Assembly (NCBI GenBank): GCA_027449865.1
Contig: DAIDKV010000108.1
Span: 1 to 64,000 of the forward strand
DNA length: 64,000 nucleotides
Origin: Planctomycetales bacterium
GTDB lineage: Bacteria; Planctomycetota; Planctomycetia; Isosphaerales; Isosphaeraceae
Direction: 5' to 3'
Shown here: one piece after another, positions 1 to 64,000 of the stretch
Position numbering within the stretch: the stretch's first letter is position 1
How the letters are laid out: each line of letters starts with the position of its first letter
Program-made: the position numbers and the translations under genes
The notes under the pieces: model-generated
What the model was told of the DNA's origin: nothing
The model's database searches: none
What the model saw: only the letters and a program-made list of their open reading frames with translations

Positions 1-365
1 GGCTTGAGGACCAGGTCCTGGACGACGAAGTCCTCGTAGCCCTTGAAGACGGCCCCCTCCGGGACATGGGGCAAGGGGACGACGGTCTCCTCGGTGATGG
101 TCAGTTCGGCGGTCTTGGACCGCTTGGTGAAGCCGGGTCGCCTGGCATGAGGGTCGCGCGGCGGCCGGGGTGGCGACTCCAGGGAACTCGGTGCGATCCG
201 GGGTCGGGGCTTGAGGCCCTTGAGGCGGGCGATCTCATCCTCGAGTTGGTGAACGCGTTCCTCGAGTTGCTGGATTCGCTCTTGCTGGAGGAAGATGATG
301 TCGAGCAACTGCCGCACCAGCGGCGTGCGCTTGGCCTCAGGGATACCCGGCAGCAGAATCCGCAT
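1..365 (-). CDS. IS66-like transposase, N-terminal part (cut by window edge)
   Basis: Reading leftwards from an ATG at 365-363, an open frame of about 121 codons runs off the left edge. It starts MRILLPGIPEAKRTP. An N-terminal heptad-rich coiled coil (QQERIQQLEERVHQLEDEI) is followed by a proline/arginine-rich stretch and then an ITEETVVPLPHVPEGA segment. This order is typical of the N-terminal region of planctomycete IS66-type transposases. The catalytic DDE region would lie outside the window. The start is 24 nt from a palindromic repeat (389-476), which in turn truncates a protease gene, so the left end of the window is a mobile-element insertion zone. The family name rests on architecture only; another transposase family with a leading coiled coil is possible. 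Confidence 0.6.
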   Translation of the reverse strand, partial: MRILLPGIPEAKRTPLVRQLLDIIFLQQERIQQLEERVHQLEDEIARLKGLKPRPRIAPSSLESPPRPPRDPHARRPGFTKRSKTAELTITEETVVPLPHVPEGAVFKGYEDFVVQDLVLK

Positions 366-388
366 AACCTGATTCTACCGACGAGCTG

Positions 389-476
389 GGAAAAGGGGGA
401 CATACATCCTTTTTGTGCGATTTTCCCGAATTTGCAGGAAGCATTCCCGCAAAAAGGATATTTGTCCCTCTTTTCC
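389..476. repeat. Imperfect palindromic element (REP/MITE-like)
   Basis: The left arm at 389-419 (GGAAAAGGGGGACATACATC then CTTTTTGTGCG) pairs with the right arm at 448-476 (CGCAAAAAGGATATTTGTCC then CTCTTTTCC). About 26 of 29 positions are complementary, with a 2-nt bulge. The GGGGACA/TGTCCC plus oligo-A/T composition resembles REP-type palindromes mobilised in trans. The element sits exactly where the aspartic-protease reading frame (479-664) loses family similarity, so it is read as an insertion. Confidence 0.6.
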
Positions 477-478
477 TG

Positions 479-664
479 TCCAAGTTGCTGGATCAACCCG
501 GTGGGCATCGAGAACAAGGTTGCTCCGGTGTCCACCATTGCGTCGGAGACCGTCACTCGACGGACCTGATCGTCGGGGAGTTGTCCCCGCTGGACGTCAT
601 AGAGGTCCGCCAGGTTCTCGATCCTCGCTTCGGTGGTCACACGCCCCATCGTCTCGGTCTCCAT
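479..664 (-). pseudogene. Truncated clan AA aspartic (retropepsin-like) protease
   Basis: The frame starting at the ATG at 664 gives METETMGRVTTEARIENLAD and continues to the active-site signature DAMVDTGATLFSMP (residues 41-54) and GLIQQLG. This matches the N-terminal half of the roughly 120-residue bacterial clan AA aspartic proteases, where D-T-G supplies the catalytic aspartate. After residue 62 the frame enters the palindromic repeat at 389-476, and the second half of the domain is absent. The frame then passes antisense-like through the transposase DNA as low-quality sequence. The protein cannot form a complete subunit, so the gene is judged broken by insertion. Confidence 0.7.
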
Positions 665-1482
665 GATCCAACTCCTTCCAGGGTCGCGCGGCGCCCGTCA
701 GACCTGCCCTCTCGCCCATTATCCAGGGACCGTCGGTGTCCTGCCAGCGACAGACCGGCTTACGGTTGCGTGGACCACGCCAGCCGCGGCGCTCCCCTCC
801 TACCAACCCGACGCGTCCGCGAAGGTCTTCGCCCGGAACCCTCGCTGGTGCGTCGGGATGGTAGGAGACATCGGCCATCCAACGGTGAGGCGGTCTAATC
901 GGGGGGAGGTGGAACTGGGACAAGGGGGGGGTAACTGGGGCACTCCTAGCTATCGACGCACTCTGGGCAAGCTGGGGCATCTTTTTGCATTGACGACACC
1001 ACCCACCGTGGTCAACCCAGAGGTCATGGATCGCAAGGGGTTACGGAAATCGAGAACGGCACGTCCTGTGGCTTTTCGACGAGAATCTGGGCGATCTGGA
1101 GGATGCTCATTCTGCTCAGACTCTTGCCCCTCTTCCTTGAGGACGTACTCTTCGTGACCAGATCCATGAGATCAAACGCCTGCCATTCCTTTTGAGAAAC
1201 GATCCCCAGAATTCGAGGTGATCTTGCAGGATAATCGCCGCAAATCGGTGTCAGTTCCTGTTGACACCGCGGCGGTAAGGCGAACGGAAACCAATATTCT
1301 GGTGATCTAAACGGTCGGTCTTCCATCAATTATTTGGATTTTATCGATCAGAGAAGATTATTGGCTTTTGTGGGTCTGGCGGAGGTTTTGGAAGCCTACC
1401 GGCGAGGGCTGGGCGGCCGGGGCAGGTTGGCGTAGGCTGTCCGTCGAGGAAAGCCGTTCCTGACGAGAAGCGGGGAGTTTTC
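665..1482. other. 818-bp gene-poor stretch, probably decayed mobile DNA
   Basis: No frame here has convincing protein-like sequence together with a ribosome binding site. A minus frame at 1024-1329 ends in IAQILVEKPQDVPFSIS, which looks mildly protein-like, but I recognise no family. A G-rich patch at 898-945 carries two near-identical copies of AACTGGG(A/G)CA. The stretch is best read as degraded accessory DNA plus the promoter region of the gene starting at 1483. Confidence 0.4.
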
Positions 1483-2277
1483 ATGACGAGCATATTCCGG
1501 GACGACCTGTTCTCGGGGCGGGTCGCGTTGGTGACGGGCGGAGGGACGGGAATTGGTCTGGGGATCGCCGAGGCGTTGGCACGGCACGGGGCCGACCTGG
1601 CGATTGTCAGCCGGAAGGCGGAGAATGTCGGGCCGTCGGCCGATCGGATCGCCGGGGCGACCGGTCGGCGCTGCCTGGCCCTGACGGCCGACGTTCGACA
1701 GCCCGAGGCCGTTGAGGCGGCCGTCGACCAGATCGTTGCCGAACTCGGCGGCCTGGAGATCGTGGTCAACAACGCGGCGGGGAACTTTTACTGTCCATCC
1801 GGCGAGTTGAGCCCGAACGGTTTTGGAACGGTGATCGATATCGACGCCAAGGGAACGTGGAACGTCTCTCGGGCCGCCTATCGAGCCCGGATGAAGGATC
1901 ACGGTGGCCAGATTCTGAACATCAGCGCGACGCTCCACCACGGCGGGACGCCGGGACAGGTCCACGTCGCCGCGGCGAAGGCGGCCGTCGATGCGATGAC
2001 CCGGACGCTTGCCGTCGAATGGGGATCATTGGGCATCCGGGTCAATGCGATCGCGCCGGGGCCAATTGCCGAGACCGAGGGCGCCCGCCGGCTCTTTTCC
2101 GGCGAGCGTGCCGATCGGCTCCAGAGGATGATTCCCACGCGCCGACTCGGCACGATCGACGACATCGTCTCGCTCGCTCTCTTCGTGCTGAGCGAGGCGG
2201 CGTCGAACATCAACGGCGCGGTCATTGTCTCCGACGGCGGACTTTCCCTGACGGGCCGGTTCGGGATCGAGCCCTGA
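1483..2277 (+). CDS. SDR oxidoreductase, 2,4-dienoyl-CoA reductase-like
   Basis: A 264-aa short-chain dehydrogenase. The Rossmann nucleotide motif GGGTGIG is at residues 19-25 and NNAAGNF is near residue 90. The NAAGNF stretch and the later QVHVAAAKAAVDAMTR segment match the peroxisomal/bacterial 2,4-dienoyl-CoA reductase branch. Members of that branch reduce dienoyl-CoA intermediates with NADPH during oxidation of unsaturated fatty acids. The classical SDR catalytic Tyr-x3-Lys is here His-x3-Lys, which fits that branch rather than a typical alcohol dehydrogenase. The ATG at 1483 directly follows the frame's upstream GGGGAG. It stands alone, with no beta-oxidation neighbours in the window, so the exact substrate is uncertain. 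Confidence 0.8.
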   Translation: MTSIFRDDLFSGRVALVTGGGTGIGLGIAEALARHGADLAIVSRKAENVGPSADRIAGATGRRCLALTADVRQPEAVEAAVDQIVAELGGLEIVVNNAAGNFYCPSGELSPNGFGTVIDIDAKGTWNVSRAAYRARMKDHGGQILNISATLHHGGTPGQVHVAAAKAAVDAMTRTLAVEWGSLGIRVNAIAPGPIAETEGARRLFSGERADRLQRMIPTRRLGTIDDIVSLALFVLSEAASNINGAVIVSDGGLSLTGRFGIEP

Positions 2278-2491
2278 CGGGGAGTCTTTCTGATGGGACG
2301 GTCGACCTGGGATGGCCCCCTTGAGCCGGCTCTCACCGCCGTGGACGCGGCGCCTGACCGATTCCGGCCACCTGGCCGGCCCACGATTTTTTTTCGACGC
2401 GTCGCACGGATTCCTGCGTCGGGAGGCACATATATCAGGTAGAGGGCCCAATATTCCGAGCGCTGTTCCCGAGCAACCGAGGGACTCTTCC

Positions 2492-4408
2492 ATGAGACTG
2501 ACGTTGAGGACCCTGCTGGCCTGGCTAGACGACACGCTCCAGCCGCACGAGGTCCGCGAGATCGGCCGGCAGGTGGCCGAGAGTCCCTACGCGCGTGAGC
2601 TCTCCGAGCGGATTCACCGGGTGACCCGACAACGGCGACTCGCGGTTCCTGGCCGATCGGGGCCCGAGGGGAGCGACCCGAATATCGTGGCTGCGTACCT
2701 GGACAACGATCTGGATCCCGAGGAGGTCGCCGAGTTCGAGAAGCGCTGCCTGACCTCGGACGTCAATCTCGCCGAGGTCGCGAGTGTTCACCAGATCCTT
2801 AGCCTGCTGGGCCATAAGGTGAAGGTGCCGACCGAGGCGCGTCATCGGATGTATCAACTGGGGAAGGGACGCGAGGCCGTCGCGAAGCGCCGGCCGATCG
2901 CGCGGCGGCGGCCCGAGCCGAAGGAGCCGGTCACTCGGCCGATCCAGCCCTGGGCGCTGCCCGAGCCGCCTCGCCAGCCCTGGATCGAGCGTTATGGACC
3001 GGCCATCGCCATTTTGCTGCTCATCGGGATCGCGATCGAGGCGGCCCGCGAAAGTCTCAGCGTCCCCCCTCACGCCCCGATGAACGTTCCGGTCGCCGTT
3101 CAGCCAGAGCCGGAGGCGGTGGCCCCGACCCCCGCGCCCGTGGTTCCGCCGGTCGCGGTCGTCGCGCCCTCGCCAGCGCCCGAGCCATCGGCACCGAAGG
3201 CCGACGTCGCGAAGGCAAAGCCCGTCGAACCGACGCCGCCGCCGCCCAGCGTCCCCGACGATGTCGCCGCGATCGCCGAGAAGCCCGACGGCATCCTCCT
3301 CCGCTACGACGAAGACACCCGAGAGTGGGAGCGGATCGCGAAGCAGGCGAAGCTCCGAACCTCCGACCTGGTCCTTGGGCTGGAGCCGTTTCGATCGTCG
3401 ATCGACATTGGCAAGGTCCGGCTCAACCTGATCCACGAGACCGAGGTTCGCATCCTTTCGAAGCCCTCCGCTCCGGTCCCCGCGTTCGAGCTGGTTCGTG
3501 GACGGGTGGCGATCCGACAGCCCGGCTCCGACCGCCTCAAGGTCGGCTATGCCAGTCGGTCGATCACCCTGGAACTGGCCCCCGATTGCGTCGTCGGGCT
3601 GGAGCGATACAGCCGACACCAGCGCGGGGAGCCGATCACACGCCCGACCTCGCTGGGGGTGATCTGCCAGCAGGGTCAGATTACGATCGTCGCGGGAGAT
3701 CGCCGCGAAACGCTCTCGCCTGGCGGAACGGCCCTGCTCGAGCCCGACGGCTCGCTCCAGACCGGACAGAATCCCGACCTCCCGCCCTGGCTGGTTCGCG
3801 CCCAGCCCTCGGAGTTCGAGGGCCAGGTCAAGGACCAGTTCCTCAAGCTCTTCCACGCCGACCGCCCGGTACTCGCCGAGGTCGTCGCGGCGATCGAGGA
3901 CGATCGCGAGCTGATCAAGCCGCTCGCGGTGACAGCCCTCAAGGCCCTCGGCGATCTCTCGCTCCTGATGCCCAACCTCTCGCGGCCAAACGACCCGACC
4001 GTCCGACGCGCGGCGATCTACGCGGTCCGGTCGTACATGCTGACCGGCCCCGAGGCCTACGCCCGCGTTCGATCAGCCCTCGACGAGGAATTCGGAGCCG
4101 ACCTCGGTGGGTTTGCCCTGAGAATGCTCACCGGGTTCTCGCCCCAGGAGATGCGCGATCCCGAGCTATTGAACCGCCTGGTCAGCACGCTTGCCCCCGA
4201 CCAGGATTCGATCGGTCTCCGTGAGCTGGCGCTTGACAACTTGAAGTTTATCACGGGCCGCGACGATCTTGGCTACGATCCCGACCGCCCCGATGGCAAG
4301 GGGCTCGAAGCCTGGACCGAGCTGCTCCGCCGCGGCGAGCTGAAGCCGATGAATGAGGCAGCCCCTCCGCGCCCGAGCACCCGGTCGTCGAAGAAGGCGA
4401 GGAGCTGA
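2492..4408 (+). CDS. Membrane-anchored protein with anti-sigma-like N-terminus and FecR-like region
   Basis: I choose the ATG at 2492 (MRLTLRTLLAWLDDTL) rather than the longer frame from 2312, because the upstream codons look non-coding; this gives 638 aa. Residues 1-130 are charged and helical and include AAYLDNDLDPEEVAEFE, a pattern seen in planctomycete anti-sigma/zinc-finger-like cytoplasmic domains, although no Cys/His cluster is present. A single membrane helix (YGPAIAILLLIGIAIEAA) lies near residues 169-187 and is followed by a Pro/Ala-rich linker. The following region (about 280-430) resembles FecR-type beta domains, and the C-terminus is helical and HEAT-like. It probably senses or transmits a signal across the membrane, but no partner sigma gene is adjacent. 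The name is structural only. Confidence 0.55.
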   Translation: MRLTLRTLLAWLDDTLQPHEVREIGRQVAESPYARELSERIHRVTRQRRLAVPGRSGPEGSDPNIVAAYLDNDLDPEEVAEFEKRCLTSDVNLAEVASVHQILSLLGHKVKVPTEARHRMYQLGKGREAVAKRRPIARRRPEPKEPVTRPIQPWALPEPPRQPWIERYGPAIAILLLIGIAIEAARESLSVPPHAPMNVPVAVQPEPEAVAPTPAPVVPPVAVVAPSPAPEPSAPKADVAKAKPVEPTPPPPSVPDDVAAIAEKPDGILLRYDEDTREWERIAKQAKLRTSDLVLGLEPFRSSIDIGKVRLNLIHETEVRILSKPSAPVPAFELVRGRVAIRQPGSDRLKVGYASRSITLELAPDCVVGLERYSRHQRGEPITRPTSLGVICQQGQITIVAGDRRETLSPGGTALLEPDGSLQTGQNPDLPPWLVRAQPSEFEGQVKDQFLKLFHADRPVLAEVVAAIEDDRELIKPLAVTALKALGDLSLLMPNLSRPNDPTVRRAAIYAVRSYMLTGPEAYARVRSALDEEFGADLGGFALRMLTGFSPQEMRDPELLNRLVSTLAPDQDSIGLRELALDNLKFITGRDDLGYDPDRPDGKGLEAWTELLRRGELKPMNEAAPPRPSTRSSKKARS

Positions 4409-4416
4409 ATTCCCCT

Positions 4417-4468
4417 ATCGAGATTCAGGCGGAGGAGGCGGCCGAGCCCACTCCGCCTGAATCTCGAT
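4417..4468. terminator. Perfect 18-bp hairpin between convergent genes
   Basis: Positions 4417-4434 (ATCGAGATTCAGGCGGAG) are the exact reverse complement of 4451-4468, with a 16-nt loop. It lies between the stop at 4408 (+) and the stop at 4481 (-), where a bidirectional terminator is expected. It lacks a clear U-tract. Confidence 0.7.
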
Positions 4469-4480
4469 TGTGGACAGTGA

Positions 4481-4978
4481 TCAAATGAGATCCAGCCGGC
4501 GCCGGGGCGAGTGCGACCGGCTGCACGTCGGACACACCCCCTCGATCAGAAAGCGATGGCCAGAGGGTCGAAAGCCGTGAGCCCGGCTGATCGCGTCGCG
4601 AAGCCGGAGGATTTCGTCGTTCCGAAACTCGACCACCCGGTGGCACGAAGTGCAATGCAGGTGGTCGTGGGCCGGGTACCCGTAGTCGTGCTCGAAGGCA
4701 CTCCGGTTCGTCAACCGAAGCTCGCGCAGCAGGCCCGCCTCGACCAGCAGGCGAAGTGTTCGATAGACCGTCGCCCGGCTGACCTTCTGGCCGGCGTCGT
4801 GCAGGTCGCGGACCAGCTCGTCGGCGTCGAAGTGCTTGTGTGAATTAAAAACATGTTCAACGAGCACACGACGCCGATCGGTGAGCTTCTCGCCGCGGAT
4901 TTCCAGAAACTCGCGGAACTTCTCGACCGGAGAGTCGGAGACGGTCAGGGGTGTCAGCGGTTCGCGCGGGAGTTCCAC
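4481..4978 (-). CDS. fur: Fur-family metal-dependent transcriptional regulator
   Basis: A 165-aa protein with the Fur winged helix (residues about 20-90, including the SRATVYRTLRLL recognition helix) and the C-terminal dimerisation/metal domain. Metal ligands visible are the AHDHLHC cluster (His104, His106, His108), CTSC at 109-112 and CPTC at 149-152; the paired CxxC motifs form the structural zinc site. The family uses Fe, Zn or Mn (or peroxide in PerR) as co-repressor. The ligands seen do not decide between Fur, Zur and PerR. It is monocistronic, converges on the gene ending at 4408, and is separated from it by a perfect hairpin. No Fur box was identified. Confidence 0.88.
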   Translation of the reverse strand: MELPREPLTPLTVSDSPVEKFREFLEIRGEKLTDRRRVLVEHVFNSHKHFDADELVRDLHDAGQKVSRATVYRTLRLLVEAGLLRELRLTNRSAFEHDYGYPAHDHLHCTSCHRVVEFRNDEILRLRDAISRAHGFRPSGHRFLIEGVCPTCSRSHSPRRRLDLI

Positions 4979-5105
4979 GAGGCGGCGGTCCTTCTACATT
5001 GGTCATTCGGCGGCGAGGAGCGAGGCGAGGTGGACCTCGGGGATCCGCGTCGGGCGAGAGAAAAACCCGCCGAGACGCAGGTCGGTTCCCTACTCACTTT
5101 ACGAT

Positions 5106-5146
5106 CGGTGGGCCCGGAAGAGTAGGTCAGGCCTTTCGGGCCACCG
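5106..5146 (-). terminator. Hairpin downstream of the secreted protein gene
   Basis: The arms 5106-5119 (CGGTGGGCCCGGAA) and 5134-5146 (TTTCGGGCCACCG) are complementary except for one bulged G and one mismatch. The hairpin lies 25 nt beyond the stop of the minus-strand gene ending at 5171. No strong U-tract follows. Confidence 0.45.
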
Positions 5147-5170
5147 AGGATTGGCCCCGACAACGGGTGG

Positions 5171-6052
5171 TCAGGGGCTGGACAGCGGGATCGCCGGACC
5201 GATCGGAGCGGTGGGCACCGTCGCGGTCGGTGTGGGCGAGATGGGAGCGGGCGCAGTCATCGCCGGCGCGGTCCCGGCCGGACGGCTCAGTTTCGCCTGA
5301 AGATTCTCGATCGCCGTGTGGAGGTGGCGGATCGCGTGATCGCAGCCCTGCGGGTTGCCCGAGTACGAGAACGAATGAGCCTGGAGCCGCCCAAGCCGGC
5401 GCTCGTATGCGACCACATGAACATATTCGATAAAATCTGTAGAAGGGGCACCACAGTGTCCGCGCAGGCGGTAGAGTTCGCCGGACTGGACGGATTCGAA
5501 GATGGGCCGGAGGTCGGCTGGTCGGACGTGGTGAACGCCCTCGGAATCGACGACGGTCCCATCAGCGAAGATCTGAAGGAACATGCCGAACGAGGAACCG
5601 TCGTTCGACCGGCCGAGTGCGAACCGAGTTAGCACAGGGTCGGCACTGGTAATGGCCTGACTGACCCGGGATCTAGGGGTCAAACGCTCATCTTGACCTC
5701 CCGAAATTGACCGTGGAGTGTCGTGGAGTGCTGGATTTTCCGACGACGAGATCGCCGCCGGCGTGACGGGGCCCGTCGAGGGACCGGACGGTCCGAGGGG
5801 GTCGCCGAACGACGAGTGGCTGGTCATCGACGACCCGCCACCGACGGGCGGCGAGTTATAAGATGATCCACCGTAGGGGAGTCTGGGAGCGGATGCCGGG
5901 GAACTGGAGCCGCCGTTGCCGCCGCGGAAGAGCCGGCCGAAGAGGCCGGGGTTCTGGCCGTCGTCCCCTGCGCCCGCCGTCGCGGCCATGGCGAGCAGGA
6001 CTGCCGCCCCGCCCGCGTAGTGACCGATCTTTCGCCTCCATGCGCGCTGCAT
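5171..6052 (-). CDS. Secreted hypothetical protein, Ser/Pro-rich
   Basis: I choose the ATG at 6052 because AAGGAGG lies 5 nt upstream; the longer frame from 6091 has no such site. This gives 293 aa. The N-terminus (MQRAWRRKIGHYAGGAAVLL followed by AMAATAGA) is a signal peptide with an AxA-type cleavage site. It is followed by a Gly/Ser/Pro-rich low-complexity region to about residue 125. A compact domain then covers about 135-265, containing RFALGRSNDGSSFGMFLQIF and LRGHCGAPSTDF, and the tail is Pro/Ala-rich. I recognise no family. Such proteins are common as cell-envelope components of planctomycetes. It is the only gene in its unit, and a hairpin follows at 5106-5146. Confidence 0.65.
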   Translation of the reverse strand: MQRAWRRKIGHYAGGAAVLLAMAATAGAGDDGQNPGLFGRLFRGGNGGSSSPASAPRLPYGGSSYNSPPVGGGSSMTSHSSFGDPLGPSGPSTGPVTPAAISSSENPALHDTPRSISGGQDERLTPRSRVSQAITSADPVLTRFALGRSNDGSSFGMFLQIFADGTVVDSEGVHHVRPADLRPIFESVQSGELYRLRGHCGAPSTDFIEYVHVVAYERRLGRLQAHSFSYSGNPQGCDHAIRHLHTAIENLQAKLSRPAGTAPAMTAPAPISPTPTATVPTAPIGPAIPLSSP

Positions 6053-6148
6053 CGCCGACCTCCTTGACGGTCGCATCGCCATCCTGATCATGGGAAATCG
6101 ATCCGAACGGCCCGATCCGGGGCCGCTCGGCCTGTTCGCGGAGTCGGT

Positions 6149-7687
6149 TCAGAATGAGACGACCCGGTAAGCTTCCTCGGGCGTCGTGACTCCTTCCAGG
6201 ATCTTATCGACCGCGCTCTGCTTCAAGGTTCGCATTCCCAGGTCGACAGCGACCCGGCGGAGAACATCCTTGGGAATCTGCTGGAAGATCAGGTCGCGGA
6301 GTTCCTCGCCGATCGCCATGATCTCGAAGATGCCAGTCCGGCCAAGGTAGCCGGTCTGGAAGCAGGCCGGGCAGCCGAGGCCGCGGTGCAGGTGAAGGCC
6401 CGGATGCTCCGCCGGGTCGAGCCCGAGCGCGACGAGATCCTTCTCTTTCGGGACGTAGGTCACCCGGCAATACGGGCAAATCCGACGGATCAGCCGCTGT
6501 GAGACAATCGCCAGCAAGCTGCTGGAAAGTTGATAGCCGGGAATCCCGAAATTGTAGAGGTTGCTGATCGTGCTGGGCGCGTCGGAGCCATGCAGGGTGC
6601 TGAAGACAAGAACCCCGGTCAGGGCCGCGCGGATGCCGATGCGGGCCGTCTCGTCGTCGCGGATCTCACCGATCATGATGACGTCGGGATCCTGGCGGAG
6701 CATGGCGCGCAGGCCCTCGCTGAAGCCCATCTCGCCCTGGGAAATCTGGGCCTGGTTGACGCCCGGGATTCGATGTTCGATCGGATCCTCGATCGTCATG
6801 ATGTTCCGCGTCGGCGAGTTGATCCGTTCGAGGCTGTTGTAGAGGGTCGAGGTCTTGCCGGCGCCGACGGGACCGGCGACCAGCACGGCGCCATAGGGCG
6901 AAGCGATCAGGCGGTCGAGGATCTCGGCCTGTTCGGAGGTCATTCCGAGTTCGGAGAACTCACGGGTGTCGGTGAGGACGTCGTGAATGCGGATGACGAT
7001 CTTCTCGCCGGCAGCGGTGGGGAAGGTGGCGAGGCGAAGGTCGCGGGGCCGATTCTGGTGGGCGATTGTGATTCGGCCGTCCTGAGCGTGCCGGCGCTCG
7101 ACGATGTTGAGGTTCGACAGAATCTTCAGGCGGCTGATCACCGGCGTCGCCATCGCGGGATCGAGGAAGAGGATATCCTGGAGTTGGCCGTCGATCCGGT
7201 AGCGGACGCGAAGTCCGTTGTCCTGGGGATCAAAGTGGATGTCGGTCGCCTCGCAGTCGCAGGCGCGGATGAGAATATCCTGGACGAGCTCGGAAAGCGT
7301 GGCGGTGACCGATCGCTCGAGCAGTTCCTTGCGGACGTCGCGGTGGTGCTGGGTCCGGTCGGGCGAGAGCGGGCCAGGGGCGGCGGCGATCTCGGTTCCA
7401 GCGGCCTGGCCGTTGTCGGAGGCCAGGGCCGAGAGCCGCTCGAAGGCGAGCTGGTTGAGAACCTCGGGCGAGATCAGGTTAAGTTCGAGAATGGCCTGGC
7501 GAAGGTCGCGGTTATGCTCCTGGCCGTAGACCTGGGCCGATCGAACCTGCTCAACGTTCAGCAGTCCTCGCTTCATCAGTGCGGTAATCAGGGCCTCGTC
7601 GGCCGGCGAGAGCGGACCGAGGTCGGGCTCGCCCGATCGGGTCATCGTGCGGGTTGGGCTGTGGGGTGAGAAGGTCGTGGGCTCCAC
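6149..7687 (-). CDS. PilB/GspE-type secretion or pilus ATPase
   Basis: The start is set at GTG 7687 because GAGGAG lies about 9 nt upstream; the frame runs further to 7846 but those codons look non-coding. The 512-aa product has an N-terminal MshEN/T2SSE_N domain (about 35-100) and a C-terminal hexameric ATPase core. The Walker A motif GPVGAGKTS lies near residue 272, and an Asp/Walker B region (MIGEIRDDETA) near 335. A zinc tetracysteine (CPYC, about 30 residues, CPAC) follows. These proteins power assembly of type IV pili or type II secretion pseudopili at the cytoplasmic face of the inner membrane. No pilC, pilT or pseudopilin gene is adjacent, so the system it serves cannot be told from this window. 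Confidence 0.88.
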   Translation of the reverse strand: MEPTTFSPHSPTRTMTRSGEPDLGPLSPADEALITALMKRGLLNVEQVRSAQVYGQEHNRDLRQAILELNLISPEVLNQLAFERLSALASDNGQAAGTEIAAAPGPLSPDRTQHHRDVRKELLERSVTATLSELVQDILIRACDCEATDIHFDPQDNGLRVRYRIDGQLQDILFLDPAMATPVISRLKILSNLNIVERRHAQDGRITIAHQNRPRDLRLATFPTAAGEKIVIRIHDVLTDTREFSELGMTSEQAEILDRLIASPYGAVLVAGPVGAGKTSTLYNSLERINSPTRNIMTIEDPIEHRIPGVNQAQISQGEMGFSEGLRAMLRQDPDVIMIGEIRDDETARIGIRAALTGVLVFSTLHGSDAPSTISNLYNFGIPGYQLSSSLLAIVSQRLIRRICPYCRVTYVPKEKDLVALGLDPAEHPGLHLHRGLGCPACFQTGYLGRTGIFEIMAIGEELRDLIFQQIPKDVLRRVAVDLGMRTLKQSAVDKILEGVTTPEEAYRVVSF

Positions 7688-7903
7688 GGTGCGGATCTCC
7701 TCGGGGTGCGGTCCGTCCGCGGGTCGGCACGCTTTCGGCCGAGTACGGACACCCAGGTTTTTGAGTCGGGTTCGGCCGGACGGGAAGGGAGAATGAGCGC
7801 GACGCCATCGTAGGCGTATTGTCCCAGGCCGAAGGGCCGATCGCAAGTCGGACCTGTCCGCGTCCTGTCTTCTTCCGGAAGGACCGCCCCATGGGAAGGG
7901 ACG

Positions 7904-7963
7904 CGTCAGTAGTCAGCGGTCAGCCGGGCCTGAGCCACCCTGGCCGACGACTGACTACTGACG
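7904..7963. repeat. Perfect 13-bp inverted repeat, candidate terminator
   Basis: CGTCAGTAGTCAG at 7904-7916 is the exact reverse complement of 7951-7963. It lies just downstream of flgM (stop at 7980, minus strand) and upstream of the ATPase start at 7687, in a 292-bp gap with no gene. The AGTAGTCAG wording recurs as dispersed intergenic repeats in many bacteria, so it may be a repeat element rather than a dedicated terminator. Confidence 0.5.
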
Positions 7964-7979
7964 ACTTCGAGGATGAGGC

Positions 7980-8264
7980 TCACCAACCGCTCAGCTCGTC
8001 GAAGAGTCGATCGAGGGCCAGTTCGAGCTTCTCGGGCGTCTCGTAGGCGCCGGCGGCGATCTGCCGGCGAATCTCCTCGACGCGTTCGTGACGAATCTCC
8101 GGCAACTGGCTGATGCCGTCGAGCATCTGGCCCAGCGGGGAGATCTCGACATGATCCCGCGGCGTCCCGGCATGCACGGTCGAACCGGCATCGACGCTGA
8201 ACGCGGCCAGTCGCGGGTAGATGGGTTGAGGGCCTTGAGTACCCCCCGCGCCGTAGATTTCCAT
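7980..8264 (-). CDS. flgM: FlgM-family anti-sigma-28 factor
   Basis: Start ATG 8264 (MEIYGAGG) has GGGAGG 6 nt upstream. The 94-aa product ends in a segment with DHVEISPLGQML, SQLPEIRHERVEEIRRQI and YETPEKLELALDRLFDEL. This is the conserved sigma-28 binding half of FlgM. FlgM holds the flagellar sigma factor FliA inactive until the hook-basal body is complete and then is exported. The N-terminal 40 residues look disordered, as expected. There are no flagellar genes nearby in the window, so the locus is isolated here. Length agrees with the family. Confidence 0.82.
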   Translation of the reverse strand: MEIYGAGGTQGPQPIYPRLAAFSVDAGSTVHAGTPRDHVEISPLGQMLDGISQLPEIRHERVEEIRRQIAAGAYETPEKLELALDRLFDELSGW

Positions 8265-8511
8265 CGCGCCTCCCAATTCGGTGCGTTGGCCGGCGGTTCC
8301 ACCGTCGGCGATAACCAGCAGATGTGGAACTCGATACCCACGGAGGCCATCCGGGAGGTCGATCGGCCTGAGCCGCCTTCCGTCCCTTTGAAGTCTCCGT
8401 CCAAGCCGTGATGCCCGGTTCCGGGCGTCAACACAGTTAGTATCGGACGGAAACTGGAGCGAGTTTAATCAAAGGCCCGAAGGTAGGGCCTCCCCATTTC
8501 CGCGAGCGTCA

Positions 8512-9804
8512 TTACCTGCGCACGCGCTCACGTCCTCCGGCCGTGCGGAGGGACTCGGCCAGACGCTGGGAGGTCTCGTTGAGCTGGCCGGTCAGCGAGA
8601 CGACCTGTTGCTGAAGCTCTCGGACTTCTTTTTGCTGCTGGGGGTCGGCGGTACGACCGGCGAGGGCCTCGAGCGTTCGGGCGGCGTCGCGAAGTTCCTG
8701 GGCACCCTTGCTGAACGCGAGGGCCGTGCTATAGGCTCCCTCGATTCGCAGGTCTTCCTTGTTGGGCTTGTAGAACGGGCTGAGGACGAACGGGTTGGCG
8801 TAGAGCTTCTGGACAAGGCGGCTGGCCCAGTCGGTGGCGTCCCGCACGTTGGTGATCGACCGCTCGATTTCGGTTCGGCCGTGTGTAAGGACGCCGGCAA
8901 GCTGGCCAGCGACCTGATCGGCCTGGTAGAGCACTCGCTCGGAACGGAGGCGGATGGCGTCGAGGCCGTCGAGGAGTCGTTCGACCTTGATTCGGTCCTT
9001 GCTGACGACGTCGGTGGTGGTCGCGGCGAGGTCGCGGACCGAGGTGACGGTGTTCCGGATGTTCTCCCGGTTCTCGGTGACGATCCCGTTGGCCTGGCCG
9101 GTGATCTGCTCGATGTTCGAGAGAGTGGCCTCGATTCTGGGCGTGCTGGCTCGGATACGACGGGCGAGATCCTCGACCTGCGCGACGGTCGATTCGATCG
9201 TCGGGCGGATCGACTCGCTGACCTCGCGGATATTGCCAGCCGTCTCGTCGAGCGAGGCGAGGAATTGCCGCAACCGTGGTCCGGCGGCGTCGACGGTCTG
9301 GCGAATCTCGCCGACCATGTGGCTGATGTCCTTCCGGGCGACGGCATCCAGGCCGAGCTGTTCGATGATCGGGTCGAAGAGCGACGTCTCGACGCCGTTG
9401 ACGACCTGGCCATCAGCGAGTGGGCTCTTCGACTGGCCGCTGGAGACGATGTTGACGTGGCTCATGCCGGTGAGCGCGGGCGAGACGGTGACCTTCACGT
9501 CCTGGCGAAGCTTTCGAGCGAGGTTGGCTGGAAGCGAGATCCGGACCTTGGCGCGTAGCATCCCGTCGACCTTGCTCTCGACGACGTCGAGATCAACGAC
9601 GGTCCCGGCGTCGAGGCCGGCGACCCGAACGGGGCTCCCAACGCGAAGGCCCTGGGCGTCTCGGAAGACGATGTCGATCATCTTTTGCGGGGCGAGAAAG
9701 CCGGGGCCGTCGCTCGCCAGGCCGACCAGGCCGATCAGCCCGGCGATCCCGACGATCACGATCAGGCCGACCCACGTCTCGCGGGCCGAGAATCGCGCGC
9801 TCAT
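8512..9804 (-). CDS. MlaD/MCE-family lipid-transport protein
   Basis: A 430-aa protein with an N-terminal membrane helix (VGLIVIVGIAGLIGLVGLA, about 12-30). An MCE/MlaD domain follows (about 38-120, with GLRVGSPVRVAGLDAGTV). A long helical region of Ser/Thr/Arg-rich coiled coil then runs to the C-terminus. MCE proteins form hexameric rings that carry phospholipids across the periplasm and are fed by a permease/ATPase complex. It ends the operon lipoprotein - MlaE - MlaD, starting 57 nt after the MlaE gene. The helical extension is longer than in E. coli MlaD and resembles the tube-forming type of MCE protein. Confidence 0.85.
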   Translation of the reverse strand: MSARFSARETWVGLIVIVGIAGLIGLVGLASDGPGFLAPQKMIDIVFRDAQGLRVGSPVRVAGLDAGTVVDLDVVESKVDGMLRAKVRISLPANLARKLRQDVKVTVSPALTGMSHVNIVSSGQSKSPLADGQVVNGVETSLFDPIIEQLGLDAVARKDISHMVGEIRQTVDAAGPRLRQFLASLDETAGNIREVSESIRPTIESTVAQVEDLARRIRASTPRIEATLSNIEQITGQANGIVTENRENIRNTVTSVRDLAATTTDVVSKDRIKVERLLDGLDAIRLRSERVLYQADQVAGQLAGVLTHGRTEIERSITNVRDATDWASRLVQKLYANPFVLSPFYKPNKEDLRIEGAYSTALAFSKGAQELRDAARTLEALAGRTADPQQQKEVRELQQQVVSLTGQLNETSQRLAESLRTAGGRERVRR

Positions 9805-9861
9805 GTTTACTCTCTCCAGTCGTACCGGTCGCCTCGCCAGCCCAGGGATCGGGGGCCCAGG

Positions 9862-10776
9862 TTACGGTGTCGGCGTTTTCAAGAGCGTCGGGCCGTAGAA
9901 CGGAACCGCATGATAAATCAGCATGAACCAGCTCGAACTGACGATCAGGATCGAGAGGATCCCCAGGCAGGTCGCGCGGAAGATCGGTCTCGCCATCGGT
10001 ACGCCCGCATCGGCGTGGAGCGCGACCGGATCGTCGGACACCGGGTCTTCACGAAACCCGGGCCGCATCGCTTCGTGACAGCAAATCGCCGCCGGCAACG
10101 CTCCGAACAGAATCCCCTTGCCGACCAGGCCGATGACATCGCGGATCCACATCATCTTGAACATCATCAGAAAGAAGGTCCGGGTGGGGATGCCCATCAT
10201 GGAGACGGCCGCCTGCCAACCGGTGAACGTTCCGACGGCAACACCCCAGAGGCCCAGCATGGGCGAGGCGATCATCGCCGCTGTGATCCTCGGCGCGGCC
10301 AGGCGGAAGGCGACCGGCAAGATCTCGCCCGGGTCGGCCTCGGGGTGAAGATCGTGCTGCCGCCTCAATTCAGGGATCATCCGTGCCGCCATCAGCCCGG
10401 CCAGGATCATCCCCGAGAGCATCCCGCCAAGGTTTCGCAGGAGTCCGACACCGACCACGGCGCCGGTCCCGTCGATGAACGTGCTGCCGTAGTACGATTG
10501 CAGGGCGAGAAAGCTACCCATCGCCATGTGGGCCAGCGCGACCAGCGGCATTCCGAAGGCGAGCATCCAGCCGAGTTGCCGAGCGGTTGTCAGAGCGAAA
10601 CCCGGAAGGCCCTGGGCGCGGTCCTTATCAGGGCGGAGCACCCAGCCAAGGGCTCCGAGCGCCAGCAGGACGGCCGCCCCGGCGTAGGAGGTCACGGTCA
10701 GGACCGTTCGCCCAACCACCCCGATGGGTCGGAGCAGTAGCGGGGAGGCCGGCTCCGCGGTGGCACTCGAGCTCAT
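9862..10776 (-). CDS. MlaE-type ABC transporter permease
   Basis: 304 aa with about six hydrophobic segments and the MlaE/Ttg2B signature region (LLRNLGGMLSGMILAGLMAA; MIPELRRQ). MlaE is the inner-membrane permease of the MCE lipid-transport complex. The start codon overlaps the stop of the upstream lipoprotein gene (ATGA, 10773-10776), and the MCE protein follows, so the three are co-transcribed. The usual ATPase partner (MlaF) is not in this cluster. The N-terminal 30 residues before the first membrane segment are longer than usual. Confidence 0.85.
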   Translation of the reverse strand: MSSSATAEPASPLLLRPIGVVGRTVLTVTSYAGAAVLLALGALGWVLRPDKDRAQGLPGFALTTARQLGWMLAFGMPLVALAHMAMGSFLALQSYYGSTFIDGTGAVVGVGLLRNLGGMLSGMILAGLMAARMIPELRRQHDLHPEADPGEILPVAFRLAAPRITAAMIASPMLGLWGVAVGTFTGWQAAVSMMGIPTRTFFLMMFKMMWIRDVIGLVGKGILFGALPAAICCHEAMRPGFREDPVSDDPVALHADAGVPMARPIFRATCLGILSILIVSSSWFMLIYHAVPFYGPTLLKTPTP

Positions 10777-11282
10777 GATGCGGGTTCCTCGGAGGTCGCG
10801 GGGAGTGGTGGGAGTGCGGGCGAGGGCAAGGTCGCGGACCTGGTCGAGAGCTCGGAGGACCCGGAGCGTCGACGCCGTTTCGGTCGACGTGAAGGGTGCT
10901 CGTGTGACCGCAGGCCGGCCGGCCGAACGGTCGTCGGGGACGCCTCGGGAATCGTCGCGACGTACGATTTCCAGCGTTCGGCCGCGGCGGCACGCTCCTC
11001 GGGTGATCCCCAGGCGACGTAGCCGAAATCCTGGCCCGTCCGGCGACGCAATTCCTCGTGGGCCGCCATCCGGACCACTGGATCCGAATCGCTAAGCCGC
11101 GCGACCAGTTCAATCCCCTTGGCCGGGGCGGGGCCGCCGGGGCTTCCGGAGAGTGTCCGGGCGCGGACCGAGGCCGGTGGTAGCTGGACCTTCCGGTGGC
11201 TCAGCGGCGTCAGCCCGCAACCCCAGCAGGGTAGCGCCGAGGCCGCGAGGCCACAGAGGACGAGCGTACGGCCAATACTCAC
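10773..11282 (-). CDS. Small lipoprotein with HEAT-like segment
   Basis: The frame is open back to 11426, but GTG 11282 begins a clear export signal (VSIGRTLVLCGLAASALPCW) ending in a lipobox-like CWGC, with GGGAAG upstream. The product is 169 aa. A segment near residues 58-105 (ELVARLSDSDPVVRMAAHEE, then LRRRTGQDFGY) looks like a single HEAT-type repeat followed by a planctomycete motif WxxPEERAAAAERWK. The C-terminus is Arg/Pro-rich. It is the first gene of the MCE lipid-transport operon (its stop overlaps the permease start). It may be an envelope partner of that system, which is inference from position only. Confidence 0.6.
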   Translation of the reverse strand: MSIGRTLVLCGLAASALPCWGCGLTPLSHRKVQLPPASVRARTLSGSPGGPAPAKGIELVARLSDSDPVVRMAAHEELRRRTGQDFGYVAWGSPEERAAAAERWKSYVATIPEASPTTVRPAGLRSHEHPSRRPKRRRRSGSSELSTRSATLPSPALPPLPATSEEPAS

Positions 11283-11442
11283 GGCTTCCCTTCCCTGGTT
11301 CAACGAGGGCCGAGATCGTTGCCCCCGCGCTCCCCGCGTGAGGCTCCTCCGACCCGAGTCTGGGCGGAATCTAGTCCAATCCGGCAGGTCGGGCAATCCC
11401 AATCGCCCGGGGAAAGCCGACCGCATCGAGAGGCGGCCAGGA

Positions 11443-12291
11443 TCAGCGATCGGATCGCGTCCCCGCCGACTGCGCCGCGAGAATCTGGCGGAACGCCTTC
11501 TCTTTCGCCGCGACGTAAGCCCGGTATCCCTCGGGATCGATGAACGGATTCACGCCAGGCGTTGTCTTCGTGCGTTCGTACTTCGTGAGCATCCCATAAT
11601 AGTCGCCGTGGGCGCCGAGGAAGATGTCGCACGGAAGCTTCTTGAGGATCTCGAACGTCCGGGCGAAATCGTCGGCGATTCGGGGGTAGTCCTTGTTGTC
11701 CACGAGTCGATAGCCGGGGTTCACGTTCGGACTCCCGATCACGACGACGTCGAAGGTCTTGCCGCCGTCGGCAACCTTCCACGTCCAGGTGGTGCAGCCC
11801 CGGGTATGGCCGGGCGTCCGGTGGGCCACGAGGGTCACGCCGCCGAGCTTCACCTCGTCGCCATCCTCCAGAATGCGATCGACGGGGCAGGGGGTCCATT
11901 GATTCAAGCCGTAGAGGTACTGTCCCTTGCCTCCCGAAGCGACCACCTCCTGGTCGCCTTGCATGACGTACGCCTTCGCGCCAGTGATCTCCTTGAGTCG
12001 AGCAAGGCCAGCGACGTGGTCGGAATGCGCGTGGCTATTCAGCAAGATCTTGACGTCGCGCATCTTGAAGCCGAGTGACTCAACCGACTCCTGGATCAGC
12101 GGTACGGTCCGCTCGAAGCCGGAGTTGATCAGGATGTGCCCCTGGGGCGTGGTGATGAGGTAGGTGGCGAGATCCTTCGAGCCGACGTAGTAAACGTTGC
12201 CGATCACCTTGTGGGCGGGGAACGGCTCGAACCAGTCGGTGGGCCCGAGCCCGAGGCAGGCCACGGCCAGAAGGTGGGTCGCGACGGTCAT
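11443..12291 (-). CDS. Subclass B3-type metallo-beta-lactamase-fold hydrolase, secreted
   Basis: Start ATG 12291 (MTVATHLLAVACLGLGPTD) gives 282 aa with a short signal peptide. The upstream open frame (to 14190) is antisense to the gene at 12967 and not coding. Zinc ligands of the fold are present: HAHSDH near residue 88, the TPGHTRGCTTW His near 165, and a later HGDYY. The combination HxHxDH, GHT-x-G and a C-terminal HG is that of B3 enzymes such as L1. Whether it hydrolyses beta-lactams cannot be told from sequence; many environmental members do or have weak activity. GGAG lies about 10 nt before the start. Confidence 0.78.
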   Translation of the reverse strand: MTVATHLLAVACLGLGPTDWFEPFPAHKVIGNVYYVGSKDLATYLITTPQGHILINSGFERTVPLIQESVESLGFKMRDVKILLNSHAHSDHVAGLARLKEITGAKAYVMQGDQEVVASGGKGQYLYGLNQWTPCPVDRILEDGDEVKLGGVTLVAHRTPGHTRGCTTWTWKVADGGKTFDVVVIGSPNVNPGYRLVDNKDYPRIADDFARTFEILKKLPCDIFLGAHGDYYGMLTKYERTKTTPGVNPFIDPEGYRAYVAAKEKAFRQILAAQSAGTRSDR

Positions 12292-12334
12292 CGGAAAGAA
12301 TCTCCGTTGAAGGATGGGTCCAGGTCGTCTCGGA

Positions 12335-12894
12335 TCAGGGGAGCGGTACGTCAACAAACGCGAAGGGAATCTCCTGCGCGGACCAGGCCAGGTCCGGAAT
12401 CGAATCCAGGCCGGAGAGCGCTGGCCGGTGATCCAGATCCGGAGGCTCGTCTCATTCTCCCCCATGGCCGACTCGCCGGGCAACTGCCAGTAGAGCGGCT
12501 GGCACTCGGCGGCGTCGAAGCCAACTCGATGGCGGGCGCAAACCCAGGCGTGATCGTCGCGGGCCGTCGAGGGAGCCGGAACGTCGCGGTCTTCGCCGGC
12601 TTCCCGTAATCGGACAACGGATGGTGCCGAACGTGCCCGGCCTGGGCGAGGCGGTCGAGCGTCTCCCAGACGGGTCAGGGTGACGGCGCCCGCACCGAGA
12701 CCGATCGGCGAGCCAGTTCGGCATCCTTCTCGGCCTCGATCGGGATCAAGTGGCCGCCTCGATCGGCGAGCGTCTGGACCGCCTTTTCGAGCGGGACGAC
12801 GTCGAGGCCGAGTGACACGAGGGTCGGCTCGAGGAGCCGGCGCCCTTCGATGGTCCTGGCGATCGTCGAGATACGCGACCGGACTCCCCGGGCC
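12335..12894 (-). pseudogene. Decayed gene with an in-frame stop and two frameshifts
   Basis: Protein-like sequence continues leftwards through frame changes. One frame reads RLLEPTLVSLGLDVVPLEKA, then VSVRAPSP, then TGA at 12677-12675. It continues in the same frame as PVWETLDRLAQAGHVRHHPL and GKPAKTATFRLP. The frame then shifts to ARDDHAWVCARHRVGFDAAE and QPLYWQLPGESAMGEN (about 12575-12450). It shifts again to DEPPDLDHRPALSGLDSIP and AQEIPFAFVDVPLP, ending with TGA at 12337-12335. All three pieces are ordinary protein composition and join in order, which points to one former gene of at least about 185 codons. I do not recognise the family. Sequencing error could mimic this, but three lesions in 560 bp favour decay. 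Confidence 0.65.
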
Positions 12895-12966
12895 CTTTTC
12901 CCAGCCGTAAGGGGCCGATAGAATCCGTTCCTGATGCCTTCTGCCTCGACCGGAGTCGATCGCGCC

Positions 12967-14079
12967 ATGGAACCTGAAAACTCGCCCAAAGTCGACGAGC
13001 CCGAAACCCCCGCTCCTCCTGAGCCGTCCGAGGTCGTCGACCGCCTTGTGGCGAATCCCGACTGGCCCAAGCCTTCGGTGCTCGAAGACATTATCGCCCT
13101 CGGCGAGCGAGCCGTCGGGCCGCTCCTTGACCGCATGCGTGAGGCACTCGATCAACTGGGCCAGGACAATCGCGCCGAGGAATTTCTGTACTATGGGATC
13201 GGCATCCTCGGCGAACTCAAGGCAATCGAGGGGTTGCCGCTGCTCCTCGAAACCATCAAGCGCGACCTGGAAGACATCTCGGAATTCTCGTCCGAGGTGC
13301 TCGGCGGATTCGGGCCGGTTATCTTCGAGCCGCTGCTGGAAGAGCTCCGACTCGGTGAAATGACCGGCTATCCCCGGGCCCGTCTGATCAATGCCGTGAA
13401 GTTGGCTGCCGGGCAGGACGCCGCCCTCCGTGCCCAGCTCGGCGACGTCCTGAAACCGATTCTTGCCGAATTGATCGAGGCGGTCCGGGCCCAGGTGGCC
13501 AGCAATCCGCCAGGCGAAGAAGAGGACATCGAAGACATCGAGGTGGAGGACGAAGACGCGTTTTTGGATGAGGAAATCGATGAAGAACTGCTCCGTCAGG
13601 AACGCTATGAGTCGCAACCCGTCGATATCTCCGCCCCACCTCGGCTGGACGAGTCGGACGAACTCATGTTCCTTGTGAGCGACCTGGCCGATCTGGCGCA
13701 TGGTCCCTCGCGCGAACTCATCGATCAGGCGTTCCAGGAGGAGTTGATCGACCCGTTCTGGGTCGACAAGGAATCCGTGGATGAATCGTACCAAAAGGGA
13801 GGCGAGCCGGTCCTCCAGCCAGAAAACTGGCTGGAGGGTTATCGGCGCAGACGCCATGTGCACTTCGAGAACGAGAGGCGGAGAAAAGCCTCGGCACGTA
13901 ATCGATTCCAGTCGACACTCGGGCCCAGCCCTGGACGTCCGACCGAGAATGAACCACCCCCGCCGCCACCCGAGACGATCCGGAACGTTGGGCCGAAGGT
14001 CAGCCGGAACGATCCATGCTGGTGCGGAAGCGGGAAGAAGTACAAGAAGTGTCATCTTGGCAAGGACGAGCGAGGTTGA
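12967..14079 (+). CDS. DUF1186-like/HEAT protein with C-terminal SEC-C zinc motif
   Basis: 370 aa from ATG 12967 (MEPENSPKVDEP); an upstream ATG at 12934 is possible, but GGAG is better placed for 12967. Residues about 20-150 form HEAT-like helices (SVLEDIIALGERAVGPLLDR; AIEGLPLLLETI). An acidic linker follows (EEEDIEDIEVEDEDAF). A segment with DQAFQEELIDPFWVDKESV resembles DUF1186 domains. The C-terminus has the zinc-binding SEC-C motif CWCGSGKKYKKCH, as at the end of SecA. Such proteins are thought to bind ribosomes or SecB, but the role is unknown. It is followed 18 nt later by an esterase gene, so the two may be co-transcribed. Confidence 0.75.
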   Translation: MEPENSPKVDEPETPAPPEPSEVVDRLVANPDWPKPSVLEDIIALGERAVGPLLDRMREALDQLGQDNRAEEFLYYGIGILGELKAIEGLPLLLETIKRDLEDISEFSSEVLGGFGPVIFEPLLEELRLGEMTGYPRARLINAVKLAAGQDAALRAQLGDVLKPILAELIEAVRAQVASNPPGEEEDIEDIEVEDEDAFLDEEIDEELLRQERYESQPVDISAPPRLDESDELMFLVSDLADLAHGPSRELIDQAFQEELIDPFWVDKESVDESYQKGGEPVLQPENWLEGYRRRRHVHFENERRRKASARNRFQSTLGPSPGRPTENEPPPPPPETIRNVGPKVSRNDPCWCGSGKKYKKCHLGKDERG

Positions 14080-14097
14080 TCCTCCGAGGGGCGAATC

Positions 14098-15249
14098 GTG
14101 GAACCGAACATGATCGGGGCTTATGGTCCCTGGGCCGCCGGACTGGTGGGTGAGGAGCCGGGCAGACACTCGTTGCGGAGTGATCGGCATCGGGCGGACG
14201 CCATCGACACCTGGCGCACCTCGGCTCGATCCCGACTGAAGGAACTCCTACTCCAGCCCGAGACCGGCGGCGTCCCGAAGGCGACCGTCCAGCATCTGCT
14301 CGTCCATGACGGTCTACACATCGAGCATCTGACCTGGCAACTCCCCTACGGCCCACCGACCGAGGCTGTCTTCCTCAAGCCAGAGGGAGCGAACCACCGG
14401 CTCCCGGCCGTCCTCGGCCTGCACGACCACGGTGGCAACAAGTACTTCGGGTGGCGGAAGATCGCCCAGATCGGCCAGTCCCTCCATCCGATGATGAAGG
14501 AGCATCGCGACGAGTATTACGGCGGCCTGAGCTGGGCCAACGAACTGGCGAAACGCGGATACGCTGTCCTCGTCCACGATGCCTTCGCCTTCGCGAGCCG
14601 GCGCGTTCGCGTCGGCGATGTCTCCCCGGTCCTCCGCAAGGACCACAAGGAGGTGCATCCCGAATCGGTCGAGGAGATCCGTGATTACAACCGGTTCGCA
14701 CGTGACCACGAGGACATCATGGCCAAGAGCCTCTTCTGCGCCGGGACGACCTGGCCGGGTGTCTTCACCGCCGAGGACCAGAGAGCCCTCGACTATCTCG
14801 CCTCCCGAGACGATGTCGAGCCCGCCCGGATCGGATGCGCCGGGCTCTCCGGCGGCGGCCTACGAACCTGCTACCTTGCCGGCCTCGACGACCGTATTCG
14901 GTGCGCCTGCTGCGTCGGGATGATGACCACCTGGCGCGATTACCTGCTCCAGAAGTGCCATACCCACACCTGGATGATCTACATCCCCGGCCTGCCGAAA
15001 GACCTCGACTATCCCGAGATCCTCGGTCTTCGGACCCCCTTGCCGACGATGGTCCTCAACAACGATCAGGACCAACTCTTCACCCCTGCTGAGATGAAGC
15101 GGGCCGACCGGATGCTCGCCGAGGTCTTCGCCAGGGCAGGGGGGGCCGATCGCTACAAGTGCTCCTTCTACCCCGGCCCACACAAGTTCGATCGGCCGAT
15201 GCAATCCGAAGCCTTCGCGTGGTTCGACCGCTGGCTCCAACCGCACTGA
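14098..15249 (+). CDS. Alpha/beta hydrolase (acetyl-xylan-esterase/dienelactone-hydrolase-like)
   Basis: 383 aa. The alpha/beta-hydrolase core has the nucleophile elbow GLSGGG (Ser near residue 257). The acid residue is probably in NNDQDQLFTP (near 325) and the His in GPHKFDRP (near 363), giving a plausible Ser-Asp-His triad. LPAVLGLHDHGGNK is the oxyanion-strand region. No signal peptide is evident, so it is probably cytoplasmic. The family hydrolyses carboxyl esters; the natural substrate is unknown. It starts 18 nt after the SEC-C protein gene and converges on the kinase gene ending at 15355. Confidence 0.75.
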   Translation: MEPNMIGAYGPWAAGLVGEEPGRHSLRSDRHRADAIDTWRTSARSRLKELLLQPETGGVPKATVQHLLVHDGLHIEHLTWQLPYGPPTEAVFLKPEGANHRLPAVLGLHDHGGNKYFGWRKIAQIGQSLHPMMKEHRDEYYGGLSWANELAKRGYAVLVHDAFAFASRRVRVGDVSPVLRKDHKEVHPESVEEIRDYNRFARDHEDIMAKSLFCAGTTWPGVFTAEDQRALDYLASRDDVEPARIGCAGLSGGGLRTCYLAGLDDRIRCACCVGMMTTWRDYLLQKCHTHTWMIYIPGLPKDLDYPEILGLRTPLPTMVLNNDQDQLFTPAEMKRADRMLAEVFARAGGADRYKCSFYPGPHKFDRPMQSEAFAWFDRWLQPH

Positions 15250-15354
15250 TCCGCCAAAGGCCGGCGTTCCAAAGTACCACTTCCACCCGCACGCAGAACG
15301 GCCATCACTAAATGAAGGGGAAAGACAAGCCATCGACGGCGACGAGGCGGCGGC

Positions 15355-18300
15355 TCACGGCGCGAACGGATCGGCCGGGAAAACTGGGTCGTAGACCACG
15401 ACGGCCTCGGCCTCGCGGAGGAGGATCTGGGCAATGAGCCGGTCAGCCCACTGGTAGGGCTCGACCGTCCGGGCGGAGGATCGCAGAAGCCGGCGTGCTC
15501 GACCGATGCGGGCCCCGGCCTCGCTGGAGCGGCCGAGTTGATGGAGGGCCATTGCCTGCACGGCCAACGCAGGGATCGTAATATTGGGCTCGGAGCTACT
15601 TGCCAGGCAGGAATCCATCGTTCGCAAAGCGAGGCGCGGGCGGCCGGTGCGATAATCGCCGAGTCCCGCGGCCAACAGATACCAGGGGCGAGACTCATCC
15701 ATGGGTTTGGACCGCCGGAGAGCGGACCAAGCTAGATCCCGCAACTGGTTGGCTTCACCGAGGGAATCAGGGGCTCGAAGCAGGCCGGCCTTGCTGGTCT
15801 TGTCCAGGTCATTCATGACCTCCGATCGCGCGAATTCCGCGATCATCCGCCGGCAGAGCCGACGATAGCCGGGTTCATCCCCGAGATGGAGTCGCAAAGT
15901 GGCGAGATGGAGCCAGGCCGTGGAGTAGTAATCGGATTGTCCGATGGATTCGAAGGAGCGGCGGCCCGCCTTGATGGCGAGCTCCAGATCTCGAGCCATG
16001 TTGTTCCATCGCTCGATGGCGGCGTTCGACGAAACGCGCTGGAAGATGGCCTCCGGATTCAACGGGTTCAGGTCACCCATGGTCGACCGGAAATCGGGTC
16101 TAGGTCGGGAGGTATCGAGCAGGGCCTCGGCCTCGGCGCGGAGCGAGACCAGGTCCTTGCGATCGGGAGCGTAGCGGTCCATCCAGGCCACGGATCGATC
16201 GTAGGCCATCAGGGCCGATTCCCGCTCGCCGAGTTGCCAGCGGGCCAGGGCCAGCACGAAGCCGTTCTCGGCGAAATACCGATCGCCCAGCAGCCGGATT
16301 GACTGCTCCGCGTGGTTGATCGCGCCCGGCGAGTCACCGGATCGGTACAGAGCCAACGCGAGTGTATTGAGGATTGTCCCGCTCGGCTCTCCCCTCACCA
16401 GCGCCGCAGCCTTTCGAGCCAGACGGACCGCCAGGCCGATGACTTCGGAGCTGGCGCCTGGCCGGCGGACCAGCATCCAGGCCGCATCGTTACAGGTCAA
16501 GGCGAGACCTTGGCTTGGTCCAGCGACGGCTTCGAGGTCCGCGGCCAGGCCGATGAGATCGTCGTCCCGCCCCGCCCGTCCCACGATCCGCCACAGATCT
16601 TGAAAATCTGAATCGCGGGCCTCGCCGTGGCGGATCAGAGTGCGATAAGCGGCCAGGGCCTGGCGGACGTTGCCCACTCGTTCGTAGGCCTCGGCCAGCG
16701 CCCGCTGGGTATCAGGCAGATCCGGCTGCAGGAGGACCGCTTCGCGGAGCGGCCCGATCGCCTCAGCCGGGCGTCCGGTGGCGACCAGTAACGCGCCGAG
16801 GCCGACCCGAACGCGGGTCGAGCCTGGCTCGCGACGGGCCGCCTCTTCGAGGCGGGCAATCATCGCGCCGATGTCGCTCCCGCCCGAGGCCGCGGCTCGG
16901 ATGAGGCACACAGCGAGACCCGGGTCGCCGGTTCGGATCAGTTCCTCAAAGAGCCGGCCACGCCGCTCGGACAGCCGCCCCTCGCCGCAGACAACGTGGA
17001 GCCCATAATCGCCACGGACCTCAGGCCGGAGGACGTAGTAGTGACTCAGCGACGTCTGGAAAGTTCCACCCCTGGCCGCGCTTCCCTTGATCATGGGACG
17101 GCCGGCTCCGGCTACCTCGGTCGATGGGTCTATTGGCGGAGGTGCCTCGTTCGGTTGGAGGCACCAGACGAGTTCCCAGACGTTGCCAATCAGGTCGAAC
17201 ATCCCCCAGCCGTTCGGGCATCGGCTCCCCACCGGTTCGGGAATATCGGCCGCGACATGGGCGTAGTCGGTCGTGTAGAGGGACCTCGGACCGACGATAT
17301 ACTGTGTCGCCGAGCCGGCACGGGTGGCATATTCGTACTCGACCCGATCCGGCATCCGATAGCCGTCGGCATCGAACCGGCAAACCCAGGCGTTCGCAGC
17401 GTCGGCGATGCGCTCATAGCACGGAGTTCGCCTCTCTTGTTGGCTCAGCCAGTTGCAGAAAAGGATCGCGTCGAGGAAGGAGACATTCGTCATCGGCAGG
17501 TTGTCGGAAAGTTCCGGCGGGATCGACAACCCAACGGGCTTCTCGGCTTTGGGATAACTCGGATCATCGAGGAACCGGCGGAACTGCCCGTTGGTTAACT
17601 CACACATCGACATAGCGATCGGGAGTACGGCGGTACGGCCTGTCGGCATCGTCCCAGCGGGCAGCTCGACCATCGTCATTCCGAGACCGTTGACGAACCA
17701 GCCCCGACCCGCCGGGGCACGTTGACTCGGAGCGATCGCGGGCGGCTCGATCCCCCATCGCTTCAGGGCCCAGCCGGCGGCGCCATGTGTTCCGCCATCG
17801 GGGGCCTCGCGGTGCAATCGCAGCAGGATCGGCTCGAGCTCCCGGCGCTCGGAGGCATTGAGCCGCCCCGGGGCGATCCGGCCAACCGCGATGCAGATCC
17901 CGCTCCGGAAGGCCGGATTGTCCGAGGCGCCGAGCCGATCCGCCAGGCCCGAGAGGTCACCGTGCCAGTCGGCGAAGTGGTGGATGAACGCCGCCCGGTC
18001 CGACTGGTCCTCGTCGAGCGCCAGCATCGCCCTCGCCGGCTCGTTCTGGCCCAGTGTGAGCAGGGCCGTGGCGAACCGCGCCTGAACCTCCGGCGTGCCA
18101 GCGGCGGCGAAGCCCTCCTTCAGCGCCTTGACCGTGTCCCCCCGCGACGCGGCCAGCGCCTGGACCACGTTTCGGCTCTCCGCTGGCGGTGTCATCGAGA
18201 CCCGCTCGACCAGTTCCAACGAGAGGTCCTCGCCGAGCATGGTCAGAACGACCGCGGCCCGAATCCGACGGTCGGAATCGGCCCCGGCCTCCTGGTAGGC

Positions 18301-19611
18301 CCGCCGGAGGATCGGTAGAGCAAACTCGCGGGCTGGCCTCAGATCCTCGACCATCAACGGGACGGCGTCGGGCAGGGCGGTCAGCACGGCATCGGCGAGG
18401 GCCTCTCGACGCGACCGTTCGGCGAGTTCGATCGCCGCGAGTTGGCCCCGGAAACGGACCGCCATGACCGAGGCCCCCGCGGCCATCAACGTCAGTAGAA
18501 TCAGGACCGAGGCGCCCAGTCCGGCCAGGGCCGGGTTGCGACGGGCCCATCGCCAGACCCGCTCGACCGACCCGACCGGCCGCGCCACGATCGGGCGGCC
18601 GTCGAGGAACCGGGCCAGGTCGTCACTCAGGGCCGCCGCCGAATCGTACCGCCGCGCCGGTTCCTTCTGGAGACACTTCAGCGTGATCGTCTCGACGTCG
18701 GCCGGCAGGCCAGGGATCAGTCGCGATGGCGAAGCCGGGTCGGCCGTTCGGACTTGCTCCAGCGTCTCCAGGATCGACGCCCCCCGGAACGGCGGACGGC
18801 CTGTCAGCAACTCGTAGAGAATCGCTCCGAGAGCATAGACGTCGGCCGACGGCCCCACCTCGGCGTTCTTCCCCTCGGCCTGCTCGGGCGCCATGTAGCT
18901 GGGCGATCCGAGGATGCTCTCGGTCGCGGTGAGTCCCCATCCCCCATCGACTTGCTTGGCCAGCCCGAAGTCGCTGACCTTCGGCGTCTCGTCAGCGGCG
19001 AGCAGAACATTGGCCGGTTTGAGATCGCGATGCACGATCCCCGCGCGATGCGCCTCCGCCACCCCCCTCGCCAGTGCGGCCACCAGTTCGGCGGCCCGCC
19101 TCGGCGGCCAGGGCGTCCCGTCGAGCCGACGGTCCAGGCTCCCTCCCTCGACGTACTCCAATTCAAGAAACGGCAGGCCCCCTGCGTTGCCAATGTGGCG
19201 GATCTGCACGACGTTCGGATGTTGCAGCCGAGCGATCGACTCGGCCTCGCCCAGGAACCGGACCGCGGCGACCGCGTCGGCATGCGCACCGGCCAGTATA
19301 ACCTTCAGGGCGCACGGCCGATTCAGGAGCCGCTGCCTCGCCAGGTAAACCACGCCCATCCCACCTCGCCCCAGTTCGCCCAGAACGACGTATCCAGGGA
19401 ATTCCGGCGCGACCGGGCCACGGGCATCGCCCAGCCCGGACCCGTCGCCATCGGTCGTTCGCTCCACATCCGGGCTCTCGTCCCGGGCGATCTCCATCGT
19501 CCCCGCCGAGCCGGGCTGCCAGTCATTCGTTCTGGTCAAATCCGGGACGGAAGCCGACTTCGCTTCATCGCGGCCCGAGGACATGGTCTCCGTGCGTGAG
19601 AGATTGTCCAT
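15355..19611 (-). CDS. Giant Ser/Thr kinase fused to FGE-sulfatase domain and TPRs
   Basis: 1418 aa. Hanks-type kinase at about 73-340: GRGGMG (81-86), catalytic Lys103 in ALK, HRD Asp196 and DFG Asp214, so the active site looks intact. A single membrane helix follows near 360-382 (GASVLILLTLMAAGASVMA). HEAT-like helices run to about 620. A formylglycine-generating-enzyme/sulfatase-modifying fold lies at about 635-875, with FVNGLGMTMVELPAGTMPTG and NVSFLDAILFCNWLSQQE. TPR repeats follow from about 900 to 1130, with helical repeats to the end. The FGE-fold part probably acts as a binding module rather than a sulfatase activator. A kinase-in, sensor-out topology is inferred. Its promoter is listed separately. 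Confidence 0.85.
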   Translation of the reverse strand: MDNLSRTETMSSGRDEAKSASVPDLTRTNDWQPGSAGTMEIARDESPDVERTTDGDGSGLGDARGPVAPEFPGYVVLGELGRGGMGVVYLARQRLLNRPCALKVILAGAHADAVAAVRFLGEAESIARLQHPNVVQIRHIGNAGGLPFLELEYVEGGSLDRRLDGTPWPPRRAAELVAALARGVAEAHRAGIVHRDLKPANVLLAADETPKVSDFGLAKQVDGGWGLTATESILGSPSYMAPEQAEGKNAEVGPSADVYALGAILYELLTGRPPFRGASILETLEQVRTADPASPSRLIPGLPADVETITLKCLQKEPARRYDSAAALSDDLARFLDGRPIVARPVGSVERVWRWARRNPALAGLGASVLILLTLMAAGASVMAVRFRGQLAAIELAERSRREALADAVLTALPDAVPLMVEDLRPAREFALPILRRAYQEAGADSDRRIRAAVVLTMLGEDLSLELVERVSMTPPAESRNVVQALAASRGDTVKALKEGFAAAGTPEVQARFATALLTLGQNEPARAMLALDEDQSDRAAFIHHFADWHGDLSGLADRLGASDNPAFRSGICIAVGRIAPGRLNASERRELEPILLRLHREAPDGGTHGAAGWALKRWGIEPPAIAPSQRAPAGRGWFVNGLGMTMVELPAGTMPTGRTAVLPIAMSMCELTNGQFRRFLDDPSYPKAEKPVGLSIPPELSDNLPMTNVSFLDAILFCNWLSQQERRTPCYERIADAANAWVCRFDADGYRMPDRVEYEYATRAGSATQYIVGPRSLYTTDYAHVAADIPEPVGSRCPNGWGMFDLIGNVWELVWCLQPNEAPPPIDPSTEVAGAGRPMIKGSAARGGTFQTSLSHYYVLRPEVRGDYGLHVVCGEGRLSERRGRLFEELIRTGDPGLAVCLIRAAASGGSDIGAMIARLEEAARREPGSTRVRVGLGALLVATGRPAEAIGPLREAVLLQPDLPDTQRALAEAYERVGNVRQALAAYRTLIRHGEARDSDFQDLWRIVGRAGRDDDLIGLAADLEAVAGPSQGLALTCNDAAWMLVRRPGASSEVIGLAVRLARKAAALVRGEPSGTILNTLALALYRSGDSPGAINHAEQSIRLLGDRYFAENGFVLALARWQLGERESALMAYDRSVAWMDRYAPDRKDLVSLRAEAEALLDTSRPRPDFRSTMGDLNPLNPEAIFQRVSSNAAIERWNNMARDLELAIKAGRRSFESIGQSDYYSTAWLHLATLRLHLGDEPGYRRLCRRMIAEFARSEVMNDLDKTSKAGLLRAPDSLGEANQLRDLAWSALRRSKPMDESRPWYLLAAGLGDYRTGRPRLALRTMDSCLASSSEPNITIPALAVQAMALHQLGRSSEAGARIGRARRLLRSSARTVEPYQWADRLIAQILLREAEAVVVYDPVFPADPFAP

Positions 19612-19717
19612 GATGGGTTCCCGTATTCGCGAGGACGACGATCTCGATCAAAACGCGGCGAGAAGGCTTTTGGAAACTTAATTGTTCCAGGGCGATTGGT
19701 CGAAATACGCTCGAAAT

Positions 19718-19747
19718 ACTATGAGAGACACCAGGCATACCTGTCAA
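19718..19747 (-). promoter_or_regulatory. Sigma-70-type promoter for the 1418-aa kinase
   Basis: On the minus strand a perfect -35 TTGACA (19747-19742) is followed after 18 nt by CATAGT (19723-19718), which matches TATAAT at four of six positions. It lies about 110 nt before the kinase start. Confidence 0.5.
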
Positions 19748-19809
19748 TGGCACGATCCTGATCGCGGAGGTTCGGCCGATCTCACGCTAGGGACATCTCG
19801 ATCGGCTAT

Positions 19810-19838
19810 TTGACCCCGAGACGCCGGACTGATAAACT
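19810..19838 (+). promoter_or_regulatory. Sigma-70-type promoter for rpsB operon
   Basis: TTGACC (19810-19815), a 17-nt spacer, and TAAACT (19833-19838). The start codon of rpsB is 108 nt further on, which leaves about 100 nt of leader. Confidence 0.55.
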
Positions 19839-19945
19839 ACGCTTCACGTGGAATTTCCGTCCGCTCTTCACCAGCAAGGCGGCCTCGGGTCCATCGCCCG
19901 GGGAGCTTCCGTCGGAACGGTCCCAATCCCAGACAGGAGGATTTC

Positions 19946-20959
19946 GTGTCGCTCGTTGTCAAGGATCTGATTGATGCAGGGGTTCACTACGGCCATCGCG
20001 CCAGCCGGTGGAACCCCAAGATGAAGCCGTACATCTACGGCAAGCGCAACCTGATTCACATCATCGACCTGAAGGAAACCGTCCGCGGCCTGCTCCGCGG
20101 CATCAAGTATTTTCAACGGGTCGCCTCGGGCAACGGCCTGATCCTCTTCGTGGGAACGAAGCGACAGGCGGCCGACACCATCATCGAACAATGCACCAAG
20201 TCGGGCATGCCCTACGTCACCGAGCGATGGCTGGGCGGAACGCTGACGAACTTTCGAACGATCCGAAGTCGGCTCCAGCGGCTCGAAGAGCTCGAATCGA
20301 TTCTCGACGGCGAGCAGGCGCTGAGCTACTCCAAGAAGATGATCTCGACCCTGAGCCGAGAGCGTCGGAAGATTGAGCGGAACCTCGCCGGTATCCGCCA
20401 CATGAACCGGCTCCCCGAGGCGCTCTTCGTCATCGATCCGCGGCGTGAGCACATTGCGGTCGCCGAGGCCCGGAAGCTGGGCATCAAGGTTGTGGCGCTG
20501 CTGGACACCGATTGCGATCCCGACCTGATCGACCTGCCGATCCCGGGAAATGATGATAGCATGCGGTCGATTGAGTTGGTCATTGGCCGGCTGTCCGAGG
20601 CGATCATCGAGGGGAAGGCCGCGGCGCCGCCCGAGCCCCCGCCGTCGGCCGACCGGGACCGCGACCGTGGCGACCGTGGCGACCGTGGCGACCGTGGTGA
20701 CCGCCGGCGTGGCGGGGGCCCCGGACGAGGCGAGGGCGGCCTTCGCGGACCCGTGAAGTCGCGCGAGACCGAGGCTCGCCCCGCGGCGCCCGCGCCGGTG
20801 GCTCCGACCACCCCCGCGGCGACCGCGGAACCCGCCAACGGATCTCCGGCCGAGTCGGCCCCAGCGCCGGCCGCCGAGCCGGTGGCAAGCCCGGCGGCGA
20901 CCGAGGCGACCGAGGCGTCCACGCCCTCCGCCGAGCCAACATCGGCGGAAGGATCGTAA
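19946..20959 (+). CDS. rpsB: 30S ribosomal protein S2
   Basis: Start GTG 19946, with AGGAGG 5 nt upstream. The first about 235 residues are standard S2 ([43 protein letters not shown]). The total is 337 aa, about 85-100 longer than usual. The extra part begins with a [20 protein letters not shown] repeat and continues as Ala/Pro/Thr-rich sequence. S2 binds the 30S head and recruits S1. The gene leads the cluster rpsB-tsf-pyrH-frr, a common bacterial order. The C-terminal extension looks disordered, and its basic Arg/Gly part could contact RNA; this is inference. Confidence 0.97.
20650..20703 (+). repeat. Tandem 9-bp repeat inside rpsB (Asp-Arg-Gly codons)
   Basis: GACCGTGGC is repeated almost exactly about four times in this stretch (gaccgtggcgaccgtggcga and so on), encoding DRG units of the S2 tail. 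Such in-frame repeats can change copy number by slippage. Confidence 0.75.
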
Positions 20960-21109
20960 GTTTCTGGTCGATCGTCGAGCGAGCGATCCGGGACCCCGAC
21001 GGCCGCCAGACCACGAACGGCCGTCGGTCCCCGATCCCGCCACCGATCCGCCGAATCCTTCCCATTGCTAGAGAATCTGTTCGACCGACGCCAGCGAGAA
21101 AGAGGAGCG

Positions 21110-21712
21110 ATGCCGATGGCCGAGATCACGGCTCAGGCTGTCAACGAGTTCCGCAAGAAGACCGGATTGGGCCTGATGGAGTGCAAGGCCCTGCTCAAGG
21201 AGGCCGACGGCGATCTCGCCAGGGCCGAGACCCTCGCCAAGGAGCGTGGCCTTAAGAAGGCCGAACTCCGCGCCGGTCGTGCCGCCAAGGCTGGCCGGAT
21301 CGAGGTCTACATCCACCACGACTCCAAGTCGGGCGTGATGGTTGAGCTGAACTGCGAGACCGACTTCGTCGCCCGCAACGACGAATTCAAACAGCTCGCC
21401 AGGGACCTCGCGCTGCACATCATGGCGGCCAACCCACAGTATGTCCGACGCGAAGAGGTTCCCGAGGAAATGGTCGCCGAGCAGAAGCGCATCTTCATGA
21501 CTCAGGTGGCCGACAAGCCCGAGAACATCCAGGAGAAGATCGCCACCGGCAAGCTCGACTCCTGGTTCAAGGAATCCGTTCTCATGGACCAGCAGTTTAT
21601 CAAGGACGAGACCAAGTCGATCAAGGACGTTATTCTGGCGGTCAATTCCCGGACCGGGGAGAACGTCTCGGTGGCCCGGTTTGCCCGGTTCGTCGTCGGC
21701 GAGGGACGCTGA
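21110..21712 (+). CDS. tsf: Elongation factor Ts
   Basis: 200 aa from ATG 21110 ([14 protein letters not shown]), with AGAGGAG just upstream. It has the N-terminal UBA-type domain (about 5-45), the TDFVARND motif (about 83-90) that contacts EF-Tu, and a C-terminal core ending in [20 protein letters not shown]-Ts exchanges GDP for GTP on EF-Tu. The short length, with only one core subdomain repeat, is typical of the compact EF-Ts of many bacteria and organelles. It lies 150 nt after rpsB. Confidence 0.97.
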
Positions 21713-21833
21713 CGTCCCTCGGAGGTCTCTCGAGAGGCGCCCCGTTCCGCCCTGCCGTGCCGTGGCAGGGAAACGGCCGGGGCGCCCGGTGGCCTCCTTC
21801 CGCATCATCTCGCGACTCCGAGGAAACGGTCCC

Positions 21834-22595
21834 ATGGAATCGAACGTGACCTCCGGCCCGCCGCTCTTCCATCGCGTTCTGCTGAAACTCTCGGGCGAGA
21901 GTTTCTGCCGGCCCGGCGAAGGAGGCATTAGCCTGGAGGAAGTCAGCCGGATCGCCCGCCAGACAGCCCGGGTGGCCGCCCGAGGCGTGCAACTCGCGAT
22001 CGTCGTTGGCGGCGGGAACATCCTCCGGGGCGCCCAATTGAGCCGGGGCTCCGACGTGGTCAAGGAGGCCACGGCTCATTACATGGGGATGACCGCCACT
22101 GTCATCAATGGGCTCGCCCTTCAGGATGCGCTCGAAAAAGAAGGGTGCGCCACCCGCCTTCAGACCACCATCCGGATGGACGAGATCGCCGAGCCGTTCA
22201 TCAGGCGCCGGGCTCTGACCCACCTGGAGCGCGGCCGGGTGGTGATCCTCGCGACCGGGACCGGCAGCCCGTTCGTCACCACCGACACCGCCGCCGCCCT
22301 CCGCGGCAAGGAACTTGGCGCTGAAGTCCTGCTCAAGGCGACCCGGGTCGACGGCGTCTACTCGGCCGATCCCGAGAAAAACCCGCACGCCGTCCTGTAC
22401 GAACACCTGACGTATGACCAGGTTCTCCGCGATGAGCTCAAGGTGATGGACCTCACCGCAATCGGAATGTGTCTGGAAAATCACCTTCCCATCCTGGTCT
22501 TCAACTTCAAGCGTGAGGGGAACATCGAGCGGGCGATCGCCGGCGAGTCGATCGGAACGTGGGTGAGCAACAAGCCCAGGCCGAGACCCTCCTGA
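21834..22595 (+). CDS. pyrH: UMP kinase
   Basis: 253 aa from ATG 21834 (CGAGGAAA upstream). Amino-acid-kinase fold: [10 protein letters not shown] near the start, [10 protein letters not shown] (about 57-66), [11 protein letters not shown] and [15 protein letters not shown]. It phosphorylates UMP to UDP for pyrimidine nucleotide synthesis and is hexameric. Position between tsf and frr matches the conserved cluster. The first about ten residues are a short extension compared with E. coli PyrH. Confidence 0.95.
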
Positions 22596-22714
22596 TCCCT
22601 TCCAGCCGGGAGAGGCGCCCGATCGCGGCAAGCCTCGGATCTTGATAGAATGGTCGATGGGCGGGGACTCGGCGTCGACGAGCTCCTCGCGGTTCGTCCC
22701 GGGAGATGGGTGCC

Positions 22715-23275
22715 ATGAGTATCGAAGAAATCGCCCTCGAAGCCGAAGAGCGGATGGAAAAGAGCCTGGCCCTTCTAGGGGACCAGTTGCGAGGGATCCG
22801 AACCGGGCGGGCGAACGTCGGACTGGTGGAGTCGGTCCGGGTCGAGTACTACGGCTCGCCGACCCCGCTCAAGCAAATGGCAAACCTCAGCACGCCCGAA
22901 CCGCAGCAGATTCTGATCCGCCCGTTCGACCCCACCGTCATCGGCGACATCGTCAAGGCCATCCAGACCAGCGACCTGGGCCTCACGCCCAACTCCGACG
23001 GCAAGGCGGTCCGGCTCAATGTCCCGCCCCTCTCCGTCGAACAGCGAAAGAAACTCTCCAACCGCGTGAAGGATCTGGCAGAAGAGGCACGTGTCGCCAT
23101 CCGAAACATCCGGCGCGATGCCAACAAGCAGGCCGACCTCGAACAGACCGAGAAGATCCTTACCGAGGACGACGTGACGACCTGCAAGGAAGAAATTCAG
23201 ACGCTGACCAAGCAGTATGAGACAAAGGTCAACGAACTGGCTGACAAGAAGTCTGCCGAGATCATGGAAGTCTGA
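22715..23275 (+). CDS. frr: Ribosome recycling factor
   Basis: 186 aa from ATG 22715, with GGGAG upstream; the in-frame ATG at 22706 overlaps that site. Family motifs are RTGRANVGLVESVRVEYYG, MANLSTPEPQQILIRPFD and the C-terminal helix rich in Glu/Lys. RRF with EF-G splits the post-termination ribosome. It is the last gene of the rpsB-tsf-pyrH-frr cluster and is followed by a hairpin at 23311-23366. Confidence 0.96.
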   Translation: MSIEEIALEAEERMEKSLALLGDQLRGIRTGRANVGLVESVRVEYYGSPTPLKQMANLSTPEPQQILIRPFDPTVIGDIVKAIQTSDLGLTPNSDGKAVRLNVPPLSVEQRKKLSNRVKDLAEEARVAIRNIRRDANKQADLEQTEKILTEDDVTTCKEEIQTLTKQYETKVNELADKKSAEIMEV

Positions 23276-23310
23276 GAAATGGCGAGAAAACCGCAATAGG
23301 GGCGGCTAAA

Positions 23311-23366
23311 TTCCAGATTTCCGATACCAAAAAAACACGATTCGATCTGGTATCGGAAGTCTGGAA
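23311..23366 (+). terminator. Hairpin after frr
   Basis: The arm 23311-23329 (TTCCAGATTTCCGATACCA) pairs with 23348-23366 with one mismatch in 19 bp; the loop is 18 nt. It lies 36 nt downstream of the frr stop and probably ends the translation operon. A U-tract is not obvious. Confidence 0.6.
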
Positions 23367-23485
23367 CGGATTTCGTTCGAAAGTTTGATACTTGCTCCAG
23401 TGTCCCTGGGGCTCCCCCTCGAACCGATCGAGGGCCGTGCGTCGATTCCTCAGTCTTGCGCGATGGATTCGGGGAGCGGCCGAAC

Positions 23486-24097
23486 ATGACTGCGGATCGA
23501 AGCCCTCAGGCCGAGGAAACGGCCTCTTTTCGCTCTCGCGAGGCGGCGAACTCCTGGCTTGAGGAACACGGCGACGCCCTGTTTCGATATGCCAGGTCGC
23601 GGGTGAGTCGTCGCGAACTGGCCGAGGATCTCGTGCAGGATACTTTCGTCGCGGCGCTCCAGTCGCGAGATCAATATCAAGGCGGTTCCTCGGTCCGTAC
23701 CTGGCTGATCGCGATCCTCCGGCACAAGATCATCGACCATCATCGCAGGGTCGCCTCGGGACGGGCCGAGCCGGCGGGACTCCTGGAGGGATCGTCGGGC
23801 GACTTCTTTGCCGACGACGATCACTGGAAACGGCCCCCGGCCTCATGGAAAACGCCCGATGACATCGTCGAGGATGGCGAATTCCGTGAAGTCCTCGATG
23901 GTTGTCTGAACCGGATGCCTCGGGCGATCGCCGCCGTCTTCCTGCTCCGCGAGATGGAGGGACTGGATACAGAGGCGTTGCGCCAACGCCTCGATATTAG
24001 CGAGGGAAACCTCCGGGTCCGGCTGCACCGCGCCCGGCTCCTGCTGCGCGAATGCCTTCAAAATCGATGGTTCGCGACGACGGGAGACACCCCATGA
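23486..24097 (+). CDS. ECF-type RNA polymerase sigma factor
   Basis: 203 aa from ATG 23486 (GGGGAG upstream). Region 2 is at about 25-90, with RELAEDLVQDTFVAAL and SVRTWLIAILRHKIID. A spacer follows, then region 4 at about 135-190 with RAIAAVFLLREMEGLDTE and NLRVRLHRAR. The linker between the two regions is acidic and Trp-rich (DDDHWKRPPASWKTP). Its stop overlaps the start of the next gene (ATGA at 24094), which encodes a small Cys-rich protein that is probably its anti-sigma factor. Confidence 0.88.
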   Translation: MTADRSPQAEETASFRSREAANSWLEEHGDALFRYARSRVSRRELAEDLVQDTFVAALQSRDQYQGGSSVRTWLIAILRHKIIDHHRRVASGRAEPAGLLEGSSGDFFADDDHWKRPPASWKTPDDIVEDGEFREVLDGCLNRMPRAIAAVFLLREMEGLDTEALRQRLDISEGNLRVRLHRARLLLRECLQNRWFATTGDTP

Positions 24098-24393
24098 GCC
24101 GACGCGGAGGTCTCCTGTGGGCCTTGACCCTCCGATGCAGGACGGCCTCGGAGTTGCTCTCCAGGGAACTCGATGAACCACTCAACAAGATGGAGTGGCT
24201 CGGTGTGCGCGGGCATCTGATCTCCTGCCGCTCTTGCCGCCGGTTCCGCCGCCAGATCCAGTGGATTCGGAAGGCGATCCGGATTCGCGGCGAATCCCAC
24301 ACCTATTCCAAAACCAAGGATGCAGCCCTCACCGAGGAAGCCCGACGCCGGATCGCTCGGGCAATCCAGGACGCAGAACCCGACTCGAAATAA
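24094..24393 (+). CDS. Small zinc-finger anti-sigma factor
   Basis: 99 aa, start overlapping the sigma-factor stop. CRTASELLSRELDEPL followed by HLISCRSC is the zf-HC2 pattern (Cys...His-x3-Cys-x2-Cys) found in zinc-binding anti-sigma domains. No membrane helix follows, so it would be a soluble regulator. Translational coupling to the ECF gene supports a role in holding that sigma factor inactive. Confidence 0.8.
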   Translation: MSRRGGLLWALTLRCRTASELLSRELDEPLNKMEWLGVRGHLISCRSCRRFRRQIQWIRKAIRIRGESHTYSKTKDAALTEEARRRIARAIQDAEPDSK

Positions 24394-24441
24394 CCCGCAC
24401 ATCTTCATTCACACATAAATATTGTCGTTTCGCATCCAAGC

Positions 24442-24483
24442 AAGCCTACCATCAGGCTTCGACACAAACAACCTTATTTGTGT
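24442..24483. terminator. Two short hairpins in an AT-rich gap between convergent genes
   Basis: AAGCCT/AGGCTT (24442-24447 and 24454-24459) and ACACAAA/TTTGTGT (24462-24468 and 24477-24483) form small stems, and the second is followed by TATATTAATT. The 165-bp gap is much richer in A+T than the rest of the window. It separates the stop at 24393 (+) from the stop at 24559 (-). Confidence 0.4.
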
Positions 24484-24558
24484 TATATTAATTAGATATT
24501 TTCCAAAATAAATTCTCCTCTCCTCTCTCCATGAGAGGTGCTTGAACGCGGAGTTTCA

Positions 24559-26376
24559 TCATCGGCGAGCCCAGGCGAGGCGTGTTCGGCGACGGGACGA
24601 AGCGGGCTGGTAGGTGCCGACGGTCCTTGCGGGGTCGTCATTGGAGGCTTTGCAGATCGGATGCGTGACCGGTACCGACGGTTGGGGATCGCTCGGCGTC
24701 GCTTGTAGTTCGACGGCCCACCAGGCACAGGCGCGGTTCGGGCCCCATTCGCTGGCCGATTGGCACTCGGCGAGAGCCTCGCCGAGCGCATTGACCGTGG
24801 GGAATCGATCGACTGGATCTTTCGCCAGGCATCGGAGGATGATCTGCTCCAGGTCGTCGGGCAGGCCGTCGCGAAGCTGTGAGGGCGGGACGACCGGCTG
24901 ACGAAGATGGGCCAACATCACGGCGATGGGACCGCCGCCCTCGAAAGGCGGGCGTCCCGTCAGGGTGAAGTACATCATCGCGCCGAGTGCGTAAATGTCG
25001 GCGCGGGCGTCGAGCGATCGGTCGCCGGTCGCCTGCTCGGGGGCCATGTACATCGGTGTCCCGCGGACCGACTCGTCGATTGTCAGTGAGGCGGCGTCGG
25101 GATCCTGCATTAGTTTCACGATTCCGAAATCGAGAACCTTGGCGACGTCGGATTCGCCCCCACGAACCGCGACCAGCACATTCGCCGGTTTCATGTCGCG
25201 GTGGACAAGCCCCAATGCGTGGGCTTCGGCCAGGCCCGAGCAGACCTGTCGAAAAAGGTAGATGGCTCTTCCGGGCGGCAGTGGTCCAGCCTTTCGCACC
25301 AGTTCCAGCAGGCTGAGGCCGCGAAGATATTCCATCACATAGTAGAAGGTGCCATCGTCAGCCCGGCCGTAATCATAGATCTCGATGATATTTGGATGGG
25401 CCAACCGAGCCGCCGATTGCACCTCCCGCTCGAAACGGGCCAGGGCGATGGGGTCGGATCCGGCGTCGGCCTTGATCCGCTTGAGGGCGCAGGGTCGCTT
25501 CAAAAGCTGGTGTTCAGCGAGGTAGACCTCACCCATTCCGCCCTCGCCCAGCTTCCGAATCAGCCGGTACTGCCCGAGCTTTCGCGCACGATGCAACTCG
25601 TTTCGTAATCCGTTGGTAAGGAACGACCCATGAATCGCCATCGCCATTCCGATGGCCTGGAACATTGGATTCACGAGCAGGTCCTCGGCCTGCATCAGTT
25701 CCTCGTGGACCGGTCCGAGATCGCTGTGGTGAAGGAGCAAGTAGCGAACAATCACCGGCCCGGCAAACATCACCACCAGCATCCGGGCCGCAACCGAAGC
25801 GCGATTGGGGATTAGGGTTCCGTAGAGGATCATCAGAACCAGGAGCTCGATCACGATGTTCTTGTCGAAGGCGAGGAAGATCGGGATCGATGAACGCCCG
25901 CGCCGGAGGAGGTCCAGCCCAACGAAGTACTCCGAGGCCATGTAGGAGAGGGTGATTCCGAGGAAGAGCCCATACTCGACCGCCCGGGTGGCGCGGCGCG
26001 AGTGAGGAATCCAGCGGGCCATTCCGACCGCAACCACGGTGGCGATCAAACAACGAAGGGCGCAGAGCATCATCCGGATCGAAAGCCGGCCCCCGTCGAC
26101 CGTGAGAGTACCCGAATTGTTGCTGAGGAAAATCCAGGTCGCAACCAGTCCGTAATTGCCCGCCAGAAACGCCGCGGTGGCACCAAGGCGACGGCGCCGG
26201 AGGACTTCGAGCTCACTGGCAAAACTGGCCACCGGACCTCGGGATTCACTGGTCGTTCGATCGACTCTCGCGGGGATGACGGCCATCGGAGTCGGCAAAG
26301 CCTGGGGGCTAGCCGGTAAACTCGGCTCGGGCGAGGGCAGCGCGGAGGGAGACAACTCGGGGGCTCGGGACGACAT
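24559..26376 (-). CDS. Ser/Thr protein kinase with N-terminal multi-pass membrane domain
   Basis: 605 aa. After a Pro/Ser-rich N-terminus, about six hydrophobic segments occupy roughly 65-250 (for example LGATAAFLAGNYGLVATWIF and NIVIELLVLMILYGTLIP). The Hanks-type kinase starts near 267 (YRLIRKLGEGGMGEVYLAE), with ALKRIKAD, VHRDMKPANVLV and LDFGIVKL, so the catalytic residues are present. A C-terminal tail of about 60 residues follows. In most bacterial kinases of this class the kinase is N-terminal and one helix follows, so here the order is reversed with a polytopic sensor-like domain first. The gene is divergent from dsbD across about 290 bp. Confidence 0.85.
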   Translation of the reverse strand: MSSRAPELSPSALPSPEPSLPASPQALPTPMAVIPARVDRTTSESRGPVASFASELEVLRRRRLGATAAFLAGNYGLVATWIFLSNNSGTLTVDGGRLSIRMMLCALRCLIATVVAVGMARWIPHSRRATRAVEYGLFLGITLSYMASEYFVGLDLLRRGRSSIPIFLAFDKNIVIELLVLMILYGTLIPNRASVAARMLVVMFAGPVIVRYLLLHHSDLGPVHEELMQAEDLLVNPMFQAIGMAMAIHGSFLTNGLRNELHRARKLGQYRLIRKLGEGGMGEVYLAEHQLLKRPCALKRIKADAGSDPIALARFEREVQSAARLAHPNIIEIYDYGRADDGTFYYVMEYLRGLSLLELVRKAGPLPPGRAIYLFRQVCSGLAEAHALGLVHRDMKPANVLVAVRGGESDVAKVLDFGIVKLMQDPDAASLTIDESVRGTPMYMAPEQATGDRSLDARADIYALGAMMYFTLTGRPPFEGGGPIAVMLAHLRQPVVPPSQLRDGLPDDLEQIILRCLAKDPVDRFPTVNALGEALAECQSASEWGPNRACAWWAVELQATPSDPQPSVPVTHPICKASNDDPARTVGTYQPASSRRRTRLAWARR

Positions 26377-26669
26377 CGGATCGCCTCTCGGTTCGATCTC
26401 AGCGTACGACGCTGCGCAGTCTAACCCGGATCGCCATGCTCACGATCGGTCCTGGGCCAGCTATCACAACCATAGTTTGGGAAAGCCCGGCAGGTGGAGA
26501 GTTCGCCCTTTTTCCATTCTGCTGGACCGCACGACCGATTCCCGGCAAGTCATCGCGCGTTGTCCGCCCGGGTCTGGACGGCTAGAATGACAGCGAATCG
26601 GGATTCCAGACCTGTTCGGGCAGATTTCGGCCTGGACTGGGAGAACTGAAAGACCTACGGGAGAGAGAC

Positions 26670-28934
26670 ATGCGTCGAGCCTACCTCGGCCGGCCCGTCG
26701 CCGTCGGCGCGTCGGCCCTGTGCTTCCTCGTGCTGATCGCGGGGCCGCTCCTGCTCCCGGTCCGGTCGGAGGCGGTGGATTCCCCGGCGCCCGCTCCAAA
26801 GAAGAAGGATTCGCGATCCCGATTTCAGTCGAAGAATGCGAAGCTGACCACCTCCGTCGAGCCGGCTGAGGCCCGTCAGGGCGAACTCGTCACCTTCAAG
26901 GTCACCGCGAAGGTCGATCCGGGCTACCACATCTACAAATATAGCCGCGAGTCGGCTCGCCCCGGCGCCGGACCGCTCCCGACCACGTTCGACCTCTTTG
27001 ACACGGGCGGACTCAGGCCCGAAGGTGACTGGGTGGCCGAACGCGAGCCCATCCAGCACCCCGAGCCCGCCTTTCCGGATATCCCGTTCGTCGAATACTA
27101 CGAGGACGAGGTTTCCTGGAGCATTAAGCTGAAAGTCCCGTCCGACGCGACGCCGGGCAAAAAGACCCTGCGCGTCCAGGCTGGATACATGGTCTGCAAC
27201 GCCTCGTCCTGCAGCATGGCGGGCCAGTGGACCCTTCCCGAAGCGACTCTCACGGTGATCTCCGGCGGGTCAGGTGGTCCACCCTCGACGGCCGCCGCAA
27301 CCCCGACGCCAAAGCCCGAGGCCCCGAAGCCGGTCGCACCACCAACGTCCGAAAAGCCGGCCGTCGCTTCCCCGCCCCCGGTCGTAGCCTCGACTGGCTC
27401 CGCCATCCGTAGCGAGATCGCCCAGAAGGCCGAGCAGGGTTTGATCCCGTTTCTGATCGCCTCGGCACTGGGTGGGCTGTTCGCGCTGGTGATGCCGTGC
27501 GTCTGGCCGATGGTGCCGATCACGGTCAACTTCTTTGTGAAGCAGGGGCAAAGTCAGTCGGGACGGGTCGGGACGACCGGGCTAGCGGTCACGTACTGCC
27601 TCTCGATCATTGGAGTCTTCACGGCGGTCGGGGTCCTCTGTTCCTTCTTCTTTTCGGCCTCGGCCCTGCAGACGCTCGCCAACAACGCCTGGCTGAACAT
27701 CTTCGTGGCGGTCATGTTCCTGGTCTTCGGGATGAGCCTGCTGGGGATGTTTGAGATCCGACTACCCAGCGTTCTGCTGAACGCCTCGTCGCAGGGTGAG
27801 AACCGTGGCGGGCTGGTCGGCGTGATGTTCATGGCGCTCACGCTGACGATCACGTCTTTCACCTGCACGTTCCCCGTCGTCGGCGGGCTGCTCGCGATGG
27901 CGGCCGGCGGAGACTTCTTCTACCCAATCGTCGGGCTGGCGACGTTTTCCGCGGTCCTCGCCCTGCCGTTCTTCGTGCTGGCTCTCTCGCCGGGGATGAT
28001 CTCGCGGATGCCGCGAGGCGGCGACTGGATGAACGCCGTGAAGGTCGTCGGTGGGTTGGTCGAGATCGGGGCGGCCCTGAAGTTCATCAACACCGCCGAA
28101 CAGTCGTTCGTCCCGGCCGAGGACGCCTGGATGAACGCCCCCATGATGTTAACCTGCTGGATTGCCCTCGCGACGGTCTGCGGCGTCTACCTGCTCGGTT
28201 TATTCCGGACCGATCACGACCATGACGAGGTGAAGGTTGGGGCCGGTCGGATGCTCACCGGCGCAGCGTTCCTAGGCCTGGCCCTCTTCCTGACGCCCGC
28301 CCTTTTCGGCCACTCACCGAAGGGCCCGCTCTGGAACCGGATCATCGTCGGGCTGCTGCCACCGGATATCAGCGAACTCATCGCGCCGCAGGTCGCAATG
28401 TCCGGCGGCGACTCGTCGCCCGAGATCCAGCGCGCGACGTCCACCGATCCCGACGAGGCCGAGCGGCAGCAAAAGAGCTTTCACGGGGTTCAGTGGGGAA
28501 TGAGCCTGGCGCAGGCAAAGGAGCAGGCGGCCCGGGAGAACCGTCCAATTCTGATCGACTTCACGGGTGTGAATTGCACCAATTGCCGACAGATGGAGAT
28601 TGGCGTCTTTCCGAATCGCCAGGTTCTCCCGCTACTCAAACGATTTGTGACCGTGCAACTCTACACCGATTTCGTCAAGATCCCGAGCCTGACCCCTCTG
28701 CAGTGGACCGAGAGAGCTGAGATCAACCAGGATCTCCTTCTCAAGCTGACCGGAGAGGCAACCAATCCGATTTACGTCGTGCTTTCACCGGATGGAAGAG
28801 TGGTCGATCGGATCGGCGGTTTCAACGAGCCTCGCGTCTTCGCCGCGTTCCTGACGCAGGCGCTGGAGAAGGCCGGTGGTGGGAGCGAGAAGGTCGCGCA
28901 GGCGGCCGGCAAAAATGGAGCGAGCGATCGTTGA
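26670..28934 (+). CDS. dsbD: Thiol:disulfide interchange protein DsbD-like
   Basis: 754 aa with a signal peptide (about 1-36). An N-terminal DsbD-alpha-like domain follows (about 50-200, with GYHIYKYSRES and a CNASSC pair). A Pro/Ala linker leads to a CcdA-type membrane core of about eight helices (about 255-590). The C-terminal thioredoxin-like domain has CTNC near 635. The protein takes electrons from cytoplasmic thioredoxin across the membrane to reduce periplasmic disulfides and cytochrome c maturation factors. All three domains of the classical protein are there; the membrane cysteine pair is in MPCVWPMV and FTCTFPVV. Confidence 0.85.
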   Translation: MRRAYLGRPVAVGASALCFLVLIAGPLLLPVRSEAVDSPAPAPKKKDSRSRFQSKNAKLTTSVEPAEARQGELVTFKVTAKVDPGYHIYKYSRESARPGAGPLPTTFDLFDTGGLRPEGDWVAEREPIQHPEPAFPDIPFVEYYEDEVSWSIKLKVPSDATPGKKTLRVQAGYMVCNASSCSMAGQWTLPEATLTVISGGSGGPPSTAAATPTPKPEAPKPVAPPTSEKPAVASPPPVVASTGSAIRSEIAQKAEQGLIPFLIASALGGLFALVMPCVWPMVPITVNFFVKQGQSQSGRVGTTGLAVTYCLSIIGVFTAVGVLCSFFFSASALQTLANNAWLNIFVAVMFLVFGMSLLGMFEIRLPSVLLNASSQGENRGGLVGVMFMALTLTITSFTCTFPVVGGLLAMAAGGDFFYPIVGLATFSAVLALPFFVLALSPGMISRMPRGGDWMNAVKVVGGLVEIGAALKFINTAEQSFVPAEDAWMNAPMMLTCWIALATVCGVYLLGLFRTDHDHDEVKVGAGRMLTGAAFLGLALFLTPALFGHSPKGPLWNRIIVGLLPPDISELIAPQVAMSGGDSSPEIQRATSTDPDEAERQQKSFHGVQWGMSLAQAKEQAARENRPILIDFTGVNCTNCRQMEIGVFPNRQVLPLLKRFVTVQLYTDFVKIPSLTPLQWTERAEINQDLLLKLTGEATNPIYVVLSPDGRVVDRIGGFNEPRVFAAFLTQALEKAGGGSEKVAQAAGKNGASDR

Positions 28935-28943
28935 TGAGATCTC

Positions 28944-28993
28944 TGGGCTCCTTCCTCCTGGTGCTCGAAATCCGCTCCCGGAGGAAGAGCCCG
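28944..28993. terminator. Hairpin between convergent genes
   Basis: GGGCTCCTTCCTCC near 28944-28957 pairs with GGAGGAAGAGCCC near 28980-28993, with one bulge. It lies between the stops of dsbD (28934, +) and the dehydrogenase gene (29020, -). Confidence 0.55.
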
Positions 28994-29019
28994 TGGTCGA
29001 TCCGGTGAATCCTTGAGGG

Positions 29020-30042
29020 TCACTGTACCCGCTGGTAGAGCGGCTCGAGCCCGAGCTGGCGGCGGATCTGCTCGACCTGCATCGGATCGTTGACCGGGTA
29101 TCGCGGGACCACGCCTCTCAGGACGCCAACGACCTCCTCGGCGATCGTGGTTGCCATGTTTCGAAGCGATTCTTCGGTCTGAGCCGCACTGTGGGGGGTC
29201 AGCAGGACATCCGATCGGCCGAGCAGGGGATGGCCAGCGGGCGGCGGCTCAATGGTGAAGACGTCGCCACCATAACCCCAGAGCTTGCCCGCGTCGAGCG
29301 CCTCGGCGACCGCAACTTCGTCCACGACCGGGCCTCGGGCGCAGTTGATCAGGATCGCGTCGGGTTTCATCATCGCGAGGGTCTCGCGGTTGATCATGCT
29401 CCGGGTACTGGCATCGAGCGGAACGTGCATGGTCACATAATCGGAGGCAGCCAGAAGCTCAGGTAGTTCCATCCGCCGGGCATCGCATCGGCGCTCGACC
29501 TCCTCGGGTGGAGCGACGATGTCGTTGTAGAGGACGTGCATACCGAAGCCCAGATGGGCGATCTCACCGACGCGACGGCCGATACGCCCGAAGCCGACGA
29601 TCCCGATGGTCTTGCCGGCGATGTCGCGGCCGGTCATGCTGGTTCGAGCGTGGTAGTTGTACGCAGCCAGCTCGGCACCCATCTTTGTGAAGTGTTTCGA
29701 TAGTCCGATCATCATCGCGAGCACGTGCTCGGCGACGCTCTGTGTGTTCGCGCCCGGTGTGTAGACGACCTGGACACCGCGCGCGGTCGCCGCGTCGACA
29801 TCGATCTGGTCGTAGCCGACCCCGTGCCGCCCGACGACCTTCAACCCGCGGCCGGCGTCGAGCAGTGCGGCGTCGATCACGCCGCCGGTTCGGATCACCA
29901 ACGCCTCGGCTCCGACAACCTCGCGACGCAAGGTGGGCGGGTCGAGTGCGCTCGCCATCCGCAGTTCGCCAGCCTCACGAAGCATCTGCATTCCCGAATC
30001 GTGCATGCTGGTGAGGGAAAAGATCGTCGGTCGGCGTGGCAT
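29020..30042 (-). CDS. D-2-hydroxyacid dehydrogenase (phosphoglycerate-dehydrogenase-like)
   Basis: 340 aa from ATG 30042 (MPRRPTIFSLTSMHDSGMQM); the longer frame to 30399 is antisense to the divergent gene and not chosen. NAD-binding GFGRIG lies near residue 153. The catalytic Arg is in NCARGPVVDE (near 232), the Glu in FTIEPPP (near 262) and the His in TPHSAAQT (near 281). The family oxidises or reduces D-2-hydroxy acids. It lacks the ACT domain of full SerA, and no serine-pathway neighbours are present, so the substrate is open. Confidence 0.8.
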   Translation of the reverse strand: MPRRPTIFSLTSMHDSGMQMLREAGELRMASALDPPTLRREVVGAEALVIRTGGVIDAALLDAGRGLKVVGRHGVGYDQIDVDAATARGVQVVYTPGANTQSVAEHVLAMMIGLSKHFTKMGAELAAYNYHARTSMTGRDIAGKTIGIVGFGRIGRRVGEIAHLGFGMHVLYNDIVAPPEEVERRCDARRMELPELLAASDYVTMHVPLDASTRSMINRETLAMMKPDAILINCARGPVVDEVAVAEALDAGKLWGYGGDVFTIEPPPAGHPLLGRSDVLLTPHSAAQTEESLRNMATTIAEEVVGVLRGVVPRYPVNDPMQVEQIRRQLGLEPLYQRVQ

Positions 30043-30138
30043 GGGGGTTGTTCTCGTGGCGAGTGCTTGTCGGTGGGTGGGAGTCGCGTCATTATACAAC
30101 AATCTGGTCAAGGTCGTCGCCTCGGAGGTTCCGGATCG

Positions 30139-31383
30139 ATGTTTTCCCGCCTCCGCAGGCATCCGGTCGCCGCGATCGTGGTTCTCTCGATCGTGCTGAG
30201 AGTCGCCGTCCTGGCGCCTGGCCGTCGGGCCTTCGAAGACCCCGACAACTACCTGCCGATGGCCCGATCTCTGGTTTCGGGCAAGGGCTTTACTCTGGCT
30301 GGCCGGCTCACCGCTTATCGACCGCCTCTGTATCCCTTGCTTTTGATACCGGCGGTTGAGCTCGGCCGATGGGCTCCCTGGGGAATCGGCGCGCTTCACC
30401 TCGGACTGGGAGCCGGTACCGTGGCGATGACCGCCGCTGCCGCGAACCGGCTGGGGCTCTCCCAGCGACGGGCGCTGATCGCGGCGACAATCGCGGCTTG
30501 CGATCCCGTGCTTGTCTGGCAGGCACGCTCGGTAATGACCGAGACCCCCGCGGCGTTCCTCGTCGCCGCGATGCTCGCCGGGCTCTCCATCGGGGGTCGT
30601 CGGGGCGCCATCCTCGGCGGGATCGCCTCGGGCCTGGCCGGACTTTGCCGGCCAAGCCTGCTCGCCGCTTCAACGCTGACCATCGCCGCCGGGCTCGTCC
30701 CAACACCGGGCCGCTGGCGCGAGCGACTGACTCGCTCGACCATCTTCGCCACGACGACCGCGATCGTCCTCCTGCCCTGGATGATCCGGAATCTCGTCGC
30801 GATCGGCGAGCCTATCTGGACGACCACTCACGGCGGATATACCCTCGCCCTCGCCAACAACGAGGTCTATTACCGAGAAATCCTCGACGGTCCGCCCGGT
30901 CGCGTCTGGACCGGAGAAGACCAGTGGCACTGGTGGGATTCGGTCACCCGGGAGACCGCCGGGCTGACCGAGCCCGAGGCCGATCGATTCCTTCGCAATC
31001 AGGTGCTGGACCTCGCCCGGCGTCGCCCATTCGATTTTGTCCGAGCCTCGATCGCCCGACTCGGACGGTTCTGGGCCGTGGCACCGTCCGAAGCCGTCTA
31101 TCCACGTCCCGCGCGGCTCGCGACGATGATCTGGACCGTCCCGCTCTGGACAGCCCTCGCGCTGGGAGTCCTCCGGCGCCCGGCCTGGTCGTGGCCGACA
31201 ATCGCCGCGACGATGGCCCTCTTGGGCCTGACGATCGTACACCTTGCCTTCTGGACCGATCTCCGCATGCGAGCCCCTATCGTCCCCGCGATCGCGATTC
31301 TCGCCGCTGGAGCCGGCTCCCGCTCAGACGAGAACCGAAGGGGGTGTGACCAGGTCGGACTCGGGAGGATGGGAAGCGGTTGA
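30139..31383 (+). CDS. Polytopic glycosyltransferase (GT39/ArnT-like)
   Basis: 414 aa from ATG 30139, preceded by CTCGGAGG. The N-terminal helix has a conserved luminal loop with EDPDNYLPMARSL, and about eight to nine hydrophobic segments follow. Proteins of this class move sugars from a lipid carrier to proteins or glycans at the outer face of the membrane. The last 60 nt overlap the convergent glycosyltransferase gene (31324-32736), so the final about 20 residues ([17 protein letters not shown]) are antisense-dictated and may be non-functional. A surface-glycan role fits the neighbours. Confidence 0.7.
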   Translation: MFSRLRRHPVAAIVVLSIVLRVAVLAPGRRAFEDPDNYLPMARSLVSGKGFTLAGRLTAYRPPLYPLLLIPAVELGRWAPWGIGALHLGLGAGTVAMTAAAANRLGLSQRRALIAATIAACDPVLVWQARSVMTETPAAFLVAAMLAGLSIGGRRGAILGGIASGLAGLCRPSLLAASTLTIAAGLVPTPGRWRERLTRSTIFATTTAIVLLPWMIRNLVAIGEPIWTTTHGGYTLALANNEVYYREILDGPPGRVWTGEDQWHWWDSVTRETAGLTEPEADRFLRNQVLDLARRRPFDFVRASIARLGRFWAVAPSEAVYPRPARLATMIWTVPLWTALALGVLRRPAWSWPTIAATMALLGLTIVHLAFWTDLRMRAPIVPAIAILAAGAGSRSDENRRGCDQVGLGRMGSG

Positions 31384-32736
31384 CCGTTCCGGCCGTCGGG
31401 TGAAGACGATCCATCGCGACATCGAGAAGCTCACCCCGGTTGCCGTGACGATCCCAACGACGGCGGCCGCAAGTCGGTGCCGGGCAAAAAAACCAATCCT
31501 CGCCGGCAGATACAACCGGAGCGAGAAGCTCAACGCGACCGCCAGCGCATTGCTCAACACGTAAGCAAAAAATTGCCGACCCCACGATCCGCCCCGAGCA
31601 TCGTTGAAGGTCAGTCGTCGGTTGAGGGTGAAGTTCCAGACCAGCGCCACGCTGATCGAAATGGCCGCGGCAATTGCCAGAGTCCAGGAGAAGCCAGAGC
31701 GTCCGACCGCTGTCCCGGCAATCGACGTGAACGAGAGCATCCACTGGAGGAGTGCGTAGATCGAGAGATCCACGACCATCCCCGACGCTCCCACGCAACA
31801 GAACTGAATCAGCCGGGAGAAGCTACCGTATCGACCGTCCAGGACATGTTTCAGCGATCGAAGGTCACGCACCCCGAACCGCTGCCGAGAGAACTGATCG
31901 TCGACCGGAACCCGGACATCGACGCACCGCCCGGGCCGACGGAGGAGCAGCTCCAGCACCAGGTTCGACCCATTCCCCGAAAGTCGCCGCCCTCCCTGCT
32001 CCCAGAGCGACCTGCGCATCACAAGAAGTCCCGAGAAGACATCGCCCGAGCCAAGAACGAGCCGGCTCGCCAACGCGAGGCCCGCCTGCCAGAGGCCCAG
32101 TCCGCCACCAACGTCCATTCCTCGTCGCGGAACAGCGATCGCCAGGTCTGGATCCCGTGCGGCGACCGCGCGTAGCATCTCACCGACCGCCGAGTCACCG
32201 TAGCATCGCGATAGATCCAGGACCATCAGACGATCGCCGGTTGACATCTCGAGCCCGGTACGCGCCCGATCGTCCCAGCTCCCCACGGAGACCGGAACAA
32301 GGGTCCAATTTTCCTCGACCGTGATCCTTTCCAGATCGGCCTCGTCGCCGACCACCACCACCTCGACCACCCCGGCAGCCCTCGCCTGCTCGATGGCCTG
32401 GTAGAGTCGGGACCATTCGGAAGACGCCAGGGGCGATCCATCGATCATCGGGAGGATCAGGCTGAGGCTGTCGTCACGGTCCCGGAGTACCGCATCCGAC
32501 TGTTGACGGCCCCACCGCGCGGTCATCGCGTCGGACGGCTCGGGAGATCCCATTCGGCTCCTCAATATCCCGAACTCGCGACGATCCCGCCGCGCAAGAT
32601 GACAGGCCCGGCAAATCGCCAGCTCAGCGTCAGTAAAGAACTCTCTGAACATAGCATAGTGCAAACCGCGGCCGGATTGCAAGAGTGCGCAGCCCACATA
32701 CACGGTCGCACGCAATAGCACATACGCCCACTTCAT
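31324..32736 (-). CDS. Glycosyltransferase-like protein with C-terminal GtrA domain
   Basis: The start is uncertain. ATG 32736 ([15 protein letters not shown]) is chosen because GAGG lies about 10 nt upstream; alternatives are 32763 and 32655. It is about 470 aa. The N-terminal half has a short GT2-type nucleotidyl fold ([45 protein letters not shown]). The C-terminal half is a GtrA-type domain of four helices ([32 protein letters not shown]), which flips or uses polyprenyl-linked sugars. The fusion is known for bactoprenol glycosylation systems. The first about 60 residues are Arg/Cys-rich and poorly conserved. Confidence 0.7.
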
Positions 32737-32846
32737 GGCAGATAGCCTCGTCGGCGTTGCCATCCGACTCGAGGGAATTGTATGGTAAAGCGGGGTCGGT
32801 GATTCTCGACCACCCGCCGTTTCCATCGATCGAAGGAGCCAGGCCC

Positions 32847-33779
32847 TTGAGGACGGTCATCACAGGCGGTGCTGGGTTTATCGGGTCGCACCTCTGCGAG
32901 CGGTTCCTGGCCGAGGGGCACGAGGTTCTCTGTGTGGACAATCTCCTGACCGGTACTCGACGCAACATCGAGCACCTTGCCGACCACCCCGGTTTCCGAT
33001 TCATCGAGCACAACATCTCCGAGTCGATCGAACTGGAAGGCCCCGTCGAAAACATTCTTCACTTCGCCAGCCCGGCCAGCCCGGTCGACTATCTGGCGCA
33101 CCCCATCCCAACGCTCAAGGTCGGCTCACTCGGCACTCACAACGCTCTTGGGCTGGCGAAGGCCAAGGACGCCCGGTTCCTCCTGGCGAGCACGTCGGAG
33201 GTCTACGGCGACCCGGAGGTCCATCCCCAGCGAGAGGATTACTGGGGCCACGTCAATCCGATCGGCCCCCGCGGCTGCTACGACGAGGCCAAGCGTTTCG
33301 CCGAGGCGATCACCATGGCCTATCACCGCTATCACGGTGTCAAGACACGGATCGTCCGGATCTTCAACACCTACGGCCCGAGAATGCGGCTCAATGACGG
33401 CCGCGTCCTGCCCAACTTCATGCGACAGGCTCTCCGGGGCGAATCGATCACCGTCTACGGCGAGGGACAGCAGACCCGAAGCTTCTGTTACGTTGACGAC
33501 CTCGTCGAGGGTATCTTCCGCCTGCTTCACGCCGACTTTTCCGAACCGGTCAACCTCGGCAACCCCTCCGAGATCACCGTCCTTCAGCTTGCCCAGGAAA
33601 TCATCGCCCTCGTCGAGGGAACGAAAAGCCAGATCATCTACGAGGACCTCCCTCAGGATGATCCCCGGCGACGGAAGCCCGACATCACCCGCGCCCGCGA
33701 ACTTCTCGGCTGGGAGCCAAAGGTCGACCGCTCCGAGGGCCTGAAGCGGTCGCTGGAATACTTCCAGGGCGCCGTCTAA
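32847..33779 (+). CDS. UDP-glucuronate decarboxylase (UDP-xylose synthase)
   Basis: 310 aa from TTG 32847, with GAAGGAG 8 nt upstream; no ATG fits. It is an extended SDR with GGAGFIG at 7-13, the Thr/Ser-x-Tyr-x3-Lys catalytic set ([15 protein letters not shown]), and NTYGPRM. The combination of [12 protein letters not shown] and the loop [18 protein letters not shown] is that of UXS-type enzymes, which turn UDP-glucuronate into UDP-xylose. The sugar would feed the surface-glycan genes around it. It ends in a gap holding a 10-bp hairpin. Confidence 0.85.
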
Positions 33780-33826
33780 TTCCATCGCCTTACAAAATAA
33801 AGACATATATATAAACAATCGATCGT

Positions 33827-33860
33827 GGACGCCTCCATCCTCCACGGATCGGAGGCGTCC
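33827..33860. terminator. 10-bp hairpin between convergent genes
   Basis: GGACGCCTCC (33827-33836) and GGAGGCGTCC (33851-33860) are exact complements with a 14-nt loop. It sits between the stops at 33779 (+) and 33876 (-), just after an A/T-rich run. Confidence 0.6.
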
Positions 33861-33875
33861 GGCCCGAAAGACCGC

Positions 33876-35711
33876 TCAGCGGATGAGCGTCGGACTGTCG
33901 ATGTTGTTGCCGGTCGTGGTCGCCTTGTTGCCGACAACCAGGGTATTGGTCAGGGTTAAGGTTCCATTGGAGACGAAGACCCCGCCACCGTTTCCAGGAC
34001 CGCTCGGCGTACCACCCATCGCGGAATTCCCGGTGATCAGGTCGCTCCTGAAACTGGCCGATCCGCCCGAGAGGGCCACGGCGCCACCCTGTCCGGCACC
34101 TCCGGCGGTCGAGGCGCTCCCAGCGCCGCCGACAGCGGAATTACCAGTGAGAAGACTGGCCGTGATCGTGATCGAGTCGGCCTGGATGGCGATCGCGCCG
34201 CCCGAGGCGATACCGCCGCCTGAGCCGCCCAGAGCCTCATTCTGGGCGAAGAGGGATCCCAGGATCGTTAGGTCGGTGCCCAGGGGCGAGTCTGCGCTTC
34301 CGTTCAACGCAATCGCACCACCGGCGGCCTGACCACCCATTGCGCTTCCGATGGCCTCGTTGCCTGTGAAGGTCGAGTCCGCAATCGTTCCCCGCGCCAG
34401 GCCGGAGAGGTCCATAGCCCCTCCCTCGGCCGAACCGGTCCCATTCGCGGTATTGCCGTCGAAGAAACTGCTTTTCACCGAGAGATTGGCAAAGGGCCCG
34501 GTGTAGACCGCTCCGCCGTCGCTCGCCTGGTTCTTCGAGAACGTGCTGCCGACGATCGTGAGCGTGTCGGTCCCCGGGCTCGGCGCGGTGAGGAGGAAAT
34601 CCTGCATCGCAATCCCACCGCCGTAAGTCGTCCCACCCGGATAGGACGCGACGTTGCCACGGATCAAGCTGCCGATGACCGTGACGTTGGGGCCGTTCGT
34701 CGAGAGAATGCCGGCGCCGCTGCTCGTCGAGGTATTGCCGGAGACCGTGCTGAGAACGACATTCAGATTCGGTGCGGCAGCCCCGAATGTCCCACCAACC
34801 TGAATCCCGCCCCCCTGGTTTCCGGTGACCGAGGAGGCATAGAGACCGACATTCTCCCCATAGGCCCGGATTCCGCCCTCGATCCCGGCTGTATTTCCGG
34901 AAATCGTCGAGTTGACGAGGGTCATCGAGACGGAACTCGTTCCGCTGCTATCGATCCCTCCGCCGAAGACCGTCGCCGTGTTGCCGGAGATTTTCGAGCC
35001 GACAATCGTCACGGATCCCCCCGAATCGAAGACGCCGCCTCCGTTGTTCGCGGTGTTGCCGGAGATTTTCGAGCCGACAATCGTCAGTGGACCAGCCGTG
35101 CCGCTGACGTTATACCCTCCGGCCTCAATCCCGCCGCCGGTGCCGCTCGCCGAGTTCCCGGAGATCGTCGAGCCGACGATCGTTAGCGATCCCGTCGCGG
35201 AGGCCACTCCCGCGCCGGCGTACGAGGCATTGCCCGAGATCAGGTCGTCCGCAAGCGTCAGGTTCCCCTGATTCGTCACACCGCCACCGCCAAATGCAGA
35301 CCCGATCGACTGGCCGCCGGTAATCGTCAGACCCGAGATTGTCGCCGTGACACCGGCATCCACCGCGAATACCGACGACTTCCCACCACCATTGACTGCG
35401 ACCTGTCCCGCTCCCGGGCCCAGAATGCGGATCGATTTCGAGACCTCCAGCGGACCCCCGGTCAGGTCGATCGTTCCGTAAGCGGACGGGGCAAACGTAA
35501 TGACATCTCCTGGCTTCGACGCCGCGATCTCGGCGCGGAGCGAGCCGACAGTCCCGTCGCCGGAATTACTCACGACGAGCGTGCTGAGCAGAGAACGGGT
35601 CTCAAGCCCAGCCACTATCGGTCGAAACTTCGAGCGGGGCCGTTTTCGGCCCTCCGAGGCGCGCAACGATCGGCGACGGGACGAGGACGGTCCGGGATTC
35701 GGAATCGACAT
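33876..35711 (-). CDS. Surface beta-helix protein with LEPR-XLL-like N-terminus
   Basis: 611 aa from ATG 35711 (AGGAGACATCG just before it); the frame extends to 35756 but without a binding site. A basic N-terminus is followed by GLETRSLLSTLVV (near 36-50), which resembles the LEPR-XLL signature of exported planctomycete proteins. The rest is right-handed beta-helix built from repeated units of the type ISGNTANNGGGVFDSGGSV; ISGNTA and GNxAxxGGG recur many times. The nucleotide repeats are visible too (for example two copies of TTGCCGGAGATTTTCGAGCC near 34980 and 35055). It is probably a secreted, cell-wall-bound or adhesive protein. Confidence 0.75.
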   Translation of the reverse strand: MSIPNPGPSSSRRRSLRASEGRKRPRSKFRPIVAGLETRSLLSTLVVSNSGDGTVGSLRAEIAASKPGDVITFAPSAYGTIDLTGGPLEVSKSIRILGPGAGQVAVNGGGKSSVFAVDAGVTATISGLTITGGQSIGSAFGGGGVTNQGNLTLADDLISGNASYAGAGVASATGSLTIVGSTISGNSASGTGGGIEAGGYNVSGTAGPLTIVGSKISGNTANNGGGVFDSGGSVTIVGSKISGNTATVFGGGIDSSGTSSVSMTLVNSTISGNTAGIEGGIRAYGENVGLYASSVTGNQGGGIQVGGTFGAAAPNLNVVLSTVSGNTSTSSGAGILSTNGPNVTVIGSLIRGNVASYPGGTTYGGGIAMQDFLLTAPSPGTDTLTIVGSTFSKNQASDGGAVYTGPFANLSVKSSFFDGNTANGTGSAEGGAMDLSGLARGTIADSTFTGNEAIGSAMGGQAAGGAIALNGSADSPLGTDLTILGSLFAQNEALGGSGGGIASGGAIAIQADSITITASLLTGNSAVGGAGSASTAGGAGQGGAVALSGGSASFRSDLITGNSAMGGTPSGPGNGGGVFVSNGTLTLTNTLVVGNKATTTGNNIDSPTLIR

Positions 35712-36055
35712 CGATGTCTCCTGGGTGCGTGATCGGACTGCAAGACGGGAATTCACCGGTCTGCCGGGCTCGCCTCGGAATACTTCCGGATTCCAGGTGC
35801 CCTCAAAGCCCCAATCGCCGCGAGGGCCGACGATCGTGAACCCGATCGATTCTCAAGAGCAGACCATGCATGAATTCAAGGAGAAGTGTAGAAGAAGAAA
35901 GCGTCCCGGTCAATTGTCCGATCAAAAAGCGCGCGCAGGACATCACAATGCTGCCGCGAACCGTCATGGGTGGCCCGAAGACCACGATTACGAGGTTTTC
36001 AGGTGCGCTCCGCGCGAGCGATCCTTGGTGCATTTTGCTGGATCTTCCGAACGGC
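35712..36055. other. 344-bp gap upstream of the beta-helix gene
   Basis: It holds the leader of the gene starting at 35711 and the tail of the aminotransferase gene (36056). No RNA structure or promoter stands out. Confidence 0.35.
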
Positions 36056-37339
36056 CTAGGCGATCTGGTCCATGTCGGACCTCGGGCCGAGAAAGAGAGT
36101 CTGGAAGAACCAGATGGCCTGCTCGCAAAGCTGGTCGTTCGCGGGGCAATGGATGCGATCAAGGTAGTCGGCAATACGCTTGCGAGAGTAGACGGCGCGG
36201 AACGGGCGAGATTCGAGGGTGCTCTTTAAAAACGGCTCGCGATAGAGCGGACTGTAGCCGGCCGATCCAGGGATGCCCTCCGCGGCCATCGCCTCCAGAA
36301 ATCGGGCACGCGAGAGGCCCCCAAAACCGGCCGGATCGTAGCGAAACATGTACAGGTGATAGGAACTCCGTGTACAACCGTCGTACAAGCGCGCGGGGGT
36401 AATTCCGGGAATCTCGCGAAGGAGACTGGTAAGATAAGCGGCGTTTTGCTCGCGGCGACGCGCCTGCTCTTCCAACCTGGAGAGCTGGGTCATCAAGAGG
36501 GCCCCCTGGAACTCGGTCATCCGCAGGTTGGCGCCGTTCCGGGTGTAATTGAGGCCCCCGACAGTGGCCCGGCCGTTGTTCTGGAAGCTTCGGCATTCGT
36601 TTGCCAGGCGGTCGTCGTTGGTGAGAATAGCACCGCCTTCACCGGAGTTGAGATTCTTCGAGGCCTGGAAGCTAAAGCATCCGAGGTCACCGATCGTGCT
36701 GAGCTTCCGCCCCTTCCATTCACCGAGGACAGCCTGGCAGGCATCTTCCAGCACTGGGAGCTTGTGCCGCCCGGCGACCTGGAGAATTCCGTCCAGGTCA
36801 GCCGCCGACCCGCCGATATGGACCGGGAGGAGCAATGCCGTCTCTCTGGTGATGGATGCCTCGATCCGGCGGGCGTCGATCTGGAACGTCTCCGGGTCGA
36901 TGTCCACAAAGACGGGCAGTGCGTGGTGGATCAGGACGGCGTTGATGGTCGCCACGAAGGTGTAGGGGGGAACGATCACCTCATCGCCCGGCCCGATCCC
37001 GAGCGCCGCCATCGAAGTGATGAGGGCACTCGTCCCATTGGCGACCGCGACGCAATGCTTTGCGCCCATGGTCCTGGCCCAGGTCTCCTCGAATCGCTCC
37101 ACGCGGTGGCCGTCGATCCGGCACCACTTCTTGCTTCGAAGGACTTCTAGCCATCCTCGCTCGTCGTTCTCACCGAGGATCGGCCAGGAGGCAAATCGGT
37201 CGCGACGGACCGGAGTTCCGCCCAGGATCGCTGGCATCGCACTGGATCCTGCGGCGGCCCGATGGCCGACGAGACCGAACGCAGAGGCGGCCGACGAGAC
37301 GGCCCCCAGGAATCCCCGCCTTGATCGGGCCTCGCGCAT
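36056..37339 (-). CDS. DegT/DnrJ-type sugar aminotransferase with Tat signal
   Basis: 427 aa. Residues 6-33 are a twin-arginine signal: [18 protein letters not shown] then VGHRAAAG, with the RRGFLG consensus. The DegT fold follows: [10 protein letters not shown] (109-120 region), [22 protein letters not shown] (Asp199) and the PLP lysine K228 in [13 protein letters not shown]. The family transaminates nucleotide-activated keto sugars. The substrate-binding loops are complete. An exported, folded aminotransferase is unusual, because nucleotide sugars are cytoplasmic; the Tat region could instead be a degraded leader. It lies among surface-glycan genes. Confidence 0.8.
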
Positions 37340-37761
37340 CCGACACCCCCCATCTCTCGGCTTGCGAACTGGTCGGGCTTTTCGAAGTCCCGATCATTCT
37401 CGTGAGTCTAACGCCGGCACTCGCTCGCCACCAGCATCCGACCCGAGCGCCACCTGTTATGGCACCCCGTGCAATCACGGCCCCTTGCGTAATTCCTTGA
37501 CCGATCCCGGGACGATGTGCCAAAATGGATGGAGATTCTGGGGCTCGTCCGGGTCGAGGCTGAAGGGAACGCGCGGGCGTACCGGTACAGAGAAAGGTTC
37601 GGAGTTGGAAGTCCCGGGATCGAACAACCCCTGCGACTCTCCGTAATGGGGGAGAGGGTCATCGCAGCCGTCGGATTCATCCACTGGCAAGCGAACGGCC
37701 CCTAGGGGGTATCCGGCCAAACAACCGAGCGACGGTTGCATCCAGAGCGGATCTCACCACG
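37340..37761. other. 422-bp intergenic region before the giant surface gene
   Basis: No credible frame. TTGACC at 37497-37502, 18 nt, CAAAAT at 37521-37526 is a possible promoter for the gene at 37762; it would leave a leader of about 230 nt. A GGGGGAGAGGG patch near 37650 is close to no start codon. Confidence 0.3.
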
Positions 37762-40700
37762 ATGGGCATCGGGCGCAAATCGGGATGTCGAAGCCGCCAG
37801 ACGGGCCGTCACACGCGATGGCCGGGTTGGGAGTCGATGGAGCGTCGACGCCTTCTCTCAACTCTCCTCGTACAAAACACCAACGACTCGGGGCAGAACT
37901 CACTGCGATGGGCGATCGATCAGGCCAACCTGGATGCGCCGGGAATCACCGCTCAGATAGACTTTCAGATCCCAGGCAACGCTCCGTGGATGATCCCGTT
38001 GGCCTCGCCTCTACCTGCCATCAATGTGCCGGTGACCATCGACGGGACGACTCAGCCCGGCTATCTTTCGACCCCCGTGATTGAGATCGACGGCTCGCAT
38101 CTCACCGGGAGCGGGGCGGTGAACGGGTTGGTTGTCAACGCGGGAGCCAGCACGATCGAGGGGCTCTCGCTCGTGGGGTTCTCGGGTACTGCGATCCTGC
38201 TTCAAAAGGGCGGTCAGAACCTCATCACGCGGGATTATCTGGGACTCGATCCGAGCGGTACCTCGGCAAAACCGAACGGGACAGGACTCGATCTGGCCGG
38301 TTCATCGAACAACACCATCGGCGCCGGCGCCGGCGCGGGGAATGTGATCTCGGGCAACCTGGGCGACGGGATCGTGCTGGAGGCAGGCGGCGGGGCAAGC
38401 AGCACGGCCAATCTTATCCAGGGCAACTTGATCGGCACCTCTCCGAATGGGCTTCACGCACTGGGCAACGGCGGCGACGGCTTGGATGTGAAGGGAGTTG
38501 GCTCCAACTCGATCGGGATGCCCGGCGACGGCTTCGGCAACGTGATCTCCGGAAACACGGGCGTGGGGATCGAACTATCGGCCGACGCGACTGGGAACAC
38601 GATTCAAAATAATAAAGTCGGCGTGGCGGGAGACGGCCAGTCGCCGCTCGGCAACCAGGGAGACGGCATCTATCTGGACAATGCACCCGGCACGTCCATC
38701 GGCGGGATCGACCCCAATCAGCGGAATATCATCAGCGCCAACACGGGTAACGGGATTGAGAGCGAGGGCGACTCCACTGGCCTTGTGATCATGGGCAATG
38801 CGATTGGAACTGATGCCTCCGGTCAACTCGCTCTGGGCAACCACCTGAACGGCGTCAGCCTCGCCTCGTCGTCGGTAACAGTGGGAGGTACGAATGCGGG
38901 TGCCGCCAATGTTATCGACAATAACGGCGGCGGGACAACCGGGGCCGGCGTGATGGTCCTGGGAGACGCGAATCACGATTCGATCCTATCGAACTCGATC
39001 GCGAACAATGCCGGACTTGGTATCAACTTCGGGAATGGCCCATCCGGAACGCACAATCCGGGAACCTCGGGCCCGAATAACTACCAGAACTACCCGGTCC
39101 TGACCCTCGCTCAGAACGACGGGACGACCACGTCCATCATGGGGAGTCTGTTCGAGAGCCCGAACACCTCGTACCTCATCCAGCTTTTCGCCAACCGGCA
39201 GGCCGACGCTTCGGGTTATGGACAGGGGCAGACGCTTCTGGAGACCACGAGCGTCCAGACCGACAATAACGGGAATGGGACTTTTCAGGTCAGTCTACCT
39301 CCCGTCGTCGCTTCAGGAATGTACATCTCGGCGACGGCGACCGATCCCCAGGGAAATACTTCGGAGTTCTCCCAGGATCTGACGGTCCAGGGCGTGGTTC
39401 ACCTGGTCGTCTCCGGAACCGCGGAGCCGAATCCGGTGGCCTCGGGCTCCGACGTGACCGTGTCACTTCAGGTCGCAAACGTGGGGACGGCCGACGCCCA
39501 CGGGGTGGTCCTCGCGGATCAGCTACCATCCAGCGCCACGCTGGTTTCCGCGACACTTAGCCAGGGGACGATGATCCCCTCTCTCGGCTCCGGTTCGCTC
39601 CAGTTCCTGCTTCAAACGATCCCGGCAGGGACGTCAGCCACAGCAACGCTCATCATACAGACCGACTCGAACACAACCGGCGATCTGACCGACACGGCTT
39701 CGGTCACCAGCCAGGAGACCCCGAAACCCAACGAGGCGACGATCCCGGTGACCGTCGAGCCATCGTCCAACCTCTCGGTTTCGATGACCGAAGGACCCTC
39801 GCCGGCCCTTCTCGACGGCAAGTTGACCTACACCATCACCACAACCAACCTCGGCCCACAGACAGCTCCGAATGCCCAGGTGATCCTGCCGATCGCCGCC
39901 GGGCTTTCTTTTGTCTCGGCTGATACGAGCATCGGATCGGCTTCTCTGACGGGAGAACAGGTCGTTGCGAGCCTCGGTAACCTCGCCGTGGGAAACCAGG
40001 CCGTCGTGACTGTTGTCGTTCAGGCCGATCGCGTCGGTTCCCTCACCGAAGTCGCGACGGCCACCAGCGAGGCCCTGTCGAGCTCGACAACCAACCAGAA
40101 CGTTGCAAGCCTCACAACGGATATCCAGCCGGCGAGCGACCTCTCGGTCACCCTCGCCGCCGATTCGACGATCGCGACGACCGGCGTCCCGATGACTTAC
40201 ACGATCACCGTGGCGAACGCCGGGCCGATCGATGCGACCTCGGTCGTCCTTCAGGACACCCTTCCCGCCGGCGTCCATCTTGTCTCGACTTCGAACACGA
40301 TCGGCCTGACCCCGATGATCTCCAGCGGAGTCGTCAGCTTTACGCTCGCGACCCTGTCCTCGGGAAGCCAGCAGAGCTTCACCCTTGTCGTCGATCCGAC
40401 CGCTCTCCCCGGCTCGACACTCGTCGATTCGGCGGCCGTGCAGGGAGCTCAGGCCGACCCGAATCTCTCCAATAATACTGCTCAGTTGACCAGATCGGTC
40501 CGAGGCGTGAGTGACCTTTCGATCAGCGGGACGTCCTCTGCCTCAAGCCTCGATGTTGGTCAGCCCTTCCAGCTCACGATTCAGGTGGCGAACTCGGGCC
40601 CGTACGACGAGCCTGCCGCCGTCCTGAGTGCCACCTTGCCCACTGGCCTTGTGGTGGCCTCGGCCCAATCGAGCCAGGGGACCGCGCCCTCGGTCTCCCA

Positions 40701-42627
40701 GGGCCAGCTCACCGCCGATCTCGGCGCCCTGGCCGCCGGACAGTCCGCCGTCGTCACCTTGCTTGCGACCGCGGGGCCGGCTGACGCTGGAACGCTCCTG
40801 ATCCCGTTCTCCGTCGTGGGGCAAAACCTCGATACGAAACTCTCGAATAATGCCTGGACCGCAAGCCTGAACGTCGCCCCGTCAGCCGATCTGAGCGTCC
40901 AGATCGTCCCCAGCAGCGGGGAGGCGATCGCCGGCACTCCCTGGCCCTACACGGTGCGTGTCGCCAACGCGGGCCCCTCGCCGGCCGACGGCGTTGTCGC
41001 AACGATCCCCGTCCCCGCGGGCACCACGTTCGTTCCACCTCCCTCGGGCCCTGGCCAGACGGTTCCCTCGCCGGGTCCCGACAACCTCATCACCGTTGAC
41101 CTGGGATCGATGGCCGCCGGCAGTTCCGCAAGCCTGACCGTCTTCGTCCGGCCGATCATCAACCCGGTGGCCGGTTCGATCGACCTCTCGGCGCAGGTAA
41201 CCGGGACCGACAACGATCCAACGACCTCGAATAACGCGACCAACCTCGAGGTTCCTGTTGCTCCCTCTGTCTCGGTTGCGATCGCGATGGCGACGACATC
41301 CCAGGTCGTTCAGACTGGCCAGGTCGTCACGTTCTCCGCCTCAGTGACGAATATGGGGACAACGACCGCGACTGGTGTGGTGGTCGACTTCCCGATGCTC
41401 AACGGCCTGCAACTCCTCAACTCCTCGCCGACCCAGGGACTCTCGGCGATGGTGACCAACCAGTCCTTCGCCCGCCTCGGCGATCTGGTCCCGGGCGCCT
41501 CGGCCCGCGTCACGCTCCAGGAGCTCGCGGTGAATCCTGGCGACTATACCCTGACGGCCTCGGTCTCCTCCGACCAGTACAACCTCGATCCAGGCTCCTC
41601 CTCCGCGACGGCTCATGTCGTCGAGTCTCCCGGCGCGATCGAACTCGGGACCGAGAGCCTCCAGGTCACCGATCTCTCCGGAATGGCGGTCTTCCCGGTC
41701 ATTCGGCTCTTCGGTGCCGCCGGAACGGTGACGATCCACTACCAGGCCACTCCGATCGATGCCACGCCGGGCCTCGATTTCACGCCAACCTCCGGGACGC
41801 TCACCCTCAGCCCTGGCCAGTGGAGCAGCTCGATCATCGTCCCGGTGCTGAACAACCCCTACCTGAACCACGATACCCACCTGACGCTTTCGATCGATTC
41901 GCCAACCGGTGGTGCCTGGCTCGGACCGACCACCACGACAGAACTCCTGATTCAGGATGCCAATCCCGATACCACTCCTCCCGAGATCGGCGGACTTTCC
42001 TGGACCGGGACGCCGAAACTGATCAGCAGCCTCGCCCTGCATTTCACGGCTCCGCTGAATCCCAACGACGCGAACAACGCCGCCGATTACCTCCTGACGA
42101 CCACAACCGGCAACCAGCCGATCTCAATTGCCTCGATCACTTATAATCCCTTAACCTTCACGGTGACCCTTGTGCCGGCCTCGCCGATCCCGTCAGGTCA
42201 GTACGACCGGATTCAGGTGATCGGCACGGGCCCCTCGGGGATCAAGGATCTCGCCGGCAATACACTCGATGGCGATGGAAATGGTCAGCCCGGCTCGGAT
42301 TACGTGGCTCTCTTTGCTCAGGGCAGAAAACTCCGATACATCGACGGAAACCGCAATCTCGTCCGACTCGCGGTAAGCGGCAGAGGCTACTTGCAGCAGG
42401 TGCTGGATGCCTCAGGTAACGGCGTCTCACTCAACCTCGTCGGTATGGTCCCTGACCGGACAACCCTCTCCGGACACGTCAGAGCCTTCCGCGGAGGGAC
42501 CGGACAGACACGAATTGGGCAGGTTTCCGGCCTTGGCGCATTTGGCGCCGTGAGGGTCCTGCTGAGGACGCCCCCATTCCTTGTGAATTCCTTCCCCTTC
42601 CAGCGACGAGGGAAGCTGTTCCCCTGA
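37762..42627 (+). CDS. Giant surface protein: beta-helix, DUF11 repeats, Calx-beta
   Basis: 1621 aa. Near residues 24-37 lies the motif WESMERRRLLSTLLV, like the LEPR-XLL export signature of the neighbour at 35711. About 60-540 form a parallel beta-helix with repeated N-x-IGT-D-x-x-G-x-x-ALGN units. Six DUF11-type beta-sandwich repeats of about 120 residues follow (about 545-1290), several starting with SDLSV or similar. A Calx-beta-like domain lies at about 1291-1395 (IELGTESLQVTDLSG). An Ig-like bacterial domain follows (about 1402-1500), then a basic C-terminus. It is a secreted, calcium-binding-type adhesin or matrix protein. No cell-wall anchor motif was found. Confidence 0.85.
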   Translation: MGIGRKSGCRSRQTGRHTRWPGWESMERRRLLSTLLVQNTNDSGQNSLRWAIDQANLDAPGITAQIDFQIPGNAPWMIPLASPLPAINVPVTIDGTTQPGYLSTPVIEIDGSHLTGSGAVNGLVVNAGASTIEGLSLVGFSGTAILLQKGGQNLITRDYLGLDPSGTSAKPNGTGLDLAGSSNNTIGAGAGAGNVISGNLGDGIVLEAGGGASSTANLIQGNLIGTSPNGLHALGNGGDGLDVKGVGSNSIGMPGDGFGNVISGNTGVGIELSADATGNTIQNNKVGVAGDGQSPLGNQGDGIYLDNAPGTSIGGIDPNQRNIISANTGNGIESEGDSTGLVIMGNAIGTDASGQLALGNHLNGVSLASSSVTVGGTNAGAANVIDNNGGGTTGAGVMVLGDANHDSILSNSIANNAGLGINFGNGPSGTHNPGTSGPNNYQNYPVLTLAQNDGTTTSIMGSLFESPNTSYLIQLFANRQADASGYGQGQTLLETTSVQTDNNGNGTFQVSLPPVVASGMYISATATDPQGNTSEFSQDLTVQGVVHLVVSGTAEPNPVASGSDVTVSLQVANVGTADAHGVVLADQLPSSATLVSATLSQGTMIPSLGSGSLQFLLQTIPAGTSATATLIIQTDSNTTGDLTDTASVTSQETPKPNEATIPVTVEPSSNLSVSMTEGPSPALLDGKLTYTITTTNLGPQTAPNAQVILPIAAGLSFVSADTSIGSASLTGEQVVASLGNLAVGNQAVVTVVVQADRVGSLTEVATATSEALSSSTTNQNVASLTTDIQPASDLSVTLAADSTIATTGVPMTYTITVANAGPIDATSVVLQDTLPAGVHLVSTSNTIGLTPMISSGVVSFTLATLSSGSQQSFTLVVDPTALPGSTLVDSAAVQGAQADPNLSNNTAQLTRSVRGVSDLSISGTSSASSLDVGQPFQLTIQVANSGPYDEPAAVLSATLPTGLVVASAQSSQGTAPSVSQGQLTADLGALAAGQSAVVTLLATAGPADAGTLLIPFSVVGQNLDTKLSNNAWTASLNVAPSADLSVQIVPSSGEAIAGTPWPYTVRVANAGPSPADGVVATIPVPAGTTFVPPPSGPGQTVPSPGPDNLITVDLGSMAAGSSASLTVFVRPIINPVAGSIDLSAQVTGTDNDPTTSNNATNLEVPVAPSVSVAIAMATTSQVVQTGQVVTFSASVTNMGTTTATGVVVDFPMLNGLQLLNSSPTQGLSAMVTNQSFARLGDLVPGASARVTLQELAVNPGDYTLTASVSSDQYNLDPGSSSATAHVVESPGAIELGTESLQVTDLSGMAVFPVIRLFGAAGTVTIHYQATPIDATPGLDFTPTSGTLTLSPGQWSSSIIVPVLNNPYLNHDTHLTLSIDSPTGGAWLGPTTTTELLIQDANPDTTPPEIGGLSWTGTPKLISSLALHFTAPLNPNDANNAADYLLTTTTGNQPISIASITYNPLTFTVTLVPASPIPSGQYDRIQVIGTGPSGIKDLAGNTLDGDGNGQPGSDYVALFAQGRKLRYIDGNRNLVRLAVSGRGYLQQVLDASGNGVSLNLVGMVPDRTTLSGHVRAFRGGTGQTRIGQVSGLGAFGAVRVLLRTPPFLVNSFPFQRRGKLFP

Positions 42628-42682
42628 TCGGGCCTCTCCCGAACCAGTCCGCAACGCCGCCATCGGTTCGCCGGGGAAGGTT

Positions 42683-44266
42683 TTATCGAATGGCGCGATT
42701 CCCCTTTGACGCAGTCTGTGAGCGTTGCGACAGATGGCGGGCTCGATCAATGTCGAAGGGATAAGCCAGGCGTTGACCACGACACTGATAGAGCCGAATC
42801 CGACGAACCGGCTTGCCGTGGCGCTCCACCCAGAACTCTGAGGCGAACTCGACTGTCGCGAACCATCGGCGGAAGTAGCGGGGGATCGCGTCGGGCTCGT
42901 TGCCAACCATCACCAGCACTCCGTCGTGGCCGATCCAGTCGTCGGGCCGACTCCAGAAAGCAAACCCGCGTGGGTCGTCGGAGTTGTAGCAAAGCACCGG
43001 ACGCTCGCCGCCAAGCGCATAAGCAATCTGGGCACTCTGATACCAGTATCGCGTGAAGAGGAAGCGACCCGGATCGTTCACCAGGCCGAGCTCTCGAATG
43101 CGATCAGCGACCTGATCCCAGCCCTGGAAGTCAAGCGTGGGATCAGTTCGTTCGTCGAGCGGCGCCCATTGGCTTGAAGGACCGCGCTGGAGAAGACCGG
43201 TCCTGTGCTCTACCAGCGCCAAGGAAACCAGCATCATCGAGAGCCCCGCGGCGATCCCCAGCCGTCGACGTCCTGCCCTGGGATGAGCCTCGATCCGAAC
43301 CGCCCAGACACGGCCGAGCATTGGAAAGATCGAGACCAGACCGATAAGCCCCCAGTGCGGTAAAACGGGTCGAAAGCAAGCGACCAGTGCGAAGATCAGC
43401 GTGGGTATCGTCGCAACGGCCAGCCAGAGGCGTTCAGGGCCCTCGGAGAGCGATCGCCATCGGAGGAGTCCCCGGACCAGCAGGATAACCATCGGAATCC
43501 AGATCCAGGGAAAGAGGTAGCCGGCCTGGGCGAGCATCGCCAGCCCAAGGAGGTCCGGGCGTGGGGTCCATCCGCCCACCGCTCTTCCTCCCTGAAAGAC
43601 AAAAGAGATCCAGCCATGCCTCGCGTTCCAGATAAGAACCGGGCTGAACACCATCAACCCAATCGCAATCGCCAGGTAAGGACCGGACTCCAGAAGCCTC
43701 TTCCGACGCCTCGGATCGATCAACAGGAGCCCAACCACGCCCACCGGCAAGAAAACAGCGTGATACTTGCTCAAAAGGGCCCCACCCCAGGCCAGACCCG
43801 CCTCGGTCCATCGGCGTGATCGGCCAGTGTCGGGACCATCAATGGCGAGGTCCAGCCGATCGAGCGTTAGCAGCCAGAAGAAGAGCAGGGGGCCGTCGGG
43901 CAGGGCGAACGTTGAGGCCGCCAGGCCATAATAGCCGGTCAGATTCATCGCGGTCGCTGCGAGCAAGCCCGCACGCTCGCCGTAATGCCTGGCCGCAAGC
44001 CGGTACATCATGATCGTTGAGCCGGCGAACATGGCGACGAAGCCGATCCTAAGGGCCCAGGTAGCATTGCGGCCGCCTGTCAGCGTCAGTCCCAGCATCT
44101 CAACCCAGGCCATCATCGGCGGGTGGTCGAAGTAACTCAGCGATGGATGGATTGCATAGAGCCAGTGATAGGCCTCGTCGTTACCCGGCCCCAGCGCCGA
44201 GGAGTAAGCCATCCGGACCGCCGCCGAAATCACCAACAGGATCAGGAGGCCCCGCCTGGCGTTCAT
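42683..44266 (-). CDS. Polytopic glycosyltransferase (PMT/ArnT family)
   Basis: 527 aa from ATG 44266 (MNARRGLLILLVISAAVRM); the extra upstream frame to 44575 is antisense to ubiE. The first luminal loop holds NDEAYHWLYA (near 29), the acidic signature of GT39/GT83 enzymes, and a second HPPMMAWVEM follows. About ten membrane helices lead to a C-terminal soluble domain of about 150 residues. The enzyme probably moves a sugar from a lipid carrier to surface polymer or protein. It is divergent from the menaquinone operon, with about 200 bp between the starts. Confidence 0.8.
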   Translation of the reverse strand: MNARRGLLILLVISAAVRMAYSSALGPGNDEAYHWLYAIHPSLSYFDHPPMMAWVEMLGLTLTGGRNATWALRIGFVAMFAGSTIMMYRLAARHYGERAGLLAATAMNLTGYYGLAASTFALPDGPLLFFWLLTLDRLDLAIDGPDTGRSRRWTEAGLAWGGALLSKYHAVFLPVGVVGLLLIDPRRRKRLLESGPYLAIAIGLMVFSPVLIWNARHGWISFVFQGGRAVGGWTPRPDLLGLAMLAQAGYLFPWIWIPMVILLVRGLLRWRSLSEGPERLWLAVATIPTLIFALVACFRPVLPHWGLIGLVSIFPMLGRVWAVRIEAHPRAGRRRLGIAAGLSMMLVSLALVEHRTGLLQRGPSSQWAPLDERTDPTLDFQGWDQVADRIRELGLVNDPGRFLFTRYWYQSAQIAYALGGERPVLCYNSDDPRGFAFWSRPDDWIGHDGVLVMVGNEPDAIPRYFRRWFATVEFASEFWVERHGKPVRRIRLYQCRGQRLAYPFDIDRARHLSQRSQTASKGNRAIR

Positions 44267-44467
44267 CGCTTGCGCTTCCTTGCTCGATGGATCCTGGAGT
44301 ATCCCCTCAATGTTCTTAACCCAGATCTCGAAACCCGGCGAGTCCAATCGCGTTCGGAGTCCCCCGGCTTGCCGATCGCAGGCCCGGATGCCCACAATGA
44401 CCCCGAGCCGGTCGCACAGGCACTGAAGACCGTGGCTCTCGCGAACGGAGAAACCATCGACCCCGCC

Positions 44468-45226
44468 ATGAACCTCACCAGCACTCCCGAACCGCCGAAG
44501 ACCGTGGACAAGTCGGATCTGAAGGTCCGGCGAATGTTCGCAACCATAGCCCGGCGGTACGACCTTTTGAACCACCTGCTCAGCCTGAACATCGATCGAT
44601 CGTGGCGACGCTTCACCACGCGAACCGTCCCTCCCGAGCCAGGCGTACCGGTCCTGGATTGCTGCACCGGGACGGCCGACCTCGCGCTGGCCTATGACCG
44701 CGCCGGCGGCGGTCAGTCGCGGATCGTTGGATCCGACTTCTGCCGGGAGATGCTCGTCATCGGCCGGGACAAGGTCAAAAGGGCGGGAGCCTCGGGCCGT
44801 GTGACGCTTCTGGAAGGCGACTCACAACACCTTCCCGCACCTGACAATACGTTCGGAGTGGTGAGCGTCGCGTTCGGACTTCGGAACGTCCGCGATACCG
44901 TCCGAGGAATCGACGAGATGATTCGAGTCGCCCGTCCTGGCGGCAAGGTTGCGATTCTGGAATTCTCGCGTCCAAGTGGGCGGTTCCTCGGCCGGTTCTA
45001 CCTGACTTTCTTCCGGCACATCCTTCCGAGGATCGGACAGGCTCTTGCGCCCAACGACGACGACGCCTACAATTACCTTCCGCAGAGCGTCCTGGAATTC
45101 CCGGACGGCCGGGCGATGCTCGACCTACTCGCCGCCCGAGGTCTCGTCGATTTACGAGAGCATCCACTCACATTCGGGATCGCGACGCTCTACGTCGGCA
45201 CCAAGCCGGCCGGAGACCGGCCATGA
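44468..45226 (+). CDS. ubiE: Demethylmenaquinone/ubiquinone methyltransferase
   Basis: 252 aa from ATG 44468 (MNLTSTPEPPKTVD). SAM-binding motif I is LDCCTGTADLAL (near 60), and the UbiE signatures are RYDLLNHLLSLNID and FGLRNVRDTVRG. It C-methylates the demethylated quinone ring, the last step of menaquinone synthesis. Its stop overlaps the ubiX start by 4 nt (ATGA), so it leads the operon ubiE-ubiX-SDR-ubiA-mqnE. Confidence 0.9.
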   Translation: MNLTSTPEPPKTVDKSDLKVRRMFATIARRYDLLNHLLSLNIDRSWRRFTTRTVPPEPGVPVLDCCTGTADLALAYDRAGGGQSRIVGSDFCREMLVIGRDKVKRAGASGRVTLLEGDSQHLPAPDNTFGVVSVAFGLRNVRDTVRGIDEMIRVARPGGKVAILEFSRPSGRFLGRFYLTFFRHILPRIGQALAPNDDDAYNYLPQSVLEFPDGRAMLDLLAARGLVDLREHPLTFGIATLYVGTKPAGDRP

Positions 45227-45924
45227 CCCCGAATCGGGGCGACGACCTGGTCCTCGCGATGACAGGAGCCAGCGGAGCGCCCTACGCCATCCGACTGCTG
45301 CATGTGATGGCTCGGTCCGGACGTCGCGTCCACCTGACCATCAGCCCGAGCGCCGTACAGGTGCTCCGCGACGAACTGGGGCTGGAGGTGAATTTGAACG
45401 CCTTCAACCCGATCACGATCGGCCTGCGCGAGTCCGGTCGGCTCGTCTATCACCACCACACCGATTTCTCGGCCGGTATCGCTAGCGGCTCGTTCCCAAC
45501 CGCCGGAATGGTGGTCCTGCCTTGCAGCATGAGCACACTGGCCTCGATCGCCTCGGGGGTCACCACCAATCTGATCACCCGAGCGGCTGACGTCCACCTG
45601 AAGGAGAGACGGAAGTTGGTCCTCGTCCCTCGCGAGACGCCCCTTAGCCTGATCCATCTTGAGAACATGCTCCGCGTAACCCAGGCGGGCGCCATCGTTC
45701 TGCCGGCGATGCCGGGCTGGTATCACCGCCCGCACCGGCTGGAAGACCTCATCGATTTCGTGGTCTCCCGAATCTGCGACCAACTTGGCCTCTCGAACAT
45801 GATCGCGCCCAGATGGGGTCTCGGTGGGCCAGATCCACGCGACGAGACCCGCTGGGACGTGCAAAACCTCGCCGACGAGACGCAACTGGAAACCGGGCTG
45901 GAGGAAAAATCCAATGGCGGATAG
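45223..45924 (+). CDS. ubiX: UbiX-type flavin prenyltransferase
   Basis: 233 aa. MTGASGAPYAIRLL near the start is the FMN-binding UbiX signature; CSMSTLASIASG and VPRETPLSLIHLENML follow. It makes prenylated FMN, the cofactor of the UbiD-type decarboxylases. In the futalosine route a UbiX/UbiD pair probably removes the carboxyl group after prenylation. A UbiD gene is not in the window. It overlaps the previous gene by 4 nt and the next by 11 nt. Confidence 0.92.
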   Translation: MTPNRGDDLVLAMTGASGAPYAIRLLHVMARSGRRVHLTISPSAVQVLRDELGLEVNLNAFNPITIGLRESGRLVYHHHTDFSAGIASGSFPTAGMVVLPCSMSTLASIASGVTTNLITRAADVHLKERRKLVLVPRETPLSLIHLENMLRVTQAGAIVLPAMPGWYHRPHRLEDLIDFVVSRICDQLGLSNMIAPRWGLGGPDPRDETRWDVQNLADETQLETGLEEKSNGG

Positions 45925-46774
45925 GCCCGTGATCCTCATCACCGGGGCCTCATCGGGGATTGGGGAAGCGCTGGCGATCGAACTGGCACGCCGGCGTCCG
46001 ACCGGTCGATACGTCCTCACCGCGAGGCGCCTCGACCGCCTCGATCGCCTGGCGGATGAGCTTCGTAAGACCTTCCCCAGCGTCGAGACGCTGACCATCC
46101 CCGTCGACCTCGCCGAGCCGGATGGACCCGCTCGACTGGCGAGCGAGGTCGTCGAACGAGTGGGAGGCGTCGACATCCTGGTGAACAACGCCGGCCTTGG
46201 CCTGCCGAACCAGTTCGCCGAAGCTGAGCCCGACCAGATCGCCCGTCAGCTCGGGGTGAACCTAACGGCGCCGCTGATGCTCACGCGATTTTTGCTCCCC
46301 TCGCTGATCGAGAGAAAAGGTACGATCATCAACATTGGCTCAGCGATCACCTGCGTGGCGACCTCGGCCCTGGGCGCCTACGGCGCGACCAAGGCCGGGA
46401 TCGCGTACTGGAACGATGCCCTGCGTCGCGAGCTGATTCCGATGGGTGTGCGGGTCTGCCTGGTCGAGCCTGGACCGATCAAAACCGGCTTCATGGAGGC
46501 CGTTGAGTCGCGGATTCCGCCCGGGGAGTCGTACGACCAGGTCATCGATAATGTGATGCCCTGGATGACAGCCAACGTCCGCGATGTCGCCCGGAAGATC
46601 GCCGGGCTCGCCGATCGCCCGAGGCGCAGGCTCTCGATGTTGAAGCGGGTGGTCTGGCCGTTCCGGGCGCTTGGGACAATTGCGACGCTCTGCCCGCCGC
46701 TGGGCGACCTGGTGGTCGTTCGGCTCACCCGACGCCCGCTCGCCGCACCCAGGACCGCGGAGAAGGCTTTATGA
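45914..46774 (+). CDS. SDR oxidoreductase inside the menaquinone operon
   Basis: 286 aa from ATG 45914 (GGAGGAAAAAT upstream). Rossmann motif GASSGIG (10-16), NNAGLG (about 90), and a catalytic Ser/Tyr/Lys set: NIGSAIT, then YGATK. It is a classical SDR of about 240 residues plus a C-terminal extension (RRRLSMLKRVVWPFRALG) that looks membrane-associated. It overlaps ubiX (11 nt) and ubiA (4 nt, ATGA), so it belongs to the unit by tight coupling. No step of the known futalosine pathway needs an SDR, so its role is not known. Confidence 0.8.
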   Translation: MADRPVILITGASSGIGEALAIELARRRPTGRYVLTARRLDRLDRLADELRKTFPSVETLTIPVDLAEPDGPARLASEVVERVGGVDILVNNAGLGLPNQFAEAEPDQIARQLGVNLTAPLMLTRFLLPSLIERKGTIINIGSAITCVATSALGAYGATKAGIAYWNDALRRELIPMGVRVCLVEPGPIKTGFMEAVESRIPPGESYDQVIDNVMPWMTANVRDVARKIAGLADRPRRRLSMLKRVVWPFRALGTIATLCPPLGDLVVVRLTRRPLAAPRTAEKAL

Positions 46775-47661
46775 TCCTTGCCCGAACGCGCGATTTCCTT
46801 GAGATGATCAAGTTCAGCCATACCCTCTTCGCGCTACCGTTCGCGCTGCTGGGTGCGGTGCTGGCCGTGAACTACCCGGGCGCTCGTGCGACTCGCTTGC
46901 AGGACTGGCTCGGCATCCTGGTCTGCATGGCCGCCGCCCGAACCGCCGCGATGGCCTTCAATCGGATCGCAGACCGAGCCTTCGACGCCCGCAATCCCCG
47001 GACCGCGACGAGACACATCCCTGCCGGACGGCTCAGCGTGCCGACCGTGATCGGCTTCACGATCGCCTCAGCCCTGGCGTTCATCGCTGCGACGCTCTTT
47101 TTCCTGCCGAACCGTTGGCCGCTCTACCTCTCGATCCCGGTGCTGCTCTGGCTCCTGTCGTACTCTTATACAAAGCGATTCACAAGCCTCTCGCACTTCT
47201 GGCTGGGGATCTCGCTGAGCCTGGCGCCGGTCGCGGCGTGGATCGCCCTCCGGGGCGACCTCGACTGGCCGCCAATCTTCCTCGCCGAGGCGGTGCTGAT
47301 GTGGGTCGCGGGCTTCGACATTATCTATGCCTGCCAGGATGTCGATTTCGACCGCAAGGCCGGGTTGCGGAGTATCCCCGGGAGAATCGGGATCCCCAAC
47401 GCCCTGCGTCTCGCCGCGGGCTGCCACGCGATGATGATTGTCCCGCTGTTTGTCCTCGGCCTGATTTACCCGATGGGGATTGTTTACTTCATCGGCGTGG
47501 CAGCCGTGGGCGTTCTCCTGATCTACGAGCATACGCTCGTACGCCCGGACGATCTCTCTCGCGTTAACCTGGCCTTTTTCCAGGTCAACATAGCGATTAG
47601 CCTGGGCCTGCTGGTCGTGGGTGTGATTGACCTGCTGATCCGCCATGCCGGCCGCGGTTGA
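46771..47661 (+). CDS. mqnP: UbiA-type polyprenyltransferase (MqnP-like)
   Basis: 296 aa, eight to nine helices. Prenyl-diphosphate/Mg binding motifs are NRIADRAFDARNPRTATR (about 65-82, the first Asp-rich site) and YACQDVDFDRKAG (second site). MqnP prenylates 1,4-dihydroxy-6-naphthoate in the futalosine pathway; this enzyme and UbiA for 4-hydroxybenzoate are close relatives. The choice of mqnP rests on the mqnE gene 174 nt downstream. Confidence 0.88.
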   Translation: MILARTRDFLEMIKFSHTLFALPFALLGAVLAVNYPGARATRLQDWLGILVCMAAARTAAMAFNRIADRAFDARNPRTATRHIPAGRLSVPTVIGFTIASALAFIAATLFFLPNRWPLYLSIPVLLWLLSYSYTKRFTSLSHFWLGISLSLAPVAAWIALRGDLDWPPIFLAEAVLMWVAGFDIIYACQDVDFDRKAGLRSIPGRIGIPNALRLAAGCHAMMIVPLFVLGLIYPMGIVYFIGVAAVGVLLIYEHTLVRPDDLSRVNLAFFQVNIAISLGLLVVGVIDLLIRHAGRG

Positions 47662-47835
47662 TGATTCCTTCAATCCTGACTAAAATTCCGGAAAGAATGT
47701 CGGTCGTGAGTCGGGTAGTGGGCTCGGCCCACCGACAACCCCGATCGCATGTGGGACGTTGTCTCCGATGGTTCGCTGGACCTCGGCGTGTGTGCCCACT
47801 CTACAGGAAACAACGGCGGCGAGGGCCTGGAAGCG

Positions 47836-48993
47836 ATGAATAGCGACGTCCGCGTGATGGAGTCGATCCGCGAGAAGGTGGAAGCTGGCCAACGGCTAAG
47901 CTTCGACGATGGCCTGGCGCTGGAGGCCTGTAGCGACCTCTTCACACTGGGGTCGCTCGCCAACCTTGTTCGCGAACGCTACAACGGCAACTTCGCGTAT
48001 TACAACGTCAACACGCACATCAATCCGACCAATGTCTGCGTCTATACCTGCGACTTCTGCGCCTTTCGGGCCGACCTCGGCGACGAGCGCGCCTATGTCA
48101 TGGAGCGCGATCAGATCGTCGAGCGGGCGAGTCAGGCTTCGTCGCGAGGCGCGACCGAACTGCACATCGTCGGCGGGCTGCACAACAAGCTTCCATTTAG
48201 CTACTATGTCGATGTGGTCCGCTGGATCAAGGAAGCGGCCCCGGAGATCCACATCAAGGCGTACACGGCGGTCGAGATCGAGTTCTTTGCGAAGATTTCC
48301 CGGAAGTCGGTCGAGACAATCCTTCGCGAGCTGATCGACGCCGGGCTCGGCAGCCTTCCCGGCGGCGGCGCCGAGATCTTCCACCCCGAGGTCCGCGAGC
48401 AGATCTGTGGCGCGAAGGCGTCCACGGAGAGCTGGTTGAACGTCCACAGGACGGCCCACCGCCTGGGACTGCACTCGAACGCGACGATGCTCTACGGCCA
48501 CATCGACGGCCCGAAGCACCGGATCGACCACATGGTTCGCCTCCGCGAACTTCAGGACGAAACCGGCGGCTTCCAGACGTTCATCCCGCTCGCGTTCCAC
48601 CCCGACAATTCGCAGATGGCCCACATTCCGAAGCCCTCGGGAGTGATGGACCTGAAGGTGATGGCGATCAGCCGCCTGATGCTGGACAATTTCCCGCACA
48701 TCAAGGCGTACTGGGTGATGCTCGGTCTGAAGACGGCACAGGTGGCACTCGCCTTCGGCGCCGACGACCTCGACGGGACCGTCGTTCACGAAAAGATCTA
48801 CCACGAGGCCGGCGCTGAGACACCGCAGGAAGTGACGGTCACCGAAATCCGCCGGCTGATCGAGGAGGCGGGTCGCATCCCGGTCGAGCGGGATACGCTC
48901 TATCACCGGATCGAGCGCGACGGCGGTACCTGGTCTCCCCGAGAGCATATCGACGTCCCGGGCCTCGCTCTCGCCGGCGCGGACTCGAAATAA
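47836..48993 (+). CDS. mqnE: Aminofutalosine synthase (radical SAM)
   Basis: 385 aa from ATG 47836 (GGAAG upstream). The radical-SAM cluster ligands are CVYTCDFC (Cys-x3-Cys-x2-Cys, near residue 70). The barrel motifs HIVGGLHNKLPF and PGGGAEIF match MqnE rather than MqnC. It joins dehydrochorismate-type 3-enolpyruvyl-benzoate to the adenosyl moiety of SAM to make aminofutalosine, the first committed step after MqnA. The organism therefore makes menaquinone by the futalosine pathway. Confidence 0.9.
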   Translation: MNSDVRVMESIREKVEAGQRLSFDDGLALEACSDLFTLGSLANLVRERYNGNFAYYNVNTHINPTNVCVYTCDFCAFRADLGDERAYVMERDQIVERASQASSRGATELHIVGGLHNKLPFSYYVDVVRWIKEAAPEIHIKAYTAVEIEFFAKISRKSVETILRELIDAGLGSLPGGGAEIFHPEVREQICGAKASTESWLNVHRTAHRLGLHSNATMLYGHIDGPKHRIDHMVRLRELQDETGGFQTFIPLAFHPDNSQMAHIPKPSGVMDLKVMAISRLMLDNFPHIKAYWVMLGLKTAQVALAFGADDLDGTVVHEKIYHEAGAETPQEVTVTEIRRLIEEAGRIPVERDTLYHRIERDGGTWSPREHIDVPGLALAGADSK

Positions 48994-49001
48994 ATGAACG
49001 A

Positions 49002-49045
49002 CAGAGGCACAGAGAAAAACTTATTTTTTCTTCTCTGTGCCCCTG
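49002..49045. terminator. Hairpin after mqnE (GGCACAGAGAA repeat)
   Basis: CAGAGGCACAGAGAA (49002-49016) pairs with TTCTCTGTGCCCCTG (49031-49045), with one G-T mismatch in 15 bp; a T-rich loop separates the arms. Elements of the wording CAGAGGCACAGAG occur as dispersed intergenic repeats in many bacteria, so it may be both a repeat and a terminator. Confidence 0.6.
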
Positions 49046-49157
49046 GGTTTCTGTGGTGGATTTGCCACGAGACGGGATTGACGGAAGCAACGGATCGCGC
49101 TATGATCCCCGCGATTCTGGCCCCGCCCTCGATTCGGCTCAAGGAGGAGCCTCCCCG

Positions 49158-49859
49158 ATGCGCGACCACAACAAGGCGTTCTGTCGCCTCGTGGCCGAGA
49201 CCTTTGACGGACCCGGCCCCGTCTATGAGTTTGGCTCATACCAGGTCGAAGGGCAGGAGGGTTACGCGAACCTCCGGGCGATGTTCGCCGGCCGCGACTA
49301 TGTTGGCTGCGACATGCGGCCCGGCCCCGGTGTTGATCGAGTCGAGGACGTCACGGCGATCAACCTTCCCGATCGATCGGCTGGCACGGTCCTTTGCATC
49401 GAAACATTCGAACATGTTTTCGAGGTCCGGCGGGCTTTCGATGAGGTCTACCGCATCCTCAAGCCGGGCGGGATGTTCGTCATCACATCGCCGTTGAACT
49501 TCCGCATCCACGGTTACCCTGATGATTACTGGCGAATGACACCGAGCTGCCTCCGCCGGATGCTCGAACCTTACGAGGTCCGCGCGACTGGCTACCAGGG
49601 TCACCGGGCATTCCCGCATACCGTGATGGGGGTGGCTCTGAAGGGACCGGTCCCGCCCGACGCCCTGGCTCGCTGCTCACGATTGGTCGCCTCGTATCGC
49701 GACTGGTGCCGCGAAACCGAGCGATCTCTCTCGGCCGTCGAGAAGTTCCGCCGGCTCGCCGCGCAGGTGTATCGGTCGAAGGGCGAGCGCCGGCAGTTGG
49801 CCGATTACTACACGGCCGAGTTTCACGTCGATCGCGGGCCGATCCCGGCCGCGGCCTGA
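49158..49859 (+). CDS. SAM-dependent methyltransferase (type 11-like)
   Basis: 233 aa from ATG 49158, with AAGGAGGAG 8 nt upstream. The SAM-binding motif region is PVYEFGSYQVEGQEG and VGCDMRPGPGVD, and motif post-I appears in IETFEHVFEVRRAFDEVYRI. It is a class I fold, with LKPGGMFVITSP before a plausible substrate loop. The acceptor is unknown. It is followed 19 nt later by the phosphodiesterase gene and is probably co-transcribed. Confidence 0.75.
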   Translation: MRDHNKAFCRLVAETFDGPGPVYEFGSYQVEGQEGYANLRAMFAGRDYVGCDMRPGPGVDRVEDVTAINLPDRSAGTVLCIETFEHVFEVRRAFDEVYRILKPGGMFVITSPLNFRIHGYPDDYWRMTPSCLRRMLEPYEVRATGYQGHRAFPHTVMGVALKGPVPPDALARCSRLVASYRDWCRETERSLSAVEKFRRLAAQVYRSKGERRQLADYYTAEFHVDRGPIPAAA

Positions 49860-49878
49860 TGCACGAGGACCCGAAGTC

Positions 49879-51519
49879 ATGCCGAAGACTGTCGAGCGAC
49901 TGGTCGTCCTGGGCCTGGACGGGGCCACCTGGACCGTGCTGGATCCCATGCGGCGCCGGGGGCTGATGCCCAACCTCGACGCGTTTCTCGCGAGTGCCGC
50001 CTCCGGGACGCTTCGATCGATCGTCCCGCCAGTCACCACGGCCGCCTGGACGACCATGATGACCGGTTGCGGGCCGGCCCGCCACGGCGTCTTCGACCAC
50101 CGATACTATGACGCCGCCGAGAACCGGATGAAGGTCAACCACTCGGGCCGGATCCGCGTGCCGACTGTCTGGCATCTCCTGGCCTCAAGCGGTCGAACGG
50201 CCGTCTGCCTGAATGTTCCAGGGCTCTATCCACCGCTGAAGGTTCCTGGCATTGTCGTCTCGGGGATGGACGCCCCCCACCTCGAGGCGGCCCTCTCGGC
50301 CGCTCCTGAGTTCGCCGCCCGCCGCGAAACCGAGGCCCCCGGCTACGCACTCGGCTACTTCTGGAAGCGCGTTCCCCGCACCCTCGACGAGTTGAAGACC
50401 AACGCCCAGGCCACCGCCCAGAGCTTCCACGGCCGAACCGATGGCGCTTTCCTCGCCGACGAGATCGCCTCGGACTGGTCGGTGCTAATGGTCCAGTTCC
50501 AGAACCTCGACCCGTTCCAGCACCGCGTTTGGCCCTGGCTCAACGTCGATGAGACCGGGATTGACGACCCCGAGTGGAACGCCGCCGCCGGCCAGGTCAT
50601 CCGCGGTCTCGACGAGTGTATCGGCCGACTCTGCGACCTCGCCGACCGCCGGGGCGCTGCGGTCATGATGGTCAGCGACCACGGCTTTGGCCCTTGCCTG
50701 GGCCGTATTCAGGTCAATCGAATCCTCGTGGATGCCGGTGTCGCGCGGCTCCCAGGATGGGCCGGACGGCTCGGCCGGCGGACAATGCAGGTACGAGATC
50801 GCCTTCGCCTCTGGGGCGAGAAACGCGACCGCCCCGCCGCTCGCTCCGCATCATTCGACCAGTCGGTCGCGGCCGAGTACCGCTTTGACTGGCGACGCAC
50901 GCTCGCCTTCGCCCCGCATCAGGACACCGCGGCGATGGTCTACGTGAACTGTGCGGCACGACACGGCGGCGCGAAGACGGCGGCCCCGATGATGACTCCT
51001 CGCCAGATCGACGAGGCCCGGACCGCCGCCTCGGCCGCCCTCGCCGAGGCCCGACACCCCGAGACGGGCGTCCACCTCTTCCCTCGGATCATCGCAACCG
51101 CCGAGGAATACGGGATCGATCCCGCGAGCGAGGGCTACCCCGACCTGATCGCGCTCCCCGATGAACCCTACTGGGTCCGAACCAAGCTGTCGTCGAGCCC
51201 GGCCTGGGTCGAGCCCGACGCTAACCTTCCCGGCACGCACCGTCCCGAAGGCATCATCGCACTCTCGGGTGTGGATCTACCGCCCGGACGTCACCTACAA
51301 GCCAATCTCACCGATGCCACGCCGACAATCCTGGCGATGCTCGGCCTGCCGATCCCCGCGCATATCGAGGGAAAGCCAATCGTTCAGCCGACGACCGTGG
51401 CCCGTCACCACCCTCCCACCGAGGTCCTCGCCGGCCCGCATCACTCCGGCTTCGAGTTCACCCAGGACGAACAGGCAATCATCGAGCGCCGACTGGCTGA
51501 CCTCGGCTACCTGGAATGA
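49879..51519 (+). CDS. Type I phosphodiesterase/alkaline-phosphatase-fold enzyme
   Basis: 546 aa. Metal-binding fold: GLDGATWTVLD at the N-terminus, the nucleophile in PPVTTAAWTTM (Thr), and the later metal Asp/His in MVSDHGFGPCLG. In this nucleotide pyrophosphatase/phosphodiesterase family two zinc ions are bound by Asp/His side chains. A C-terminal GTHRPEGIIALSG supplies another His. The substrate may be a nucleotide sugar or glycan-phosphate, judging from the neighbouring methyltransferase; this is inference. No signal peptide is visible. The stop at 51519 is 15 nt from the convergent gene end. Confidence 0.75.
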   Translation: MPKTVERLVVLGLDGATWTVLDPMRRRGLMPNLDAFLASAASGTLRSIVPPVTTAAWTTMMTGCGPARHGVFDHRYYDAAENRMKVNHSGRIRVPTVWHLLASSGRTAVCLNVPGLYPPLKVPGIVVSGMDAPHLEAALSAAPEFAARRETEAPGYALGYFWKRVPRTLDELKTNAQATAQSFHGRTDGAFLADEIASDWSVLMVQFQNLDPFQHRVWPWLNVDETGIDDPEWNAAAGQVIRGLDECIGRLCDLADRRGAAVMMVSDHGFGPCLGRIQVNRILVDAGVARLPGWAGRLGRRTMQVRDRLRLWGEKRDRPAARSASFDQSVAAEYRFDWRRTLAFAPHQDTAAMVYVNCAARHGGAKTAAPMMTPRQIDEARTAASAALAEARHPETGVHLFPRIIATAEEYGIDPASEGYPDLIALPDEPYWVRTKLSSSPAWVEPDANLPGTHRPEGIIALSGVDLPPGRHLQANLTDATPTILAMLGLPIPAHIEGKPIVQPTTVARHHPPTEVLAGPHHSGFEFTQDEQAIIERRLADLGYLE

Positions 51520-51534
51520 TCTCGGCCCAGAAGC

Positions 51535-52311
51535 CTATTCGCCCCTGAACTCCGGACGACGCTTCTCGAGGAAGGATTGAATGCCTTCTCGATAATCGCG
51601 ACTGTCGTAGACATGCCGACGCTGAGCCTGAAGCCGCTCAAAGGTCTCGGCACTCATCGGGCGGGACTTCGAGAGAATCCGAAGTTCCTCCTTCATCAGT
51701 GCAACACACATCGGTGAGGTCTCGGAAATCTGGTCGGCAAGCTGCCGGGTGAAGCCTTCGAGTTCGTCTCTGGGCACCACATCGTTAATCATCCCGAGGC
51801 GGAGCGCCCGTTCCGACGAAATCGGACGAGCCGTGAAGAGCATCTCCTTCAGGAGCGGCACGCCAATCGACTTCATCATGTTCACAATGCCTGCCGTGTT
51901 GTAGGGAACGCCAAGTCTTGTCGGTGTGAAGGCGAAAGTGACCTCGGGCGTGGCGACCACCAGATCGCAGGTCATCGCAAGCTCACAGGCGCCGCCCCAG
52001 ACACTTCCCTCGATCATTGCGATGACAGGTATGGGAAGCATCTCGATCGTCCGAACGACCCGGCGGAGCGGATCGTCGTACGAGAGAGGATCTCGCCCAG
52101 AGGTCGGCAACTCGGTGACGTCGTGGCCTGCCGACCAGACGGCCGCCGCCGGCTGTGCCCGTAGGATCACGGAACGGACCGACGCGTCCTTCATCTCGCC
52201 GATCGCTAGGATCAGTTCCTCAATGAGGTCGCGGCTCAGGGCGTTCCGCTTCGCCGAGTGGTTCAGCGTGACGATCCCTGTGCGGCCTTGCACCTGTCGA
52301 AGCACCATTGG
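51535..52311 (-). CDS. scpB: Methylmalonyl-CoA decarboxylase (ScpB-like)
   Basis: 258 aa from ATG 52311, 13 nt after the mutase stop; a longer start at 52362 would overlap it. Crotonase fold. AVWSAGHDVTELPTSGRDPL, EGSVWGGACELAM, LGVPYN and VYDSRDYREGIQSFLEKRRP align with E. coli ScpB, including the active-site Tyr in GVPYN. The enzyme decarboxylates methylmalonyl-CoA to propionyl-CoA. It is the last gene of the unit with the mutase, so succinyl-CoA could be turned into propionyl-CoA in two steps. Confidence 0.88.
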   Translation of the reverse strand, partial: PMVLRQVQGRTGIVTLNHSAKRNALSRDLIEELILAIGEMKDASVRSVILRAQPAAAVWSAGHDVTELPTSGRDPLSYDDPLRRVVRTIEMLPIPVIAMIEGSVWGGACELAMTCDLVVATPEVTFAFTPTRLGVPYNTAGIVNMMKSIGVPLLKEMLFTARPISSERALRLGMINDVVPRDELEGFTRQLADQISETSPMCVALMKEELRILSKSRPMSAETFERLQAQRRHVYDSRDYREGIQSFLEKRRPEFRGE

Positions 52312-52324
52312 CATTTTTTTCTCG

Positions 52325-53991
<1,667 letters not shown>

Positions 53992-53995
<4 letters not shown>

Positions 53996-54435
53996 CGAAT
54001 CATAACCTCCTTGCGATCCTCTTTTGCGAGTGTGTCCCGATGTTTGGAGCGCAAGAGTTCCTCGACAGTGGAGAGGATCGCTTGAGCCGAGGTGCCCGGG
54101 GTGAAGATCGCCCGGACACCAATCTCCTTCAGGTAGGAAATATCCTCTTCGGGGATCGTCCCGCCACCGAAGACAAGGATATTCCCCGCGCTGCGTTCGG
54201 TGAGCTCATCGATCACTCGGCGGAAGAGCACGCGATGTGCCCCACTGAGAACACTGAGCCCGATTGCGTCGACATTCTCCCGAATGGCGGCCTCGACGAT
54301 CTCTTCGGGACTCCGGCGGATGCCCGTATAGATGACGTCGTAGCCTGTGTTTCGCAAAAGGCGGGCGACATACCGGGCTCCTCGGTCATGCCCGTCGAGA
54401 CCCGGTTTGCCGATGAGGATACGTCCCTTCGACAT
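53992..54435 (-). CDS. Methylmalonyl-CoA mutase small (B12-binding) subunit
   Basis: 147 aa from ATG 54435 (MSKGRILIGKPGLDGHDRG). It has the cobalamin lower-ligand motif D-x-H-x-x-G (Asp14-His16-Gly19), the GLSVLSGAHRV stretch and FGGGTIPEED. It is the B12-binding domain on a separate gene, a split type found in archaea and some bacteria. Translationally coupled to the large subunit (ATGA overlap) and 22 nt after the PEP synthase gene. Confidence 0.9.
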
Positions 54436-54457
54436 GGTCGCTTTCCTCTGGTTTGCA

Positions 54458-56878
54458 TCAGACGCCGGCAGTCGCGGACTCCAACTCGAGCACGCTAAGC
54501 GTGGTCCTGAGGACTGCGTCGGGGTTGAGCGAGATACTATCGATCCCCTGCTCGACAAGAAAGCGGGCGAACTCGGGGTAGTCGCTCGGCGCCTGGCCGC
54601 AGATTCCAATCTTTCGCCCTCGGGCCCTCGCGGCACGGATGACCTCCGCGATCATCTTCTTCACCGCCTCGTTGCGCTCGTCGAAAATGTGTGCGACGAT
54701 CTCCGAGTCGCGATCCACCCCCAGAACCAGCTGGGTCAGGTCGTTCGACCCGATCGAGAAGCCGTCGAAGATCTCGGCGAACTCGTCGGCAAGGATGACG
54801 TTGCTGGGGATCTCGCACATCACGTAGACCTCCAGCCCATGATGTCCTCGTTTCAGCCCGTGCTTCTCCATCTCGGCGAGCACCCTGCGCCCCTCGTCGA
54901 CGGTCCGGCAGAAGGGGATCATGAGTTTGACGTTGGTAAGCCCCATCTCGTCGCGAACCTTCTTCATGGCTCGACATTCCAGGGCAAAACCGGCTCGGTA
55001 CCGAGGATCGTAATAGCGCGAGGCGCCTCGGAAGCCCAGCATCGGGTTCTCCTCGGTCGGCTCGTAGCGACGTCCACCCACGAGGTTGGCATACTCGTTG
55101 GTCTTGAAGTCACTCAGGCGAACAATGACATCCCTGGGATAGAACGCCGCGCCGATCATGGCGACGCCCTGCGCCAGCTTCTCCACGAAGAAGGCGGGTT
55201 TGTCGTCGTAGCCGGCAGTCAGACGGTCGATCTCGGCCCGTACCGCCGGATCCTCTGGCTGTCCGTAGTCGAGCAACGCCAGGGGATGGATCTTGATGTA
55301 AGTCGAAATGATAAACTCTTCACGGGCCAGGCCAACACCATCGCTGGGCAGGAACGAGAGCCGAAATGCCTCCTCAGGATTGCCGACGTTCATCATGATC
55401 TTCGTCGCAGGCCGTCCGAGATGCCGAAGATCCTGTCGCTGGACCTCGAAGTCGATGAGGCCCTCGTAGACAAATCCCGTGTCACCCTCGGCGTCGGAGA
55501 CAGTCACCTCCTGGCCGTCGCGAAGGATCTCAGTCCCGCGTTCGGTTCCGACGACGGCCGGCAGCCCAAGCTCCCGGCTGACGATCGCCGCGTGGCAAGT
55601 TCGTCCGCCGCGATTGGTAACGATCGCCGCAGCCTTTTTCATCGTCGGTTCCCAGTCGGGATCCGTCTTATCGGTGACGAGCACCTCGCCGTCGCGAAAC
55701 TGGTGGAGGTCCTGCACTCGCTTGATGATTCGAACCGGCCCCCGGCCAATCTTTTCTCCGACGCTCCGACCGCTGACCAGTACCCGTCCCGGGGCCTTCA
55801 GCCGGTAGACTTCGAGGGTGTCCGGCTTCTTTTGCGACTGGACCGTCTCGGGCCTGGCCTGCACGATGAAGAGTTCGCCGGTCCGCCCGTCCTTGGCCCA
55901 TTCCATGTCCATCGGTGTCGGCCGGCCTCGTCGGGCGGAGTAGTGCTCCTCAATGAGGCAAGCCCAGCGCGCCAGTTGGAGGATTTCGTCATCGGTGATC
56001 GCAAATCGAGCGCGATCCTCGGGCGGTACGGGAACGTTTCGGGTCATCCGGCCGCCGCCGACATCGTAGATCAGTTTGAATTCCTTGGTGCCGATCAGCT
56101 TCTGGAGGATCGGCCGGAAGCCCTGCCCGAGCGTCGGCTTGAAGACGTAGTATTCATCGGGATTGATCGATCCCTGAACCACATTTTCGCCCAGACCGTA
56201 AGACGCATTGATCAACACGGCGTCGCGGAAGCCGGTTTCCGTGTCGATCGAGAACATCACCCCCGAGGCCGCCAGGTCCGATCGCACCATGCGCTGGATG
56301 CCGATCGAAAGGCCAACCTTGAAGTGATCGAATCCCTTGTCCACTCGGTAAGAGATGGCCCGGTCGGTATAGAGTGAGGCAAAGCATCGCTTGCAGGTTT
56401 CCAGCAGCATGGGCGCACCCTGGACGTTCAGATACGTCTCCTGCTGGCCGGCAAAGCTGGCATCGGGAAGGTCCTCCGCGGTTGCACTGCTGCGGACGGC
56501 GACATCGACGGGCCTGTCGACGGCGCTGGAGAGTCGCTCGTAGGACGCGACGATAGCCGCTTCAATTTCCTGCGGCATCTCGGCGTCGAGGATGGCCTGG
56601 CGCGCTCGTCGACCGCGGTTGCGGAGGTCGTCCATGTCGCGGGTATCGAGTCCTTCGAGGATCGTCCGTAACTGTTGGTCCAGCCCCGATCGTTCGAGGA
56701 AGGCCCAGTAGGCGCCGGCCGTGACCGCAAAGCCGTCGGGCACCTTCACGCCCCTGGGAGTCAACTCGCGATACATCTCTCCCAGTGACGCGTTCTTCCC
56801 CCCAACGCTGGGGATGTCATCGATTCCAATCTCGGCGAACGGTCGGATGTAAACGGAGCTGTCTTGAGGTGCGGACAT
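54458..56878 (-). CDS. ppsA: Phosphoenolpyruvate synthase
   Basis: 806 aa from ATG 56878, with AAGGAGG 10 nt upstream; the frame extends to 56998 but as non-coding sequence. N-terminal ATP-grasp domain (VGGKNASLGEMYRELTPRG; AVRSSATAEDLPDASFAG), phosphohistidine domain with the catalytic His in GGRTCHAAIVSREL (near 425), and a C-terminal PEP-binding barrel (GSNDLTQLVLGVDRD; CGQAPSDYPEFARFLVEQGI). It makes PEP, AMP and phosphate from pyruvate, ATP and water. It follows the 158-aa protein gene and precedes methylmalonyl-CoA mutase, so it is in an operon with fermentation/gluconeogenic steps. Confidence 0.93.
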   Translation of the reverse strand: MSAPQDSSVYIRPFAEIGIDDIPSVGGKNASLGEMYRELTPRGVKVPDGFAVTAGAYWAFLERSGLDQQLRTILEGLDTRDMDDLRNRGRRARQAILDAEMPQEIEAAIVASYERLSSAVDRPVDVAVRSSATAEDLPDASFAGQQETYLNVQGAPMLLETCKRCFASLYTDRAISYRVDKGFDHFKVGLSIGIQRMVRSDLAASGVMFSIDTETGFRDAVLINASYGLGENVVQGSINPDEYYVFKPTLGQGFRPILQKLIGTKEFKLIYDVGGGRMTRNVPVPPEDRARFAITDDEILQLARWACLIEEHYSARRGRPTPMDMEWAKDGRTGELFIVQARPETVQSQKKPDTLEVYRLKAPGRVLVSGRSVGEKIGRGPVRIIKRVQDLHQFRDGEVLVTDKTDPDWEPTMKKAAAIVTNRGGRTCHAAIVSRELGLPAVVGTERGTEILRDGQEVTVSDAEGDTGFVYEGLIDFEVQRQDLRHLGRPATKIMMNVGNPEEAFRLSFLPSDGVGLAREEFIISTYIKIHPLALLDYGQPEDPAVRAEIDRLTAGYDDKPAFFVEKLAQGVAMIGAAFYPRDVIVRLSDFKTNEYANLVGGRRYEPTEENPMLGFRGASRYYDPRYRAGFALECRAMKKVRDEMGLTNVKLMIPFCRTVDEGRRVLAEMEKHGLKRGHHGLEVYVMCEIPSNVILADEFAEIFDGFSIGSNDLTQLVLGVDRDSEIVAHIFDERNEAVKKMIAEVIRAARARGRKIGICGQAPSDYPEFARFLVEQGIDSISLNPDAVLRTTLSVLELESATAGV

Positions 56879-56932
56879 GATCGAAGTCCTCCTTCTGATG
56901 GGCGATTTCACGGCTGCTCTGTCGAGGGGGGC

Positions 56933-56955
56933 GGCCCGGTTGCACCGACCGGGCC
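56933..56955. other. Small hairpin between the 158-aa gene and ppsA
   Basis: GGCCCGGT (56933-56940) and ACCGGGCC (56948-56955) are exact complements in the 120-bp gap. No U-tract. It may tune the ratio of upstream and downstream gene products. Confidence 0.4.
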
Positions 56956-56998
56956 GTCGCCGACTTCCCCTCGCCGGGACTTCAGACGTGGGAGGCAA

Positions 56999-57475
56999 TC
57001 AGGCCATTGCCGTTGCTCGACCCAGGTGAGCAAGCCGCCAGGTCCGGTAGAGCGATCCGACCGTCTGGATATCGTACGGATGGGCGAGCCGTCCATACGC
57101 GTACGAGGACCCTCCGGAACGGAAGGCACTCTTCGCTTCCACGTCGACACATACCTCGTGGTCGCGGAGGAACGGAAGGAAATCTTCAAGGTCCTCCTCG
57201 GTCATCTGGAATCGTCCGCTCTCGTCGATGTACAGTTCTTCAATCAGCGGCACTCCTTCCTCAGCCTCGACGGGAATGGCCTGAGAGCGTGCGGGCAGGT
57301 TGGGGTCGAGTCGCTCCAGCCTTTCGGCCAGGCCATGGAGGTCGGCGCCCTGGGTGCGGTGCGCCTCGGCCAGGGTTTCGGCAGAAGCCCTGTGCAGGAC
57401 TGTGAGGAGAGCCTCACGCTCCGCACCGGACAGGATCAGCATGTAACTCGATTCTTGGCGGGCCTGGGCAGACAT
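56999..57475 (-). CDS. Hypothetical 158-aa protein leading the ppsA operon
   Basis: ATG 57475 with AAAGGAG just upstream. It is acidic and has two parts: a helical N-terminus (ILSGAEREALLTVLHRASAE) and a segment with ELYIDESGRFQMTEEDLEDF. It ends in DIQTVGSLYRTWRLAHLG. I recognise no family, and no membrane segment or signal is present. It is the first gene after the structured leader RNA (57575-57655) and is followed by ppsA, methylmalonyl-CoA mutase and decarboxylase. Its function is therefore a target for study within that regulated unit. Confidence 0.65.
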   Translation of the reverse strand: MSAQARQESSYMLILSGAEREALLTVLHRASAETLAEAHRTQGADLHGLAERLERLDPNLPARSQAIPVEAEEGVPLIEELYIDESGRFQMTEEDLEDFLPFLRDHEVCVDVEAKSAFRSGGSSYAYGRLAHPYDIQTVGSLYRTWRLAHLGRATAMA

Positions 57476-57574
57476 CTCCGTCTCCTTTCTCTCGAAGGGC
57501 GAGCCGCCTGGTCCTCAAACACCGAGCGGCCTGGTCGGTCTGCGGGCTCAAGGACCGATCCGAGAGACCAATAG

Positions 57575-57655
57575 AAAAGCCCCACGATTCGATCGCCAGG
57601 ATCGTATCGCGGGGCCGCCTTAGCCGACTCGCGGTCGCCCTTCATGAGCGACCAC
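57575..57655 (-). ncRNA. Structured leader RNA, copy C, with terminator
   Basis: On the minus strand: hairpin 1 (57653-57633) with outer pair GGTC/GACC and core CTC-ATGAA-GGG. Hairpin 2 is GGCT-AAGGC-GGCC (57625-57613). A 16-bp terminator stem (GCCCCGCGATACGATC, 57615-57600, pairing down to 57579, with one mismatch and one G-U) is followed by TTTT (57578-57575). The 3' arm of hairpin 2 shares three bases with the terminator's 5' arm. Two further copies are at 59442-59519 and 60988-61064. The U-run ends 100 nt before the start of the 158-aa gene. I do not recognise a known riboswitch. Confidence 0.7.
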
Positions 57656-57663
57656 ACTCCTTT

Positions 57664-57692
57664 ATCCTATCAAGACCCCTCCGCAATGATAA
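57664..57692 (-). promoter_or_regulatory. Promoter-like sequence for leader RNA copy C
   Basis: TTATCA (57692-57687), 17 nt, TAGGAT (57669-57664); both elements match the consensus at four of six positions. The -35 is about 42 nt before the conserved loop, the same distance as in copies A and B. Confidence 0.35.
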
Positions 57693-57894
57693 GCCCCTGC
57701 TGGTTCGACTTGGAAATCGGGCGACCGGCCGACCACCTCAGCACCACTGGCGATCAGTTCCTGGATATTCACCGACTTGAAAAGTAATCGACCATCCTAG
57801 GTCTCCAGAAACACCGGGGCATCGTCCCCGGCAAGATCGATAGTCGGCAGCCATGACACCGAGACGCCCAGCTCCCCACGACTCAACATATCCA

Positions 57895-59064
57895 TCATGC
57901 TTCATTCATTGCGAGCAATCGGATCAAAAAAGAACTTCCCTTGCCAGGTAGACTGGTCACATGCAGGGAGCCTCGATTCTTCTCGAGGATCATCCGAACC
58001 AGAGCGAGCCCCAGGCCAAGTCCCCGAGCCTTGTTCGAGTAGAGTGGCTCAGTGAGCCGGGGGATATCGCCCGGCGCGATCCCAACTCCTGTATCGATCA
58101 CCGCCATCTCGATCCCGCCATCGATCGCGCGACCACGGAGCGTCAGCCGCCCGCCTGAGGGCATCGCATCGCTGGCGTTGCGAATCAGGTTTCCCAGGGC
58201 GATCCGGATCTGTCCAGGATCCGCCAACCCAAGGGGCAGATTGGACGGGCAATCGACGATGACCTCAACGCCTGTCGTCACGGCAGAGTCTTCCAGGGCC
58301 TGGCGAAGACACGGCTCGATCGGAAATGGACATGGATCGGGAGTCGGCATCCGGGCGAAATTCGTTAGCGTCGTGATCACCTGCTCGGCCTGCATCACGT
58401 GCCGCTCGATCCGCTCCATGTGCTGGTCTCGCTTTTCCGGCGAAATCATGCGAGCTGACTTCAAATAAAAATGCGATGACTTTATGACATTTAGAGGGTT
58501 TCGTATCTCATGCGCGATTCCTCCAGCGATCTGTCCCAGGCTTGCCAGACGTTCGTTCGCCTGAATGCGAGCGACATACTCCGACTGATAGGCATCCTCG
58601 ATCTTCGCCAGGTCGAGGTCCAGAAGCTTGTTCAGCGATCGGATGGCTGCCACCAAACCGGCCTGGTCGCCAGGCCACGATTCGCTCAGGTAGCGTACCA
58701 GGCCATCGCGGAGTCTTGAGAGTGAAACATTGATATAGACCTGAGCAAGCCCAATCTCGACATGGCGAATGCCACCCTGCCATCTTCGATCGACATATGC
58801 GCGGTCGTAAGGACCGCTCAGTAACTCGACGAGCCAATTGTACAAAGCCTCCCTGTGTCGATCCACCTGGACCGGATCGCCAAGAAAAACACGATAAGCC
58901 TCAGAGTGCCGCGACACCTCGGCGTAAAAATCCTCCACAAGCGCGGGCAAATACGGCTCGAGAACGGGACGTAATTCACGCACCCGGACGGCATCTTCCT
59001 CGCTCCATCCGACGAAAGACTGCAATTCCTGATACCGCCTGAAAACCTGGTCCGGATCCTTCAT
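57895..59064 (-). CDS. Histidine kinase with globin-coupled sensor domain
   Basis: 389 aa from ATG 59064 (AGAGGAATGCG upstream). Residues about 10-160 resemble protoglobin/globin-coupled sensors: EDAVRVRELRPVLEPYLPAL, then RRWQGGIRHVEIGLAQVY, in which His101 is the likely heme-binding proximal His. A linker helix leads to HisKA with the phospho-acceptor His185 (GGIAHEIRNPL) and an HATPase with NLIRNASDAMPSGG, DTGVGI and GLGLGLALV. So it should be a heme-based oxygen (or NO/CO) sensor kinase, soluble, with no membrane helix. No response regulator gene is nearby. It is divergent from the protease gene at 59665. Confidence 0.82.
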   Translation of the reverse strand: MKDPDQVFRRYQELQSFVGWSEEDAVRVRELRPVLEPYLPALVEDFYAEVSRHSEAYRVFLGDPVQVDRHREALYNWLVELLSGPYDRAYVDRRWQGGIRHVEIGLAQVYINVSLSRLRDGLVRYLSESWPGDQAGLVAAIRSLNKLLDLDLAKIEDAYQSEYVARIQANERLASLGQIAGGIAHEIRNPLNVIKSSHFYLKSARMISPEKRDQHMERIERHVMQAEQVITTLTNFARMPTPDPCPFPIEPCLRQALEDSAVTTGVEVIVDCPSNLPLGLADPGQIRIALGNLIRNASDAMPSGGRLTLRGRAIDGGIEMAVIDTGVGIAPGDIPRLTEPLYSNKARGLGLGLALVRMILEKNRGSLHVTSLPGKGSSFLIRLLAMNEA

Positions 59065-59406
59065 CGCATTCCTCTCGAAGAAACGGGTCTTCATAATATC
59101 AGACCTGGGGACCGTCGCACGCAGGTCCCTCCGCTTCACGAATAGGACCGCCGATTATGCCAAACGTTATGGTAATGACGTTCAAGACTGCCGTGCAAGT
59201 TGGAAATGAATACCTCTTGCTCCAGAACCCAGAACTCCAAAGATCCCTATGCAATCACCAGTCGAGTGCAATTTCTCAAGCTTTCGCGTTTTTGGACCAT
59301 CGAAAGCCTAGGGCGGGGACTGACGTACAGAAGTGCGTCTGGGAAAGCCAGCTCGAATTCCTCTCAAACTTTCCGCAACTACCGCTGGCAGGGGTAATGC
59401 TGGGGA
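59065..59406. other. Intergenic region upstream of leader RNA copy A
   Basis: About 340 bp between the kinase start and copy A. A frame at 59157-59438 has no ribosome binding site and no family. Otherwise nothing was seen. Confidence 0.3.
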
Positions 59407-59435
59407 TTGACTTTGGCATCGCGTGGGCTCAATGT
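59407..59435 (+). promoter_or_regulatory. Promoter-like sequence for leader RNA copy A
   Basis: TTGACTTT at 59407-59414; after a 17-nt spacer a weak -10, CAATGT, lies at 59430-59435. The -35 and the following TGAGA are shared with copy B at the same distance (42 and 41 nt) from the conserved loop. Confidence 0.4.
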
Positions 59436-59441
59436 TGAGAA

Positions 59442-59519
59442 GCCGTTCGCTCGCGAAGGGAGAACGGTTCTGGCCAGGGTGGCCCCGTCGTGCGTACCGG
59501 CGCATGTGCGGGGTTTTTT
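59442..59519 (+). ncRNA. Structured leader RNA, copy A, with terminator
   Basis: Hairpin 1: GCCGTTC (59442-59448) with GAACGGT (59462-59468), around the core CTC-GCGAA-GGG. Hairpin 2: GGCC-AGGGT-GGCC (59472-59484). Terminator: CCCCG (59483-59487) with CGGGG (59509-59513) plus TGCG/CGCA, followed by six T (59514-59519). The U-run ends 145 nt before the site-2 protease start (59665). The terminator's 5' arm begins within the 3' arm of hairpin 2, so the two can compete. Confidence 0.72.
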
Positions 59520-59664
59520 GTTGCGCCCGGCTTGTTCGGACGATGCCTCGGTAACTGGGAGCAACCCGGAAGACACGCAAAAAGGCGATCGTGCGATTAT
59601 CATCAGGATTTTCGTGACGCCGATCGTGCGGATCTGATGCCAGAGGACAGGCTGGGAGGATAGC

Positions 59665-60834
59665 ATGGGATGGTCGTGGCGACTCGGTCGAATCGCGGGA
59701 ATTGATATCTACGTCCATCCGACGTTCCTGATCCTGCTCGCCTGGGTCGGCCTGGCGCATTATCTGGAACACGGCAACGTGGCGGAGGCTCTCGGCGGCA
59801 TCGCTTTCATTCTCTCGCTGTTCGGAATCATTATTCTGCATGAGCTTGGGCATGCGCTAACGGCCCGTCGATACGGAATCCGCACGCGAGACATCACACT
59901 TTTACCTATTGGAGGCGTGGCTCGACTGGAGCGCATACCCGAGGTCCCCTCGCAGGAATTGCTGGTCGCGCTGGCGGGACCAGCCGTCAACGTGGTTATC
60001 GCTTTTCTGATCTTTGTGGGACTGCACGCGATGGGACTCAGCGTTCGTCCGGCCGATTCGGCCCTTCGAGCGGGCGGTGGTTTCCTCCAGCAGATGTTCT
60101 GGGTGAATGTCATGCTAGTGGTCTTCAACCTCGTTCCCGCATTTCCGATGGATGGGGGCCGTGTGTTCCGGGCGTTGCTCGCCATGCGGTCCGATTACCT
60201 CCGAGCGACCCAAACTGCGGTCGCGGTCGGCCAGGGAATCGCGATTCTGTTCGGATTGCTGGGGCTTCTATCCAATCCCTTCCTGATCTTCATTGCCCTG
60301 TTCGTCTGGCTCGCGGGAGCGCAGGAAGCCGGGCTGGTGACAGCGCGATCGGCCCTGGCCGGTATCCCTGTGAACCGGGTCATGATCCAGGAGTTCCGCT
60401 CACTGGCCCCCGATGAGCCCCTGTCTCGAGCCGTGGCTGATGTACTGGCGGGATTTCAGCAGGATTTCCCGGTCATGGAAGACGATCGCGTGGTAGGAAT
60501 TTTAACACGTAACGACCTGGTCGCCGCCCTGGGGCAGCAGGGTTCAGAAACGCCCGTCGGCGAGGTGATGCAACGAGAGTTCGTGATGGCCTCCCCGCGG
60601 GAGATGCTCCAGACGGTCTTCGAGCGGCTCCAGAACGGCCATTCCCGGACGATACCAGTACTCTCCGATGGCCGGATGGTCGGTTTGCTCACAGCGGATA
60701 ACGTGGCCGAGCTCCTACTGATCCAGCAGGCCCTTCGAAGCACCCACCAACCTGGCCTCTTCGGCAGTTTCCCCGGGACCATCGAGGAACCGAGAGATTC
60801 TGGCGGAAAGCCTCGCGGCACCCCCGTTTGTTGA
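59665..60834 (+). CDS. Site-2 protease-family metalloprotease with two CBS domains
   Basis: 389 aa. HELGH at 59-63 provides the zinc ligands and catalytic Glu. The second site is in NLVPAFPMDGG (near 155), with the third ligand Asp. About six helices form the membrane core. The C-terminal half (about 235-360) has two CBS repeats (RVMIQEFRSLAPDEPLSRAV; DDRVVGILTRNDLVAALGQQ), which usually bind adenine nucleotides. GGGAGG lies 7 nt upstream. It cuts within membranes, probably releasing a regulator, and the CBS pair could couple it to energy charge. It follows RNA copy A. Confidence 0.88.
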   Translation: MGWSWRLGRIAGIDIYVHPTFLILLAWVGLAHYLEHGNVAEALGGIAFILSLFGIIILHELGHALTARRYGIRTRDITLLPIGGVARLERIPEVPSQELLVALAGPAVNVVIAFLIFVGLHAMGLSVRPADSALRAGGGFLQQMFWVNVMLVVFNLVPAFPMDGGRVFRALLAMRSDYLRATQTAVAVGQGIAILFGLLGLLSNPFLIFIALFVWLAGAQEAGLVTARSALAGIPVNRVMIQEFRSLAPDEPLSRAVADVLAGFQQDFPVMEDDRVVGILTRNDLVAALGQQGSETPVGEVMQREFVMASPREMLQTVFERLQNGHSRTIPVLSDGRMVGLLTADNVAELLLIQQALRSTHQPGLFGSFPGTIEEPRDSGGKPRGTPVC

Positions 60835-60950
60835 TCGAGAATCCGGGAGCCCTCCACCGCTACCGACAGCAGGACGACGGGACATGCGCGGCGACTTCGG
60901 CCCTTCGAGCTCCGAGAAGAAGCCGCATCCATTCTTCAAGAGGTCCATCG

Positions 60951-60979
60951 TTGACTTTTCCCTGTCGGCCGCATTATCG
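60951..60979 (+). promoter_or_regulatory. Promoter-like sequence for leader RNA copy B
   Basis: TTGACTTT (from 60951), 17-nt spacer, TTATCG at 60974-60979 (or TATCGT with 18 nt). The same TTGACTTT starts copy A's promoter. Confidence 0.45.
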
Positions 60980-60987
60980 TGAGATTC

Positions 60988-61064
60988 GATTGCTCGCGAT
61001 GGGTAATCCATTCCTGGCCAGGGTGGCCCCGACATGCGATTCCTCGCATGCTCGGGGCTTTTTT
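60988..61064 (+). ncRNA. Structured leader RNA, copy B, with terminator
   Basis: Hairpin 1: GATT (60988-60991) with AATC (61005-61008), around CTC-GCGAT-GGG. Hairpin 2: GGCC-AGGGT-GGCC (61016-61028). Terminator: GCCCCGA (61026-61032) with TCGGGGC (61052-61058) and ATGCGA with TCGCAT, then six T (61059-61064). The U-run ends 130 nt before the YbaK-type gene. Downstream of the U-run the GTTGCGCC stretch is shared with copy A. Confidence 0.72.
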
Positions 61065-61194
61065 GTTGCGCCGGGAGATCGTTCAGGGGACGGCCCATCT
61101 CGCTCCTGTCTGGCGGCCAGGTCCTGCGGCCTCGATCGCCAGACCGCACCCGGTTTCATGGCAACGGCGATGCTTCGGGTCAGGAGTCACACCA

Positions 61195-61659
61195 ATGACC
61201 ACGCCGAACCACACAAACATATCCAGGATAGGCAATCAAACCAAATGGAACACGTCAGGGACTGGCCGCGGGGCCAGGGTCGCGATTGTCCTTGCGGACG
61301 ATCGACCGATCGCACTGATTTTCCCGACCAGCCGCCGTCTCGTTCTGGAGCGGCTGAGGAAACTACTCGATGCCGATGAAGTGCGGCTCGCCGATCCTGA
61401 CGAGGTCGAGCAAATCCACGGGCGCTCGGAGACGGGGCCGATCCCGACGCACCCCGACCTGAGGGGCGTCTCCTCGCTCGTTGACGCAACGCTCATGAGC
61501 GCGCGGACGTTGCATGTCCGATGCCTCCGTCAGGAGGTCGTTGTTCCGTTGAACCTTGAGGATTGGCTGGTGTCAGCCGGTTCGGGATGGGGATTCTTCA
61601 CCGAACCCGACTCGGCATCATGCGATACCGAACCAAACTGCTCCGGGAGCCCGACATGA
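61195..61659 (+). CDS. YbaK/EbsC-type aminoacyl-tRNA deacylase-like protein
   Basis: 154 aa from ATG 61195, with AGGAG 8 nt before. It has an AIVLADDRPIALIFPTSRRL stretch, a Lys-rich helix and GPIPTHPDLRGVSSLVDATL, and fits the YbaK/INS fold whose members clear mischarged tRNAs. Typical YbaK size is 150-160 aa. The first about 25 residues are a variable extension. It is preceded by RNA copy B and is followed by a 49-aa gene in the same direction. Confidence 0.65.
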   Translation: MTTPNHTNISRIGNQTKWNTSGTGRGARVAIVLADDRPIALIFPTSRRLVLERLRKLLDADEVRLADPDEVEQIHGRSETGPIPTHPDLRGVSSLVDATLMSARTLHVRCLRQEVVVPLNLEDWLVSAGSGWGFFTEPDSASCDTEPNCSGSPT

Positions 61660-61746
61660 CCGAGGCCCGGCTTCCTGCGGGGTCTGTCCAGGCCGGCATC
61701 AAACAGCGATAGCCGGCCGTTGCTCAATCTCTCGGAGGTTAAGCCG

Positions 61747-61896
61747 ATGGGAGGTCTGGTCGCGAAGGCAGCGTGGACGTGGATGCTGGAAGACATGGCG
61801 GACCGGAAACTCGATGAGTTTGTCAGGCCGTTTGCCGTTCCGAGAATGGTTTCCCACACAATCGTCCTGCTGGTTGCCATGGATCGGAGGCGTTAG
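61747..61896 (+). CDS. Small 49-aa protein
   Basis: ATG 61747 with CGGAGG 7 nt upstream; the stop is TAG 61894-61896. It reads MGGLVAKAAWTWMLEDMADR and ends ILLVAMDRRR-like (TIVLLVAMDRRR). The middle is amphipathic with a hydrophobic C-terminal helix. It has no family I know. The good ribosome binding site argues for translation. Confidence 0.5.
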   Translation: MGGLVAKAAWTWMLEDMADRKLDEFVRPFAVPRMVSHTIVLLVAMDRRR

Positions 61897-61948
61897 AGTG
61901 GGCTCCAGATGTTCGACGCTGGATGACGTGAGCGAGGAGTCCAGAGCG

Positions 61949-64000
61949 ATGGCCAGGAGCCTGTCCGAGAATTGGGTGTTCTTCCTCGCGATTCCGGCAA
62001 TCGCGGCCGGATCGTGCGTGATCCACGGCGAGGCTGGGGAGGTTCCGCGACCGGGTATCCCCATCGTCGTGCACTCAAGAACGCGGGTTCCGGAGCGAAA
62101 GTCGGAAACTTCACCCCTTCGGTACGTGCCTCGTGAGTCCGAATGGCAGATGGAGCCGACGCGCACGGCGATCATCATTTGCGATATGTGGGACCAGCAC
62201 TGGTGCCGAGGCGCCACACGTCGAGTTGGCGAACTGGCCCCGGCGATAGACCGAACCATATCCGCCGCCCGTTCGCGAGGGGTCCTGATCGTTCACGCCC
62301 CGAGCAGTTGCATGGACGCCTACAAGGACCATCCGGCCCGGAAGCGGGCGCAATCGGTCCCGAGGGCGGCAAACCTTCCTTCCGACATCACGGGATGGTG
62401 CCAGAGAATCCCGGCGGAGGAAAAAGGGACCTATCCGATCGACCAGTCAGACGGCGGCTGCGACGACGGCCCAACCTGCCCCCAGGGCTCGCCCTGGCGC
62501 CGGCAGATCGCGACGATCCAGATCAAGGATGAAGACGCGATCAGTGATTCTGGTGTCGAGATCTGGAACCTGCTCGAAAGCCGAAGAATCGATACCGTCC
62601 TGCTGGTCGGCGTTCACACAAACATGTGCGTGCTGGGCCGGCCGTTTGGCCTGCGTCAGCTCGCCCGGCATGGTAAGAGGGCGATCCTGATTCGCGACCT
62701 CACTGACACAATGTACAACTCGCGATCCTGGCCGTACGTCAGCCACTTTGAGGGGACCGAGCGAATCATTGAGCATATCGAGAAATTCGTCGCGCCGACG
62801 ATGGTCTCGACCGATCTAACCGGCCAGCCTCCGTTCCAATTCCGTCCTGACGAGCGCCCGCGCGCCGTCTTTCTCATCGGCGATGACGAGTACCGGACCG
62901 AGAAGACGCTCCCCGAGTTCGCCCGCAAGGAGCTCGAGCCGCTGGGCATCCGGTGCACGTTCGCAATCGCCGACCCGAAGACACCCAACGAGTTCCCCGC
63001 CGTCGAGGCCCTGGACGATGCGAGCCTCCTCGTCGTGAGTGTTCGACGGCGCGCCCCGAGTTCAAAGGCGATGGCGACGATCCGGCGCTACATTGAGTCG
63101 GGCCGGCCGGTCATCGGCATCCGGACGGCCTGCCACGCGTTCGACACTAGGGGTAAGATACCGCCAGGGCACACCGACTGGCGGACGTTCGATCCCGATG
63201 TCCTGGGTGGACACTACACCGGCCACCACGGAAACGGTCTGCAACCCGTCGTCACACCCGCGCCCTCGGGTACAAGCTCTCCGCTCCTCTTGGGTATCGA
63301 GACTCCCTTCCGAGGGCACGGCTCGCTCTACAAGGTCAGCCCGCTCGCCAGGACGACGACACCCTTGCTCATGGGCAAGATCGAGGGAGAGCCGGCCGAA
63401 CCGGTCGCCTGGATCAACCGGAAGGGAGGAGCGCGCGTGTTTTATACCTCCCTTGGCCATCCGGACGACTTCCAGGAACCTGCTTTCCGACGGCTTCTGC
63501 TCAACGGAATCTCCTGGGCACTTGATCGACGGGCGCCGACATCCCCCGTCCGCCGTGACTCGAGACCGAAAGCACCAGAGGGTGGAAAGACGAGCTTCCG
63601 CATCCCTGACGATCTACGACTCGATCTGTTGCTCTCCGAGCCGATCGTTCGTCAGCCTGTCTCGATAAGCTTCGACGAACGCGGGCGGCTCTGGGTGGTG
63701 CAATACCTGCAATATCCCGATCCAGCCGGCCTGCGGATGGTGAGCCACGACGGCGTCTGGCGTGCGGTCTATGACAGGATACCACCGCCTCCGCCGCACC
63801 ACTTTCGCGGTAAGGACAAGATCACCATTCATGAAGATACCAATGGCGACGGGACGTACGACCGGCACCGAACCTTCGTCGACGGTCTGAATATCGCGAC
63901 CGCCGTGGCCCACGGACGCGGTGGCGTCTGGGTGCTTAACCCACCGTATCTCCTCTTCTATCCCGATGCCAACCGCGACGATATCCCCGATGGCGACCCA
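61949..64000 (+). CDS. Secreted fusion: isochorismatase-like hydrolase, ThuA-like, PVC-type domain (runs off edge)
   Basis: 684 codons to the edge from ATG 61949 (GAGGAGTCCAGAGCG upstream). A signal peptide (about 1-30) is followed by a cysteine-hydrolase fold (about 75-260): Asp near 79 in IIICDMWDQHWC and the nucleophile Cys near 225 in VHTNMCVLGRPFG. A ThuA-like segment starts near 310 with AVFLIGDDEYRTEKTL. The C-terminal part (from about 550) is a PVC-type beta-propeller/dehydrogenase-like domain (DERGRLWVVQYLQYPDPAG; ITIHEDTNGDG). Similar fusions are common in planctomycetes and are linked to secreted degradation of sugars or peptides. The C-terminus, perhaps with a cytochrome c part, lies outside the window. 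Confidence 0.78.
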   Translation, partial: MARSLSENWVFFLAIPAIAAGSCVIHGEAGEVPRPGIPIVVHSRTRVPERKSETSPLRYVPRESEWQMEPTRTAIIICDMWDQHWCRGATRRVGELAPAIDRTISAARSRGVLIVHAPSSCMDAYKDHPARKRAQSVPRAANLPSDITGWCQRIPAEEKGTYPIDQSDGGCDDGPTCPQGSPWRRQIATIQIKDEDAISDSGVEIWNLLESRRIDTVLLVGVHTNMCVLGRPFGLRQLARHGKRAILIRDLTDTMYNSRSWPYVSHFEGTERIIEHIEKFVAPTMVSTDLTGQPPFQFRPDERPRAVFLIGDDEYRTEKTLPEFARKELEPLGIRCTFAIADPKTPNEFPAVEALDDASLLVVSVRRRAPSSKAMATIRRYIESGRPVIGIRTACHAFDTRGKIPPGHTDWRTFDPDVLGGHYTGHHGNGLQPVVTPAPSGTSSPLLLGIETPFRGHGSLYKVSPLARTTTPLLMGKIEGEPAEPVAWINRKGGARVFYTSLGHPDDFQEPAFRRLLLNGISWALDRRAPTSPVRRDSRPKAPEGGKTSFRIPDDLRLDLLLSEPIVRQPVSISFDERGRLWVVQYLQYPDPAGLRMVSHDGVWRAVYDRIPPPPPHHFRGKDKITIHEDTNGDGTYDRHRTFVDGLNIATAVAHGRGGVWVLNPPYLLFYPDANRDDIPDGDP

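Follow-up and report, generated by a model that had tools for sequence, protein, structure and literature searches.

The window analyzed here is a stretch of 64,000 nucleotides from a planctomycete of the Isosphaeraceae (contig DAIDKV010000108.1). It harbors three copies of a structured leader RNA: copy A (57566..57656) on the minus strand, and copies B (59442..59527) and C (60985..61072) on the plus strand, matching a covariance model with 66.9, 85.5, and 93.6 bits, respectively. All three fold more stably than their shuffled versions (z of −4.9, −2.6, and −3.6 for A, B, and C). In copy A, the hairpin 1 loop AUGAA (57645-57641) is followed by hairpin 2, GGCU-AAGGC-GGCC (57625-57613), and by a terminator (57616-57579) that leads into a U-run, all on the minus strand. 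On the plus strand, copy B carries the hairpin 1 loop GCGAA (59453-59457), hairpin 2 GGCC-AGGGU-GGCC (59472-59484), a terminator starting at 59481, and a U-run at 59512-59517, while copy C employs the loop GCGAU (60996-61000), the hairpin 2 GGCC-AGGGU-GGCC (61016-61028), a terminator from 61025, and a U-run at 61059-61064. Promoter-like sites precede copy B (TTGACT - 17 - CAATGT, 59407..59435, plus strand) and copy C (TTGACT - 18 - TATCGT, 60951..60980, plus strand). A sequence-only reading of the window had described these three copies with their hairpins and terminators; direct inspection of the DNA confirms them, and the covariance model re-placed their coordinates.

The first gene after copy A encodes a 158-aa protein without a Pfam match (56999..57475, minus strand), a homologue of which is also found behind a leader in locus L121. 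The second encodes a PEP synthase / pyruvate phosphate dikinase (54458..56902, minus strand; PPDK_N, E 1e-123), and the PEP synthase gene is the one immediately behind the leader in genomes G016 and G019. Genes for a methylmalonyl-CoA mutase large subunit and for a B12-binding subunit follow the PEP synthase gene behind copy A (52325-56902, minus strand); these genes and that of the PEP synthase possibly form one operon. Copy B precedes a gene for an M50 site-2 protease with CBS domains (59665..60834, plus strand; Pfam), and copy C one for an aminoacyl-tRNA editing-domain protein (61195..61659, plus strand; tRNA_edit, 7.6e-9). The distances between U-run and start codon (approximately 100, 147, and 130 nt) fit genes beginning at 57475, 59665, and 61195. 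Between copies A and B lies a gene for a protoglobin histidine kinase (57895..59064, minus strand; Protoglobin PF11563 at 3.5e-31, HisKA, and HATPase_c).

No Rfam family accounts for the element, as had been suspected: the whole window has 0 matches in Rfam 15 at the gathering cut-off, and a relaxed search around the copies returned one irrelevant sub-threshold match (E 1.3). A core-pattern scan of the source genome located ten places, all with the same general anatomy, one of them (C27) diverged. Eight of the core-pattern copies served to build a covariance model (R1), which found 18 copies in that genome, and a refined model built from 95 copies (R2) found 19, with a best E of ~1e-16; a family of this size is not a product of chance. 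With R2, leaders are present in 31/45 genomes of the Isosphaeraceae, reaching a maximum of 44 in genome G009, and the expectation of further copies with preserved pairing in front of genes is thereby met. An exact-pattern scan of named genomes had matches only in planctomycete metagenome-assembled genomes (Planctomycetales, Planctomycetota, or Isosphaeraceae). The looser pattern CTCRYGAWGGG..GGC was dropped, its matches being mostly due to chance in GC-rich DNA.

In the leader, two hairpins with the loops RNGAN (hairpin 1) and ANGRY (hairpin 2) flank a linker and are followed by an intrinsic terminator; both hairpins are part of the consensus, with 94.5% of cells paired. Hairpin 1 has the form stem-GCUC-RNGAN-GGGY-stem, in which the third loop position (G3) is a guanine in 94/94 aligned copies, 92 of which retain the U-G pair. 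Hairpin 2 has the form GGCY-ANGRY-RGCC, with A1 in 87/95 copies and G3 in 93/95. Two pentaloops with G3 co-occur in 87/95 copies as opposed to 18.5 expected. The linker measures 5-10 nt in 94/95 copies (7 nt in 61), and the two loop guanines are spaced by 22-27 nt with the exception of one copy. The covariation of hairpin 1 claimed from the three window copies extends to the larger set of 95 copies, in which 18/22 pairs of hairpin 1 and the terminator change on both sides. Double-changed cells number 267 versus 76 ± 7 in shuffles, none of 500 shuffles has as many, and the covariation score is 0.40 versus 0.02-0.08 for slid versions. Covariation is also seen when the two hairpins are taken together; hairpin 2, with its nearly invariant arms, contributes covariation of its own at a single position only. 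The alignment used for counting pairs was fitted to its own model; nevertheless, both controls, slid and shuffled, give a clear result. In one copy on contig C16 (L114 3494-3579), hairpin 1 carries AGGGU, the loop typical of hairpin 2, which suggests that the two loops are interchangeable for whatever binds them.

In nearly all copies, the RGCC sequence serves both as the 3′ arm of hairpin 2 and as the base of the terminator stem. The overlap proposed earlier thus exists, but it comprises four nucleotides and not two to three. Because hairpin 2 can be made to form only at an average cost of 5.2 ± 2.5 kcal/mol, with unpaired bases then separating a shortened terminator stem from the U-run, termination is the predicted default state in the folding calculations, such that holding hairpin 2 would have to be paid for by something else. 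A sigma-70-like promoter signal, TTGAC-17-TAnnnT, is located mostly 5-9 nt upstream of the element, and 59/95 copies score at least 9 of 12 compared with 3.7% of shuffles. Directly after the U-run, a TTGCGCC-like sequence is kept in ~70-80% of copies (alignment columns 117-123; 59512-59527 and 61060-61072 in the window), past what an intrinsic terminator should need; it may be a pause site for the polymerase or, alternatively, an element of the read-through transcript.

The element is a cis-acting leader and not a free sRNA, since the next gene lies on the same strand for 87/91 copies (binomial p = 2e-21) and, within the source genome alone, for 18/18 determinable copies. These counts stem from a simple home-made gene caller, and orthologous copies are not independent; the caller missed the true first gene of copy C at 61195, which is likewise on the same strand. 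In favor of a multicopy family of free-standing sRNAs that act in trans by base pairing are the element's own promoter and terminator, its length of ~85 nt, and its many copies. However, a trans-acting RNA is expected to have a same-strand neighbor in only 50% of cases, the loops are short, structured, and repeat a single motif, and the leaders are tightly linked to ANTAR genes (see below). This reading is rejected on the strand statistics, with only a very small chance left to it.

Targets were assigned with Pfam, and translations were read by eye where Pfam listed no family. The first genes behind the leaders encode Hsp20, universal stress proteins, PEP synthase, FtsH, SPFH, CBS, BON, and PRTase proteins, Prs, acetate kinase (AckA), PFOR, an erythromycin-esterase-like protein, ECF sigma factors, CsrA, HPr, FBPase, cytochromes, and the aminoacyl-tRNA editing protein, among others. 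This set resembles a hypoxia/dormancy regulon. The source genome has seven Hsp20 domains, and the listed leaders precede only one of them (on contig C46). Two tandem leaders (L111 9395-9478 and 9856-9941) stand before one Hsp20 gene, an arrangement kept in three genomes of the genus (also L123 and L124) and a possible double attenuator. The csrA gene is found behind a leader in G016 and G019 (L154 3457-3887 and L125 3092-3517), and the leader system may feed into this second global RNA-based regulator.

ANTAR genes were searched because the layout of the leader matched that of ANTAR antitermination (PMC3369931, PMC8934654). In the ANTAR tree, groups II and III form a clade of their own, separate from a core type present in most genomes (group I). 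Group II/III genes occur in 30/31 leader-bearing genomes versus 0/14 leaderless ones (p 9e-11), the lone exception being G013 (81% complete), which carries 13 leaders and lacks a group II ANTAR gene. For these counts, G044 was scored on a group III-like member only, and an ANTAR gene of G041 (C14) was assigned to group II by its neighborhood, which holds a protoglobin kinase and a leader; G031 and G032 were apparent exceptions with R1 and positive with R2. Leaders lie within ~7 kb of group II ANTAR genes at 17/21 loci (30 leaders in 250 kb), in contrast to 0/20 loci around the paralogous group I genes (245 kb; p 5e-8 for group II versus group I). The group II regulator of the source genome is encoded away from the window, on contig C46 (L111 6873-7472), and is a REC-ANTAR protein with both domains above the curated cut-offs (Response_reg 3.4e-24, ANTAR 8.2e-21). 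The evidence that this protein binds the leaders is indirect, consisting of co-occurrence and linkage only, without RNA-seq, binding, or mutant data.

Alternatively, another RNA-binding protein such as CsrA could read the leaders, and their linkage to ANTAR genes would be a by-product of a shared stress locus. CsrA sites have a GGA core. The presence of csrA itself behind the leader in two genomes and the ANGG-type loops, which recall CsrA sites, are consistent with this reading, yet the loops lack the GGA core and most hairpin 1 loops are RNGAN, so that identity as CsrA targets is rejected on loop sequence. Moreover, leader presence follows the group II/III ANTAR genes and not the other ANTAR type, and a pair of hairpins that overlaps a terminator is the arrangement of ANTAR targets (PMC3369931); a non-ANTAR binder is very improbable. 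The least likely candidate is a metabolite riboswitch, which would share a structured leader before genes, competing stems, and a terminator but is disfavored by the lack of an obvious ligand pocket in two 4-8 bp hairpins with 5-nt loops, by the absence of a metabolite common to the targets, and by co-occurrence and linkage with an RNA-binding regulator, which explain the data better. Of the earlier proposal that competing stems indicate an attenuator or riboswitch-like leader, the cis leader is supported by the same-strand statistics and attenuation by competing stems fits, with an ANTAR response regulator in place of a small ligand as the most likely agent.

In published ANTAR targets, both loops are hexaloops that carry A1 and G4 (PMC3369931, PMC8164766). 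Like the targets of EutV, NasR, and AmiR (PMC3369931, PMC8934654), the planctomycete leaders combine two small hairpins, a short linker, and a REC-ANTAR regulator; the second hairpin is mutually exclusive with an intrinsic terminator, loop purine 1 is conserved, and a guanine sits two nucleotides before the 3′ closing base. In contrast to those targets, the loops are pentaloops with G3. The classical register was tried and rejected: 0/95 copies have two A1-G4 hexaloops and 4 have one, with 11.4 expected by chance. Further differences from these systems are the many operons per genome, the planctomycete host, and a protoglobin kinase in place of ethanolamine or nitrate sensing. Since the layout is ANTAR-like and the defining hexaloop feature is not met, the leaders are here called a new variant of ANTAR antitermination, for which binding remains inferred.

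In EutV, Met172 plugs the hexaloop and has been proposed as the determinant of loop size (PMC8934654). Alignment of the source-genome group II protein to EutV indicates that R142, K143, K147, K149, and E160 are kept, while Tyr164 is replaced by Phe and Met172 by Ser; this serine is also kept in relatives of the protein. The actinobacterial PdtaR/Rv1626 (PMC8164766) is likewise a soluble REC-ANTAR regulator, and 1S8N is the best PDB sequence match of the planctomycete protein. Actinobacterial ANTAR RNAs are reported to comprise up to 36 targets in some genomes (PMC8164766).

Relatives of the protoglobin kinase in the window are found in 25/31 leader-bearing genomes and 0/14 leaderless ones, mostly 2-4 kb from a group II ANTAR gene. 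One such relative heads the regulator operon of the source genome, in which genes for the protoglobin kinase, a REC-REC protein, a REC-kinase, and the REC-ANTAR protein overlap by four bases. G014 has the same operon order, and the gene that overlaps the ANTAR gene in G037 encodes a single protein combining a protoglobin region at its N-terminus with a kinase region. The presumed proximal histidine, within the motif RH(V/A)(E/D)(I/V)GL, is invariant in 19 sequences. On the basis of this shared operon and the invariant histidine, the best guess for the signal is a heme ligand, most likely O2, although both heme and ligand binding are inferred from sequence. The near-complete, leader-bearing genomes G028, G031, and G032 have no protoglobin kinase and, therefore, must rely on another sensor.

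Taken together, RNA structure, cis position, promoter and terminator signals, the overlap, co-occurrence, and operon linkage, all of which are observed, make it highly probable that the leader is a 5′ attenuator controlled by a REC-ANTAR response regulator and linked to heme or oxygen; binding, phosphorylation, the direction of control, and the ligand are inferred. Transcription would start at the sigma-70-type promoter just upstream and by default stop at the terminator. The phosphorylated REC-ANTAR regulator is proposed to bind both small hairpins via the pentaloops with their nearly invariant G3. Binding would keep hairpin 2 closed and withdraw RGCC from the base of the terminator stem beside the U-run, so that polymerase would read through into the stress/low-oxygen gene. 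The signal, most likely oxygen or another heme ligand because the regulator operon on contig C46 holds the protoglobin histidine kinase, may be relayed via this kinase and its receiver/kinase partners. In planctomycetes of this family, one ANTAR regulator appears to open as many as ~44 of these switches in a genome.

It is moderately probable that the whole amounts to a hypoxia/dormancy regulon of up to ~40 operons, in which the switch, in place of a DNA-binding regulator, is a heme-sensing phosphorelay that ends in an ANTAR protein, and this protein reads a new dual-pentaloop RNA code at the attenuator preceding every operon. In the mycobacterial DosS/DosT-DosR hypoxia regulon, heme-based kinases act together with DosR, which binds DNA, and the dormancy set holds Hsp20, Usp, CBS, and PRTase/erythromycin esterase genes. 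The planctomycete system shares heme-based kinases, inferred here from sequence, and the kinds of target genes. In contrast to DosR, its proposed output is an RNA-binding antiterminator, and no homology of output domains is claimed. DNA-binding regulators, DosR or FNR for example, usually fill the output role in a global oxygen/stress response; if the present reading is true, antitermination can be the main output. Among open-licence papers, the only literature searched, none combines the ANTAR domain, Planctomycetes, and RNA, and none combines the ANTAR domain, globin, and histidine kinase; within that scope, this wiring of leader, ANTAR protein, and heme sensor is not described. A true system would also give planctomycetes a defined regulon, no ANTAR target being described there in the same literature, and would test the EutV Met172 proposal for loop size with a serine and five-base loops. 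For work on the loop code, the many natural leaders already supply the data.

Among 294 genomes drawn from the phylum, there are only weak single matches outside the source genome. Two of these are probably real. In G318, a group II-like ANTAR gene (60% identity) is situated ~1.1 kb from the match (L246, G318:C101:7059-7186). G301 also encodes a group II-like ANTAR protein (54%), and its leader match (L242 1501-1584) is followed first by a gene for a protein interpreted as hemerythrin-like and then by one for a CBS protein. On the strength of these two matches, a diverged form of the system may reach other families of the class.
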